Origin: a virus | Strand: one strand, 5' to 3' | DNA: 47,651 nucleotides | Virus record (IMG/VR): IMGVR_UViG_3300046674_000223 | Coordinates: 1-47,651 of that record | Shown: piece by piece, positions 1 through 47,651 of the stretch | Layout of the letters: the number at the start of each line of letters is the position of its first letter | Position numbering within the stretch: position 1 is the stretch's first letter | Made by a program: the position numbers and the translations under genes | The notes under the pieces: generated by a model | Database searches by the model: none | Seen by the model: only the letters and a program-made list of their open reading frames with translations | What the model was told of the DNA's origin: nothing

Positions 1-3000
1 CAGAGCCGATGGCGAAGTTTTGGAAGTCGCCGACGAGAATCTGCTTCGCGGTGACGGCGTTGGTGGCGATGGCGTTCGACGTCACAGTGCCGTCCACGAT
101 CAGTTCCCCGGCGAGGCGCCGGCGGCCGACGATGTTGTAGAACCCGGTCGAGGCAGTGCCCGAGGCGATGATGACGTGCCAGCGGGCGAACGCCGCACCG
201 GCAGGGACCAGCGCATTGCCTTCGAACCGGACCCCGGACGCTGAGGTGCTGGACTGAGGCGCGCCGACGTAGTTGATTCCAGAGCCGCCCGCCAGGCCGA
301 TCTTGTTGGCGTCGGCAAACTCGTAGCGCAGGTAGGCAGGGGCGGTGCCGGAGCCGCGGTACAGGGTTGCGCCCATCCACAGGTTCTCGCCCGGGGTGAC
401 CGCCATGTACGGGCCGTAGGCGCGGGACTCGGAGGTGCCGTTGGTGACGCCGAACCGGGCGCCGGTGGTGTCGAGGCTGGAGGGCACGATGGCCATCTGG
501 CCCGTGAGGGACCAGTCGGTCGGGGATTCGGCCAGGGACGGGGCGAAGTTCGTCAGGTCCGTGATGGTCATGTGCCTGGCGCTGATCGAGCCGGTCATGA
601 TGTGGTTGCCCTGGATGGTGCCGTCCACGATCAGCCGGCCGATCCCCATCAGCTCGATGGCCGGATCCGAGAACCGTACAGCATCCGTCATCGAGGCCTG
701 CTTGTACAGCCCCAGCGCCAGCCCGCCGTCGAGCACGCCGGTGCTGACAACACCGGTGATCTCGGTCCAGGTGTTCGCCGGAATCGCGGCGTTGTTGCTG
801 ATCGGGTTCGGCGTGACGTTGTAGTAGGCGGTGCCGTCCAGCGGGTACACCCGGCCGTAGACGGAGACGCCGCCGACGGGGATGGTGGTGTTGGCCCGGA
901 CCCACGCGCTGACCCGGTAGGAGGAGTTCGCCCGCACCGGGGTGCGCCGGTCCGCGTCGGTGAGCCCGTAGTAGGACCCGTTCTGGATCGCGGAGGCCGG
1001 AATCAGGACGGAGCCCTGCCCGTTCTTGCCGGTGGCGGTGCCGCCGAAGGTGATTCCCCCGGAGCCGGCAGACCAGCCCGCCGTGTCGATGATCTTGGGG
1101 TCGGCGAACATGTTGGCGGTGGAGCCGATCTTGATGTGGTCGGCGTCCAGCGTCATGGTCTTGATGTAGATGCCGCTCAGCTCGCCGGTGGTGACCTTGC
1201 CGATGTCAAGGGAGCCGATGATGCCAGAGGCGGCGGTGATGGTGCCGGTGACCATGTCCACGGCCTCGATCTTGCCCGCGGAGAGCCAGCGGGTGCGCAT
1301 GTCCAGCGCGTCCATGCGCTGCGCCGACATCGTCCCGGTGGTGATCTTGACCGCGTTGATGTTCCCGAAGGTGGAGTCCTGGAGGACGCGGATGACCCAG
1401 TCCTTGGAGCTGTTCGCCACCCACTGGGTGATGATGCGGTCGGTGTTGTTCGCATCGACCTGCTGCCAGATGGCGCCCGGCGCGGTGGCCTTCGTTGCCG
1501 GGGCGGGCGAGGTGGAGATGTTGACCATGTCGACGGCGGTCTGTCCGGCAGTGGTTGCGGTGAGCTGGGCGTCGGCAACTGCCTTGTCCACCTCGGGGAC
1601 CCAGGCGGACCCGGACCAGATGTTGACCTGGGTCTGGCCTCCGGTGAGCTGCTTGAACCAGACATCACCGATCTTGAACCCGGACCCGGACGGTGCGGTG
1701 GCGGTGTAGTAGATCGCGTTGTTCCGGGTCGCGGCGGTCTGCGCGAGCCCGGCGTTGGTCAGCGCGGTCTGCGCATCACCGAACGCATCATCGGCCTTGG
1801 TCTGCGCGGCGGCGGCGGCGTCCAGCGCGGCCTTCGATTCCGTGATGTCGATGAACCGGAAGCCGTCAATCTCGAACGTGTTACCCGCGGCGGCGAGCAG
1901 GGGCACCCGCACCCCGCCCCGGGCCTGCACGACATCGGCGGCGGTGATGGTGTAAATCTGCGCGAACTTCGTCCACGTTGTCGTGGACAGCGCAGACAGG
2001 AACACCTTCGGGTAGGTCGCGCCCGCCGCCGAGGAGCCCAGCACGGGGACGTTGGTGGTCGTTCCGGCGGTATTGAGGTACGAGGCGTACATGCCCACTT
2101 CGAGGTCCGCATTGGCGGCCAGGATCGCCTGATCGGCCCTGATCCAGTATTCGACGTAGTAGGTCCGGCCGGTGCTGGAGGCCACCCAGTCGATGAAGGC
2201 GCTGGCGTTCGTCGCTGTGGTCGGGGAGCATTTGAGCACATTGGTGCCCGAGCGCGCCGTCGTCGCTGACGCCTGCACCACCGCGAGGGTCCGGGTCGGC
2301 CAGCCCAGCGGCGGGGAAGTGATGGGGGTGTCGTCAAAGTTGCCGTTAACGGCGAGGTTCACCCCAGCGGCGATCTTCGCATCCACCACGGCCCGCGCCC
2401 GGTCGGCGGCAGTCTGTGCCGTTCCCGCCTTGGTGTCTGCTGCGGCGGCGTTGGCCAGCGCGGTGGAGGCGTTCCCGGCGGCAGTGTTCGCGGTGCCCTG
2501 TGCGGCGAAGGCATCATCGACGCCTTTCTGGATCTTCGCGTTCGCGGACGTGTCCAGCTTCGCCAGCGACACGATCTGGTCCTGCAGCTTCGCCTGCGTC
2601 ACGGCGTTGTCGGCCAGCTTGGTGCTGTTGATCGCGCCGTTGAGGATCGAGGACGCGCCGATGTTGGTGATCACGGTCGTGGCGGCGTCGATCCGGGCCA
2701 GGATCACATCATCATCGACCAGCGGGGATCCCACGGCGGAGGCCTGCGCGCTCCACGCCGACTTGTTCCCCGAGGTGTCCACCGCCATTAGCCGGTAGAA
2801 CTGGGGGGTGTTGTAGGGCACCAGGGTGTCGACAAAGATCTGCGCCCCGCCCGGGGCCATCCGGCCGATCTCGGCGGTGGGGGAGGGGTTGGGCCCGCCC
2901 GCGACGATGACGTAGTCCAGGTCCAGCGGCATCGTGGCGCCGCCGGCGATCTTCCCGTCCCAGGCCAGCTTGATCGTCTTGCCGAAGGCGGTGGCCGTGG

Positions 3001-3505
3001 GAGTGGACGGCATCCCGGGGGCGGTGGTGTCCGAGAGCATCGTGACGGTCTTGACCGCGGAGAACTCCCCGGGCTTGACCGAGAGCAGCCCGATGGCGCG
3101 GGCCTTGAAGTCCCAGACCGCGCCGGGGACGGCGCCGAACCACTGCAGCGCGGAGATCTCGGCAGTGACCAGCCGGACGAAGTTGTTGGTGCCGGTCCGG
3201 CCCCACAGCTCATAGCTCTCGATCCCCATCGGCAGCCCGTCATTGCCCACCGTGACGTCGGGGAAGTCCACGATGACCCCGGCGCCGAAGCGCTTGTCCG
3301 GCCCGAGGGCGATGTAGGTCTGCGTGGTGAGCTCGATCGGCGGGGCCGGGACGCGGTTGCGGTCCTTGTTCGCCTCTTCGATGATCTGCGGAATCCTGTC
3401 ATCAATCATCCCGCTGGCCCTGCCCGCAGCCTGGCGCGTTTGGAGCATTCCGCGCTCGATAGTGCGCATCCACTCGCGTGTATCGCGCGGGCTGAGACCT
3501 GTCAT
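1..3505 (-). CDS. Minor tail protein (3' end beyond window)
   Basis: Large tail-tip protein, open to the left edge (1168 codons present). ATG at 3505 is preceded by GGAG. Residues about 60-250 look like two fibronectin-III-like segments; 250-380 is an Ala/Thr/Lys-rich, coiled-coil-like linker; from about 383 (NLAVNGNFDD) there is a jelly-roll, carbohydrate-binding-like domain, and a similar one recurs later (MFADPKIIDTAGW). Motifs such as NAVKITTGTMSAQRMDA resemble repeats in siphovirus tail-tip proteins. It follows the tape measure and two other minor tail genes in the order typical of these phages, so it is probably a receptor-contacting baseplate protein. Family is inferred from composition and position. 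Confidence 0.85.
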   Translation of the reverse strand, partial: MTGLSPRDTREWMRTIERGMLQTRQAAGRASGMIDDRIPQIIEEANKDRNRVPAPPIELTTQTYIALGPDKRFGAGVIVDFPDVTVGNDGLPMGIESYELWGRTGTNNFVRLVTAEISALQWFGAVPGAVWDFKARAIGLLSVKPGEFSAVKTVTMLSDTTAPGMPSTPTATAFGKTIKLAWDGKIAGGATMPLDLDYVIVAGGPNPSPTAEIGRMAPGGAQIFVDTLVPYNTPQFYRLMAVDTSGNKSAWSAQASAVGSPLVDDDVILARIDAATTVITNIGASSILNGAINSTKLADNAVTQAKLQDQIVSLAKLDTSANAKIQKGVDDAFAAQGTANTAAGNASTALANAAAADTKAGTAQTAADRARAVVDAKIAAGVNLAVNGNFDDTPITSPPLGWPTRTLAVVQASATTARSGTNVLKCSPTTATNASAFIDWVASSTGRTYYVEYWIRADQAILAANADLEVGMYASYLNTAGTTTNVPVLGSSAAGATYPKVFLSALSTTTWTKFAQIYTITAADVVQARGGVRVPLLAAAGNTFEIDGFRFIDITESKAALDAAAAAQTKADDAFGDAQTALTNAGLAQTAATRNNAIYYTATAPSGSGFKIGDVWFKQLTGGQTQVNIWSGSAWVPEVDKAVADAQLTATTAGQTAVDMVNISTSPAPATKATAPGAIWQQVDANNTDRIITQWVANSSKDWVIRVLQDSTFGNINAVKITTGTMSAQRMDALDMRTRWLSAGKIEAVDMVTGTITAASGIIGSLDIGKVTTGELSGIYIKTMTLDADHIKIGSTANMFADPKIIDTAGWSAGSGGITFGGTATGKNGQGSVLIPASAIQNGSYYGLTDADRRTPVRANSSYRVSAWVRANTTIPVGGVSVYGRVYPLDGTAYYNVTPNPISNNAAIPANTWTEITGVVSTGVLDGGLALGLYKQASMTDAVRFSDPAIELMGIGRLIVDGTIQGNHIMTGSISARHMTITDLTNFAPSLAESPTDWSLTGQMAIVPSSLDTTGARFGVTNGTSESRAYGPYMAVTPGENLWMGATLYRGSGTAPAYLRYEFADANKIGLAGGSGINYVGAPQSSTSASGVRFEGNALVPAGAAFARWHVIIASGTASTGFYNIVGRRRLAGELIVDGTVTSNAIATNAVTAKQILVGDFQNFAIGS

Positions 3506-3552
3506 CCTGTGACTCCGATGGTGTTAGTGCTGATAGTGCGTCCGGTTACTTA

Positions 3553-4680
3553 CTACTCCGCATAGATTGTCTCCTGCGGTGCGGGAGAAAGCGTTACCTT
3601 GATGTTCTCTCCACCAGCAGCAGTCTCCTCAACTTGCATATTATCGAGCTTCTGCATCTGACTAACGCTCCGACCCGGGAGAGTTGCGCTGAGGGGAATC
3701 CAGATTCCGGGCACAAGATCAGAGATAGCGAGCGATCCAGCAGGATTCAGTGAGGTGTTATCCGGCACGCGGACCACCAGCGGCGGCCGGCTGCCCTGCG
3801 CCCAGGTCCGGCGTGCCTGCGAGACCAGTTCCGCGGTGCTGGGGACGTCGTCCGGGCCGACCGGGTTGTTGGGGTCCGGCTCCGCGTTCTCGTCGTAGGC
3901 CTGGAAGAGCATCTCCCACTCCCCGTAGTAGGGATCGTCCCCGCCGTAGGTGCCCCAGTGGCCCTTGCCGTCGGTGAAGGTCACCGCGGTGGCCAGCTCC
4001 ATGCCGTACTGGGTGATGATGGGGTCCCCGATGAAGTCCTTGGCCGTGACCTGCGCGGTCTGCCCCAGCGGCTGGTGGACGTCGAAGAAGATGATCTTGC
4101 GCCCGACCACGGTATAGTCCAGCCCGCCGCGGGCCGCGAGCGCGTCGATGTGGTTGAACACGGTGGACTCATACGGCAACGTGTGGCTCGAGGTCCCGGC
4201 GTCGGTGACCCCGGGGGAGGAGGCGTAGACGTACTCGACCCAGGGCAGGATGTTCGCCGGGGGGTCCAGCGCCTCCTTGCGGGCCATCTCCGCGTTCATG
4301 ATCCGCTTCACCCGGTCCAGCGCCAGGCTGTTGTTCGGGTGCCGGTTGTCGTACTCCGCGCGCATGATGGTGCGGTTGACGTAGTGCATCACGTCCCGGG
4401 CCTGCAGCTCGATGGTGGAACCCTCGGTGGTGATGTGCGTCAGCGGCCCCTCCCAGACCCGGTCATCGCCCCGGAAGAGCACCAGCTCCGCCCGGCCGGA
4501 CTCGGCCAGCCCGACGGAGGTCAGGCACTCCTTGGAGGGCACCGGGATCCGGACCGTGGCCTGGCTGACATCGTCACGGCGCCGTTCCCAGCGCACCAGC
4601 GAGAGGTTCCCCAGCGCCCCGATCTTGCGCACCCCGCCCCGGTCATAGATGAAGGCCTTGTGCTGTTTGCAGCCGAGCAT
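3553..4680 (-). CDS. Minor tail protein, tail-tip hub-like (Gp37-like)
   Basis: 375 residues. Begins MLGCKQHKAFIYDRGG and contains ARDVMHYVNRTIMRAEYDN and the late segment VTAKDFIGDPIITQYG. This pattern matches the actinophage tail protein family (ReqiPepy6 Gp37-like) that forms part of the baseplate hub. It lies directly after the Dit-like gene; its start is 3 bases beyond that gene's stop. No enzymatic motif is seen. Function is inferred from family resemblance and synteny. Confidence 0.85.
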   Translation of the reverse strand: MLGCKQHKAFIYDRGGVRKIGALGNLSLVRWERRRDDVSQATVRIPVPSKECLTSVGLAESGRAELVLFRGDDRVWEGPLTHITTEGSTIELQARDVMHYVNRTIMRAEYDNRHPNNSLALDRVKRIMNAEMARKEALDPPANILPWVEYVYASSPGVTDAGTSSHTLPYESTVFNHIDALAARGGLDYTVVGRKIIFFDVHQPLGQTAQVTAKDFIGDPIITQYGMELATAVTFTDGKGHWGTYGGDDPYYGEWEMLFQAYDENAEPDPNNPVGPDDVPSTAELVSQARRTWAQGSRPPLVVRVPDNTSLNPAGSLAISDLVPGIWIPLSATLPGRSVSQMQKLDNMQVEETAAGGENIKVTLSPAPQETIYAE

Positions 4681-4683
4681 GGC

Positions 4684-5910
4684 TCAGTCCCTTACGTAGA
4701 CGTCGAGGAGGACCGTGAGCCCGGTGTTGCCGGTCATCATGTCCACGGTCATGGTGTAGCCCTTGTGGCCGCTGAACTCGGCGAAGCTCAGCGGCTTGCC
4801 GTCCGCGCCGTAGACCAGGTGGCCCGCGGGCACGCGCCGGCCGTCGGCGAGCAGCACGGTGATCTCCTCGCGGATGCCGTCGATGGTCAGGGAGGCGTTC
4901 ACCGGCAGGTAGGAGACCATGAACTCCCCGGCGTAGCCGCAGCCGGTCAGCGGCCCGGAGTCGTCGTAGAACCGGATGCGCACCTGCTGGAGGTCGTTGG
5001 AGCCGGTGAGCACCTTGATTACCGGCACCGCGCGCCCGGCCTGCTTGGTCAGTTCCTCCGGGATGGTCAGCACCCGCCGCTTCCAGGAGGACACCGTGAG
5101 GATGTTCGGCGGCTTGATGTTCGGCGGCAGTGGCGGCTTCTTGATCGCGGTGAAGTACGGGTCGTTGATGAACCCGGAGTAGGGGTCGGTGGAGGCCGAG
5201 CAATCCTCGCCCGCCGCGTCGGTGTGCGTGGTGGTGGAGACGTCCATGTCCAGCGAGCCGACCCGGACCGGTTCGGTGAAGCCCCACGGCACCCCGGCCC
5301 GGAGCACGAACTCCACGGATGCCGCGGCCCCGCGCCTGGAGGGCCACTCCTTGGTCACCAGCGGGCCCTCGATCACCTCGACCCGGTAGAAGGTGCGCAG
5401 CAGCTGGGAGGCGGTGCGGGAGACCGGCAGGGCCGAGAAGAAGGTGGCCTCCCGGTCCAGGCAGTGCACCCCGGCGTTGGTGGAGTCCTGCGCGGAGTCC
5501 GCGTTCTCCAGCTGGTCTTTCAGCCACGCGATCCCGGCCGCCAGCGCCTCCTCGTCCGCGGCCACCGCCAGGGTCTTGACCTGGATCTCCCGGGAGCCGT
5601 GCCGGGGGGAGGTGTGCACCGAGCCGTTCCCGGTCAGCTCGGTGGTCTCGACCTGCCGGGTGGAGTCGGTGGCCCCGGCCAGCCCGAGCGGCAGGAAGCC
5701 GTAGAACCGGGCCGTCTGCGGCTGGGTCGGCTCGTACCACGGGGCGGCGTCAATCGCCGGGGTGTTGTAGCCGGTGGCGCCGAGCGCGTCGTGCAGCCCG
5801 GTGAAGTCGCACTTGACGTCGAAGCCCGGCAGCAGCGTGGTGATGTACTTCTTCACCCGCGCCGCGTTGAGGATTTCGGTACCGTCCAGCGAGAGGTAGC
5901 CCCTGTACAT
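4684..5910 (-). CDS. Minor tail protein, distal-tail (Dit)-like
   Basis: 408 residues, ATG with TAGGAGA upstream. Starts MYRGYLSLDGTEILNAARV and carries HGSREIQVKTLAV followed by a long beta-rich body, the usual arrangement of the first minor tail protein after the tape measure in actinophages. Such proteins attach the tail tip to the tube. It sits 9 bases after the tape measure stop and 3 bases before the next tail gene. Confidence 0.85.
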   Translation of the reverse strand: MYRGYLSLDGTEILNAARVKKYITTLLPGFDVKCDFTGLHDALGATGYNTPAIDAAPWYEPTQPQTARFYGFLPLGLAGATDSTRQVETTELTGNGSVHTSPRHGSREIQVKTLAVAADEEALAAGIAWLKDQLENADSAQDSTNAGVHCLDREATFFSALPVSRTASQLLRTFYRVEVIEGPLVTKEWPSRRGAAASVEFVLRAGVPWGFTEPVRVGSLDMDVSTTTHTDAAGEDCSASTDPYSGFINDPYFTAIKKPPLPPNIKPPNILTVSSWKRRVLTIPEELTKQAGRAVPVIKVLTGSNDLQQVRIRFYDDSGPLTGCGYAGEFMVSYLPVNASLTIDGIREEITVLLADGRRVPAGHLVYGADGKPLSFAEFSGHKGYTMTVDMMTGNTGLTVLLDVYVRD

Positions 5911-5919
5911 GCGTGTCTC

Positions 5920-8900
5920 CTACAGCCCTGAGTTGTTGATGAGTGCGTCGACGACCTTGTTGGCCGCGATCTCCGGATTGGTGACCGGGGAGACCAGCTG
6001 GATCGCGCCCTCGTTGAGCACCAGCGAGTTTCCGGCGGTGGGGGGTGGGGTCCCAACCCCCCTGGAGAAGGCCCCGGTGGCGACCTTGGCCGAGAGGGTG
6101 GAGTCCGGCGTGATCTCCCCCAGCGCCTTGAGCACGGTGGACTTCTCCGCCTTGAGCCCCTGCGCCAGGCCCTTGGCCGCGTCCTCCCCGGCGATGACCA
6201 TCTTGGACTTGTCGAAGCCGCCCGCCATCGCCGCGGCCATGCCCGAGACGAAGTCCATCACCGGACCGAACTTGTCCTTGAGCGAGGACTCCAGCCCGCC
6301 CATGATCGCCTGGCCGGCGGGGATCAGCAGCTTCTTGTCGTAGCTGATCGGGCCCTTGTGGTCCGCGATCCACTGGCCGATGCCGCCGACGAAGTTGGTG
6401 ACGTTGGTCCACGCGTTCTTGAGCCCGTCGAGGAAGCCGTTGAGGATCGCCTGGCCGGCGCTGATGAGCAGGTTGCCCAGCCCGCCGAGCGTGCGCTGGA
6501 TCCAGCCCGGCAGTCCGCCGATGAAGCTCTGCACATTCCGAATGCCGCCGGAGACCGCGTTCACGATGTTGGCGAAGGCGCCCCGGATGATCCCGAGGGC
6601 CGCGTTGAAGCCGTTGGAGAAGAAGTTCCGGATCGCATTGATCCCGTTGGAGACGAAGTTCTGGGCGTTGGAGATTCCGGCGCGGATCGTGTTGACGATG
6701 TTGACGAAGGCGTTGCGGATGAAGCTCCAGATCGCATTCCACACCGTCGAGATGAAGGATTTCACCGCGTTGAAGCCGTTGGTGATATTGGTCCGGAAGT
6801 TGGTGACTCCGGTCCTGACGACATTGAGAATGAAGTTCCAGACCGTCCTGAGCACGGTGAGAATCCCGTTCCACACCGTGGAGATGAAGGACTTCACCGC
6901 GTTGAACACGGTGGAGACGGTGGTCTGGATGGCCTTGAACCCCATCGCCGCCGCTTCGCCGGTGTTCTGCATGATCATCTTGAAGAACGCGACGATGTCG
7001 CCCCAGAAGGATTTGAAGAACCCGCCGAGCGCGCCGAGGCCCTTGACGATGCCGCCGATGAGCTTGACGACGAAGAACAGCTGCACCGCGTTCCACAGGA
7101 ACTGCACCGCGCCCATCAGGATCTGGCCGATGTTGGCCCAGATGGTGGTGAACATGGTGCCCAGCGCATTCAGGGCGCCGGGGATGTCGCCGGAGAAGAT
7201 CTTCGAGAAGAAGGTCCAGAAGCCGACAACGACGGCCTGGATGATGTTGAACACGCCCATGAACACGGCGGAGAAGCCCTGGATCACCCCGACCACGTTC
7301 TGGATCACGCCGACGATCAGCACCCCCAGGATCGGGGCGAGGATGCCGACAATCACGCCCACCACCTGCCCGATGACGGTGATCACCGGGGTCAGCGCGG
7401 TCACGATCTCGTTGATGGCCGGGATCAGCACCGGCGCGATGACGTTGACCAGGCCGATGATGGCGTTCACGATCGGCATGATCGCGCCCATCAGCACCAC
7501 GAACAGCGGCGCCACCGCGGTCACGGCCTGCCCCAGCAGGGTGCCGATGGTGGTGGCGAGCTCGAAGATCGGCGGGATCAGCGGCAGGATCGACTCCAGC
7601 ACCGGGCCCAGCGCCGCGACCATCTGCGTGGCCACCGGGGAGAGCGCGGTGACCATGGAGTTGAAGCCGGGCAGGATCTGGTCCTTGATCGCCGAGACGA
7701 TGGGACCGGCGAGGTTGTCGTTGATCGCCTGCGCGACGGGGGTGACGGCGGTGATGAAGTTCAGCACCGCGTCCCGCAGCGGGATTACCAGCTCCTGCAT
7801 CTTGATCGACATCTGATCGAGGATCGGGCCCAGCTGGACCGTGAAGGCGGCGACGACGTCGGCGACGTTCTGCACGATCATCCCCAGCAGCGTCATCACG
7901 TTGCCGAGGGAGTTGGCGAACGGCTCGATGGCCGGGGCCAGCTTGTCCACCGCGATGGCGATGGAGGTGGTGAAGTCCACGATGCCGCGCTGGACCAGCG
8001 GGTTCTGCAGCACCTGCCCGATGTAGCCGATCACCGTGCCGACCGCGGTGCCGATGGCGGCGAGCCCGGCCTGGATGGAGGGCATCACGGAGGCCAGCGC
8101 CGGGCCGAGGTCCCGCAGCCCGGTCCCGACCCGGGTGACCAGCGTCAGCATCCCGGAGAACAGCTGCGTCATCGTGGTCTGCGCGCCCGCGGACTGCATC
8201 GCCGCCGCCAGCCCCTGCATGTTGTCGGCGAAGGTCTTGAGCCCGCCGATGCCCGCGGCGGTGAAGGCGGTGTCGAGGGCGTTGAAGATGCCGAACACGC
8301 CGTCGATGGCGCGGCCGATGTTCTTGAAGCCCTCAATCATGGCGTCGATCCAGCCGAGCAGCCGGCCGTCCGCGGCGGCGGCGGTGATGAAGTCGTTGAA
8401 GCCGTTGGCGAGGTCCACGATCCACTGGCCGAAGCGCTCGAAGTACATGGAGGCGGCCAGGCCCAGGGTGGTGAAGGCGACGACCAGCGGCTTCATTGCC
8501 CCGCTGGCAATGGCGATGCCCTTGTTCATGGAGTCGAACATCTGGGTGATGAAGCGGGTGGGGATTTGCTTGACCGCGGTGGCCAGGGAGGCGAACATCC
8601 CGCCGAGCGCGGTGGCGGTGCCGTTGAGCCCGGTGGTCAGCGTCGGGAGCAGGGTGTTGACCATGGCGCGGATCGGGTCCGCGGCCTGCTTCCAGAACTT
8701 GGCGCTGATCGAGTCCTGCAGCTTGTGGAACTTGGGGGCGAGGTCGGCCAGAACCTTGTCCATGTCCTGGAAGGCGCTCTTGAGCACCAGCGCCTGGATG
8801 ATGCCGCCGACCAGGAAGCCCGGGGCGGCGACGGCGAGCCCGCCGAGCACCACGCCGAGGTCGGCCGCGACGGTGACCAGCGAGCCCAGCGCGGTCACGC

Positions 8901-9954
8901 CCACCGAGGCCATGGTGGCGAGCTTGGTGGTGGTCAGTGCGGACCTGACCGCGATCCGGTCCAGGTTGTGGATGAAGTCCAGACCCTCGCGGATCATGTC
9001 GCCGAAGATGTTGATGCCGGCAAAGCCGCCGAGGTGTTCGCGGAAACCCCTGGTGGCCCGGAATACCCCGGCCAGGATGGTGCCGAACCGGGCCGCGCCG
9101 CGGCCGTGGCGGCGGAAGGCCCGCTCCCCGACGGTTCCGGAGCGGTCGATTTCCTCGGTCTGGTGCTCCAGCACCGTGGTGGTCTCCGTGATGGATCGTC
9201 GGCGCTCCTCCTCCCCGGCGATCCAGGCGGCGACGTCGTCGCGCATCCGGTCGGCATTGTCCTGGGAGATCCGGCCCATGGAGTACATCTCGCCGTTGAC
9301 CTCGGCGATCCGGTCCCGCATCCCGTCCAGGCTGTCGAAGCCCTGGGCGAACCTGGTCCAGTCCATGTCGTTGACGGCCCGGACCATCTTGGAGAAGTCG
9401 GAGTTGAGGTCATCCATCTTGTTGGCCCGGAACATCGCCTCGAAGCTCTTGTTGTACCGGTCCTGCGCCTCCTGCATCCGGGCCATGTCGAAGAGCAGCT
9501 GCTCGTTCTCCAGCCGGCGGGCCTCGGCGGCGTCGGCTCGCCCCTTGGCGGCGTCCTTCTCGGCGAAGAACATCTGGTGCTGGGCCTTGACCGCATCCCC
9601 GATCTGCTTGGTGATGGCCTGGTACTGGCTCTCGGTGGCCTTGCCTGCGGCCAGCGCATCGTTCATCAGATCGAGGATCTTCTCGTGCGCGGAATCCAGG
9701 TCGGTGGAGTCGAATTTGCCGAAGGCCTTCTCCCAGTCAAAGGGGTTGCCGCTGTAGATCGCGTCCAGCGTGGAGCCCCACTTGTCCTGGATGTCCTTGA
9801 AGCCGCGCTTTTCGAAGCCCTCGCTGATGGAGTCGGCCAGCTCCATGCCGAAGGCCTTGCCGGCGTCGTCGGCCTTGCCCAGATCCCTGCGGAAATCGGA
9901 AAGGTCACCGTGGACCGAGATGTATGCGTCGGCTACTTCGCGTCCAAGACCCAC
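5920..9954 (-). CDS. Tape measure protein
   Basis: 1344 residues; sets tail length and is ejected with the DNA. GTG start at 9954 with AAAAGGAACAGG upstream; an ATG start is not available nearby. The N-terminal third is charged and helical (FEKRGFKDIQDKWGSTLDAI), the middle is strongly hydrophobic with long Ile/Val/Ala stretches, and residues about 1050-1200 hold degenerate repeats with the core FNAVKSFISTVWN. Near the C terminus, bases 6040-6062 are a copy of the dispersed palindrome, translated in frame as RGVGTPPP. It follows the frameshifted chaperones and precedes the minor tail genes, as expected. Confidence 0.97.
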   Translation of the reverse strand: MGLGREVADAYISVHGDLSDFRRDLGKADDAGKAFGMELADSISEGFEKRGFKDIQDKWGSTLDAIYSGNPFDWEKAFGKFDSTDLDSAHEKILDLMNDALAAGKATESQYQAITKQIGDAVKAQHQMFFAEKDAAKGRADAAEARRLENEQLLFDMARMQEAQDRYNKSFEAMFRANKMDDLNSDFSKMVRAVNDMDWTRFAQGFDSLDGMRDRIAEVNGEMYSMGRISQDNADRMRDDVAAWIAGEEERRRSITETTTVLEHQTEEIDRSGTVGERAFRRHGRGAARFGTILAGVFRATRGFREHLGGFAGINIFGDMIREGLDFIHNLDRIAVRSALTTTKLATMASVGVTALGSLVTVAADLGVVLGGLAVAAPGFLVGGIIQALVLKSAFQDMDKVLADLAPKFHKLQDSISAKFWKQAADPIRAMVNTLLPTLTTGLNGTATALGGMFASLATAVKQIPTRFITQMFDSMNKGIAIASGAMKPLVVAFTTLGLAASMYFERFGQWIVDLANGFNDFITAAAADGRLLGWIDAMIEGFKNIGRAIDGVFGIFNALDTAFTAAGIGGLKTFADNMQGLAAAMQSAGAQTTMTQLFSGMLTLVTRVGTGLRDLGPALASVMPSIQAGLAAIGTAVGTVIGYIGQVLQNPLVQRGIVDFTTSIAIAVDKLAPAIEPFANSLGNVMTLLGMIVQNVADVVAAFTVQLGPILDQMSIKMQELVIPLRDAVLNFITAVTPVAQAINDNLAGPIVSAIKDQILPGFNSMVTALSPVATQMVAALGPVLESILPLIPPIFELATTIGTLLGQAVTAVAPLFVVLMGAIMPIVNAIIGLVNVIAPVLIPAINEIVTALTPVITVIGQVVGVIVGILAPILGVLIVGVIQNVVGVIQGFSAVFMGVFNIIQAVVVGFWTFFSKIFSGDIPGALNALGTMFTTIWANIGQILMGAVQFLWNAVQLFFVVKLIGGIVKGLGALGGFFKSFWGDIVAFFKMIMQNTGEAAAMGFKAIQTTVSTVFNAVKSFISTVWNGILTVLRTVWNFILNVVRTGVTNFRTNITNGFNAVKSFISTVWNAIWSFIRNAFVNIVNTIRAGISNAQNFVSNGINAIRNFFSNGFNAALGIIRGAFANIVNAVSGGIRNVQSFIGGLPGWIQRTLGGLGNLLISAGQAILNGFLDGLKNAWTNVTNFVGGIGQWIADHKGPISYDKKLLIPAGQAIMGGLESSLKDKFGPVMDFVSGMAAAMAGGFDKSKMVIAGEDAAKGLAQGLKAEKSTVLKALGEITPDSTLSAKVATGAFSRGVGTPPPTAGNSLVLNEGAIQLVSPVTNPEIAANKVVDALINNSGL
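6040..6062. repeat. Palindromic G/C repeat inside the tape measure gene
   Basis: GGGGGGTGGGG then TCCCAACCCCCC. It is read on the minus strand in frame as GVGTPPP near the C terminus. One of only two copies seen in the leftward block. Confidence 0.85.
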
Positions 9955-9982
9955 GGTGACCTGTTCCTTTTCATTTGTACTG

Positions 9983-10566
9983 CTAGAGGTTTTTCAGCTG
10001 GTCGCTTTCGCTGGCGTCCATGTCGGTGCCGCGGCTCTGGCCCGGAAGCGGGGAGTCCAGCTTCTCCAGCCATTTGCGCGCGTCCTCCTCGGACTGGTGC
10101 TCAAGCGCCCAGACGTAGATGACGTTTAGGAAGCTCGGCCACGGGAGGGAGAGGAGGTCGACGCCTTTGCCCGAGTACTCGCCGTCGATGCGCGCCCAGT
10201 TTTGCGCCGCGGTGATTGAAAGTCGGACGGCAGCTTCGAAGCTTTTCCCGACCACTCCTCGGTGATGTACTCCCAGAGGTCGAACAGGCCACCCTCCTCC
10301 TTGAGGTCGAAGCCCGATTCGGAGTCGAGCATCTGGTCCTGGAAGTAGCGCTGGGTGTCGGAATCCCCGAGTTCGATGAACAGGTGGATGAAGGTGCCGG
10401 CGGCCTTGAGGCTCATGCTGCGCCCGCCCATGGCGAGCATCATGGCCTGCTGTGCATCGTTGGGCTTGTAGAACTTGACCTTGGTTCCGTTGTGCAGGAA
10501 CTCGATCGCATCGTCCTCGTTGCGGGTGCCGGTTCCCGGCTTCGCAGCTGTTACAAATTCTTTCAT
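9983..10566 (-). CDS. Tail assembly chaperone, long frameshift product
   Basis: Product of a -1 ribosomal shift at the heptamer G GGA AAA (10249 to 10243). Frame 0 is read for 108 codons from 10566, then the overlapping frame from 10243 to the stop at 9983, giving about 194 residues with the C terminus SRGTDMDASESDQLKNL. Frame arithmetic fits a -1 shift. In siphoviruses the short and long chaperones (as lambda gpG and gpGT) coat the tape measure during tail assembly. The pair sits immediately upstream of the tape measure gene, which is the canonical place. Confidence 0.9.
10126..10566 (-). CDS. Tail assembly chaperone, short product
   Basis: 146 residues, starting MKEFVTAAKPGTGTRNEDD, the unshifted product of the chaperone gene. 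The core FYKPNDAQQAMMLAMGG and FIHLFIELGD resembles actinophage tail chaperones. After the slippery site the frame-0 tail becomes Arg/Ser/Thr-rich (RRKTGRASTASTRAK), typical of unselected out-of-frame coding. Start has GGAGATTACCC upstream. Confidence 0.9.
   Translation of the reverse strand: MKEFVTAAKPGTGTRNEDDAIEFLHNGTKVKFYKPNDAQQAMMLAMGGRSMSLKAAGTFIHLFIELGDSDTQRYFQDQMLDSESGFDLKEEGGLFDLWEYITEEWSGKASKLPSDFQSPRRKTGRASTASTRAKASTSSPSRGRAS
10243..10249 (-). promoter_or_regulatory. -1 programmed frameshift slippery heptamer GGGAAAA
   Basis: On the minus strand the codons read TCG GGA AAA GCT, so the heptamer has the canonical X XXY YYZ phasing. The 0 frame before it and the -1 frame after it are both well conserved in character, and the two ORFs overlap here. 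Confidence 0.9.
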
Positions 10567-10632
10567 GGGTAATCTCCTATGTTTCCGTCTCCGGAGTGGC
10601 GGATAGTTTCGCCTGGATTCAGTGTATTGGCA

Positions 10633-11154
10633 CTACAAGCGTTGGGCCGCCATTGATGCAGCCAAGCCTTCTGTGAGGAATGGCTTGGCTCGCTGGCCCC
10701 TAACGGCATCAGCACGGAACACACCCTTGCCTCGCGCCTGCTGTTTAAGACTGCGACTGCCCCACTCTGCGAGCTTTTGTGCACCCGCACCGGAGAAAGC
10801 GATGTTGGTATGCGCCGCTTTCCGGCTCTTAGGGACGACCATGTGGGGATGACCGCCGATCCAGCCGGCGCCGTTGTTCGCGGTGCCGTCGTGGAAGAAG
10901 ATGGCGTGCTTGGCGGACGCCCCCGCGCGCGCCACGCCCTGCAGCGGCCCCTCCAGCTTGGAGCGGTTCCACCACAGCGAGCGCAGCAGGCGGCCGGAGC
11001 GCACATGCCCGGCGGAGATGTAGGAGACGCCATAGGCCTTGACCCCGCGCGCCACATCGTTGAGCAGGTCCGCGGCGGCGCCGCCCTCACGGATGTAGGA
11101 CTGCACCGCCTCCTCGTGGATGTCGGTGTGCGAGAACGCGATGAAACGGGCCAT
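10633..11154 (-). CDS. HK97 gp10-like tail completion / minor structural protein
   Basis: 173 residues starting MARFIAFSHTDIHEEAVQS. Features include YGVSYISAGHVRSGRLLRSLWW, a beta-rich core with AIFFHDGTANNGAGWIGGHPHMV, and a basic C terminus. The short basic fold and the position between a connector gene and the chaperones fit the gp10-like connector/tail completion family. The ATG overlaps the upstream stop as TGATG; an upstream extension of the ORF is only a shadow of the neighbour. Confidence 0.7.
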   Translation of the reverse strand: MARFIAFSHTDIHEEAVQSYIREGGAAADLLNDVARGVKAYGVSYISAGHVRSGRLLRSLWWNRSKLEGPLQGVARAGASAKHAIFFHDGTANNGAGWIGGHPHMVVPKSRKAAHTNIAFSGAGAQKLAEWGSRSLKQQARGKGVFRADAVRGQRAKPFLTEGLAASMAAQRL

Positions 11155-11651
11155 CAGTCGTCCCCGTCCCCGCCCACCTGCAGCGTCCAGGTCCCGCCGA
11201 GCACGCCGCCCTCGGGGCCCTGCGGGGTGTAGTCGCCGAGCACCAGCTGCGGCAGGTCCGCGGCGCGGATCGCGTCGTACATCATCTGCATCTCCTCGGC
11301 CTGGCGCATTGCGGCCTCGAACTGCTCCACGTCGGTGGGCAGCACGAACTTGTTCAGCGAGTCCGTCATCACGGGGGCCGGACCCAGCATCACCAGCTCC
11401 ACCGTGTAGGCCAGCGAGTAGCCGCAGTTGTTCATCCCGACATCGGCGTTGGGGAAGGAGACGGTGGGGTTGGTGGCCACCAGCCGGACCCAAGCCATTC
11501 CCTCGCAGCCGGCCTCCGGGCCAAAGTCCACCGCCACCGCGGCTCCCGGCTGGATCGTGATGGAGCAGTAGTCGTCCTCGCGGCCCTTGGCCCTGATCTG
11601 CGCCGTGAGGGATTCGAGCAGCGTGGCCAGCAGCTCCGGCAGGGTTTTCAT
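11154..11651 (-). CDS. Probable tail terminator / head-tail joining protein
   Basis: 165 residues starting MKTLPELLATLLESLTAQI. An amphipathic first helix is followed by beta-rich sequence (YCSITIQPGAAVAVDFGPEAG, YSLAYTVELVML), consistent with the tail-terminator fold. Its start overlaps the previous stop (TGATG at 11651) and its own stop overlaps the next start, so the three connector genes are translationally coupled. Assignment rests on size and synteny. Confidence 0.65.
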   Translation of the reverse strand: MKTLPELLATLLESLTAQIRAKGREDDYCSITIQPGAAVAVDFGPEAGCEGMAWVRLVATNPTVSFPNADVGMNNCGYSLAYTVELVMLGPAPVMTDSLNKFVLPTDVEQFEAAMRQAEEMQMMYDAIRAADLPQLVLGDYTPQGPEGGVLGGTWTLQVGGDGDD

Positions 11652-12388
11652 CAGTAGACCCCCCAGGTCACTTCGCGCTGGCGCGGGGCGTCGATGGAGT
11701 AGACCCTCGGCGCCTGCTTGATCCCGTTCGGGTTCCAGAGCCGGAGGTAGGCGTCCACCTCGGTCAGTCCGGTGGTGCCCTCCGGGAACAGCCCCGGCGT
11801 CAGCTCCATGTTGATCCCCTGCCGGGAAACGGCAGAGGCCTTGGCCGAGAGCCGGCACTTCTTGTCGCTGGTCAGCGCGAAGAGGAACTCCGCGGCCAGC
11901 ACCCCGCCCGCGTAGGCCCCCATCGCATCGACCTTGTAGCCGTTGAGGTAGGTGACGGTGAAGTTGCGCCCGGCGCAGACCGGCCAGGCGCCGGTGGTGC
12001 GGACCAGCCGGTTGCCGTCCTCGACCCGGTACTCGGAAGGGTCCAGCACCGCGCCCTCGAGCCGGACCTCGATGATGTCCCCGACCGGGGCCTCCAGCTG
12101 GACCCCGCCGATGTCCGAGCAGCCGCAGCCCAGGATGCAGCCGCAGGCCTTGAGCGAGAGCGCGGAGGGGAAGAAGGCGGTGGGGTAGAACATGTCCCGG
12201 CGCATGTGCGGGGAGGTGCAGGTCCGGCCGGTGGGCATGACCGTGCGCGGCAGTCCGCCGATCCGGTCCAGGGTAAGCGTGCGCATCGAGGCCGCGGCAT
12301 AGGTCTCGGCCAGCTCCACCAGTTCGGGGGCGGCGGCGGCCTTGGCGGCGCTCGCGTATTCGGGCCAGTCGATGGTCCACGGCAGCAT
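11651..12388 (-). CDS. Head-to-tail adaptor/connector protein
   Basis: 245 residues. Contains Cys-rich CGCILGCGCSDIGGVQLEAP and the motif VRLEGAVLDPSEYRVEDGNRL, both typical of an actinophage head-tail connector family. GAAAGGACACCATC precedes the ATG. The gene follows a palindromic repeat and is the first of three overlapping connector genes. No catalytic motif is seen. Confidence 0.75.
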   Translation of the reverse strand: MLPWTIDWPEYASAAKAAAAPELVELAETYAAASMRTLTLDRIGGLPRTVMPTGRTCTSPHMRRDMFYPTAFFPSALSLKACGCILGCGCSDIGGVQLEAPVGDIIEVRLEGAVLDPSEYRVEDGNRLVRTTGAWPVCAGRNFTVTYLNGYKVDAMGAYAGGVLAAEFLFALTSDKKCRLSAKASAVSRQGINMELTPGLFPEGTTGLTEVDAYLRLWNPNGIKQAPRVYSIDAPRQREVTWGVY

Positions 12389-12406
12389 GATGGTGTCCTT
12401 TCAGAG

Positions 12407-12432
12407 AAGGGGGGTGGGGGTCCACCCCCCTT
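12407..12432. repeat. Palindromic G/C repeat, intergenic
   Basis: AAGGGGGGTGGGGG then TCCACCCCCCTT, between the GH128-like gene stop and the next start on the minus strand, followed there by CTGAAAGGACACC-ATC-ATG. Same stop-palindrome-RBS-start layout as the copies in the rightward block. Confidence 0.9.
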
Positions 12433-12441
12433 CGGGGTGTC

Positions 12442-13239
12442 TTAGGTGAGGTCGCGCCAGGTGATGCCGGTGGAGGACAGCGTCCCGCTGGAGTTGAACA
12501 GGGAGCCGCTGGTGCCGACCGGGTCCGAGCTGTCCCGGGTGTGCCAGGCGATGCGCTCCAGCCACGGCCGGGACTGCGCCCCCTCCCAGATCCCCAGGAT
12601 GAAGTCGTTGACCTGCCCGCGGCTGTACCGGTTGGGGGTGGTGGCCGTGGCCTCGAAGTCGTGCACGCACGTCTCGGTCACCCAGACCGGCTTGCCGAAC
12701 TTGGTGTAGAGCTCATCGACCTTGCGCAGCCAGGTCCCCACGTCCGGCTGCTGGTAGATGTGGGTGGCGACGAAGTTGACCTCGAAGTCCCGCTCCCAGG
12801 ACTGCTTGGTCAGATCCAGCGCCTTCTGCGCCCCCATGAACTGGTCCAGCCAGATCCGCACCGTGGAGACGGTGGCGGGGGAGCCCTTGCGCAGCCCGAA
12901 GCCGGCATCCTGGATGTACTGCCAGACGTTCAGCACCTCCAGCGGCGTCATCTTCACCGATCCGTCGGAGGAGTTCACCCAGTCGGGCTCGTTCGGGCCG
13001 AGGATGGCCGTGACGGTCTTGGGCGATTCCGCCTTCAGCGCCTTGATGTCGGCCGCAAACGTCTCCAGCCGGTCGGGGTTGTCCGAATAGAGCATCGGGA
13101 CGAACTCGGCGCTGATCTTGTCCGGGGTGCCGTAGAGCCGCTTCTGGCCCCAGTTGTACCACCAGTCGGGATTGAGCGAGTTGATCCGGGCTACGTTCGC
13201 GGCGCTGTCGCTGGCGTAGCCGATGCCTTTCAGTGTCAC
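12442..13239 (-). CDS. Asl1/GH128-like glycosyl hydrolase
   Basis: 265 residues, GTG start. The sequence follows the GH128 / Asl1-like TIM-barrel pattern: KGIGY at the start, NWGQ at 29-32, FVPMLYS at 46-52, GPNEPD with Glu84 as candidate acid/base, NFVATHIYQ at 155-163, VTETC with Glu189 as candidate nucleophile, and WHT near the end. GH128 enzymes cleave beta-1,3-glucans, so a role against host or extracellular polysaccharide is likely, but the substrate is inference. It has no signal peptide. It is the last gene of the cassette at 12.4-15.8 kb. Confidence 0.85.
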   Translation of the reverse strand: MTLKGIGYASDSAANVARINSLNPDWWYNWGQKRLYGTPDKISAEFVPMLYSDNPDRLETFAADIKALKAESPKTVTAILGPNEPDWVNSSDGSVKMTPLEVLNVWQYIQDAGFGLRKGSPATVSTVRIWLDQFMGAQKALDLTKQSWERDFEVNFVATHIYQQPDVGTWLRKVDELYTKFGKPVWVTETCVHDFEATATTPNRYSRGQVNDFILGIWEGAQSRPWLERIAWHTRDSSDPVGTSGSLFNSSGTLSSTGITWRDLT

Positions 13240-13242
13240 GGC

Positions 13243-13950
13243 TCAGCCCTTGAAGGTAACGGTCGTGTCGATCGACTCAACGGCGGCCTTGACCCCGGCA
13301 GCCGCGGCGGACTGCACCCCGGCCAGCAGCTTGGCCTCGTCGAACTTCTCGCCCTTGGACAGCGCGGCAATGGCGCCGATCAGGCCCTTGATCTGCGCGT
13401 CCTGCGCGGCCTGGGCGTTGATGATCCGGCCGAGGTTGGTGTCCATGTAGCCGACCAGACCCTTGAGCGAGGTGGAGCCCTTCATGCCGCCCTGGCGGGT
13501 GACCTCCCTGTTGAGCAGCTTGTCGATGTCAGCATCTGTCAGTGGCATGTCTTCTTCTTCCTGTTCGATGACCGGGGTTCCGGCCACATCTTCGGTCCAG
13601 CCGCGGTAGGTCAGCGTGAAGCCGTACCGGGCGTAGTAGGCCTCGACGTCGGCGACGTTCGGGTGGACCTTGAGCGGGTTGGGGTTGAGGTTGGAGGTGG
13701 AGTAGACCCGGCCGTCCGGGGCGACCAGCGCGACGTGGCCGTTGACGTTCTTGTCCAGCTCCCACCACACGGCGAACCAGACACCCTTGGGGTAGTTCCG
13801 GTCCCGGTGCTGGGAGGGGGAGTTGTTCCACGCCTCGGTCGCGGAGCCGTAGCGCGCCGGCAGCCCGAACGTCTGGCGCACGTACTGCAGGCACATCCCC
13901 TCCTCGGCCGTCGGGCCCAGCGGGTTGGGGGTGATCTTCTGGATGAACAA
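13243..13950 (-). CDS. CHAP-domain cell wall hydrolase (endolysin or tail lysin)
   Basis: 235 residues. The chosen start is TTG at 13950, 5 bases after GGAG and just past the previous stop; the longer ORF only shadows the upstream gene. N-terminal CHAP-like domain: EGMCLQYVRQTFG supplies the candidate catalytic Cys, and NGHVALVAPDGRVYS the His. The C terminus after EQEEEDMPLTDADIDKLLN is helical and Ala-rich and may bind the wall or multimerise. CHAP domains are peptidoglycan amidases/endopeptidases. Whether it is the lysis enzyme or part of the virion is not settled; no holin is adjacent. Confidence 0.8.
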   Translation of the reverse strand: MFIQKITPNPLGPTAEEGMCLQYVRQTFGLPARYGSATEAWNNSPSQHRDRNYPKGVWFAVWWELDKNVNGHVALVAPDGRVYSTSNLNPNPLKVHPNVADVEAYYARYGFTLTYRGWTEDVAGTPVIEQEEEDMPLTDADIDKLLNREVTRQGGMKGSTSLKGLVGYMDTNLGRIINAQAAQDAQIKGLIGAIAALSKGEKFDEAKLLAGVQSAAAAGVKAAVESIDTTVTFKG

Positions 13951-13958
13951 GGAATCTC

Positions 13959-15473
13959 CTAGGGGTACTTGGGCAAAACGGTGCGGATGTTGGAGGTCAT
14001 CATTCCGGTGACGCCGAGCGCCAGCGCCCGGTCCCGCATGGCGGTGGTGTGGATTTCCCACATGATGACCTTCTTGCCGAGGCTGTCCGCCAGCGCCACC
14101 ACCCCGGAGATGTAGGCGTCGGAGGCGGCATGGTTCACGCCGATCCAGTCCACGTCCGACTTCGCCACCAGGGTCTGCCAGTCCGCGTGCGCCGGGTCAT
14201 CCTGGAGCAGGTAGCCCCAGGTGGTGAAGCCAGCGGTCTTGGCCCCGGTGAAGCCGGAGACGATGGGCGCCTTCCAGACGATCCGGTTGGCGATGTCCGG
14301 GTAGGTCTTGATCAGCGCGATCAGGTCCGCCTGCCACGCGCCGCCGGCCTTGGGCTCGATGAACAGCACATGGTTGGAGGCGTAGGCCGCGAGCACCTCG
14401 GTGAGCCGGGCGACGGGCACCCGGTCCTGGGTCGGATTGTCGGTCAGCCCGCCGGTGGTGGTCAGCGCATCGACCTGCGCGGCGGTCGCGGCGCTGAACG
14501 CCAGGTTGGTCCCGGTCATCCGCGACAGGTTGGTGTCATGGTGGCAGAAGATGACATTGTCGGTGGTGACGTTGACCGACACCTCCAGCGCCTTCATGCC
14601 GTAGTTGACCGCGTTCCTGAACGCCCGCATCGTATGCTCGGGCCAGTTGTCCATCGAGCCGCGGTGCGCGATGTAGAACGGGGCGGTTGCGAGCAGGTCC
14701 GCGATCCGGTAGTTCCCGACGGCGGGCTGGGACTGCGCCAGCGCCACCTCGGCGGTGCCGTTCCACAGCTTCGCGGTCAGCGGCACCTCGACCCCGCCGA
14801 CCCAGCGCGAGAGCCCGCCGGTGACGGGGTTGGGCGCAACCGGGATGCCGAGCTGGACGGCCCAGCCGTTGGAGGCCTGCGTGTTCGGATAGGTGATGGT
14901 GACCGACGGGGTGGCCCCACCGGCGGCAGAAAGCACGGAGCCGACGGCGATGGTCTCGATCTGGGTGGTGCCGTTCTGGGCGACGAAGAACCACGGGGTG
15001 GCGTTCGTCATCGAGGAGATGTTCGCCTCGGTCGCGGAGGTGCGCTCGGTGGAGATCACCAGCGCCAGCGTGTTCGCCGCAACGGTGATCGGGTCCGCGA
15101 TGTTGTTGACCGTCGCGCCGGAGTTGGCCCGGTAGCGGCCGTCGGCGGGGATGACCCAGCCGGTGTCGGCCGCGCCGCGCACCCACATCAGCGCGATCTT
15201 CCCGGAGGTGGTGGCCGCGCCGAAGGTGAAGGTGTAGCCGGTGTCCCCGGCGAGGCGCTTCCTGGTGAACACGGCGGTGTTCAGCGTGCCGGTGTTCTTC
15301 ATGTTGTACAGGGCCGTCCACCCCGCCGGGACAGCGAGCACCTGGCCCTGGCCCGTGACGACGACGGCGACGAGCCAGTCCCCGGCGGCGATGGTGCCGT
15401 CCGGGGTCAGGGTGTAGCCGAAGGTGCCGGTGACAAACTCCGCCTGCGCGTGCCCGACGAGGGTGACGGCCAT
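13959..15473 (-). CDS. Tail protein with C-terminal glycerophosphodiester phosphodiesterase domain
   Basis: 504 residues; start at MAVTLVGHAQ, because upstream codons shadow the previous gene. Residues 1-215 are a beta-rich fibre-like part. From about 266 a GDPD domain is clear: YIAHRGS (270-272 HRG), WPEHT, ALEVSV, CHHDTNLSRMTG, LFIEPKAGG and DWIGVNH. GDPD enzymes hydrolyse glycerophosphodiesters, so cleavage of wall teichoic acid or other glycerol-phosphate polymers during adsorption is a reasonable inference. Confidence 0.88.
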   Translation of the reverse strand: MAVTLVGHAQAEFVTGTFGYTLTPDGTIAAGDWLVAVVVTGQGQVLAVPAGWTALYNMKNTGTLNTAVFTRKRLAGDTGYTFTFGAATTSGKIALMWVRGAADTGWVIPADGRYRANSGATVNNIADPITVAANTLALVISTERTSATEANISSMTNATPWFFVAQNGTTQIETIAVGSVLSAAGGATPSVTITYPNTQASNGWAVQLGIPVAPNPVTGGLSRWVGGVEVPLTAKLWNGTAEVALAQSQPAVGNYRIADLLATAPFYIAHRGSMDNWPEHTMRAFRNAVNYGMKALEVSVNVTTDNVIFCHHDTNLSRMTGTNLAFSAATAAQVDALTTTGGLTDNPTQDRVPVARLTEVLAAYASNHVLFIEPKAGGAWQADLIALIKTYPDIANRIVWKAPIVSGFTGAKTAGFTTWGYLLQDDPAHADWQTLVAKSDVDWIGVNHAASDAYISGVVALADSLGKKVIMWEIHTTAMRDRALALGVTGMMTSNIRTVLPKYP

Positions 15474-15474
15474 C

Positions 15475-15771
15475 TTAGGTGGTCCTGAAAATGACGGTGC
15501 CGGCCGGGGTGTTGGCCGGGACCGGGTCCTGCGGGCCCAGCACCAGGGTGGAGGCGCCGACCTTGCCGTCCACATAGGACTTGGCGCTGTTCAGCGCCGT
15601 GGTGGCCTTGGTCTGCGCGTCCGCGCCCGCGGCAGTGAGTGCGGCGTCGGCCTTGGTCTGTGCCGTGGTGGCGGCGGCGTTCAGGGTTTCGGTGTCGCGG
15701 GAAGTAACGGCGTCGATCAGTTTCTGGCCCCACACATCCCCTGCCGGGACTGTGGGAAAGGGTGTTGCCAT
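15475..15771 (-). CDS. Small coiled-coil protein preceding the GDPD tail protein
   Basis: 98 residues, ATG at 15771 with AAAGG six bases upstream. Begins MATPFPTVPAGDVWGQKLID, then an Ala/Thr/Lys helical stretch (TTAQTKADAALTAAGADAQ) and ends VPANTPAGTVIFRTT. The helical centre resembles the linker of the large minor tail protein (TKADDAFGDAQTALTNAG), so it may be a trimerising neck for the fibre encoded next. Its stop lies 2 bases from the next start. Confidence 0.75.
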   Translation of the reverse strand: MATPFPTVPAGDVWGQKLIDAVTSRDTETLNAAATTAQTKADAALTAAGADAQTKATTALNSAKSYVDGKVGASTLVLGPQDPVPANTPAGTVIFRTT

Positions 15772-15812
15772 GACGAGCCTTTCAGGAAGGTACTGCACAC
15801 AGATGGGTGGAA

Positions 15813-15849
15813 GGCCGGGGAAGTGGCTGCTACCTCCACTTCCCCGGCC
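15813..15849 (-). terminator. Perfect 14-bp stem-loop after the major tail protein gene
   Basis: Arms GGCCGGGGAAGTGG (15813-15826) and its exact complement (15836-15849) with a 9-base loop. It lies after the major tail gene and before the tail-fibre cassette. There is no long T run, so it may terminate weakly or act as a processing or stability element. Confidence 0.65.
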
Positions 15850-15864
15850 CCGGTGACTCAGGCG

Positions 15865-15924
15865 CTATACGCCCCCGAAGGCTCCGCTACCGAAGTCCCC
15901 TAGTCCGTAGTCCGCGCCCTGCAT
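15865..15924 (-). CDS. Possible 19-residue Gly-rich micro-ORF
   Basis: ATG immediately follows the TAG of the major tail gene. It encodes MQGADYGLGDFGSGAFGGV and then stops. The regular Gly/aromatic pattern looks selected rather than random, but no ribosome-binding site is evident beyond possible coupling to the upstream stop. It could also be a stop-separated C-terminal tail of the major tail protein. Confidence 0.35.
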   Translation of the reverse strand: MQGADYGLGDFGSGAFGGV

Positions 15925-16818
15925 CTAAACGATGGTTACGGACTTGGTCGTGGAGGTCTTGCCACGGTTGGCAACCACGGTGTACGTGCCGGGGCTGTCG
16001 TAGGTGTGGCTGTAGCTGCCGGTCTCGGCGTAGTCCCAGGTGCCGTCGCCGAAGTCGTACCAGACCGGATCGGTGCCGGTCGGCACCGGAGCCAGCGCGG
16101 CCTGCATACCGGTGACCGTGGCCGTCACGGAGGTGATGGCCGGGTCGGTGGCATCCAGCAGCGGGGTGGCGCCGGAGTAGACGGGCGGCGGGGCCACCGC
16201 GGTGTTGAAGATGCGGCGGTGGTCGTTGGCCTTGAGGCCCACCCGCAGCGGCGAGGGGACGCCCGCCACCAGCTCCACGTTGAACGGACCCTTGCCCCAG
16301 GAGTTGCCGTTCTTGGTGTTCAGGCCCGTGACGGTGAAGGAGATCGCACCGTTCTCCACCGAGAGGTCACCGATGGTGCCGCCGGAGAGGAACGGGGTGA
16401 TGACGTAGCCGTACTCGCCCGGCGTGGTGGAGCCCAGCCACACCTCGAGGGCGAAGTTGACCGCGGACAGGTCCACGTCGGTGGATTCCGTGATGCCGAT
16501 GATGGTGCCGTCGGCGTCGACGTAGGCCTCCTGGCCGGTGAGGATCTCGAGCAGCGCGTAGTCAACGTCGCAGAACTCGATCTCCACCGAGAAGCCGGTG
16601 AAGGTCGGAACGGCGGGCTCGTTGATGCACGTCTCGCCGTTCATGTTCGGGACGCTTACCGCCTCGCCATCCTCGACATTCGTGGTGTAGCCGATGGTGA
16701 CGGCGCCCTTGGTGGAAACCACCGAGGAATCACCGATGACCGGGCGGCCTGCGGTGTCGAGCACGGTGACGCGCATCCGCTTGCCGCGGAGAAACTTGGC
16801 GCTCTTGGACTGTGCCAT
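15925..16818 (-). CDS. Major tail protein with C-terminal PKD-like domain
   Basis: 297 residues, ATG with GGAGCTAAGTAACA upstream. The N-terminal 200 residues (KFLRGKRMRVTVLD, FTGFSVEIEFCDVDYALLEIL) match the tail tube protein type of actinophages. Residues about 215-297 are an Ig/PKD-like domain with WYDFGDGTWDYAETGSYSHT and SPGTYTVVANRGK, likely displayed on the tube surface. The gene lies upstream of the host-surface enzyme cassette rather than directly before the chaperones, which is unusual. Confidence 0.85.
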   Translation of the reverse strand: MAQSKSAKFLRGKRMRVTVLDTAGRPVIGDSSVVSTKGAVTIGYTTNVEDGEAVSVPNMNGETCINEPAVPTFTGFSVEIEFCDVDYALLEILTGQEAYVDADGTIIGITESTDVDLSAVNFALEVWLGSTTPGEYGYVITPFLSGGTIGDLSVENGAISFTVTGLNTKNGNSWGKGPFNVELVAGVPSPLRVGLKANDHRRIFNTAVAPPPVYSGATPLLDATDPAITSVTATVTGMQAALAPVPTGTDPVWYDFGDGTWDYAETGSYSHTYDSPGTYTVVANRGKTSTTKSVTIV

Positions 16819-16820
16819 TG

Positions 16821-17324
16821 TTACTTAGCTCCTTCGGAGGTTTTGGCCAGATCAAGAACACCCTTGCGGTTCTTGCCAGCTGCTTCGGCAGCGAGAACGC
16901 GGTCGCGTTCCGCTTCATCGGCGCCATCGAAGTAGTCCTCGATCTCGCTGATGGTGGCCTCGGCGGGGTCAAATTCCTTGCCCCCGTCGGTGCCGCTTTC
17001 GTCACCCGCGGCGGGATCGGAAGTCTCTTCTCCGGTCGTGGCATCGGCAACGGCGGTGGCGGGGCCGCCGACGTTGTTGACTTCCTCGACCTTGGTGGAG
17101 GTGTTGGGCTCGGTCGGGACGGCCGGGCGGTCGGAGGCCGTAAAGGTCTCCAGCTCGTGGCCTTCGGGCAGCAGCTCGGTCGGGAGCACGTAGCCGTGGC
17201 TGGTCGTGCGGACCTCGGCGCCGCGCTTGCCGGCGGCCTTGAGCAGTGCGACGGCAGTCTCGCGGCTGCGGCCCTTGACGTAGGTCTCGGACTCCGAGAG
17301 CTTGGGGATGAAGCTGAATGACAT
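16821..17324 (-). CDS. Head-region protein of unknown function, acidic linker
   Basis: 167 residues. N-terminal 60 residues are basic/beta (FSFIPKLSESETYVKGRSR), the middle is a low-complexity acidic Thr/Glu/Gly linker, and the C-terminal 45 residues (SEIEDYFDGADEAERDRVL) form a short helical domain with a conserved-looking KNRKGVL motif. AAGGAGCACC precedes the ATG. Position between capsid and tail tube suggests a connector or decoration role, but nothing in the sequence proves it. Confidence 0.75.
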   Translation of the reverse strand: MSFSFIPKLSESETYVKGRSRETAVALLKAAGKRGAEVRTTSHGYVLPTELLPEGHELETFTASDRPAVPTEPNTSTKVEEVNNVGGPATAVADATTGEETSDPAAGDESGTDGGKEFDPAEATISEIEDYFDGADEAERDRVLAAEAAGKNRKGVLDLAKTSEGAK

Positions 17325-17335
17325 GGTGGTGCTCC

Positions 17336-18094
17336 TTAGAATCCGACGAGGATGGCCGCGACGGGCCCGTCAATGGACACGGCGTAGGACTTCTCCACCA
17401 GAGAGAAGTCCCGGTTGTGGATGGGGTCGGGTGCGCTGTAGGGCTTGGCCGGTCCCTTCCAGATGTTGATCTGGCCGCTGATGTAGACCCAGGCGGTGCC
17501 CGGACCTGCCACGGCGGTGCCGGGGCCGTCGGTGCCGAAGCCGGCCGCCGAAGCGATCGGGGTCCCGTGCACGGTCTCGGTTGTTGCCGGGGTGCCGGAC
17601 TGGACCAGGTTCACGGCCAGCAGGTTTCCGCTGATCGTGGGCCGGAACAGGTAGCGGGAGGAGATCCACTGCTCCAGCAGTCCCAGCGCCGCCTTCATGT
17701 CCTTGACCGGGGTGCCCGGGGTGGGGGTGATGTCCACGGCCGCGGGCGAGAGCAGCAGCTCCTGGACCTTCTCCTCCAGGAACAGCGGTTCCGCCGCCTC
17801 GAACAGCTTCTCCAGCTCTGGGCTGTACGCCCCGGCGCCGTTGAGCAGCGGCTCGTCCGCACCGCGGTAGGCGGTGAAGATCTGCAGCTCGGTGGTGTCG
17901 TCCAGGTCCCGCTTGTCAAAGACCTTGTCGGTCCCCGGCGCGGGGACATCCCGGTTCGCCCCGGTGACAATGGGGGTGTCGTAGCTCAGCGCGTGGAACA
18001 GCGCATACGAGGGGATGTCGGTGGAGACGTTTGCGGCGTCCAGCAGGGTCTTGCGTACCGCTGCGGGCTGTGCCGGTGTTTCGACTGCAACCAT
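17336..18094 (-). CDS. Capsid-region structural protein (unknown)
   Basis: 252 residues starting MVAVETPAQPAAVRKTLLDA. Contains YALFHALSYDTPIVTGANRD and a beta-rich second half ending IDGPVAAILVGF. It follows the major capsid gene directly and has a strong AAAGGAGGA site. Such a gene next to a large capsid protein could be a minor capsid or pentamer-type protein, but I do not recognise a defining motif. Confidence 0.75.
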   Translation of the reverse strand: MVAVETPAQPAAVRKTLLDAANVSTDIPSYALFHALSYDTPIVTGANRDVPAPGTDKVFDKRDLDDTTELQIFTAYRGADEPLLNGAGAYSPELEKLFEAAEPLFLEEKVQELLLSPAAVDITPTPGTPVKDMKAALGLLEQWISSRYLFRPTISGNLLAVNLVQSGTPATTETVHGTPIASAAGFGTDGPGTAVAGPGTAWVYISGQINIWKGPAKPYSAPDPIHNRDFSLVEKSYAVSIDGPVAAILVGF

Positions 18095-18167
18095 TGGCCT
18101 GTCCTCCTTTCAGGAGGTAGGAGAGACAAGGGGGCCGTGGGCCTCACGGCCCCCTTGCGTCAGCTGG

Positions 18168-19859
18168 TTACGGGGTGACGGGGCGGCCGAAGTCGCTGGC
18201 CACGTTGTCGATGGCCCGGCGGCCGTTGGCGTACAGCGGGAAGGTGATCCGCTTGCCGTCGTTGCACGGGTTGGTCATCAGGACGCCCTGCTCCACGAAG
18301 AGGTGAACGTAGTCGTTCTTCTTGAGGTTGGTGGAGTCGTAGATGGTGTCCAGGGAGATGACCGGAGCCACACCCGCGACGAACGTGCCGGCCGGGTAGA
18401 AGATGATCTCGACCTTCTCCGGGTACTCCAGCGCGAGGCCCGTGGTGGGATCCAGCACGATGTCCTGGAACGCCTTGAGCCACTGCACCTTGATGTTGCG
18501 GGCGGTGAAGTGGGACTCGATCTGGGCGTCCGTGACGGAGATCGTATCGACACCGGCGCGGTTGGCCAGGTCGATGCGGATGACCGACTTGACCCACCAG
18601 GGGATCAGGGCTTCGAGCGTCTGCGTCGGGGAGAGCAGCAGGCGCTGGCGCTCGCCGTTGGCCAGCATCTCCAGGATGTGGAAGATGTCGAGCGCGTTGC
18701 CGAAGCCGTTCTCGATGTCCACCGCCGCACCCGTGAGGGCGCGGATCTGGGTGACCTTCTTCTGCGCCAGCTTGTACTGGTGCGCCATCAGGGTCAGCTT
18801 GGCCCAGCGGTCGACCAGTTCCGGCCAGCCCTGGCGCAGCAGCAGGCCGTTCTCCATCATCACGCCGACCGCGTCGAGGCGGGCTTCCTCGAAGTCGGGG
18901 ACCTCGGGGCGGATGGAGGTCTTGAGCGTGGTGCCAGCCTCGGCGACCGCTTCGGTGAAGTCCCAGAAGCCGGTGGAGGAGTTGACCACGTCGCCGAAGT
19001 TCGGGCCGCGGGTCCATTCCAGACCGCCCCGGGTGATGGTGACCTCGGGGGTCGAGATCAGCCCGTCGAGGGATTCGAGCTCGCAGAAGTCCAGGCTCCG
19101 CTCGGAGGGTGCGCCCCAGCCGCCGGCCGCGACGAGCGAGCCGCCGGGCAGGTTTGCTTCCTGGCGGGCATCGTTGATCAGCTCGGTGATGTCCTTGCCG
19201 CGGTAGGCGGGGTTGGCCGTGGAGAACTTGTTCTCCGGCAGCTCGATGCGCAGCGCGGAGGTGCGCTGGAAGGTGTTCTCCACGAAGCCCTCGGGCAGCG
19301 CGTTGAGGCGGTTGAGGATCGCCTGGCTGGCGGCCTTGAAGGTGTCGAACTGCTGGCCGGACTTGAAGCCCGGGACGTCGTTCGCGGCGAACAGCTTGGA
19401 CTTGGAGACTTCCTCGACCGGAGCCTGGGACTGTGCCGGGGCTGCCTTGGCTGCCTTGGCGGCGAAGGAGCGCAGCTTGGCCGGGCGCTGCACGGAGGCG
19501 GCGACGGCGGCGGGCTTCTCTTCCTCGGCCGGGATTTCCTCTTCGGCGGGAACTTCTTCCTCGGCGGGAACCTCTTCCTCGGCGGGGGCGTCCTCCGGCT
19601 TGGCCTCGAGGTTCTGCTTGATGGAGGCGAGGCGGTCCGCGCGCTCCTGGGCGGCAAGCTCGCGGCCCTCGTTTTCGGCCTTGGCAGCGGCGACAAAGCT
19701 GTCGATCGCTTCCAGTTCGGCGAGCTGCTCGTCGGTGATCTCCGCGGCATCTACTTCGGACAGGCCCTTGTAGGCCTCGAAGGCTGCGTCGACGGCGGCG
19801 GCAAGCGCATCAGCGTCGAGTTCAGCCAGGTTTTCAGGGGCAGTGAATTTCTTAGCCAC
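18168..19859 (-). CDS. Major capsid protein with N-terminal scaffold-like region
   Basis: 563 residues, GTG start preceded by AAGGAGAGATAACT. Residues 1-150 are helical and acidic with four PAEEE-type repeats (about 92-114) followed by a basic Ala/Lys patch, typical of a delta/scaffold domain removed by the protease. From about 160 the HK97-like capsid body follows (FGDVVNSSTGFWDF, RLDAVGVMMENGLLLRQGW, FYPAGTFVAGVAPVISLDT). It lies just downstream of the portal and protease genes. The encoded repeats are also tandem at the DNA level (19519-19588). Confidence 0.9.
   Translation of the reverse strand: MAKKFTAPENLAELDADALAAAVDAAFEAYKGLSEVDAAEITDEQLAELEAIDSFVAAAKAENEGRELAAQERADRLASIKQNLEAKPEDAPAEEEVPAEEEVPAEEEIPAEEEKPAAVAASVQRPAKLRSFAAKAAKAAPAQSQAPVEEVSKSKLFAANDVPGFKSGQQFDTFKAASQAILNRLNALPEGFVENTFQRTSALRIELPENKFSTANPAYRGKDITELINDARQEANLPGGSLVAAGGWGAPSERSLDFCELESLDGLISTPEVTITRGGLEWTRGPNFGDVVNSSTGFWDFTEAVAEAGTTLKTSIRPEVPDFEEARLDAVGVMMENGLLLRQGWPELVDRWAKLTLMAHQYKLAQKKVTQIRALTGAAVDIENGFGNALDIFHILEMLANGERQRLLLSPTQTLEALIPWWVKSVIRIDLANRAGVDTISVTDAQIESHFTARNIKVQWLKAFQDIVLDPTTGLALEYPEKVEIIFYPAGTFVAGVAPVISLDTIYDSTNLKKNDYVHLFVEQGVLMTNPCNDGKRITFPLYANGRRAIDNVASDFGRPVTP
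19519..19588 (-). repeat. 18-bp tandem repeats encoding PAEEE(V/I)
   Basis: About four units with the plus-strand core TTCCTCGGCGGGAAC lie inside the scaffold-like part of the capsid gene; unit boundaries are approximate. They encode an acidic Pro/Ala/Glu linker and are likely length-variable. Confidence 0.7.
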
Positions 19860-19967
19860 AGTTATCTCTCCTTATGAGATGTAGGGACGTGTGGGGTTGA
19901 GCAAGGGGGGTCGACACACGGCCTACGGCGCGGAGAGTGTCCTACTGAGGACATCGTAGCGCGAAAA

Positions 19968-19998
19968 CGCCGCCCCTTATTCCCGATAAGAGGCGGCG
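19968..19998 (-). terminator. Rho-independent terminator upstream of the capsid gene
   Basis: Arms CGCCGCC and GGCGGCG with an inner CTTAT/ATAAG pair around TCCCG, one mismatch. On the minus strand the stem is followed by TTTT (19967-19964). It ends the transcript that includes the 47-residue gene, so the capsid gene at 19859 may need readthrough or its own promoter; I see no convincing promoter hexamers between them. Confidence 0.75.
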
Positions 19999-20009
19999 TG
20001 TCCGATTAT

Positions 20010-20153
20010 TTATTGGGCTTTGTAAGATCCACCCCGTCGGGCGACCGCTGCCCTGGCCTCAACTTCGGAGGAGTAGGTGGTCTTTGTGCCGTTTGCCGCC
20101 GTGTGGAGGTAGGTGATCTTGGCCTTCTTCTGTGCACAAGCTCCGCAAGCCAT
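20010..20153 (-). CDS. Small CxxC protein (47 residues)
   Basis: Encodes MACGACAQKKAKITYLHTAA and a further 27 residues ending GGSYKAQ. The N-terminal CGAC gives a single CxxC and the rest is basic. Small proteins of this sort are commonly found between protease and capsid genes in actinophages; function unknown. The start lies 3 bases from the stop of the MuF fusion gene. Confidence 0.75.
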   Translation of the reverse strand: MACGACAQKKAKITYLHTAANGTKTTYSSEVEARAAVARRGGSYKAQ

Positions 20154-20155
20154 GG

Positions 20156-22606
20156 TTAGTGTCCCTTCATTGTGGTGATCAGATTGGTCTTGAGGTCTGC
20201 AAACCGCTGGGAGCGGATGCTGGCCCTGATTGCGTTTACCGTTTGCAGGCGTTCCGTCAGCGTAACCGATGCGGAAGGGGGAATTGCACCCGCCGCGACC
20301 AGTGATACCTGACGGGTTCCATCCATGGCGAACCGGGCGCGCGGGACAGGGAAGCCCTGCACGTTGACCGCGTGGGCCGCCACCAGCTCCATCGAGTCCG
20401 ATCCGCGGTAGCGCACACCGCGCCAGTCACCGCTGGGACCGGCGGCGAACAGCTCGTGGATCTGCTGCTCGGTGGCCCAGGGCCGGATGCGGCCGGAGAA
20501 CCAGACGCCGTGCGCGTCCTCGCCCACCGTGATGTCGGCGACGGCGGAGGCGACGTTGTCGTAGTGCGCGATGGCGGCACGGACCCCGAGCTTGCCGTCG
20601 GCATGGCCGCCGCCGACGGTCAGCTGGCCCACCGCGACCGGTCCGGCGTCGGTAAAGACCTGCCCGGTGAGGAAGTAGGCGTAGTCCGTCATCGAGGGCG
20701 GGACGGTGGTGCACACCTCGTAGGCGATGTGGCAGGCATCCCAGATGCCGAGGTGGCCGAAGATGTGCCCATCCTCCCCGCGGGTGACCGGGGTCGGTTC
20801 CTCCAGCATCGGATTGCGGAAGTAGTCGGCGCTGATCGTGGGCGCCGCGGAGGCCACCAGCGAGAAGGCCGGGGCCGCGGCCGGCGCCGTCTCCCCGGGC
20901 CAGTCCGGGATCTCCACCATCGCCCCGGTGGGCATCGGCTCATTGGCGAAGTCCTCCCAGGTGCCGTTGCGCACGAATGCCTCGGCGAACGCCGGGATCG
21001 CGCAGAGGGTGGCGGCGGAGATCCGGCCCTTGGTGAACTGGATCGACTCGGCCCCGCCCTCCTCGGCGGCCTGGACCATCTCGCCCTCGGCGGCGTCGAG
21101 GTCCACGGAGACCCCGCGCCACATCTTCTTGTCCACCAGGTCATAGGCCCGGTTCGCGTCCTCGGTGTTGTCCCAGACGCCGGAGGCCTTGATCAGCCCG
21201 CCGTCACGGTAGACGCTGTCGATGCGGGCGACGACGACGGAGCCGTCATGGCCCTGCCCGTCGGCGAACATCGCCTTGATCGGCAGCGGCAGGTCCCGGG
21301 TGGTCAGCATCCGCTCGGCGAACTGGCGCTTGTCCCCGGAAGGGGAGCCTTCGGGGGCGAGCACGCCATGCCAGGGCCGGAGGTTCTCGCCTTCGGGGGC
21401 GCTGAGGATGGGGTCGGCAGGGGCGGCGGGGGCCTCAGCGGCAGGCGCGGGAGCAGCGGGCTTCGCATCCTCCACGGCAGCTGCGACCGCCTCGGGGGCG
21501 GGGGCGGTATCGGACACAGGGGTTCCTCCCAGGGGGTAGATGGCGGTGCGGTCCTCGCCGAACCAGAGGGCGAGACGGTCGAAGGTGATGGCCTCCCCGG
21601 CGTAGTCCGCGAGGCGCGGGGTCTCCGGGTAGCCGAGGGTGACGTGGGGGATCCAGTTCGGGAACTGCTCCACCGCGTCGTAGGCGGCCAGCAGCGTGTT
21701 CTGCTCCAGCAGCCCGGAGCGGATGGCGCCGAGGTTGGCACCGTCGATCAGCACCACATCGGCCTTGTTCGGGCCCAGCACCGCGGAGCCGTTGACGGCG
21801 TCGGTGATCGGGGTGACCTGCCCGTGGGTGATGAAGTTCTCCAGCCCGGCGGCCAGTGCCTTCTGGTCCAGCGCTGCGATGTCGCCGAAGAACAGCAGGG
21901 TGCAGTGCGCCCCGTCGGCCTCGGAGGAGGCGGCAGCGACCGGATCGGCTTCGGCCGGCAGCGCCACGATGCACGCGCTGGTGAACACCTGCTCCGGGTT
22001 CGCGGCGGCGGTGAGGGTGGCGCCGGTGAAGTCCCCGACCATGGTGGGCCGGACGACGCAGCGGCAGTTGATCCAGTTCGACGGATCACCCACCGGCTGG
22101 CCGGGATAGAGCACCTTCTCCCCGCCGACGGAGAACTCCTGGCCGGAGGGTACGGTCTGCCCGGCGGCGGCGGCGTGGGCGCTGCGGACGTCGGCGTCGG
22201 CCATGGTGACCCACTCCAGCCCGACCTCGGCGGAGGTGTCGGCGGTGGCCGCGGCCTCCATCGCGGCGTTGTGGCTCATCGTGGCCACCCAGCCCGTGAC
22301 GGTGTTCAGCTGGTGCTCCGGGTTCGGCGCCACCTTGGTCTGTTTCAGCGCCTCACCCAGCTCGTGCGCGAAGGCGTCCCGCAGATCGTCCATCACCTGG
22401 CTCCAGGCGTCGATCTCCGCCGTGGCCATCTGGGTGAAGAGATCCTTGGCGGCGTTGACGATCTGGTACTCCCAGCTCGGCAGCCCGATCCGGCCGAGGG
22501 CCTCCTTCACGGCCGGGCGCAGCGCCGCGTCCGCATCGGCGAGCACCTTCTTCCGGGCCGCGGCGAAGTCCTCGGTGGATGCGGCGAAGCTCTCGGTGCG
22601 GATCAT
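20156..22606 (-). CDS. MuF-like / 2H phosphoesterase / capsid maturation protease fusion
   Basis: 816 residues from ATG at 22606, which overlaps the previous stop as ATGA. Residues 1-190 are a MuF-type head morphogenesis domain ending ADADVRSAHAAAAGQ and NWINCRCVVRP. Residues about 210-360 carry two H-x-T motifs, HCTLLFFGD (234) and HVTLGYP (321), the signature of 2H phosphoesterases (2'-5' RNA ligase-like). After a Pro/Ala linker, residues about 400-600 resemble a capsid protease (LPIKAMFADGQGHDGSVVV, RGVSVDLDAAEGE). The last 200 residues are a further beta-rich domain. MuF-protease fusions are known; the intervening 2H domain is notable. Confidence 0.88.
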   Translation of the reverse strand: MIRTESFAASTEDFAAARKKVLADADAALRPAVKEALGRIGLPSWEYQIVNAAKDLFTQMATAEIDAWSQVMDDLRDAFAHELGEALKQTKVAPNPEHQLNTVTGWVATMSHNAAMEAAATADTSAEVGLEWVTMADADVRSAHAAAAGQTVPSGQEFSVGGEKVLYPGQPVGDPSNWINCRCVVRPTMVGDFTGATLTAAANPEQVFTSACIVALPAEADPVAAASSEADGAHCTLLFFGDIAALDQKALAAGLENFITHGQVTPITDAVNGSAVLGPNKADVVLIDGANLGAIRSGLLEQNTLLAAYDAVEQFPNWIPHVTLGYPETPRLADYAGEAITFDRLALWFGEDRTAIYPLGGTPVSDTAPAPEAVAAAVEDAKPAAPAPAAEAPAAPADPILSAPEGENLRPWHGVLAPEGSPSGDKRQFAERMLTTRDLPLPIKAMFADGQGHDGSVVVARIDSVYRDGGLIKASGVWDNTEDANRAYDLVDKKMWRGVSVDLDAAEGEMVQAAEEGGAESIQFTKGRISAATLCAIPAFAEAFVRNGTWEDFANEPMPTGAMVEIPDWPGETAPAAAPAFSLVASAAPTISADYFRNPMLEEPTPVTRGEDGHIFGHLGIWDACHIAYEVCTTVPPSMTDYAYFLTGQVFTDAGPVAVGQLTVGGGHADGKLGVRAAIAHYDNVASAVADITVGEDAHGVWFSGRIRPWATEQQIHELFAAGPSGDWRGVRYRGSDSMELVAAHAVNVQGFPVPRARFAMDGTRQVSLVAAGAIPPSASVTLTERLQTVNAIRASIRSQRFADLKTNLITTMKGH

Positions 22607-22746
22607 TGGCGTGCCTTCTCTCCATGGCAGGCGTTGCAGACCCTCCACTGGCCCATCGGGGTAGAGGGGTGGGCATAGAAGGCGTGGAACCCCAGCAGGC
22701 AGGAAAGCGGGCGCTGCCACCACTTGGACTTGAACTGGTAGATCAT
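22603..22746 (-). CDS. Small Trp/Cys-rich protein (47 residues)
   Basis: Starts MIYQFKSKWWQRPLSCLLGF and contains WRVCNACHGEKARQ, a CxxCH zinc-ribbon-like or haem-like motif. ATG overlaps the portal stop and its own stop overlaps the MuF start, each as ATGA, with GGAGGAAGCAGC as the ribosome-binding site. Function unknown; the tight coupling supports it as a real gene. Confidence 0.8.
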   Translation of the reverse strand: MIYQFKSKWWQRPLSCLLGFHAFYAHPSTPMGQWRVCNACHGEKARQ

Positions 22747-24623
22747 GCTGCTTCCTCCATGAGGGTGTGGGCCATCCCGGCGTCAAGGTAGCGGGCGAAC
22801 TTCTCGAAGCTGTGCGCCTCCTGGGAGGCCAGCAGCTTGGTGGTGTAGTCCTCCAGCAGCGCGGTGAGCGCGGAGGCCGAGACCCGGGCGCGGGCCGCGA
22901 TCAGCGGCAGGTGCGTCCAGGCGTCATCGAGCAGGAACGCGGTGTCATCGGCGGCGACGAACTTGTAGATGTCGGCGGCGGCGCACGTCGGCTTGACCTG
23001 CATCCTGGACTTGAGCTTGTTCCCGGCCCGCTCCAGCGCCCGGACCACGACCTGCTCGGACGCCCCGATCAGGGATGCCTTGCGCTCGACGTCGGCGGAG
23101 GGCACGCGGCCCTCGTCCCGGGCCTCCTTGCGCCTGCCGGAGACCTCCGGATCGGGGATGTTGTTCTCCGGGTGGTCCGCCAGCGAGGGCGCGGGCCTGC
23201 CCTCGGTGCCGGTGGCGGCCGGTTCCTCGGGCCGGACCACGGTGAGCTTGACGCCGAGTTCGGTCAGCGCCGCCTCGACCAGTTCCGGGGTGGTGGAGCC
23301 CTGGGCGGCCTTGCGGGTCAGCCACTTGCTCAGTTCCTCGTCGCCCATCTTGTCGTTCTCATCGAACCCGGTCTCCCGGCGCAGCGCGGTCCCGGAGAGC
23401 TCGCCGAGGTTGTACAGCTCGAGGGCTTCCTTGGAGCGGTTGGGCCGCAGCCGCATCTCGGAGGTGTCCGCCCCGACCGAGTAGGCCGAGAGCCGTTCGG
23501 TGTTGTAGGCCGGGTCCTCGGCCAGCAGCGGCCGGAGGTACTGGGTGCCGAGGGCGGTGGTAATGATTTTCAGCAGCGGCTCGGTGTGGGCCTTGATTGC
23601 GGACTCATCGGCCTGCCAGGCGGACCAGTGGTTGGAGTCGGCCGCGCCCTGCAGCACCTCCGGGGGCATGTCCATGCCCATCGCGATCCGGGTGATCGCC
23701 TCCTTGCGCAGCTCGATCGCCTTCTCGTCCAGCTCCGACCAGAAGGTCAGGTGCTTGACCGCGGCGATGTCCTCGGCGGAGGCCGTGACGACGATGGGCA
23801 CGATGGCGGAGGCGTCGTCGCGGTTCTGGATCGAGCGGGCCATCGCCTGCATCAGGATGTTCATCAGCTCGTCGGCATTGTTCGCCTTCTGCACCGTGGC
23901 CTCCTTGCCCTCGACCTGCGCCGGGGTCGGCAGCTGCATGGTGGAGGGCATCAGCAGGATGCCGGCGCCCGCGAGGCGGGAGTCGACCTGCGCCGAGACG
24001 TGCTGGGAGAGCTTGCGCAGTTCCCGCAGCGAGCCGCGGATCGCGCGGGCCGGGGAGATCGAGAGCTGGGGCTCGAGCGGGTCCGGACGCCAGATCCGGA
24101 TGGCCAGGACATCGTCGTTGTTGACCTGGTCGAGGGTGACGTCGTTGATCTTCCAGTGGTCGGAAGGGGAGTCGGTGGCGGGCCGGAGGCACTTGGTCGA
24201 GGCCGCCACCTCCCACTTGTCCCCGCCGTCGCCGAACGGGTCCGGGTCCGGGTAGCCGACCACGTAGCATTCGCCCGTGACGGACATGTGGATCCCGATC
24301 AGCCGGAACATCTCGGCCCGGCCGTCGGCGTTGCCGTACAGCGCGGAGATGTAATCGAGGATGGAACCATCGGCGATCTGCTCGACACCGTCGGCAGTCT
24401 CGACGGTAGCGTAGATGAGGGCCTTGGAGAGCTGGGCTCCGATCCAGTCACAGGCGTAGCGGAACTCACCCACCTCCCGGTAGTGGTCCCACACCTCCCC
24501 ATGCCAGTGGTCTGCGGTCGTATTCCGCATCGTCCCCATACTGAACCCGCCCCGGATGCGGGCGGCTGATGCCACAAGGGAGGTAGGCGCCGCGGCAACT
24601 TCCTTCGGCTTCATTCGAGCCAT
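22743..24623 (-). CDS. Portal protein
   Basis: 626 residues, size and motifs of actinophage portals: YACDWIGAQLSKALIYATV near the start, ISPARAIRGSLRELRKLS in the middle, ITRIAMGMDMPPEVLQG and NHWSAWQADESAIKAHTEP in the core. It forms the dodecameric DNA channel at the capsid vertex. Located between the terminase and the MuF/protease gene, as usual. The C-terminal 150 residues are helical and charged. Confidence 0.95.
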   Translation of the reverse strand: MARMKPKEVAAAPTSLVASAARIRGGFSMGTMRNTTADHWHGEVWDHYREVGEFRYACDWIGAQLSKALIYATVETADGVEQIADGSILDYISALYGNADGRAEMFRLIGIHMSVTGECYVVGYPDPDPFGDGGDKWEVAASTKCLRPATDSPSDHWKINDVTLDQVNNDDVLAIRIWRPDPLEPQLSISPARAIRGSLRELRKLSQHVSAQVDSRLAGAGILLMPSTMQLPTPAQVEGKEATVQKANNADELMNILMQAMARSIQNRDDASAIVPIVVTASAEDIAAVKHLTFWSELDEKAIELRKEAITRIAMGMDMPPEVLQGAADSNHWSAWQADESAIKAHTEPLLKIITTALGTQYLRPLLAEDPAYNTERLSAYSVGADTSEMRLRPNRSKEALELYNLGELSGTALRRETGFDENDKMGDEELSKWLTRKAAQGSTTPELVEAALTELGVKLTVVRPEEPAATGTEGRPAPSLADHPENNIPDPEVSGRRKEARDEGRVPSADVERKASLIGASEQVVVRALERAGNKLKSRMQVKPTCAAADIYKFVAADDTAFLLDDAWTHLPLIAARARVSASALTALLEDYTTKLLASQEAHSFEKFARYLDAGMAHTLMEEAA

Positions 24624-24626
24624 CTG

Positions 24627-24938
24627 CTATTCCTTCTCGTCGCGTTCGACAATCATGGCGACGACGTATGCCGCAGCCAGCCAACCGTTGAATACCCACC
24701 AGGAGATGTGCAGGTCAGAGAGCCAGCCCCACACTCCGATTGGCAGAGTCATCCACGGCGCCATGCACCAGTGGCAATGAAAGAGGGTGTTCCAGCCAGA
24801 CTCCCCGGTCAGGTTGTCCCATTTGATGCGGAGCCATACTGCGGGTGGGAAGGTGTCCTGAGTGACGAGACGGGTAAGCCTCGCTGCCGACAACGTACCG
24901 ATGATTACAGCAGCCAGTACCACGATCTCTCTAGTCAT
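24627..24938 (-). CDS. DUF1360-like membrane protein
   Basis: 103 residues with a hydrophobic N-terminal helix (VVLAAVIIGTLSAARLTRLV), a Cys/Trp motif FHCHWCMAPWMTLPIGVWGW and a C-terminal hydrophobic helix. This layout matches the DUF1360 family found beside portal/terminase genes in actinophages. It lies 3 bases before the portal gene. Role unknown; membrane location is inferred. Confidence 0.8.
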   Translation of the reverse strand: MTREIVVLAAVIIGTLSAARLTRLVTQDTFPPAVWLRIKWDNLTGESGWNTLFHCHWCMAPWMTLPIGVWGWLSDLHISWWVFNGWLAAAYVVAMIVERDEKE

Positions 24939-24967
24939 GTCTATGAGAGTACCGTGGACGTGCTGGA

Positions 24968-26689
24968 TTACTGGTGCGCCATGGCGGATTCTGCGTCGAG
25001 AATTTCCATCTCAGCGAGGCAATCCTGGCAGACGAACAGGCCCGGATGCTTCCGGGATTCGAACATCGCATCGTGGCTGCACTCCGCCGGGTCGAACCGG
25101 GAGTCGGCGGTGACCACCCGCAGCACCCGCTCGGAGACGGCGGCGGCGATGGTGACCACCTCCGCCTCCTCCCGCGGCCGGTAGCCGAGCAGGTCCGAGG
25201 CCGCGGTGGTGTGGATGAAGCCGCCGCCGTAGCCTGCCCCGGAGATGGAGCCGGACGGGATGGCGACCGCTGCCGGTTCGGCGATGCCGCCGAGCAGGGT
25301 GATGCCGTGGACCAGCGCGTCCACCCGGTCGGGGGAGTCGTCCTTGGCCGGGACCCACTCGGTCATCTGCGTCTCCAGGTCCTCGAACAGGTCCAGGTGG
25401 TGGACCCGGCCCTGCTCGTAGAGGGAGACGACGGGCTCGGCGCGCAGCACCTTGCCGCGCCGGGAGGTGACGAGTTCGACCGGGCCGTCCTTGCGCGCGT
25501 TGCGCAGCGTGGAGAGCACCATCTCGCCGCCGTAGTTCTTCTCCGCCACGATCTTGTCCGCCTCGAACAGGTCGAACGCCTCCCACGCGGCCTTGGACCA
25601 GCCCTCCGGGGTGTAGTGGCCGGAGAGGTCCGCGAGCACGTAGTACTCCTCGCCCCGGCGCCCGACGACGACGATGCCGGTCTCGTCCCGCTTGCGGTCG
25701 GAGGAGCCGGCAGGGTCGATGGCGACCACGATCCGGTCCATGTCCGTGTACGTCACGGCCGCGGGCTCCAGCACCGTGCCGTCCTCGGAGAGCACCGGCA
25801 GGATGCGCTGGTCCTCGATCAGGTTCCAGGTCCAGAGCGCACCGACGATGTCCTCCAGCACCTCCCCGTGCAGCTCCTGGCGGCCGAGCCGGGTGCCCTC
25901 GTACTTGGCCAGCATCACCTTGCGGAAGGTGGGGGCGAGGTTGTCCATGTTCTTGTAGGTGGAGACCGTGACGGAGACGGTGTCGGGCTCCTTGATCAGC
26001 TTCTTCATCCACTTGGTCGGCAGCGGGGTGGTGGAGCAGAGCACGACGGGGCGCTTGCCCAGGCGCAGGCCGAACATCATGTTGTCCCAGGTGGCCTCGA
26101 TCAGCGCGAAGTGGGCGGGCTCGTCCAGCCAGACGGCGGCGTGCTGGGGCCCGCGCAGGCGCTCGGGTTCCTCCCCGGTGAAGGCCTGGATGAAGTGGCC
26201 CTTGCGGTGCTTGACCTTGAGCCGGGAATTGGCCGGCAGCGCACACTTGCACGGGACGGTGAGCTTCTTCTTCGACGGCTCCCAGACCACGGGGGCCTTG
26301 GCGGACTCGAACACGGCCAGCAGGCCGGAGTCGCCTTCGATCATGGTGTCCCGGACGTGCTGCCAGGAGGGCCCGATGATGGAGACGCGCTCGAGCGTCT
26401 CGGACATCTTGCGGATCCACTCCGCCCCGGAGCGGGTCTTGCCTGATCCGCGCCCCCCTTTGAGCAGCCAGACCAGCCAATCCCGCCCCGTGGGCGGCCA
26501 CTGGTCTCCGCGGGCGTGGGGATAGTCGAATCCCTCATGAGGCTTGCCGTTGCAGGTGCGGCCTTTCGTGCAGTACCACACCCGCTTCGGCCGTTCCGCT
26601 GCCTCCATCGCCGCCAGCAGACGCTCCTTGGACTTTGGATCCCAGGATTTCCACTTGTCGGGGTCGATTCTTGTCAGCGGCGCACTCAT
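24968..26689 (-). CDS. terL: Terminase large subunit
   Basis: 573 residues. ATPase domain with Walker A GGRGSGKT (about 78-85) and Walker B AAVWLDEPAHF (about 184-194); nuclease domain with VVAIDPAGSSDRKRDETG (about 326) as candidate metal-binding Asp. The C terminus carries an extra CQDCLAEMEIL CxxC motif, perhaps a small zinc site. It packages DNA into the prohead through the portal. It follows the likely small subunit by several small genes. Confidence 0.95.
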   Translation of the reverse strand: MSAPLTRIDPDKWKSWDPKSKERLLAAMEAAERPKRVWYCTKGRTCNGKPHEGFDYPHARGDQWPPTGRDWLVWLLKGGRGSGKTRSGAEWIRKMSETLERVSIIGPSWQHVRDTMIEGDSGLLAVFESAKAPVVWEPSKKKLTVPCKCALPANSRLKVKHRKGHFIQAFTGEEPERLRGPQHAAVWLDEPAHFALIEATWDNMMFGLRLGKRPVVLCSTTPLPTKWMKKLIKEPDTVSVTVSTYKNMDNLAPTFRKVMLAKYEGTRLGRQELHGEVLEDIVGALWTWNLIEDQRILPVLSEDGTVLEPAAVTYTDMDRIVVAIDPAGSSDRKRDETGIVVVGRRGEEYYVLADLSGHYTPEGWSKAAWEAFDLFEADKIVAEKNYGGEMVLSTLRNARKDGPVELVTSRRGKVLRAEPVVSLYEQGRVHHLDLFEDLETQMTEWVPAKDDSPDRVDALVHGITLLGGIAEPAAVAIPSGSISGAGYGGGFIHTTAASDLLGYRPREEAEVVTIAAAVSERVLRVVTADSRFDPAECSHDAMFESRKHPGLFVCQDCLAEMEILDAESAMAHQ

Positions 26690-26709
26690 AAGCGACAGTA
26701 TCTCAGGTG

Positions 26710-27027
26710 TTAGCCTCCAGCTCGTGCATCCTTATGCGGGATTGGTGTGGCGTTGTGGTCCGCTTTACCGGCCACAGCCTTCTCGTCCAGCCGCCATTGC
26801 TTCCAGCTTTTGAAGTAGATTACGAAATACATCCCGGAAAGCATGATGAAGCCGTACTGCTTGGTCTGCACGGCGAAGGCGAACCACATGATCTGCGTGG
26901 CCATTCCGACGATGTAGCCCTTGGAGGACTTTTTGCCGATGATGTACTGCCCGGTAATCCCGGCGATGCCCAGCGCCACCGACCAGATGAAGGCCTCGCT
27001 GACCGCAAAAGGCCCGGTCCCGATCAT
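26710..27027 (-). CDS. Membrane protein (PnuC/PQ-loop-like helices)
   Basis: 105 residues from ATG at 27027, which overlaps the upstream stop as ATGA and has GGAG eight bases before; a GTG at 27036 is the alternative. Three hydrophobic helices are visible (FIWSVALGIAGITGQYIIG, GYIVGMATQIMWFAFAV, YGFIMLSGMYFVIYF). The spacing resembles phage PnuC-like small membrane proteins, but a holin role cannot be excluded. The C terminus is charged. Confidence 0.75.
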   Translation of the reverse strand: MIGTGPFAVSEAFIWSVALGIAGITGQYIIGKKSSKGYIVGMATQIMWFAFAVQTKQYGFIMLSGMYFVIYFKSWKQWRLDEKAVAGKADHNATPIPHKDARAGG

Positions 27028-27209
27028 TCGGTCCACTCCGCCGTCAGCTCCAGCTCGAAGCGTTCCGGCTCCCAGGGCCGGTCGGCCGCGATGTGGTGGA
27101 TGCTGCTGCCAAGCTCCACGTTCTCCGGGATGGCGTCGAGGAACCTCTGCAGTTCCGCCTTGTCGGTGCCCTTGGTGAGGTTCAGCCCGAGGCTGCGCTT
27201 GATGGCCAT
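27024..27209 (-). CDS. Small protein of unknown function
   Basis: 61 residues, starting MAIKRSLGLNLTKGTDKAEL and ending ELTAEWTE. GGAG lies just upstream inside the end of the previous gene. Its stop overlaps the next start. No recognisable motif; mixed alpha/beta composition. Confidence 0.75.
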   Translation of the reverse strand: MAIKRSLGLNLTKGTDKAELQRFLDAIPENVELGSSIHHIAADRPWEPERFELELTAEWTE

Positions 27210-27210
27210 G

Positions 27211-27603
27211 TCATTCTCCTAGCTTGAGGATACGCCAGGGCCCTTTGCCCCGGCCGTCGTCGTGCGTGCGCTTGAGCCGGCCGCCGCCGGTGGCCCCGTA
27301 GCCTGCCGGAGTGGCGGCGTGCTGCGCCACCTCCTCCAGCGGCAGGCCCAGATCATGCGCGATCATCGCGATCATCGCCCGGCGCCCGTAGCCCGTGAGG
27401 GAGATGTCCCGGCGGAAGCAGGCCTCGTCGAGGAGCACCCGCAGCCCGTCGTCGAAGAACAGGTACATCCCGTTGGAACGCTCGTTGTGGCGCTTCTTCT
27501 GGCGCTGGCGGTCCCGCACCCGGTCGATCGCGCGCTGCTGCCAGCCCTCCTTGGACGCCGGGGCGGCGAAGCCCTGGAGCCGGAAGCGGTCGTGGTTGGC
27601 CAT
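27211..27603 (-). CDS. Ribbon-helix-helix-like protein
   Basis: 130 residues. A basic N terminus (RDRQRQKKRHNERSNG) precedes MYLFFDDGLRVLLDEACFRR and DISLTGYGRRAMIAMIAHDL, the strand-helix-helix pattern of RHH DNA-binding proteins. The C terminus is Gly/Arg-rich. Its start overlaps the upstream stop (TAATG). Regulation of a phage operon or a packaging-related DNA contact is possible; no target is visible. Confidence 0.75.
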   Translation of the reverse strand: MANHDRFRLQGFAAPASKEGWQQRAIDRVRDRQRQKKRHNERSNGMYLFFDDGLRVLLDEACFRRDISLTGYGRRAMIAMIAHDLGLPLEEVAQHAATPAGYGATGGGRLKRTHDDGRGKGPWRILKLGE

Positions 27604-28130
27604 TACTCAATCACCTCGGCGTCCACGATGTCCTCCTCCATCGGGTCCGCCTCGATCGCCAGCTTGTCGGCCGCGGCGTTCGGGGAGACCTGCTCGACGA
27701 AGGCCATGATGTCCTCGTCGGAGGCGGAGATCTGGATCTGCGTGGGTGCGTCCACGCCCCAGAGCTTGGCCTGCCGGTCCACGACGGCGAGCGCCCTGGC
27801 GTGGTAGGCCAGCTGGTTCGCGTCGTTCGGGTCCAGCGCCTTGGACATCACCGCGGCCTGCAGCCGGTCCAGCTTCTTGCCGATCAGCTTGCGCATCTGC
27901 TCGCGCTCCAGCGGATCGTTCGCCCCGGAGGCCAGCGCCCGCTCCACCGCGCGCTGGGCCCGGTAGGCGGAGGAGTACTGCAGCGTCTTGGCGATGTCGG
28001 ACGGGGAGGCGCCCATCATCGCCATGGTCACCGCGGCCTCGGCCTTGGTCTTGGACTTGTCCACCGCGTTGTACGGCAGGGTGCGGTCCGGGTCGCCCTC
28101 GTCCAGCACCCGCTCCAGTTCCTCGCTCAC
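27603..28130 (-). CDS. Probable terminase small subunit
   Basis: 175 residues, GTG start overlapping the upstream stop. The N-terminal half has a helix-turn-helix-like stretch (TMAMMGASPSDIAKTLQYSS) and basic YRAQRAVERAL; the C-terminal third is acidic (DPMEEDIVDAEVIE). DNA-binding N terminus plus acidic tail and location upstream of the large terminase suggest the small subunit. Recognition motif is not decisive. Confidence 0.65.
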   Translation of the reverse strand: MSEELERVLDEGDPDRTLPYNAVDKSKTKAEAAVTMAMMGASPSDIAKTLQYSSAYRAQRAVERALASGANDPLEREQMRKLIGKKLDRLQAAVMSKALDPNDANQLAYHARALAVVDRQAKLWGVDAPTQIQISASDEDIMAFVEQVSPNAAADKLAIEADPMEEDIVDAEVIE

Positions 28131-28720
28131 AGGTTCACCACCCGGACGTTCTCGTACTGCTCGGCGAGCTGGGCGAAGATCTCATCGCGCTCGTCCTCCA
28201 TCTCCTTGAAGTCGATCACGATCTGGAACAGCCCGAGGGGTCCGTGCTTGGGAGCGCCGAAGCCCTCGCCGTTGGGATCCGGCAGCGGCTGGTCGTTGGC
28301 GAACTCCAGCAGCATCCGCTCGTATTCGGCATCCGTGACGGAGGTGCCGACCAGCCCGCGCTCGGTGTCCTGCATCTGCCCCAGCAGCGCCAGCAGCGCC
28401 GCGGTGTCCATGACGGCCCGGCGCGAGGAGGCGTTGTCGCCGATCAGGTAGCGCTTGGCGCCGTTCTCGTCCCAGCCGTCCTCCCAGATCACGGGGATCT
28501 GGGTTGCCCCCAGCGCGTGCAGCGCCCGGTAGCGGGTATTGCCGGCCACGATGTAGCCGGTGTTGGCGTCGGCGGTGATGGCTGTGACGAAGCCGTTGAT
28601 CTGGATCGACTCGACCAGGTTCTCGTCGTCGCCGTTGTTGGGGTTGTCGGGGTGCTGCTTGACCTGGTCGATGGGGACCAGCAGCGGCGTCACCCCCTTG
28701 GAGAACCGGACGGCTTTCAT
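28127..28720 (-). CDS. ParB/Srx-like domain protein
   Basis: 197 residues; ATG at 28720 overlaps the upstream stop as ATGA. The N-terminal 95 residues hold a ParB-like nuclease domain: VPIDQVKQHPDNPNNGDDEN, then SIQINGFVTAITADANTGYI and AGNTRYRALHALG, the conserved GNTRY/RALHALG box. The C-terminal half (FQIVIDFKEMEDERDEIFAQ) is a separate helical domain. Phage ParB-like proteins can be DNA nucleases, CTPases or regulators; no single role can be assigned. Confidence 0.8.
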   Translation of the reverse strand: MKAVRFSKGVTPLLVPIDQVKQHPDNPNNGDDENLVESIQINGFVTAITADANTGYIVAGNTRYRALHALGATQIPVIWEDGWDENGAKRYLIGDNASSRRAVMDTAALLALLGQMQDTERGLVGTSVTDAEYERMLLEFANDQPLPDPNGEGFGAPKHGPLGLFQIVIDFKEMEDERDEIFAQLAEQYENVRVVNL

Positions 28721-29019
28721 GGGCGCACCTCGTAGCGGAAGTGGAAGATGTTGGCAGGGAGGATGTGGAAGCGGCTGCCGTAGAACTTCCGGTAGACCAC
28801 CCAGCCCTGCGGGACGGGGGTGGCGGCGTCGAACTCCTCGGCGTAGATCCGCAGGAAGCCGTCCTCGCACAGCGCGGCGCCCCGGCCGCAGATGGCCTCG
28901 ATCCATTCCACAATCAGCGCCCCGGACTCTGGACCGTCGAACTGGATGGCCTCGACGGTGGGGCAGGAGGCGGGGGTGCGGGTGTAGACGGTGTGGGTGG
29001 CGTAAGGACCGAGGCTCAC
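28717..29019 (-). CDS. Small protein, paralog family member 1
   Basis: 100 residues from GTG at 29019, overlapping the upstream stop as GTGA. Contains VEAIQFDGPESGALIVEWIE and GFLRIYAEEFDAATPVPQGW, ending in a beta-rich FRYEVRP. The layout (AIQFDG, EWIE, strand, GW-V, F-Y) matches the next two larger genes, making three tandem paralogs. Function unknown. Confidence 0.75.
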   Translation of the reverse strand: MSLGPYATHTVYTRTPASCPTVEAIQFDGPESGALIVEWIEAICGRGAALCEDGFLRIYAEEFDAATPVPQGWVVYRKFYGSRFHILPANIFHFRYEVRP

Positions 29020-29177
29020 TTCTGCTCCTGCGCTTTCTGTAGTTCCTCGTTGACCTTGTCCTGGAGGAACCGGCCGAGCCCGCCGTACTGGCGCTCGAAC
29101 CACTGGTACTGGGACTCGGTCACCCGGACACTGCCGGTCTTGGATTTCTTCGCCGCCCCCAGCGCGACCCTACCCAC
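29016..29177 (-). CDS. Small basic protein (53 residues)
   Basis: GTG start at 29177 with GGAG seven bases upstream; overlaps the end of the upstream gene. Starts MGRVALGAAKKSKTGSVRVT and continues with an amphipathic helix (RFLQDKVNEELQKAQEQK). Reasonable real gene by overlap and ribosome-binding site; no known motif. Confidence 0.7.
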   Translation of the reverse strand: MGRVALGAAKKSKTGSVRVTESQYQWFERQYGGLGRFLQDKVNEELQKAQEQK

Positions 29178-29673
29178 GCTTGCGCTCCGCGGTGATCTCG
29201 ACGCGGTGGTCTACATGGACGACCAGCTCTTCCCTGGACGTCCAGGGGTTGAGGCGGACGTCGGTGGAAACGGTGGTCTGCCTGGAGTGGATCCCGGTCA
29301 CGTCATAGTTGGCGCTGACGATGTTCTCCATCAGCCCCGGCGGGATGACCAGGATGCCGGAGCCGTCGTCCGGGGCGTAGGTCTTGAGGAAGATGTCATC
29401 CCGGCAGGGGTAGAACTCGCCGTCGACGCCCTTGATTACCCACCAGCCGGGTCCGACTTTCATATCCCCCTCCAGTGTGCGGATAACGAAGGCGCCGTCG
29501 GCCGGGTCAATGGTGATGCCCAGGTCTGCGGAGTCGGGGTCGACGGAGCCGATATGGGACTCGACCCATTCGTAAAGCTCGCGCCCGGTTTCGGGGGTTA
29601 ATTGCATCGCTTCGATAACAACGGGCCGCTTGACGTAGCGCTTACCTGCTGAGTCAGGTAGTGCGTTCTGCAT
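29170..29673 (-). CDS. Paralog family member 2, phage PGDYVV-type protein
   Basis: 167 residues from ATG at 29673 (AAGGACTACCTGAA upstream). KRPVVIEAMQLTPETGRELY, then YEWVESHIG, FVIRTLEGDMKVGPGWWVIK and GEFYPCRDDIFLKTY form the common phage fold of one or two strands, EW helix, IxTLEG and GEFYPC. The C-terminal 60 residues (SREELVVHVDHRVEITAERK) are an added segment. Function of this widespread family is unknown. Confidence 0.78.
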   Translation of the reverse strand: MQNALPDSAGKRYVKRPVVIEAMQLTPETGRELYEWVESHIGSVDPDSADLGITIDPADGAFVIRTLEGDMKVGPGWWVIKGVDGEFYPCRDDIFLKTYAPDDGSGILVIPPGLMENIVSANYDVTGIHSRQTTVSTDVRLNPWTSREELVVHVDHRVEITAERKRG

Positions 29674-29778
29674 TTCAGGTAGTCCTTCTCTAGATTTCGG
29701 GTGGTGATGTAAGGCATAGTTGTAAACAGTTATCGCGCAGTCCACACTGTTGAACCCCGTTCCTTGGGGGAGTGGGGA

Positions 29779-30201
29779 TCAGGAGGGCGGCGATGCAGAG
29801 GTGGTACCGGTTCCCCGGCGATGCAGATCAGCCCGGTAGCTACGGTGAAAGCTTTCCGCTGAAAGCGGGTAGAAGCCATGCCGGCTACGGACGATGTAAT
29901 CGCCGGGGAAGACCACGGCGAACGCGCCCCCCTCGGTTCTGACGATCAGCTCGTCATCCCTCAGCATCTCGATCGGTGATCCGGCGGTCCTTGCCCCCTG
30001 CGGCAGGTAGATGAAGCCGTGCTCACTGTGGTGGTAGGTGCCGAAGTCGTGGCGCCAGCCCAGCTCCTTCGCCTCGAAGCCGGTCCCCCCGTGGCTGCGG
30101 ATCCAGAGCAGTGCGGCGGCAATGCTGGTGGCGGTGCCGTCATAGTCGATGGCGTCCACCTCGGCCGGGACGCGGCGGAATCTGCGGACGGTGGCGCTCA
30201 T
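29779..30201 (-). CDS. Paralog family member 3
   Basis: 140 residues from ATG at 30201, overlapping the upstream stop. VRRFRRVPAEVDAIDYDGTA, LLWIRSHGG, ELIVRTEGGAFAVVFPGDYI and HGFYPLSAESFHRSY show the same order of motifs as the previous two paralogs, with a His/Gly-rich insert in the middle. Unknown function. Confidence 0.78.
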   Translation of the reverse strand: MSATVRRFRRVPAEVDAIDYDGTATSIAAALLWIRSHGGTGFEAKELGWRHDFGTYHHSEHGFIYLPQGARTAGSPIEMLRDDELIVRTEGGAFAVVFPGDYIVRSRHGFYPLSAESFHRSYRADLHRRGTGTTSASPPS

Positions 30202-30392
30202 TCCTGGGCCGCCTTCCAGTCGTGGATGCCCTGCACCAGCGCGTGGCCCTCGGGGTCGAAGCACGCCGGGTGCATCCCGGTCAGCAGCGCCAGCGTCTCG
30301 GGGTGCAGGTTGTGGGCCGTGAGGGTGAAGGAGACCTCCCGGTCCTCGGCGGTCTGCGCCGCGAGGTAGGTGTTGAGTTCGCGCTCGCTCAC
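30198..30392 (-). CDS. Small protein of unknown function (64 residues)
   Basis: GTG start at 30392, overlapping the upstream stop as GTGA. Starts MSERELNTYLAAQTAEDREV and ends GHALVQGIHDWKAAQE; contains one Cys in HPACFDPEG. No motif recognised. Confidence 0.7.
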   Translation of the reverse strand: MSERELNTYLAAQTAEDREVSFTLTAHNLHPETLALLTGMHPACFDPEGHALVQGIHDWKAAQE

Positions 30393-30559
30393 TTTTCCAT
30401 CCTCGAGTCGGTGCCGGTGAGGAAGAAGTTCTCGAAGCGCAGGGCGATCTCGAAGATCTTCTCCCACGGCGTGCCAGCGGGGGCCTGTTCGAGCGCGATG
30501 GCGAAGCAGTCCTGGCGCAGCTTCACGCGGTCCTCGTCAGAAAGCATCAGCGTGCTCAT
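30389..30559 (-). CDS. Small helical protein (56 residues)
   Basis: ATG at 30559 overlaps the upstream stop as ATGA. Starts MSTLMLSDEDRVKLRQDCFA and contains WEKIFEIALRFENFFLTGTD. Amphipathic helices; unknown function. Confidence 0.7.
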   Translation of the reverse strand: MSTLMLSDEDRVKLRQDCFAIALEQAPAGTPWEKIFEIALRFENFFLTGTDSRMEK

Positions 30560-30690
30560 CCCAGCACCGTCCTCAGCGCGATCAGCAGACCCAGGAGGAA
30601 GATCACGCCTGCGGCTCCAAGGGCTGCGCCAGCAAGGGGGTGATCAGCGCGGCGATAGTCTCGGCGGGAGACGCGCATGTGTCGTGCCAT
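30556..30690 (-). CDS. Small single-span membrane protein (44 residues)
   Basis: ATG at 30690 with GAAAGGACCCTCACC upstream. A basic N terminus (MARHMRVSRRDYRRADHP) is followed by one strong hydrophobic helix (ALGAAGVIFLLGLLIALRTV). Size and topology would suit a holin-like or antiholin-like peptide, but evidence is only topological. Confidence 0.72.
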   Translation of the reverse strand: MARHMRVSRRDYRRADHPLAGAALGAAGVIFLLGLLIALRTVLG

Positions 30691-30778
30691 GGTGAGGGTC
30701 CTTTCGGGAAGGCCGTGACGGCTGACGGGAAATCGGCCGGCGTGCCCGGCATCGAGGGGTGGGAGTAGGGGGAGCCCA

Positions 30779-31174
30779 TCAGAACCAGCCCAGGGTCTTG
30801 CCGACGCCGTAGGCCATCCAGCCCAGGCACAGCGCCGCCGAGAAGAAGAAGTTGCGGCGGTAGAACCGGGACTGCTCCAGCGCGGTATCCCGCTCGGCGC
30901 GGACCTTGGGGAGGAGTTCGTGGGCGGAGGGGTACTTGATACCGCCGCGGGCAACGGAGATCGGCGGCAGGTCGTCCACCGTCAGCTCGTTCTGGCGGAG
31001 ACCCCAGCCGCCGGCGGCGATCAGGTTGCCCTCGGCGTGCTCGGCGAACAGCTCCCGCTCGGGCAGGGAGGCGGCGTGCTCGGCCGCGGTGTCCATGCTG
31101 ATGATGTTGGAGTGGCGGCAGATGCAGAAGTGAGGCGATTCGCGGCAGGCGGGGGTGTGGTCCGGTGTGTGCAT
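30779..31174 (-). CDS. Protein with N-terminal Cys/His motif and C-terminal membrane helix
   Basis: 131 residues. N terminus has CRESPHFCICRHSNIIS, a possible zinc site; a middle soluble part (LIAAGGWGLRQNELTVDDLP) leads to a C-terminal helix FFFSAALCLGWMAYGVGKTL. A tail-anchored topology is inferred. Unknown function. Confidence 0.75.
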   Translation of the reverse strand: MHTPDHTPACRESPHFCICRHSNIISMDTAAEHAASLPERELFAEHAEGNLIAAGGWGLRQNELTVDDLPPISVARGGIKYPSAHELLPKVRAERDTALEQSRFYRRNFFFSAALCLGWMAYGVGKTLGWF

Positions 31175-31178
31175 GGGG

Positions 31179-31274
31179 TTAGAGTCCTGTTCCCGTGATG
31201 GTGGTGAAGATCAGAATGGCGGTGGTGAGCCCGGCGAGGAAGCCGACCAGGAACACGGTGATGGGGTCCTTCAC
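31179..31274 (-). CDS. 31-residue membrane peptide
   Basis: GTG overlaps the upstream TGA as GTGA. Encodes MKDPITVFLVGFLAGLTTAI and ends TTITGTGL: essentially one transmembrane helix. Four bases separate its stop from the next ATG. Short, but coupling and composition support it. Confidence 0.55.
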   Translation of the reverse strand: MKDPITVFLVGFLAGLTTAILIFTTITGTGL

Positions 31275-31477
31275 TTGGAGTCCCCCTGGGCCTTGCGGAT
31301 CACCCGGGCGCCGAAGTAGGCGACGGCGGCGAGATTGACCGTGAGGATGATGATGCCGAAATCATCGGTGGGCTGGTGGGCGGCGGCGGTCCAGAGCTGC
31401 TTGGCCAGGGTGCTGACCGCGGCGGAGAGGCACATCAGCATCCCGAACAGGGAGACGAACAGGTCGGCGGTGCGCAT
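31271..31477 (-). CDS. Two-span membrane protein (68 residues)
   Basis: Hydrophobic segments LFVSLFGMLMCLSAAVSTLA and FGIIILTVNLAAVAYFGARV with a charged C terminus (RKAQGDSK). Start overlaps the upstream stop as TGATG. Topology could suit a holin or other membrane modulator; not proven. Confidence 0.75.
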   Translation of the reverse strand: MRTADLFVSLFGMLMCLSAAVSTLAKQLWTAAAHQPTDDFGIIILTVNLAAVAYFGARVIRKAQGDSK

Positions 31478-31749
31478 CAGAAGCCCCCGAACAGCCGGGA
31501 CATGAAGGACTGCGGCCTGCCGGCGTCGTCGATCTGGGCGGCGCCGAGGGCGTTGGCGGCCCGGTTCACCTCACGGGCGAAGATCCGGGCCTCGGCGGGG
31601 GTAAAGACCCCGGCCCCCAGCGTCCTGCCCTCCAGCACGAGCGCCACCTGGACGATGTCGCCCATGGCAATGGTCGGCGCCCCGTCCGCGCCCTGGACAT
31701 GCTCGCCGGTCTGGAAAGTCTCCACCCGGAACCCGGTGTCGGTGCTCAT
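31477..31749 (-). CDS. First gene of the leftward block, unknown (90 residues)
   Basis: Start at MSTDTGFRVETFQTGEHVQG with GGGGATCAG upstream; the longer ORF runs into the palindrome region and is not supported. Contains MGDIVQVALVLEGRTLGAG and FTPAEARIFAREVNRAANAL. Leader has a small GGGCC-TTC-GGCCC hairpin (31764-31776). Function unknown. Confidence 0.75.
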   Translation of the reverse strand: MSTDTGFRVETFQTGEHVQGADGAPTIAMGDIVQVALVLEGRTLGAGVFTPAEARIFAREVNRAANALGAAQIDDAGRPQSFMSRLFGGF

Positions 31750-32117
31750 CTGATCCCCATTCTGGGCCGAAGGCCCGACGCGATTTTCTAAAGTACGTTT
31801 ACATCTATTCTGTGCTGTGGCAGCCAAGGTTTTCCGCAGGTCAGTGCCGTGTCTGGACACTATCTGCCCTTGAATGCCCAAATCCGGGGGCGCCGACGTC
31901 TTTTCCGGTCCCGCCAGGGGCCGGGGGACCTCCAAATCGAAGGATCTTCGGCTCTCCCGCGCGGGGTATCGGCACTTGGTGGCCAAAATTCCAAAAATTT
32001 CCGGCAGAAATTCGGATTTGACCCCCTCACGCGATTCGGTAAACGCATTGCTCCCCAAACCATGGCCATCTGCAAGCTCGGCCAGCGTTAAAGGGCCGGC
32101 CAGGCCGTTCCGTTGCC

Positions 32118-32150
32118 AAGGGGTGGGGGGTGGACCCCCTACCCCCCCCT
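32118..32150. repeat. Palindromic G/C repeat, upstream of iteron promoter
   Basis: An enlarged copy: GGGGTGGGGGGT arms around GG with ACCCCCTACCCC. It lies immediately before the TTGACA array, so it is not in the leader of a gene like most copies. Confidence 0.85.
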
Positions 32151-32154
32151 CGAA

Positions 32155-32194
32155 TTGACATTGATTTGACATTGTCTTGCCACTAGGGCAATGT
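32155..32194 (+). promoter_or_regulatory. Iteron promoter P1 (weak -10)
   Basis: TTGACATTG at 32155 and 32166, and TTGCCA at 32177: three repeats at 11-bp period. With 32166-32171 as -35, a 17-bp spacer leads to CAATGT at 32189, a poor -10. The segment 32177-32191 is also an inverted repeat, TTGCC-ACTAG-GGCAA, suggesting an operator. It faces the first rightward gene at 32270. Confidence 0.6.
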
Positions 32195-32230
32195 TGATCC
32201 CGGCGCAGCTAGCGTCACCGAAGAACTACC

Positions 32231-32253
32231 GGGGGGTTGGACCTCCACCCCCC
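32231..32253. repeat. Palindromic G/C repeat in leader of first rightward gene
   Basis: GGGGGGTTGGACC then TCCACCCCCC, followed by TCGAATGGAGCACACA and the start ATG. Confidence 0.9.
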
Positions 32254-32269
32254 TCGAATGGAGCACACA

Positions 32270-32992
32270 ATGTCTGTTGCAGTAGCTACCAAGCCCGCTA
32301 CCAAGCCCGCTACCAAGCCTGCCAAGGTTGCCAAGCCTGCCGCCCCCACGGGTGACGAGCTTGCCAAGCTCACGGCTTCCATCCGTGAGCGGTGGAACGT
32401 TGCCGAACAGGGTGAGACTCAGGCACTGGACCTGTTCAAAGCGGCCGGAATCGCATGGGAGAACTCCCGGGTGATCAAGGTCCGAGTGGCATGGGCGGCG
32501 GCAATGGTCAAGCCCAACGGCAAGGAAGCCAACCTGCTGAACGCCTGCCGCATCCTGTTCGCAGATCCCGACGCATCCGCCGCCGTCAAGACCAAGCAAG
32601 CGGAAGCCAAGAAAATGACCCTGCGCAACTACGTGGACGCCGGGAAGGCACTGGACTCCGAGGGTCTGGCCTACAGCACCGGGGAGCCCACGGAGCAGGA
32701 GCGCAAGATAGTTGCCGCCGTGTTCCGGGAAGGGAACAAGCGGGATAAGCAGGAAGCCAAGGAAGCCAAGGAAGCGGAATCGGGCACAGCCAAGGATGCG
32801 GACGGCGGGAAGCCGGAGGACGAGGAAGCCGTAACGTTCGCCCACCTTATGGCCCACGTTGCCGGACTCAATAACGTCCTGAAGATGATTCAGGCCGGAT
32901 CCGTGCCGGTGTCGGAGCGGGAAGCCGGGAATATGGCCGACATGCTGAACGAGTTCCAGCTCCGGCTCTCGGCCTACGCCGACGGGAAGTAA
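32270..32992 (+). CDS. First rightward gene, Lys/Pro/Ala repeat N terminus
   Basis: 240 residues. ATG at 32270 after GGAGCACACA. Residues 7-27 are KPAT tandem repeats (12-bp DNA units near 32289-32325), histone-H1-like and likely DNA-binding. The core (ASIRERWNVAEQGETQALDL, VRVAWAAAMVKPNGKEANLL) is helical, then an acidic/Lys linker (EAKEAKEAESG) and a C-terminal helical part. Being first after the control region it may be an abundant early protein; the family is not recognised. Confidence 0.8.
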   Translation: MSVAVATKPATKPATKPAKVAKPAAPTGDELAKLTASIRERWNVAEQGETQALDLFKAAGIAWENSRVIKVRVAWAAAMVKPNGKEANLLNACRILFADPDASAAVKTKQAEAKKMTLRNYVDAGKALDSEGLAYSTGEPTEQERKIVAAVFREGNKRDKQEAKEAKEAESGTAKDADGGKPEDEEAVTFAHLMAHVAGLNNVLKMIQAGSVPVSEREAGNMADMLNEFQLRLSAYADGK

Positions 32993-33010
32993 CCCGCTTA
33001 GCAGGATAGG

Positions 33011-33071
33011 CCCCCCCGCAAGGGGGGGTCTGTCCCCTTGCCCAGGTACGTCCCCCCGCCCAGGGGGACGT
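33011..33071 (+). terminator. Double hairpin after the first rightward gene
   Basis: C7-GCAA-G7 (33011-33028, GNRA loop) then ACGTCCCCC/GGGGGACGT with a 6-base loop (33048-33071). No T-run follows, so termination is uncertain; it may protect the 3' end of the abundant first message. Confidence 0.55.
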
Positions 33072-33094
33072 GGGCCTGGCGGCCGGCCCCTGTC

Positions 33095-33120
33095 GGGGGG
33101 GGTGGACCCCCACCCCCCTT
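33095..33120. repeat. Palindromic G/C repeat, intergenic
   Basis: GGGGGGGGTGGACC then CCCACCCCCCTT, following the double hairpin at 33011-33071. Confidence 0.85.
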
Positions 33121-33239
33121 GGGTGCCTGTCGGCAGCTTCCCGTGTGGCCGGCTCACGGAACGGCCGCACCCTCATTGCCCATTGCTCATGGGTCATTGG
33201 CTCTCCCCCCTCATGGACTCTCTCTCTCCCTAGGGGGAA

Positions 33240-33320
33240 GTGTCATTGAACGGGGCGCTGGGCCGGATTTCCCGTGAGGCGTTCCGGGCGCTGGTCATGG
33301 CACAGCCCTGCCCTCATTGA
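33240..33320 (+). CDS. Possible 26-residue micro-ORF
   Basis: GTG at 33240 after AGGGGGAA; encodes MSLNGALGRISREAFRALVM and ends AQPCPH. Codon choice suits the genome and a ribosome-binding site is present, but length makes it uncertain. It lies between two palindromic repeats. Confidence 0.35.
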   Translation: MSLNGALGRISREAFRALVMAQPCPH

Positions 33321-33331
33321 ATCCCCACCTA

Positions 33332-33354
33332 GGGGGGTTGGACCCCCACCCCCC
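33332..33354. repeat. Palindromic G/C repeat, intergenic
   Basis: GGGGGGTTGGACC then CCCACCCCCC, about 25 bases before the start at 33380. Confidence 0.9.
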
Positions 33355-33379
33355 ACCCCCTCACAGATTGGATGCCCTC

Positions 33380-33523
33380 ATGGCACGCACACCCAAGCCT
33401 CTTGTATCCGACGCCCTCATTGCATGGGTGTTCTCCCTGCCCATGCCCGTACCCTCATGCGCTGGGCCGGCTCCCGTGCCCAGGCGCAACGTGGTTGCCG
33501 AGTTCATTCTCAATCAGGGCTAG
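33380..33523 (+). CDS. Small protein (47 residues), unknown
   Basis: Starts MARTPKPLVSDALIAWVFSL and ends RRNVVAEFILNQG. Weak GGAT six bases before ATG. The next palindrome begins 6 bases after its stop. Confidence 0.55.
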   Translation: MARTPKPLVSDALIAWVFSLPMPVPSCAGPAPVPRRNVVAEFILNQG

Positions 33524-33528
33524 CCCCC

Positions 33529-33553
33529 AAGGGGGGTGGACCACCACCCCCCT
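33529..33553. repeat. Palindromic G/C repeat, intergenic
   Basis: AAGGGGGGTGGACC then ACCACCCCCCTTT, with CACCGAAAGGCACGTC-ATG following. Confidence 0.9.
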
Positions 33554-33578
33554 TTCCCCCCTCACCGAAAGGCACGTC

Positions 33579-33764
33579 ATGGCCTCACGCATCTTCACCC
33601 CCAATACCGCCGTCGAAATTCTGGAGAACGGCTCATGGACCGGACCGTTCACCGTCACCCATCATGGCGGGCGCTCACCGGAGCACATCGTGCTGCGCAC
33701 CGCGGCCGGCACATTCTTCGAGGTCTACAACGACGCCCCCTACAACATCCGTGAGGTCTCATGA
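33579..33764 (+). CDS. Small beta-rich protein (61 residues), unknown
   Basis: GAAAGGCACGTC precedes the ATG. Starts MASRIFTPNTAVEILENGSW and has GGRSPEHIVLRTAAGTFFEV, looking like a small beta-barrel. Stop overlaps the next start. Confidence 0.75.
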   Translation: MASRIFTPNTAVEILENGSWTGPFTVTHHGGRSPEHIVLRTAAGTFFEVYNDAPYNIREVS

Positions 33765-34120
33765 TCTGGGACATCGACATCGCCCAGATCTTCGCCGAGG
33801 TCTGGGTCTCCATGCGTATCGCCTACTCATGGCCCAGGCACATCACCACGCGCTGGACCAGCCGGCCCAGGGGGAAGTCTCAGATCCTCCCGCTCCCGCG
33901 AAGCTGGTTAGGGGGTTGGGAGTCCACCCCCCCTTGCTCCCACCCCACACACACCGAAAGGCGCCACCATGCGCAAGCTCATTGCATCTGCCCTCCTCAT
34001 TGCTTCCCTCACGGGATGTGCAGCATCGACGCTGCCCGCCATACCCTCACCCGCCCCGTCCGTATCGGACACCGTGCTCGGCCCGGATCCCACGGAGGCC
34101 TACGCATGGGAGATCTTTGA
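33761..34120 (+). CDS. Protein read through a palindromic repeat into the lipoprotein gene
   Basis: ATG overlaps the upstream stop as ATGA. The first ~49 residues (MIWDIDIAQIFAEVWVSMRI, then SWPRHITTRWTSRPRG) look like a real small protein; the frame then enters the palindrome at 33911 (LGGWESTPP) and continues, with Pro/His-rich out-of-frame-like sequence, over the first 150 bases of the lipoprotein gene before stopping. The original stop may have been lost when the repeat arose. Only the N-terminal part is likely functional. Confidence 0.5.
   Translation: MIWDIDIAQIFAEVWVSMRIAYSWPRHITTRWTSRPRGKSQILPLPRSWLGGWESTPPCSHPTHTERRHHAQAHCICPPHCFPHGMCSIDAARHTLTRPVRIGHRARPGSHGGLRMGDL
33911..33933. 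repeat. Palindromic G/C repeat overlapping the end of an ORF
   Basis: GGGGGTTGGGAG then TCCACCCCCC; followed by CGAAAGGCGCCACC-ATG of the lipoprotein gene. Confidence 0.88.
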
Positions 34121-34286
34121 CCACGGAGGCGGAGCGGCAAAGCTCATCGTCAACCCTTCCCGCCCGTACAAGGTGGAGTTCATGGCCGCCACGCTGGAGT
34201 ACCCCTCATGGGCGGATGCCAAGGATGCGATCATCCCGGGCAAGGATGGGCGCTGGTACTGGTTCCACGCCACCTACCTCGACTGA
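33969..34286 (+). CDS. Lipoprotein (unknown function)
   Basis: 105 residues. Signal peptide MRKLIASALLIASLTGC with lipobox LTGC, cleavage before Cys17. A Pro/Ser linker then a small domain (YAWEIFDHGGGAAKLIVNPS, DAIIPGKDGRWYWFHATYLD). Surface lipoproteins in phages are sometimes superinfection-exclusion factors; that role is inference. Strong ribosome-binding site after a palindrome. Confidence 0.85.
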   Translation: MRKLIASALLIASLTGCAASTLPAIPSPAPSVSDTVLGPDPTEAYAWEIFDHGGGAAKLIVNPSRPYKVEFMAATLEYPSWADAKDAIIPGKDGRWYWFHATYLD

Positions 34287-34304
34287 CCCCTGTCAAGCCC
34301 ATTC

Positions 34305-34344
34305 TTGACATTGATTTGACATTGTCTTGACATTGTGGTAGAGT
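34305..34344 (+). promoter_or_regulatory. Iteron promoter P2
   Basis: TTGACATTG at 34305, 34316 and 34327, exactly 11 bp apart. TTGACA at 34316 with a 17-bp spacer and TAGAGT at 34339 is a near-consensus sigma-70-type promoter. It lies 19 bases after the lipoprotein stop and drives the next gene cluster. Confidence 0.85.
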
Positions 34345-34354
34345 AGTTCTCGTT

Positions 34355-34383
34355 GGGCCCGGTGTGTTCACTCCACCGGGCCC
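34355..34383 (+). promoter_or_regulatory. 5' leader stem-loop after P2
   Basis: Perfect 10-bp stem GGGCCCGGTG (34355-34364) and CACCGGGCCC (34374-34383), beginning a few bases after the predicted transcription start. Likely protects the mRNA 5' end; a palindromic repeat follows at 34398. Confidence 0.75.
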
Positions 34384-34397
34384 GACCCCCCACCACC

Positions 34398-34424
34398 AAG
34401 GGGGGTTGGACCCCCACCCCCCTT
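34398..34424. repeat. Palindromic G/C repeat in P2 leader
   Basis: AAGGGGGGTTGGACC then CCCACCCCCCTT, second hairpin in the P2 leader before the gene at 34452. Confidence 0.9.
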
Positions 34425-34451
34425 CCCCACCCCAGCCGAACGGAGCACGCC

Positions 34452-34688
34452 ATGCCGGACACACTCACTCCCGAACAGATCCGCTACTCCCACCTTGTGG
34501 ATGACAGCGAACGTCAGCGGACCCACGCACTGCGGACGATCCGCCGCCAGAATGTCCTGCTCGATGACGCTCTGCACGCTATCCGCAACGGCTCCTACGC
34601 TACGGCCGAGGAGTTTGTGGAGCGTGCGCTGGCCGCCCTCACTGCGGAGGCGGACCTGCTCGCCACCCGTGCTCCCCTGCCCGACTGA
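34452..34688 (+). CDS. Small helical protein (78 residues), unknown
   Basis: Starts MPDTLTPEQIRYSHLVDDSE; long amphipathic helices (ALRTIRRQNVLLDDALHAIR, EEFVERALAALTAEADLLAT) suggest a coiled-coil. First gene after P2; GAACGGAGCACGCC upstream. Confidence 0.78.
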   Translation: MPDTLTPEQIRYSHLVDDSERQRTHALRTIRRQNVLLDDALHAIRNGSYATAEEFVERALAALTAEADLLATRAPLPD

Positions 34689-34738
34689 TCCACGCTCCAC
34701 CCGCTGTACGGAATACACACGCAAAGACCCCCCACTTT

Positions 34739-34761
34739 GGGGGGTTGGACCTCCACCCCCC
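34739..34761. repeat. Palindromic G/C repeat, intergenic
   Basis: GGGGGGTTGGACC then TCCACCCCCC, followed by CTGAAAGCGAGCACACC-ATG. Confidence 0.9.
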
Positions 34762-34781
34762 ACCCTGAAAGCGAGCACACC

Positions 34782-35096
34782 ATGTCACGTTCCGGCACCA
34801 CTACCTACGTCACCGCCCTCCCCGAGTGCGACATTCACAAGTACGTCCTCGGCACCCCCGGAATCACCGCCAAGTACGACAAGCGGACCCGCACCGGACA
34901 GTGGGGGTATGTCTGCGAGGGATGCTTCCTCACGGAGACGGACGGCCAGCTCGGCACCGGCTACGGGCAGGAGCTGATCCTGGGCGAGCGCCCCACGCCG
35001 GACCGGCAGACGGAGGTCGCCGCCGCGCTGGCCGCCGGCGACCTGGCCGCGCTGGAGGATGCGATCGGCGACGGCGATCCGGCCGACTTCTTCTAA
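34782..35096 (+). CDS. Zinc-ribbon-like small protein (104 residues)
   Basis: TYVTALPECDIHKYVLGTPG and YVCEGCFLTETDG give C-x2-H and C-x2-C pairs, a plausible zinc site. The C terminus is helical and acidic (AALAAGDLAALEDAIGDGDP). Starts MSRSGTTT after the palindrome unit. Confidence 0.78.
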   Translation: MSRSGTTTYVTALPECDIHKYVLGTPGITAKYDKRTRTGQWGYVCEGCFLTETDGQLGTGYGQELILGERPTPDRQTEVAAALAAGDLAALEDAIGDGDPADFF

Positions 35097-35101
35097 ACCC
35101 C

Positions 35102-35127
35102 AAGGGGGGTGGGACTCCACCCCCCTT
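35102..35127. repeat. Palindromic G/C repeat, intergenic
   Basis: AAGGGGGGTGGGAC then TCCACCCCCCTT, then CGGAAGGCACACACC-ATG. Confidence 0.9.
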
Positions 35128-35154
35128 CCACCCCCACCCCGGAAGGCACACACC

Positions 35155-35433
35155 ATGACGGCCACCACCACGCTCCTGCGCACCGACTTCGCATCCACCA
35201 CTGACGTCCGCATCACCGATACGCCACGGTCCCCCTCCGCCACCGGCTACGGGCCGAAGATCCCCACCCGCTACATGCTGGAGTACGGGGGGCGCTGGCG
35301 CCGGGTCTACATGATGGTCTACGGGAACTCAGGCTCCCCCTACGTCCTGGTCCACGGACAGGTGCACCACCTGGATCTGGATACCGAATGGTTCATCCAG
35401 CTCTATGCCGAGGAGGCAGACCGTGGTCACTGA
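35155..35433 (+). CDS. Protein of unknown function (92 residues)
   Basis: Starts MTATTTLLRTDFASTTDVRI; beta-rich centre (RYMLEYGGRWRRVYMMVYGN, YVLVHGQVHHLDLDTEWFIQ). The C-terminal helix overlaps the next gene's start. No motif recognised. Confidence 0.75.
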   Translation: MTATTTLLRTDFASTTDVRITDTPRSPSATGYGPKIPTRYMLEYGGRWRRVYMMVYGNSGSPYVLVHGQVHHLDLDTEWFIQLYAEEADRGH

Positions 35434-35626
35434 ACACACCAACACCGTCTACAACTGCGCCACCTGCGCCGAACCCAAGGGCCGGCACCACCGCACCCAC
35501 GACTGGATGCACCTGCGGGGTGACTCGCTGTGCGATGACGCCGCCGAGCCCGTCCCCGTGCGCCTCCCGGTGCCCGCCCGGTATGATGCGCAGCTGGCGC
35601 TGCTCGACTACGTCCACCGCGACTGA
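35423..35626 (+). CDS. Zinc-ribbon-like small protein (67 residues)
   Basis: GTG at 35423 with GAGGAGG upstream, overlapping the previous stop. YNCATCAEPKGRHHRTHDWM gives CxxC and HH/H residues for a zinc site; the C terminus is RLPVPARYDAQLALLDYVHR. Confidence 0.75.
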   Translation: MVTEHTNTVYNCATCAEPKGRHHRTHDWMHLRGDSLCDDAAEPVPVRLPVPARYDAQLALLDYVHRD

Positions 35627-35647
35627 ACCACCACACACACCACCTTT

Positions 35648-35670
35648 GGGGGGTTGGGACCCCACCCCCC
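35648..35670. repeat. Palindromic G/C repeat, intergenic
   Basis: GGGGGGTTGGGACC then CCACCCCCC, before the start at 35691 (GAGAGGATCTTCCCC). Confidence 0.9.
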
Positions 35671-35690
35671 TGTTCGAGAGGATCTTCCCC

Positions 35691-36080
35691 ATGCCCAAGC
35701 TGCTCCCCGTGCACTACCAGACCCACCCGCTCACCGCCCACTGCGGCACCTCGCCGCTGGACCCGGACGTCAAGGCCATGATCGGCACCTCCGATCCCGC
35801 CGGCGTCACCTGCTCACGGTGCATCACCTCCCCCTCGATGTCCGGGATGGAGCCTGTCTCCCGTGAGGAGTACGGGGCGCTGGTCCGGCGGGCCCGCACC
35901 TCGCTCAGGGATGCGATCGAGCCGCTGGACGAGTGGATCGAGCGGACCCGGGCCGAGGACGAGGCGCACTTCCAGCGGATGCTGGCCCTCGATGAGTGGT
36001 ACCGGTCCACCCCCTGGTGGGACATCATCACCCGCAAGTACATCGCCCGTGCCATCTCCCGTGCCGAGGCCGGGGCATGA
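35691..36080 (+). CDS. Protein of unknown function (129 residues)
   Basis: Starts MPKLLPVHYQTHPLTAHCGT; AHCGTSPL and VTCSRCITS supply Cys residues for a possible zinc site, followed by helical REEYGALVRRARTSLRDAIE and a Trp-rich C terminus (EWYRSTPWWDIITRKYIARA). The stop overlaps the next start as ATGA. Confidence 0.75.
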   Translation: MPKLLPVHYQTHPLTAHCGTSPLDPDVKAMIGTSDPAGVTCSRCITSPSMSGMEPVSREEYGALVRRARTSLRDAIEPLDEWIERTRAEDEAHFQRMLALDEWYRSTPWWDIITRKYIARAISRAEAGA

Positions 36081-36346
36081 ACACCTTCACCGCCACCCTC
36101 CTGCTGGAGACCGGGCAGCTGCGCCACGTCCACATCATGGCACCCACCGCCCACGAGGCACGGAGAATCATCGCGTCCTGGATCGGCAAGCAGCACACCG
36201 ATGCGGTCCGTCTGGTGAACCTCGCCGGGGTGGGCATCACGCCGCGGCACCGTGCGCCCTCGCCCACGGCACAGCGCTCCCTGCTGGCGGCCATGATCTC
36301 GGCCGGCCTGCTCCTGCTCCTGCTCCTGCTCATCCTCACCCGCTAG
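36077..36346 (+). CDS. Tail-anchored membrane protein (89 residues)
   Basis: Small alpha/beta part (MNTFTATLLLETGQLRHVHI, ARRIIASWIGKQHTDAVRLV) then one C-terminal helix MISAGLLLLLLLLILTR. Coupled to the upstream gene. Confidence 0.75.
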   Translation: MNTFTATLLLETGQLRHVHIMAPTAHEARRIIASWIGKQHTDAVRLVNLAGVGITPRHRAPSPTAQRSLLAAMISAGLLLLLLLLILTR

Positions 36347-36351
36347 AAACC

Positions 36352-36377
36352 AAGGGGGGTGGACCTCCACCCCCCTT
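36352..36377. repeat. Palindromic G/C repeat, intergenic
   Basis: AAGGGGGGTGGACC then TCCACCCCCCTT, then GTAAGGAACACACC-ATG. Confidence 0.9.
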
Positions 36378-36399
36378 CCAACCACGTAAGGAACACACC

Positions 36400-37032
36400 A
36401 TGGGTTATGACATGTACATCAACGCCGAGCTGACCGAGGCCGAGGCGCTGGCCAAGGACGCCGCCGAGCAGCTGCGCAACGACGCGGTGAAGGCGCGGGA
36501 TGCACTGCCCGCCGAGCGCCGGAACACCCCCGAGTGGGAGGCGGCCCAGCAGAAGGTGATGGACGCCTTCGACCACGCCTCCACGTTCGACCTGAACTAC
36601 TTCCGGCTCAACATCTGGGGCATGGGCCGGTGCCGGGGCTACATGGAGGAGCGGGGCATGATCTACCACACCTCCAGCGCCGACGCCGGAGAGTGGCCCG
36701 ACTACGAGGAGCCGGAGCAGGCCGAGGGCGAGGACACGGACGCCTGGTATGCCCGCATCGACGAGTACGACGAGGCCCACAGCCAGCGCACCGCTCCGCT
36801 CCGGTCCTTCCATCCCGAGGGAGGGGACACCATCCCCTCGCACAAGTTCGGGTCCAATGACGGCTGGCTGGTCACGGAGGACGAGTGCAAGGCGGCGGCG
36901 ACAGTCAATGCGCTGGCCGATCCGCCGACCTTCATGGACGAGGACGGCGAGACGAAGCCGGTCGAATGGTGGCCGGAGTGGATCGCCTTCCTCGAACGGG
37001 CCGCCACGCACGGCGGCTTCCGGGTCCACTAA
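36400..37032 (+). CDS. MGYDMYI-type conserved phage protein (210 residues)
   Basis: MGYDMYINAELTEAEALAKD opens a conserved family of actinophages; further motifs YFRLNIWGMGRCRGYMEERG and PLRSFHPEGGDTIPSHKFGS, and WWPEWIAFLERAATHGGFRV. No catalytic motif is apparent. It is one of several related family types in this block (compare the gene at 42480), probably takeover functions. Confidence 0.82.
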   Translation: MGYDMYINAELTEAEALAKDAAEQLRNDAVKARDALPAERRNTPEWEAAQQKVMDAFDHASTFDLNYFRLNIWGMGRCRGYMEERGMIYHTSSADAGEWPDYEEPEQAEGEDTDAWYARIDEYDEAHSQRTAPLRSFHPEGGDTIPSHKFGSNDGWLVTEDECKAAATVNALADPPTFMDEDGETKPVEWWPEWIAFLERAATHGGFRVH

Positions 37033-37043
37033 CCAACCAACCC

Positions 37044-37072
37044 AAAGGGGGGGTGGGACTCCACCCCCCCTT
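37044..37072. repeat. Palindromic G/C repeat, intergenic
   Basis: AAAGGGGGGGTGGGAC then TCCACCCCCCCTT, then ACCGAAAGGATTGCC-ATG. Confidence 0.9.
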
Positions 37073-37087
37073 ACCGAAAGGATTGCC

Positions 37088-37456
37088 ATGATCGCCGCCA
37101 CCCTGCACGGACCCAGCTACGACTCCATCAACTACGACTTCGATTCGATCGAGGTGTTCGCCTCGCTCGAAGAGGTGATCGAGGCGCTGTTCGAGCGCTA
37201 CTCCTCCAACGGGCAATTCACCTGCGAGGCCGCCTACCTTGACGGGCACACCGACTCCACCTACTACCCGGCCTTCGACCCTGGCACCTACTTCACCTGC
37301 TACCGCATCGCCGACATCGAGGACGACACCGACCTCGAGGGCCAGCGGCTGGAAGCACACACCGCGGTGCACGGCGGCTGGCGGGACTACACCGTGACGC
37401 TGGTGCAGTCCGAGGAGGGCGCGCTGTCCGTCACGGTGGAGAAGGCAGGCATCTGA
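37088..37456 (+). CDS. Protein of unknown function (122 residues)
   Basis: Starts MIAATLHGPSYDSINYDFDS; an antirestriction-like small acidic protein with many Asp/Glu/Tyr (VFASLEEVIEALFERYSSNG, PAFDPGTYFTCYRIADIEDD). The stop overlaps the next ATG. No family recognised. Confidence 0.78.
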   Translation: MIAATLHGPSYDSINYDFDSIEVFASLEEVIEALFERYSSNGQFTCEAAYLDGHTDSTYYPAFDPGTYFTCYRIADIEDDTDLEGQRLEAHTAVHGGWRDYTVTLVQSEEGALSVTVEKAGI

Positions 37457-37626
37457 TGCACGGCCCGCCCCGCTGGCTCATGATCGTGGCCCTCGCCGGG
37501 AACCTGGCCTGCGTCCTGTTCGGGTCATGGCTGGAGCTGCGGCTGGCCTGCGCTGTCGGCGCCGGTATCCTGATCCGCTCCCTCGCCATACCCCGGGACA
37601 GGCCGGCGCGCCGTGTCCGCCGCTGA
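37456..37626 (+). CDS. Small membrane protein (56 residues)
   Basis: ATG overlaps the upstream TGA. Hydrophobic segments MIVALAGNLACVLFGSWLEL and LACAVGAGILIRSLAI, with a strongly basic C terminus (RDRPARRVRR). Predicted two-helix membrane protein. Confidence 0.7.
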   Translation: MHGPPRWLMIVALAGNLACVLFGSWLELRLACAVGAGILIRSLAIPRDRPARRVRR

Positions 37627-37708
37627 CCAGCGCCGGCACCTGAACCTGCTCATCCTCATCACCCTCATCAGCGCCCCGCTCCAGTGGGCGCTGGACCTGA
37701 TCATCTAA
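37613..37708 (+). CDS. 31-residue membrane peptide
   Basis: GTG at 37613 overlaps the previous gene. Encodes MSAADQRRHLNLLILITLIS and ends APLQWALDLII: basic start then one hydrophobic helix. Ribosome-binding site is weak; plausible by coupling. Confidence 0.5.
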   Translation: MSAADQRRHLNLLILITLISAPLQWALDLII

Positions 37709-37718
37709 GGAGAGATCC

Positions 37719-38285
37719 ATGGTTGCCAACCCCGAAGTCGGAGCGCCCAAGCTCCGCAAGTTCTACGTCACGTTCGGTGTGCAGTATGCCCACGAGCAAC
37801 ACCCCTACTGGCAGGGCGCCGACCCCGACGGCTGGCTGCTGGTGCTGGCGCCGGACGAGGAGGCCGCGCGGAACCTGGTGCGGACCTTCATCGGACTCAA
37901 GTGGGCGTTCCTCTACGACGCCTCACGGTTCAACGAGAGCGAGGACCGCCGCCACTTCCCGAAGGGGGAGCTGGCGCAGATCGACACCAACGGCGGGATC
38001 CGCACCGCCAAGGGGGGTGTACCCCCAACCCCCCGGTTCGGCACCTCCGACCCGGAGTACTACGGCACCGAGGCCGACGAGGTGGTGGCCGCCCGGATCG
38101 AGGGCCACCTCAAGGTGGACCCGGACACGGAGAAGTACGACGTCGAGTACGTCCACCGGGGCTGCCTGGCCGAGGGGCTGGAGCTGTTCAGCGGCATCAT
38201 GGAATCCGACGCCGCGGTGCTGGCCTCCGAGCTGGACTGGTCCGTGCCCTACGAGTGCCCGGTCTGCGAGGTGTCGATCACATGA
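37719..38285 (+). CDS. Two-part conserved protein with an in-frame palindrome linker
   Basis: 188 residues with AAGGAGAG before ATG. The N-terminal half (KFYVTFGVQYAHEQHPYWQG, ARNLVRTFIGLKWAFLYDAS) matches a conserved actinophage small-protein type. Bases 38010-38034, a complete palindromic repeat, are translated KGGVPPTPR; a second domain follows (YYGTEADEVVAARIEGHLKV, YECPVCEVS at the end, CxxC). This looks like two genes fused through the repeat. Confidence 0.82.
   Translation: MVANPEVGAPKLRKFYVTFGVQYAHEQHPYWQGADPDGWLLVLAPDEEAARNLVRTFIGLKWAFLYDASRFNESEDRRHFPKGELAQIDTNGGIRTAKGGVPPTPRFGTSDPEYYGTEADEVVAARIEGHLKVDPDTEKYDVEYVHRGCLAEGLELFSGIMESDAAVLASELDWSVPYECPVCEVSIT
38010..38034. repeat. Palindromic G/C repeat inside a reading frame
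   Basis: AAGGGGGGTGTACC then CCCAACCCCCC, in frame as KGGVPPTP between two domains. Confidence 0.9.
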
Positions 38286-38611
38286 GCATGTGGATGAGCG
38301 AGTACGAGATCGAGGAGATGCTCCGGTTCACCGCGATCCATGAACTGCCGGTCGCCCGGCGCGGTGCCGAGGTGCTGGCCCGGCTCATGGGCTGGACCAA
38401 CACCGTCTCGGACGGCTGGCCGTACTGGGCCAAGCCGTCCCGGTCGGCAGCCAAGCTGATGACCCTGCTCGACACCACCTACCGGGCCCACTACCGGGGC
38501 GGGCATGGCGACATATCCGAGGAGGACTTGAAGAAGGCGATCACCCCGATCAAGGCGTTCCTCACTCGCCAGGACGTGGACCCCGAGGACAAGGTGCGGA
38601 TCGTTGGCTAG
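38282..38611 (+). CDS. Protein of unknown function (109 residues)
   Basis: ATG overlaps the upstream stop. Helical: MSEYEIEEMLRFTAIHELPV, RGAEVLARLMGWTNTVSDGW and SEEDLKKAITPIKAFLTRQD. No known motif. Confidence 0.75.
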   Translation: MSMWMSEYEIEEMLRFTAIHELPVARRGAEVLARLMGWTNTVSDGWPYWAKPSRSAAKLMTLLDTTYRAHYRGGHGDISEEDLKKAITPIKAFLTRQDVDPEDKVRIVG

Positions 38612-38834
38612 GCCCGTGCACTACCGGGCCGGGGACTTCACCAAGTCCCGGGAGTTTCCCACCGCCTGCATGACCCGCGGCTTCTCCACCCCGGACACGG
38701 ATCTCGTGACGTGTCCGGGGTGCAGGGCCACCGTTCCGTTTGCCAAGGCAGAGCACGGCTACCGCGAGGTGGTCGAGGCGCTGCGCTACCCGAAGGAGGA
38801 CCACCCGTGCCTGCTGAACCAACGAACACCCTGA
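38604..38834 (+). CDS. Zinc-ribbon-like small protein (76 residues)
   Basis: TTG start at 38604 (GTG at 38616 is the alternative), both overlapping or abutting the previous gene. FTKSREFPTACMTRGFSTPD then LVTCPGCRATVPF supplies CxxC plus an upstream Cys; ends DHPCLLNQRTP. Confidence 0.65.
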   Translation: MARPVHYRAGDFTKSREFPTACMTRGFSTPDTDLVTCPGCRATVPFAKAEHGYREVVEALRYPKEDHPCLLNQRTP

Positions 38835-39349
38835 TCCATTTCCGCGACACCCCCGGTGACGCGAACGCCTGCGGCGCCCATCCCTCAGTGTTTGCCGCCA
38901 ACGAGTTCTCCCGCTCCCCGGGCCGGGTGACCTGCTTTGCCTGCCGCAAGTCCCTGACGTTCCGGGTGTTCCAGCTGGAGCGCGGGGGCGTGGACTTCAA
39001 CCCGGTCCACTGGATCAACCAGATGTGGCAGGCCGAGAACCAGCGGAAGGCGTATGCCTGCGGCCTGCGGCACGGCAACGGCTCCTCGATGCAGGAGGAC
39101 GTGGACTGTGTGGTCTGCCGCCGGGTCATCGACGCCGAGGCCGGGGGGGTCGAACCTCCGGCCCCGGTGAAACTCTCCGGAGTGATGCAGGAATCCCCTG
39201 AAATGCAGGCGCTGCACCGTGCCGGGCTGGCGCACATCGTCAAGCGCGGGCTCAACGCCGGGACCAACGACGCCGAGCACGAGGCGCTGACCGAGCTGGC
39301 CGACGCCCTCGGCCTGGTCTACGACGACGACAGCGAGAGCTACCACTGA
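38807..39349 (+). CDS. Multi-zinc-ribbon protein (180 residues)
   Basis: GTG at 38807 with GGAGGACCACCC upstream. GDANACGAHPSVF, VTCFACRKSL, YACGLRHG and VDCVVCRRVID give two pairs of C/H ligands. After a degenerate G/C palindrome (39139-39163, read AGGVEPPAP) a helical C-terminal domain follows (MQALHRAGLAHIVKRGLNAG). Zinc-ribbon DNA or RNA binding is inferred. Confidence 0.78.
   Translation: MPAEPTNTLIHFRDTPGDANACGAHPSVFAANEFSRSPGRVTCFACRKSLTFRVFQLERGGVDFNPVHWINQMWQAENQRKAYACGLRHGNGSSMQEDVDCVVCRRVIDAEAGGVEPPAPVKLSGVMQESPEMQALHRAGLAHIVKRGLNAGTNDAEHEALTELADALGLVYDDDSESYH
39139..39163. repeat. Degenerate palindromic repeat inside a reading frame
   Basis: GGCCGGGGGGGTCGA then ACCTCCGGCC, translated GGVEPP. 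Arms differ from the main family, so membership is uncertain, but position at a domain boundary is the same. Confidence 0.5.
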
Positions 39350-39355
39350 ACAACC

Positions 39356-39383
39356 AAGGGGGGTGGGACCCCACCCCCCCCTT
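39356..39383. repeat. Palindromic G/C repeat, intergenic
   Basis: AAGGGGGGTGGGAC then CCCACCCCCCCCTT, then CCTGAAAGGACGCCCATC-ATG. Confidence 0.9.
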
Positions 39384-39401
39384 CCTGAAAGGACGCCCAT
39401 C

Positions 39402-39683
39402 ATGGCAATCGAAGAGACCGACTCCGGTGCGCTGGTCATCACCGGCCCGGACATTGACACCTACGCCCTGCTCACCCTGGCCCATGCGCTGGCGATGAAG
39501 ATCAACCACGGCATGGAACTCTCCCGCATCCCGGCGCTGCAGGGGGCGAAGAACCTGGGCATCATCCCGAGGGACAAGCGCGGCAACACCAAGACGGCGC
39601 TGCGCCTGACGGTCCAGAAGCTCCGTGAGGTGCGCCCCGACTACGAGCCCACCGCGCTGATCACCAAGGCGCTGGTCAAGTGA
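39402..39683 (+). CDS. Small protein (93 residues), unknown
   Basis: MAIEETDSGALVITGPDIDT then helical YALLTLAHALAMKINHGMEL and LTVQKLREVRPDYEPTALIT. Stop overlaps the next GTG start. No motif recognised. Confidence 0.78.
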   Translation: MAIEETDSGALVITGPDIDTYALLTLAHALAMKINHGMELSRIPALQGAKNLGIIPRDKRGNTKTALRLTVQKLREVRPDYEPTALITKALVK

Positions 39684-40282
39684 AGATCGAGGAGGTCTAC
39701 CACCTGGCCGCGATCACGGACGAGTTGCTGCCGGCGTGCCGTGCCCACCTGACACCGCACGTCTCGCCCCTGCCCACCCTCGACAGGCCCAAGGTCAACT
39801 GCCCGGACTGCCTGCGGATCATAGACCAGAGGCCGCTGACCCTCGGGGAATACTGGGCCGCCGGCCAGGCGGTGCACTACATCCGCACGGTGGACTGGGC
39901 CGCGAAGAACAGCGCGCCCTACCGGTGCGGGGCGATGACCGGGCACGCCTCCACCAGCCGGGAGGATGTCACCTGCTCCGACTGCCTCGATCTGCTGGAT
40001 GGGGGGTGGGACCCCAACCCCCTCCACACTCCGCCGAGGATGGAGAACGCGAACGGCCTGACCGACGGGGTGTTCACCTTCCATGACACCCACATCCAGG
40101 GCGCCACGCTGGAGGTGGTGCCGCAGACCACCGGCAACGTCGAGATCAGCATCACCTACGGACCCGACGACGGATACCTGTTCACTCTCCACCACCTGGA
40201 CCGGGCCGACCTGCTCCGGGCCCTGCTCCACGACTTCCACTACTCACCCGAAAGGGGTGGCCCGCATGACGAGACAGATTGA
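39680..40282 (+). CDS. Zinc-ribbon protein fused to a second domain through a palindrome
   Basis: 200 residues, GTG start in a GTGA overlap. The N-terminal 110 residues hold VNCPDCLRI, YRCGAM, TGHAS and VTCSDCLDLL, a multi-Cys zinc-ribbon. Bases 40001-40022 (palindrome) are read GGWDPNPL; 18 bases later GAGG-ATG at 40040 could itself start a separate protein (MENANGLTDGVFTFHDTHIQ). The element-RBS-ATG unit survives although the reading frame runs through. Confidence 0.8.
   Translation: MKIEEVYHLAAITDELLPACRAHLTPHVSPLPTLDRPKVNCPDCLRIIDQRPLTLGEYWAAGQAVHYIRTVDWAAKNSAPYRCGAMTGHASTSREDVTCSDCLDLLDGGWDPNPLHTPPRMENANGLTDGVFTFHDTHIQGATLEVVPQTTGNVEISITYGPDDGYLFTLHHLDRADLLRALLHDFHYSPERGGPHDETD
40001..40022. 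repeat. Palindromic G/C repeat inside a reading frame
   Basis: GGGGGGTGGGACC then CCAACCCCC, in frame as GGWDPNP, followed by GCCGAGG-ATG in the same frame. Confidence 0.88.
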
Positions 40283-40481
40283 GATCGACTGGTTCCACAC
40301 CGAGACATTCACCGCCACGGTCGAGGTGGACGATGACTTCGACCTCGCCGCAGATGATGCGGACGAGGTGCTGGAGGAGATCATCACTGGCATGGACCAG
40401 CCCGAGTTGAGCGCGGCCTTCACCGGCTGCCTCGAACGGGAGATCACCGGCAAGAAGGAGGTAGGCAGTGATCAAGTTTGA
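40266..40481 (+). CDS. Small acidic protein (71 residues)
   Basis: ATG within the end of the previous gene, AAAGGGG upstream. MTRQIEIDWFHTETFTATVE then VDDDFDLAADDADEVLEEII and a CxxxE tail. The acidic, beta-start composition would suit a DNA-mimic or inhibitor, but that is speculation. Confidence 0.7.
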   Translation: MTRQIEIDWFHTETFTATVEVDDDFDLAADDADEVLEEIITGMDQPELSAAFTGCLEREITGKKEVGSDQV

Positions 40482-41118
40482 GATCAACGAGTTCCCGTTC
40501 GCGCTGACCAACGACCAGTGGGCCACGGCCACCGGGATCATGAGCCAGGACTGGACCCGGGACTACGACATCGTCGAGGGCGATCAGGGCCACGGCCTGG
40601 TGTGGCTCTGGGTCCACTACGGCGACGCCGAAGGTCTGGTGCCCAGCCGCTACTGGATCGAGGCGGACGGCAACGTCTCCCTGGTCGAGGACGTGGACTG
40701 GGACTGGGACGAGGGGGGTGGGAACCCAACCCCCCAGCCGGAACGGGTCGAGATGGATGCGCTCTATCCCCACGGCCCCGGCGAATCCGCCGAGGCGTGG
40801 ACGAACCGGGTCCTCTCCCACTCCGCCGAGCATGGGGTGAACCGGCAGTGCTCGCTGGGCTGGCACGGGGAATGCTCCGACCGCTCCGGGGAAACCTGCC
40901 GGTGCCTGTGCCACGACGATGCCACCCGCTGGTTCTCGGTCGAGGGTGACATCACCAGGGACGGTGCGCCGTTCGTCCTCCGGGCAGAGCAGGGCAAGCA
41001 GCGCTGGCCGGCCAAGCCGGACGACCCGGCCACCATGTGGGCGGTATGGATCATGGCCACATCCGACGAGGACGCACGAATCCGAGCTATCAAGAAAGAG
41101 GAGGCCCGCCGTGGCTAA
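40468..41118 (+). CDS. Two-domain protein with in-frame palindrome and Cys-rich half
   Basis: 216 residues; GTG at 40468 after a perfect AAGGAGG. N-terminal domain (KFEINEFPFALTNDQWATAT, VWLWVHYGDAEGLVPSRYWI) then bases 40713-40735, the palindrome, read EGGGNPTPQ. The second domain starts at a Met (MDALYPHGPGESAEAWTNRV) and has GWHGECSDRSGETCRCLCHD, a Cys/His cluster for zinc. The layout suggests a fusion at the repeat. Confidence 0.8.
   Translation: MIKFEINEFPFALTNDQWATATGIMSQDWTRDYDIVEGDQGHGLVWLWVHYGDAEGLVPSRYWIEADGNVSLVEDVDWDWDEGGGNPTPQPERVEMDALYPHGPGESAEAWTNRVLSHSAEHGVNRQCSLGWHGECSDRSGETCRCLCHDDATRWFSVEGDITRDGAPFVLRAEQGKQRWPAKPDDPATMWAVWIMATSDEDARIRAIKKEEARRG
40713..40735. repeat. Palindromic G/C repeat inside a reading frame
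   Basis: GGGGGGTGGGAACC then CAACCCCCC, in frame as GGGNPTP, followed 16 bases later by an in-frame ATG. Confidence 0.88.
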
Positions 41119-41560
41119 GAACGCTTACATCACCCAGGACACCGGCGAGACCGTGGTCCACACCGCACCGCATGGCCGGGACGACAAAGACGGCTACAGC
41201 CTGGACGGCTACGACTGGATCGACGCCGCCGCCACCACCAACTGGCATGCCTGCTCCGGCTGGGGCAGGGACGGCTGGGATGCGGGGCAGTGGCCCTACG
41301 TCATCCTCACGCTGGCCAAGGGGCAGGACGAGGTGGGCCCGTTCTACGGAATGACCACCTACTGCGAGGGGGATCTGTCCACCACGTTCTACCGCTCCCA
41401 GCAGGAGCAGTGGAAGGCGATCACCGAATGGTGCCGCTGGAACTGGAACCACGGACAGGGCGACGGGCCCCGGCTGCCGCATCCGATCGAGGACCCGGCC
41501 GACCGTGAGGTCTACGGCCGACCGTTCGGCGACGAGTACGACGGGAAGGTGGCGGCATGA
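41111..41560 (+). CDS. Protein of unknown function (149 residues)
   Basis: GTG at 41111 after GAGGAGG. Starts MAKNAYITQDTGETVVHTAP; Trp/Gly-rich middle NWHACSGWGRDGWDAGQWPY and EQWKAITEWCRWNWNHGQGD. The ORF track extension upstream belongs to the previous gene. Stop overlaps the next ATG. Confidence 0.75.
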   Translation: MAKNAYITQDTGETVVHTAPHGRDDKDGYSLDGYDWIDAAATTNWHACSGWGRDGWDAGQWPYVILTLAKGQDEVGPFYGMTTYCEGDLSTTFYRSQQEQWKAITEWCRWNWNHGQGDGPRLPHPIEDPADREVYGRPFGDEYDGKVAA

Positions 41561-41802
41561 ACGCCGAGGAATTGAAGGCCGTGGCCGGGCAGCTGGACGC
41601 CACGAGGGACGCGCTGGACACCGCGGTGTATGCCGCGCTGGCTCCGGACCCGAGGCCGGCCATCGACATCTGCACGATGGTGGGGCTGGACTGGGGCACG
41701 GAGGCGAAGGATCTGCGCAGCTCCTTCCTCCGGCTGGAGGAGCAGGGCAGGGCGCAGCTGCGCTACGGCCAGGGCTGGGCGAGGGTGGTGCCCGATGCGT
41801 GA
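41557..41802 (+). CDS. Small winged-helix-like protein (81 residues)
   Basis: MNAEELKAVAGQLDATRDAL then helical IDICTMVGLDWGTEAKDLRS and SFLRLEEQGRAQLRYGQGWA, a helix-turn-helix-plus-wing pattern. DNA binding is inferred only. Confidence 0.72.
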   Translation: MNAEELKAVAGQLDATRDALDTAVYAALAPDPRPAIDICTMVGLDWGTEAKDLRSSFLRLEEQGRAQLRYGQGWARVVPDA

Positions 41803-42193
41803 GCAGATCGAGAAGCTGGACGCCCTGCTCAAGAGCATCGAGGCGGACGTCAACGCCACCAAGGGCGAGGGGGCGAACATCAACCCCACCGCACGGGAGA
41901 TCCGCCAGGCGCTGGCCGAGGCGCTGATCGTCTCGGCCCGGCTGATGGCGGACACCACCCCGTCCCCGGTCAGCTACGCCCCCTGCATCACGGGCAAGGT
42001 CGAGGTCGAAGGTGCGGTCAGTGAGTTCATGATCCCGCTGGAGGACGACAGCGTCCGGTACTCCCAGTGGGGTGCCGGGAACATGGCGCTGTGGCCGAGG
42101 GTGGACCTGATGGAAGGGATGGCCGACGCCGCCCGGGAGTGGTACGCCGACAACCGTCCCGAGGACGAGGAGCAGGAGGACGGCAATGCCTGA
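41795..42193 (+). CDS. Protein of unknown function (132 residues)
   Basis: Overlaps the previous gene. MREQIEKLDALLKSIEADVN and AREIRQALAEALIVSARLMA are long helices; the second half has YAPCITGKVEVEGAVSEFMI and an acidic tail (NRPEDEEQEDGNA). No motif recognised. Confidence 0.75.
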   Translation: MREQIEKLDALLKSIEADVNATKGEGANINPTAREIRQALAEALIVSARLMADTTPSPVSYAPCITGKVEVEGAVSEFMIPLEDDSVRYSQWGAGNMALWPRVDLMEGMADAAREWYADNRPEDEEQEDGNA

Positions 42194-42374
42194 GCGATAC
42201 CCGAGGTCCGCGCTGCTGGTCAACCGGCTCTACTACTGTGCCGTCTCCGAGGACTACTTCTACACCCCGGACGGGGTGGGCCTGATCTGGTTCGAGAACA
42301 GGGCGCAGGCGCTGGACCAGGTGGGCACGTTCGGCAAGCCCGTCATCACCATCCACCAGTACCCCGAAGATTGA
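42186..42374 (+). CDS. Small protein (62 residues), unknown
   Basis: Overlaps the previous gene; GAGGAGGACGGCA before ATG. MPERYPRSALLVNRLYYCAV and GVGLIWFENRAQALDQVGTF; a compact beta-alpha fold is likely. Confidence 0.75.
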   Translation: MPERYPRSALLVNRLYYCAVSEDYFYTPDGVGLIWFENRAQALDQVGTFGKPVITIHQYPED

Positions 42375-42398
42375 TCAACCAAACATTCCCCTGAAACG

Positions 42399-42426
42399 AA
42401 GGGGGGTTGGACCCCCAACCCCCCTT
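42399..42426. repeat. Palindromic G/C repeat, intergenic (fully complementary)
   Basis: AAGGGGGGTTGGACC then CCCAACCCCCCTT. The T:A pair in the arm is matched here (TTGG/CCAA), a compensated version of the stem. It precedes the DnaA-box-like cluster. Confidence 0.9.
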
Positions 42427-42450
42427 CCAATCAAGTACCCGTCAACGAAC

Positions 42451-42480
42451 TTATCCACATATCCACAGAAGGAATCCACA
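42451..42480 (+). promoter_or_regulatory. DnaA-box-like cluster
   Basis: TTATCCACA (42451-42459) matches the consensus DnaA box, ATATCCACA (42459-42467) differs at one base, and AATCCACA precedes the ATG at 42480. Three ATCCACA copies lie in 28 bases overlapping the ribosome-binding site. It could be a host-DnaA contact, an origin element or a coincidence. Confidence 0.5.
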
Positions 42481-43220
42481 TGTCGCACTCCACCGTTCTT
42501 GTAGTTCTCTCCGACGCCGACGTTGCCGAGCACGGCATCGAGGAGGCGCTGGCCCAGGCGCTGGCCCCGTTCGATGAGAACAAGGAAACCCCGCAGTACA
42601 TCGCCAAGACCCGGGCCGAGCTGATCGAGGGCGAGCGGGCCGGCATCATCTCCCGCCGGGACGGGCTGTACGCCGAGTACCTGGCCGACCCGGCGGCCTA
42701 CCGGGAGAAGGCCAAGCACAACCCGGCCCACTTCACCTACATCTCCGAGGAGTTCCCGCAGAACATCCTGCCCAGGCTGCACGACGAGGAGTTCCTGTAC
42801 GCCGAGGCCACCAAGTACGATGCCGACCGGCTCAACGAGGACGGGGACCTGCTCTCCACCTACAACCCGCTCTCGAAATGGGACTGGTACAGCATCGGCG
42901 GACGCTGGTCCGGCTCGGTGCTCAACGCCACCGAGACCATCCACCACGAGGCCGTCGTCCACTCCCCGACGTGGACCGATCCGGCGTGGGATGAGCAGGT
43001 CGGCGGGGTGGACTACCTGCAGAAGAAGGATCTGGTCCAGCGCCGGTCCACCTTCGCCTTCCTGGACCGTGATGGGCAGTGGCACGAGAAGGGCCGGATG
43101 GGCTGGTTCGGCATGGTCGCCGACGAGCAGGAGCAGCAGGCATGGGATGACCAGCTCACGGCGCTGGTCGACAAGACCGAGGACGACGACTGGCTTGTGC
43201 TGGTCGACGTCCACATCTGA
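42480..43220 (+). CDS. Conserved phage protein with YNPLSKWDWYSIGGRW motif (246 residues)
   Basis: MSHSTVLVVLSDADVAEHGI opens; EFPQNILPRLHDEEFLYAEA and YNPLSKWDWYSIGGRWSG are signature motifs of a widespread actinobacterial/phage family of unknown function; the C terminus has MGWFGMVADEQEQQAWDDQL. AGAAGGAATCCAC precedes ATG. Likely takeover or early gene. Confidence 0.82.
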   Translation: MSHSTVLVVLSDADVAEHGIEEALAQALAPFDENKETPQYIAKTRAELIEGERAGIISRRDGLYAEYLADPAAYREKAKHNPAHFTYISEEFPQNILPRLHDEEFLYAEATKYDADRLNEDGDLLSTYNPLSKWDWYSIGGRWSGSVLNATETIHHEAVVHSPTWTDPAWDEQVGGVDYLQKKDLVQRRSTFAFLDRDGQWHEKGRMGWFGMVADEQEQQAWDDQLTALVDKTEDDDWLVLVDVHI

Positions 43221-43258
43221 TCCGCACCACCACACACACCACGGAAGGACATAGAACC

Positions 43259-43714
43259 ATGGGCTACAACGTCAGCATCACCGGCGCAGACTTCACCATC
43301 ACGGAGGACAAGCTGCCCGCCGCCTTCGAGGCGATGAAGGCGCTGAACAAGCGCGACGAGCTCAAGACCGGCGGCGCCTGGGGCCAGCTCCCGGACGGCA
43401 GCTACGGCCAGACCGAGGTCTGGTTTGCCTGGATGCCGGCCAACTACGACGAGACCTGCAAGGATGCCGCGGCGATCTTCGAGGAGCTGGGCTTCGACGT
43501 CGAGGACGATAGCGTCGACGGGGTGCAGGTGCTGCGCCTCACCGGCTACGACTCCAAGACCGGCGCCGAGAATGTGTTCCTCGAAGCCGTCGCTCCGTTC
43601 GTCACGCCGGGTTCCTACCTCGAGTGGGAGGGCGAGGATGGGGACCGCTGGCGCAACGAGTTCAACGCCGAGGGAACCCGGACCCGCACCGGCTACACCG
43701 CCTGGGAAGAGTAA
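43259..43714 (+). CDS. MGYN-type conserved phage protein (151 residues)
   Basis: GGAAGGACATAGAACC upstream. MGYNVSITGADFTITEDKLP; YGQTEVWFAWMPANYDETCK, AAIFEELGFDVEDDSVDGVQ and SYLEWEGEDGDRWRNEF. The same LEWEGEDG-W pattern is seen in other actinophage small proteins. Unknown function. Confidence 0.8.
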   Translation: MGYNVSITGADFTITEDKLPAAFEAMKALNKRDELKTGGAWGQLPDGSYGQTEVWFAWMPANYDETCKDAAAIFEELGFDVEDDSVDGVQVLRLTGYDSKTGAENVFLEAVAPFVTPGSYLEWEGEDGDRWRNEFNAEGTRTRTGYTAWEE

Positions 43715-43726
43715 CCAACCAACCCC

Positions 43727-43752
43727 GAGGGGGGTGGGACCCCACCCCCCTC
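43727..43752. repeat. Palindromic G/C repeat, intergenic
   Basis: GAGGGGGGTGGGACC then CCACCCCCCTC; note the outer pair has changed to G:C and remained complementary. CTGAAAGGAATTGCACACC-ATG follows. Confidence 0.9.
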
Positions 43753-43774
43753 AACCTGAAAGGAATTGCACACC

Positions 43775-44332
43775 ATGGGAACACGAGGACTGATGGGCTT
43801 CGCCGCCGACGGCGTGGTCAAGGCAGCGTACAACCACTTCGACTCCTACCCCGAACACCTCGGGGTGAGCATCTTCCGCTGGGCCTGCGATGCGGACCTC
43901 GAGGATGCCAAGGCCAAGTTCAAGGTGCTGGAGGACGTCGACGAGAACGCCGAGCCCACCCCCGAACAGATCGAACGGCTCAAGCTGGCCGGCTTCGACC
44001 CGTCCGGGGTCAGCACCGGAGCCGACTGGTACTCCTGGCTGCGGAATATCCAGGGCGATCCCGAGGCCACGCTCAACTCCGGCTACATCGCCAACAACCT
44101 GGACTTCGCCACCGACTCGCTGTTCTGCGAATGGGCCTACATCGTGGACCTGGACAACAAGCTGCTGGAGGTCTACCGCGGCTTCCAGCAGGACCCGCAC
44201 AGCTCCGGCCGGTTCGCCTCACCGGCGGCCAGCGACGGGTACTACCCGGTCAGGCTGATCGCCACCCTGCCGCTGAATGCCGACCTGCCCAACGATTTCT
44301 TCCTGACCAGGGTCAGCGCCGCCAACATCTGA
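43775..44332 (+). CDS. MGTRG...YNHFDSYP family protein (185 residues)
   Basis: MGTRGLMGFAADGVVKAAYN, then HFDSYPEHLG: this N terminus is a highly conserved actinophage family of unknown function. The body (DADLEDAKAKFKVLEDVDEN, YIVDLDNKLLEVYRGFQQDP) is mixed alpha/beta. Sits in the palindrome-punctuated block. Confidence 0.85.
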   Translation: MGTRGLMGFAADGVVKAAYNHFDSYPEHLGVSIFRWACDADLEDAKAKFKVLEDVDENAEPTPEQIERLKLAGFDPSGVSTGADWYSWLRNIQGDPEATLNSGYIANNLDFATDSLFCEWAYIVDLDNKLLEVYRGFQQDPHSSGRFASPAASDGYYPVRLIATLPLNADLPNDFFLTRVSAANI

Positions 44333-44342
44333 CCCACCACTC

Positions 44343-44369
44343 AAGGGGGGTGGGACTCCACCCCCCCTT
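44343..44369. repeat. Palindromic G/C repeat, intergenic
   Basis: AAGGGGGGTGGGAC then TCCACCCCCCCTT, then CCCGAAAGGACACACACC-ATG. Confidence 0.9.
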
Positions 44370-44388
44370 CCCCGAAAGGACACACACC

Positions 44389-44715
44389 ATGAGCGACGAA
44401 CGCATTACCACCAAGCAGATCGGCGTCCCCGATGACACCGACGGCACCCACATCCAGACCGAGTACGGCTGCCGGTTCCCCGACGGGCACCACGAATGGG
44501 GCAGCTTCACCTCCAACGGCAACGTCCCGTTTGCCTACGCCTCGATCATCCCGACCTCCGGGAAGGAGTACAGCACCCGGGCCATGCAGGAATGGCGGGC
44601 CAGCCTGGAGCGGAAGGCGAGGAGCGCATCCATCCACCCGGCCGAGTTCATCGAGGAGCACACGCTGGTCAAGCGCACCGTCATCCTGGTCACCACCAGC
44701 GCAGAGGAGGTCTGA
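44389..44715 (+). CDS. Protein of unknown function (108 residues)
   Basis: MSDERITTKQIGVPDDTDGT; YGCRFPDGHHEWGSFTSNGN and EWRASLERKARSASIHPAEF. Probably a small beta-strand fold with a basic helix; the next gene starts 3 bases after its stop. Confidence 0.75.
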   Translation: MSDERITTKQIGVPDDTDGTHIQTEYGCRFPDGHHEWGSFTSNGNVPFAYASIIPTSGKEYSTRAMQEWRASLERKARSASIHPAEFIEEHTLVKRTVILVTTSAEEV

Positions 44716-44717
44716 AC

Positions 44718-45275
44718 ATGGCCAAGAATCAACTGCCCCGGATCGACGGGCCCCGCACCGCAGCCCACATCCTCCGGGAAATCTCCGTACTTATCGAACA
44801 GCACGGCATCAGCTTCCCCCGGGTATCGTTCGGCGCCTACGACGGGGACACCGTCTCGTTCTATATCCACGGAACCACCGACCACAACGTGCCCTACTCT
44901 GACAAGGAGGGGCGCAAGCGGTCCAAGCAGCTGGACATCGAGAACCAGTTCAACCAGCTCGCTGAGTTCTGGGATGCGCTGGACGGGCCGCTGGAGTGGG
45001 TGGCCAACGACCCGTCGGCCGAGCACCAGAAGGATTACTTCCGGCTCTCGGCGCTGTACCGCGGCGCCAAGCTGGAGCTGTGGTGCACCCGGTCGGACAT
45101 CGGGGAGTTCGTCGAGCAGGTCGAGTCGGGGCCGCAGGTGCTGACCGACGGGGACACCGTGCAGCTGGTGCGCCAGCAGGTCACGGTGTGGAAGCCGAAC
45201 ATCAGCATCGGCCGGCGGGCGACCCCGGCCTACGAGCTGGAGGCGGCGCCGCTGGTGCTGGCGGTGGAGGCGTAA
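44718..45275 (+). CDS. Protein of unknown function (185 residues)
   Basis: MAKNQLPRIDGPRTAAHILR, AEFWDALDGPLEWVANDPSA and AKLELWCTRSDIGEFVEQVE; beta-rich end (VQLVRQQVTVWKPNISIGRR). GAGGAGGTCTGAAC before ATG. A seven-codon ORF (MARGPVK) overlaps its stop at 45274 and is probably a remnant. Confidence 0.78.
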   Translation: MAKNQLPRIDGPRTAAHILREISVLIEQHGISFPRVSFGAYDGDTVSFYIHGTTDHNVPYSDKEGRKRSKQLDIENQFNQLAEFWDALDGPLEWVANDPSAEHQKDYFRLSALYRGAKLELWCTRSDIGEFVEQVESGPQVLTDGDTVQLVRQQVTVWKPNISIGRRATPAYELEAAPLVLAVEA

Positions 45276-45316
45276 TGGCCCGGGGGCCTGTCAAGTAGCC
45301 TCATCTTCCCACAAAA

Positions 45317-45345
45317 TTGACATAGCCTGGACATTGTGATACACT
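45317..45345 (+). promoter_or_regulatory. Iteron promoter P3
   Basis: TTGACA at 45317, 17-bp spacer, TACACT at 45340: near consensus. A second partial repeat (TGGACATTG at 45328) lies 11 bp from the first, as in P1 and P2. It lies about 90 bases before the mini-leader and gene at 45437. Confidence 0.85.
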
Positions 45346-45355
45346 TGTCTGGCAC

Positions 45356-45389
45356 GCCGGCTGTCCGGACAGCGTTTTGGACAGCCGGC
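45356..45389 (+). promoter_or_regulatory. 5' leader stem-loop after P3
   Basis: Perfect 11-bp stem GCCGGCTGTCC (45356-45366) and GGACAGCCGGC (45379-45389). Its placement mirrors the stem-loop after P2, near the predicted RNA start. Confidence 0.75.
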
Positions 45390-45396
45390 ACCGACC

Positions 45397-45416
45397 GGGG
45401 TGGACCTCCACCCCCC
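45397..45416. repeat. Short palindromic G/C repeat in P3 leader
   Basis: GGGGTGGACC then TCCACCCCCC: a shortened arm on the 5' side. It follows the leader stem-loop and precedes GAGGAGGAACTA. Confidence 0.85.
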
Positions 45417-45431
45417 GACGAGGAGGAACTA

Positions 45432-45440
45432 ATGCTGTGA
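45432..45440 (+). other. Two-codon mini-ORF (ATG CTG TGA) ahead of the next gene
   Basis: AGGAGGAACTA precedes ATG CTG TGA, and the GTG of the real gene (45437) overlaps its end. Could act as a translational coupler or minigene-type leader; alternatively ribosomes may simply start at the GTG. Confidence 0.45.
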
Positions 45441-45676
45441 GCAATGACTCTGCATACATCTGGGCCGGCGAGCACTTCTGCAGCGTCGACACCCGGTACC
45501 TGTACGACTACGAACCGCACCGGATCCACAACCCGGAGATCGGGTTCCCCGTGAAGCTCGATGCAAAGCCCCACCCGCCGACATTCTGCTCGCGCTGCCT
45601 GCAGTGGTTCGACGATCCGGAACAACCGACCGAGGGGTTGGAGCCCCAACCCCCCACGACCAAGGAGACCGAATGA
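45437..45676 (+). CDS. Zinc-ribbon-like protein with C-terminal in-frame palindrome
   Basis: 79 residues from GTG at 45437, with AGGAGG upstream. SNDSAYIWAGEHFCSVDTRY, then TFCSRCLQWF gives one clear CxxC. Bases 45634-45655 (palindrome) read EGLEPQPP just before the C terminus TTKETE; the stop overlaps the next ATG. Upstream in-frame codons are not supported. Confidence 0.75.
   Translation: MSNDSAYIWAGEHFCSVDTRYLYDYEPHRIHNPEIGFPVKLDAKPHPPTFCSRCLQWFDDPEQPTEGLEPQPPTTKETE
45634..45655. repeat. Palindromic G/C repeat inside a reading frame
   Basis: GGGGTTGGAGCC then CCAACCCCCC, read in frame as GLEPQPP near the C terminus, followed by CCAAGGAGACCGA-ATG of the next gene. Confidence 0.88.
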
Positions 45677-45861
45677 CCAAGGCATCCACCACCTTCATGA
45701 TGGAGACGCCGATCCTGCTGGAGGCGCTGGCCAGGGTGGCGCACTGCACCCCGGAGGACGCCGCCGAACACCTCGGCGGCCTCGACGGGGACACGCTAGT
45801 GCAGGGCTACACCGTGGCGGAGTTCATCGAGCACTACGCCCCGGCCGGAGGTACGGCATGA
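45673..45861 (+). CDS. Small protein (62 residues), unknown
   Basis: ATG overlaps the upstream stop. MTKASTTFMMETPILLEALA then CTPEDAAEHLGGLDGDTLVQ; a compact helical protein. GTACGGCATGAGC couples it to the next gene. Confidence 0.75.
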   Translation: MTKASTTFMMETPILLEALARVAHCTPEDAAEHLGGLDGDTLVQGYTVAEFIEHYAPAGGTA

Positions 45862-46112
45862 GCCGCCGCTACGTCGTCTCCGCCCAGCGGGGCGGGAGCC
45901 GCAAGCCTGTCCTCTCGGTCAAGTACGACAACCCCGAGGATGCACTGAACAGTTTCGTGGCGGCGCTGGCCGGCGCCGGGCATGGCGATGCGGCGGTCGC
46001 CAAGCACATGAGGGCGCTGACCACGGTGCTGCTCCAGGGCGCCAGGGGCATGGCCGTGCTCGACCCGGACCTGCAGGGATCGGTCGAGATCAGCGCCATC
46101 GTAACAAGATAA
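45858..46112 (+). CDS. Small protein (84 residues), unknown
   Basis: MSRRYVVSAQRGGSRKPVLS opens with a basic strand; helices AALAGAGHGDAAVAKHMRAL and TTVLLQGARGMAVL follow. No motif recognised. Confidence 0.75.
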   Translation: MSRRYVVSAQRGGSRKPVLSVKYDNPEDALNSFVAALAGAGHGDAAVAKHMRALTTVLLQGARGMAVLDPDLQGSVEISAIVTR

Positions 46113-46117
46113 TGTTC

Positions 46118-46137
46118 ATTCAATGGTAGGATTGAAT
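46118..46137. promoter_or_regulatory. Inverted repeat ATTCAAT-N6-ATTGAAT
   Basis: Perfect 7-bp arms flank GGTAGG, 41 bases upstream of the ATG at 46178. Likely an operator or a transcription-factor site; TAGGAT (46127-46132) overlaps it and could be a -10, but no good -35 is present. Confidence 0.5.
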
Positions 46138-46177
46138 CCTGCCGCCAACGCAGGACCAATCAAAGGAGCACCACTTC

Positions 46178-46456
46178 ATGAAGGGGAAAATCGTCAGCCA
46201 GATTCCCGGCGCCCGCAAGTCACCCATCGACTGGGACGGACCCGCCACCCTGGCAAAGCTGAGCGGCCAGCCCGTGCTGGCAGCCGTCCACATCCGGGAC
46301 TCGCTCATCAAATCCGTACGGCAGTACAAGCGCCCGCCATTTGTGGAAGATGACGGACGCATCATCGTCGAAATGCGCAACTCACAGACAGACACGGACG
46401 GGATGCGCTACGGCGACGTCTACTTCCGCTGGCAAGCAACCACGAAAGAAGGCTAA
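46178..46456 (+). CDS. Protein of unknown function (92 residues)
   Basis: [40 protein letters not shown] and [34 protein letters not shown] precedes ATG. Positioned directly before the SSB gene, so possibly co-expressed with replication functions. Not recognised. Confidence 0.78.
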
Positions 46457-46458
46457 TC

Positions 46459-47016
46459 ATGGCCGGAGAAACCCTCGTCACAGTTATCGGCAACCTGACC
46501 GGCGATCCCGAGCTGCGGTTCACCCCGTCCGGGTCCGCCGTCTCGAACTTCACCATCGCCTCCACCCCGCGGACCTTTGACCGCCAGAGCAATGAGTGGA
46601 AGGACGGCGAGACGCTGTTCCTGCGCTCCAATGTGTGGCGGGAAGCGGCGGAAAACGTCGCCGAAACCCTTGTCAAGGGCATGCGCGTTATCGCCCAGGG
46701 CTACCTGAAATCCCGCAGCTACGAGACCAAGGAAGGCGAGAAGCGCACGGTCATCGAGTTCGAGATCCAGGAGATCGGCCCGTCCCTGCAGTGGGCATCC
46801 GCCAAGGTCAGCCGCACCCAGCGGTCGGGATCAGGCGGCGGCAACGGCGGGGGCGGGCAGCGTTCCGGCGGCGGCCAGCGCAGCCAGGGCGGGAACCAGG
46901 GCGGCGGCTTCGGCGGCGGCCAGCAGGGCGGGCAGCAGGATGACCCGTGGGCCACCCCGGGCAGCAATGCGGGCGGCGGCTGGGGCAACGGCCCCGATTC
47001 CGAGCCGCCGTTCTAG
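46459..47016 (+). CDS. ssb: Single-stranded DNA-binding protein
   Basis: 185 residues. OB-fold [60 protein letters not shown] and [20 protein letters not shown] match bacterial SSB. The C-terminal half is a Gly/Gln/Ser-rich linker with the acidic tip DSEPPF, the usual partner-binding end. Coats ssDNA in phage replication or recombination. It is the only firm DNA-metabolism gene in this window. Confidence 0.96.
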
Positions 47017-47018
47017 GA

Positions 47019-47036
47019 GGGGTGGGACTCCACCCC
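47019..47036. repeat. Short palindromic G/C repeat, intergenic
   Basis: GGGGTGGGAC then TCCACCCC, beginning 2 bases after the SSB stop and 46 bases before the next ATG. Confidence 0.85.
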
Positions 47037-47081
47037 CCACCAGCAGCACACATCCCCACCTACCAACAGGAGACAAGCATC

Positions 47082-47570
47082 ATGGCAACAACACGCAAGA
47101 CAGCAGCGCAGAAGGCAGCCGAGGCGGCCGAGCGCGAGGAGTACACCGGCACCGGCAACCACGATGCGGCCGAGGCCGCAGTGGCACGGGTCGAGGCGGC
47201 GGCCGGCGGCGAGCCGGGCAAGCTGGCGGCCGAGCCGGGCAAGGAACTGACCGACGTGGTCGACGACAAGGGCAAGCGCCTGAACGTGCAGCAGCTCAAG
47301 AACAAGCTGCGCAATGAGGCCGAGCGCGAGGTGCTGGACAAGCACCGTGACGAGGTCATCACCATCACGGCGGCCAAGTACGAGGCGCACAACCTCGAGT
47401 ACGTCCGGCGCCTGACGGACGAGGAGAAGGCGGCCAAGGCAATCGAGGAGTACTACCGCCAGTTCCCGAACCTGCGCCCCGAGACGGTGGTGCAGGCCGA
47501 CCCCATCCCGGTGGACCCGGAGCCGGGCACGGACGAGCTCGCCGACGTCGAGGCCCGCGAGGGCGAGTAA
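47082..47570 (+). CDS. Charged helical protein (162 residues), unknown
   Basis: N-terminal MATTRKTAAQKAAEAAEREE is Ala/Lys/Glu-rich like a histone tail; the centre (GKRLNVQQLKNKLRNEAERE, AAKYEAHNLEYVRRLTDEEK) is helical; ends VDPEPGTDELADVEAREGE. ACAGGAGACAAGCATC precedes ATG. Follows the SSB gene; no family recognised. Confidence 0.78.
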   Translation: MATTRKTAAQKAAEAAEREEYTGTGNHDAAEAAVARVEAAAGGEPGKLAAEPGKELTDVVDDKGKRLNVQQLKNKLRNEAEREVLDKHRDEVITITAAKYEAHNLEYVRRLTDEEKAAKAIEEYYRQFPNLRPETVVQADPIPVDPEPGTDELADVEAREGE

Positions 47571-47651
47571 CCAAAACGATGATCTTACCCCGGGGAGCTT
47601 TGGCTTTCCTTGGGTTAGGATCGACCCGGAATACAGAAGCGCCCCCCGACG

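Follow-up and report, generated by a model that had tools for sequence, protein, structure and literature searches.

The stretch of DNA analysed here (hereafter the window) is a 47.7-kb virus record from IMG/VR, possibly a partial genome. The sequenced phages closest to it infect Arthrobacter (e.g. SilentRX), and the window derives from a phage of a soil actinobacterium. The gene that concerns us lies on the minus strand, from an ATG at 22606 to a stop at 20156, and encodes a protein of 816 amino acids. It follows a portal gene (phrog_776), with the terminase gene further upstream, and precedes the major capsid gene. Its orthologue in SilentRX is annotated as a fusion of a capsid maturation protease with a MuF-like protein. 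A small open reading frame (22603-22746, minus strand), whose product of some 47 residues has a CxxC-type terminus, overlaps both the portal stop and the start of the fusion gene through ATGA overlaps; an annotated 144-bp gene occupies this position in the Arthrobacter phages Beagle and MellowYellow. Elsewhere on the minus strand, a protein of the tail region contains a glycerophosphodiester phosphodiesterase domain (13959-15575; PF03009, E 1.9e-23), and a glycosyl hydrolase catalytic core is encoded beside the tail genes (12442-13239; PF11790, E 3.4e-35). The fusion gene and its parts are as follows.

20156..22606, minus strand, stop codon included: MuF-2H-protease fusion gene; Arthrobacter phage orthologues are annotated 'capsid maturation protease and MuF-like fusion protein'
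22034..22606, minus strand: MuF-type head-morphogenesis domain, residues 1-191 (PF04233, E 2.2e-5; phrog_2468; phrog_3517; conservation)
21989..22033, minus strand: disordered linker, residues 192-206 (pLDDT < 50 in the full-length model)
21524..21988, minus strand: 2H phosphoesterase domain, residues 207-361 (profiles, motif conservation, predicted fold)
21899..21907, minus strand: first catalytic motif, H234-C-T236 (invariant among relatives)
21638..21646, minus strand: second catalytic motif, H321-V-T323 (invariant among relatives)
21389..21523, minus strand: disordered Ala/Pro-rich linker, residues 362-406 (pLDDT < 50)
20930..21388, minus strand: capsid (prohead) protease-like domain, residues 407-559 (phrog_3244; TIGR01543, E 0.003; fold matches; conservation)
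20360..20842, minus strand: a further conserved C-terminal domain, residues 589-749 (conservation; match of phrog_18402, 'head maturation protease', over 587-790)

The N-terminal part is matched by phrog_2468 (E 2.5e-20) and, below the cut-off of that profile, by PF04233, and conservation analysis found H144, C181 and C183 to be invariant in it. The protein thus combines the two features by which MuF proteins are recognized, the domain itself and a position beside the portal and terminase genes. Profile matches to the protease-like domain are weak (phrog_3244 and TIGR01543); its probable catalytic residues are S500, kept in 34 of 34 sequences, and H453, kept in 29 of 34. Matches of the predicted full-length structure include herpesvirus and phage T4 (gp21) capsid proteases, for which the segment responsible was not displayed, as well as LigT-type enzymes. 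Conservation is stricter in the domain at residues 589-749, where H668, H681, D683, S725-G-D727-W728-R729, C625-H626 and C632 are present in all 34 sequences and a Pfam scan gave no match. The phages TillyBobJoe and Baddon carry this second domain without the protease-like domain, and its role may be that of the main capsid protease or of an additional enzyme. We do not regard the two C-terminal domains as a duplicated protease (hhalign probability 2%). In the full-length model, confident modules are separated by disordered linkers, with further disordered stretches predicted at residues 560-588 and 750-782. With an overall pTM of 0.34, the model does not predict how the modules are arranged relative to one another. 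According to this model, the 2H domain is an independent module flanked by disordered linkers.

The initial annotation had placed a 2H domain between the MuF and capsid protease parts on the strength of two HxT motifs, and the profiles, the invariant motifs, the predicted fold and both flanks agree with it. The positions that it gave are exact: HCT occupies residues 234-236 and HVT residues 321-323, 87 residues apart. Both the window domain and its relatives carry the two H-x-T/S motifs that define the 2H superfamily. When searched in isolation, the window domain stays below the curated cut-off of PF13563 (2_5_RNA_ligase2), with 24.8 against 27 bits (E = 2.5e-5). The same profile matches 63 of 64 relatives from viral contigs at E <= 0.01 (best E 2.1e-11) and exceeds its cut-off in 4 of 15 phage records. 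The profile phrog_2659, named 'RNA ligase', also matches the domain (E 1.8e-10). Both motifs are invariant in 24/24 domains of a set drawn from phages and contigs, picked by similarity down to about 30% identity, and again in all 64 contig relatives. The latter were mostly fetched by two patterns, one of which includes the second motif and neither of which includes the first, and only the invariance of the first motif is therefore free of selection in that set. Judged from these sequences, the 2H assignment exceeds chance. Since the paired HxT motifs are invariant, activity appears to have been kept and the domain is probably a working enzyme. The LigT/ThpR profile TIGR02258 scores 12.4 bits against a cut-off of 65.7 (E 0.11). 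Direct membership of Acb1 was rejected for the window domain, which the Acb1 profile PF23474 does not match; that profile matches a few relatives weakly. The PADLOC defence-system library gave no match.

An AlphaFold2 model of the 2H domain was obtained with high confidence (pLDDT 94.3, pTM 0.89). In this model each half carries one motif, H234 opening a predicted strand at 235-242 and H321 one at 321-325. A fold lacking the bilobal 2H active site, which would have spoken against the proposed identity, was not seen as far as the fold matches can tell. The top Foldseek matches of the model are 2H enzymes throughout, comprising plant cyclic phosphodiesterase, E. coli LigT, a viral RNase L antagonist, a rotavirus VP3 domain, YjcG, Usb1, the penguinpox cGAMP phosphodiesterase and Acb1. 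Among PDB entries the plant cyclic phosphodiesterase ranks first (1jh6, E 1.1e-5), as one of many near-equal matches, and it is accompanied by LigT, the RNase L antagonist (4ye2, a 2',5'-phosphodiesterase) and Usb1, whereas the penguinpox enzyme (9ciw, E 3e-3) and Acb1 (7t27, E 0.014) are weaker. The predicted fold thus comes closest to enzymes acting on RNA and cyclic phosphates rather than to cGAMP nucleases. When the family profile is compared with PDB sequences, the penguinpox cGAMP phosphodiesterase comes out best (E 8e-5 to 2.7e-4), mostly through the region of the second motif. Acb1 aligns weakly (E 0.18), and in that weak profile alignment residue 315, which is always Phe or Tyr and hence aromatic in 64/64 relatives, falls on the inferred position of Acb1 F107, the base-stacking residue of that enzyme (PMC9117128). 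Taken together, sequence, conservation and predicted fold identify residues 207-361 as an intact 2H phosphoesterase domain.

Homologues of the domain were found by tblastn in 130 phage records with actinobacterial hosts (Gordonia, Microbacterium, Arthrobacter, Streptomyces, Rhodococcus and Curtobacterium). Two IMG/VR scans and the phage set together gave 78 distinct 2H domains, and these occur in several arrangements. In 45 of them the chain contains MuF, 2H and protease parts, the 2H domain following the protease in one case (L079). Four others lie in 2H-protease chains in which MuF was not detected; that of Kithara (L003) is complete and the others are perhaps cut by contig ends. One domain, in Baddon, follows the C-terminal domain, and the remaining 28 are separate from the MuF, protease and C-terminal domains. 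Free genes include a 212-residue 2H gene located between the portal and protease-type genes and overlapping the latter (L093), and one directly after the protease-type gene in the Gordonia phage TillyBobJoe. The phages RawrgerThat and Megabear encode related MuF-protease chains without 2H. When full-length homologues are compared in pairs, the 2H (0.51), MuF (0.49) and protease (0.49) parts have similar mean identities. In 14 of 15 records PF13563 has exactly one match, within the head module (Kithara falls below the threshold), and terminase, portal or capsid genes lie near the 2H domain in every neighbourhood read. These shuffled and split arrangements, together with the similar identities, indicate that the 2H domain is a shuffled yet maintained module of the head gene block.

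Several side observations concern the same gene blocks. A module of about 65-75 residues (phrog_6439) occupies varying positions in protease-type proteins (L093:5615-7972, L032:3944-5155, L009:3941-7312), and the 2H protein of L082 ends in an AKIxWG..RCR segment resembling it; this is possibly another shuffled virion module. In the Gordonia phage ScarletRaider (L007:3653-5742), a free 2H gene of the head cluster is directly followed by a gene for a VIP2-like ADP-ribosyltransferase. The 2H proteins Kithara gp23, Baddon gp18 and TillyBobJoe gp17 are annotated 'RNA ligase' in public records, a label probably inherited from the family name '2'-5' RNA ligase'; our data give no indication of ligase activity.

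What could a phosphoesterase be doing in a head protein? Known activities of 2H phosphoesterases include the cleavage of RNA ends and of nucleotides that serve as immune signals. As a tentative reading, which we consider quite possible, the 2H domain enters the procapsid as part of a head polyprotein, is delivered early and cleaves a nucleotide or a cyclic phosphate. Placed on flexible linkers within a capsid-assembly polyprotein, the domain would most likely reach the procapsid through the MuF part or by plain co-assembly with head proteins, and the fused protease may cut the linkers inside the procapsid. The domain would subsequently enter the host along with the DNA, or be set free at an early stage of infection. 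Judging from the fold, its two HxT motifs would allow it to cleave, independently of metal ions, a cyclic phosphate or a nucleotide with a 2',5' or 3',5' linkage, and the likeliest target would be a second-messenger nucleotide used in host defence, or else RNA of the host, in preference to RNA-repair ends. We infer delivery from the linkage to head proteins only; that the domain appears to stay within the head module while shifting position fits packaging. On the other hand, the partners fused to capsid proteases may leave the head, the Acb1 profile misses the window domain and the top fold matches are RNA and cyclic-phosphate enzymes. A literature search for virion proteomics or enzymology of these phages yielded nothing usable.

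The most serious rival to delivery is loss during capsid maturation. Capsid proteases and the parts fused to them are often degraded, self-digested or expelled at maturation, as in HK97-like phages. The 2H domain, fused directly to a capsid protease through what are predicted to be long disordered linkers, might thus work late in the producing cell or during assembly and then be cut off and lost, never being injected. In line with such a late role, some 2H genes stand alone beside capsid genes with no MuF part, and the domain can therefore do without being fused to a packaged component. However, it would be strange for an enzyme untied to the particle to be linked to the head module in such diverse ways, and the strictly conserved catalytic motifs favour enzymology over a structural role. 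We regard this alternative as somewhat unlikely.

A more specific version of delivery, which we judge unlikely as a whole, is that the protease frees the 2H enzyme in the head and that the enzyme, injected with the genome, destroys cyclic or 2'-5' oligonucleotide alarms (CBASS, type III CRISPR or similar) before phage protein synthesis. If true, it would mean that actinophage heads bring along an Acb1-like counter-defence in the form of a shuffled module. Counter-defence proteins of phages are usually thought of as products made after infection, and nucleotide-signalling defences respond quickly. If it is in the virion, a phosphodiesterase that forms part of a head protein would be present at time zero.

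Action on RNA is a further alternative that appears quite unlikely. The enzyme could be a Usb1-like RNase or could open the 2',3'-cyclic phosphates on tRNAs cut by defence nucleases, and the good predicted fold matches to LigT and Usb1 are compatible with both. In the part of their survey that deals with these domains, Iyer et al. (2017; PMC5512222) also favour RNase action, by analogy with fusions of PBECR RNases to MuF. However, RtcB, the PF09414 RNA ligase and Tpt1/KptA were all absent from the 15 carrier records searched, 14 of them complete genomes, a result that leaves out the PF09511 search, in which the positive control was silent. The lack of such partners in 14 complete carriers makes the RNA-repair form weak and argues against it. 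It agrees with a remark in the same part of the survey that no RNA ligase had ever been encountered alongside these 2H versions (PMC5512222). Hydrolysis of ADP-ribose 1''-2'' cyclic phosphate or of related NAD-derived molecules is highly improbable, for although the plant enzyme that is the best predicted fold match uses that substrate and ScarletRaider has a free 2H gene and then an ADP-ribosyltransferase gene in one head cluster, that enzyme is one of many near-equal matches, Tpt1/KptA is missing in carriers and the transferase neighbour was seen in one phage only.

The fusion protein can be compared with several known systems. The MuF-protease proteins of mycobacteriophage cluster B and others (e.g. 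RawrgerThat) have homologous MuF, protease and C-terminal domains in the same order, but without the 2H domain. LigT/ThpR and the plant cyclic phosphodiesterase share the predicted fold and are the top structural matches, whereas the window domain falls below the TIGR02258 cut-off and no RNA-repair partners were found in the carriers searched. The LigT-like cGAMP phosphodiesterase of avian poxviruses, for whose homologues cGAMP cleavage has been shown (PMC11410667), gives the closest sequence match of any solved structure, owing to the region around the second motif. It is, however, a free protein of a eukaryotic virus, and the match covers mainly the second half, with a TM-score of about 0.35-0.46. 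Acb1, the anti-CBASS 2H nuclease of phages T4 and FBB1, has the same HxT/HxT tetrad and 2H fold and a similar sequence around the second motif, including the aligned aromatic residue, but is a small free protein, whereas the window domain resides in a head protein and is unmatched by the Acb1 profile.

The closest precedent is the set of 2H fusions to MuF or portal domains described by Iyer and colleagues. RNase or anti-nucleotide-signal roles were suggested for them in section 20 of the earlier paper (Iyer et al., 2017; PMC5512222), and head packaging with injection against oligonucleotide signalling in section 3.4.5 of the later one (Iyer et al., 2022; PMC9503650). The delivery and counter-signalling idea put forward in the initial annotation had therefore already been published. 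As far as the text of these papers goes, figure 5B being outside the comparison, the two cases share the domain pair, the head context and the proposed delivery and counter-signalling role; in the present protein, in contrast, a single chain has the 2H domain flanked by MuF and a capsid protease. Our analysis adds specific refinements: it delimits the linkers within the MuF-2H-protease order, documents shuffled as well as split forms and finds no repair partners in the carriers searched. Moreover, the family occurs in sequenced, cultivable phages, whose annotations often call it 'RNA ligase' or just 'capsid maturation protease', and the published injection hypothesis is therefore directly testable in laboratory phages.
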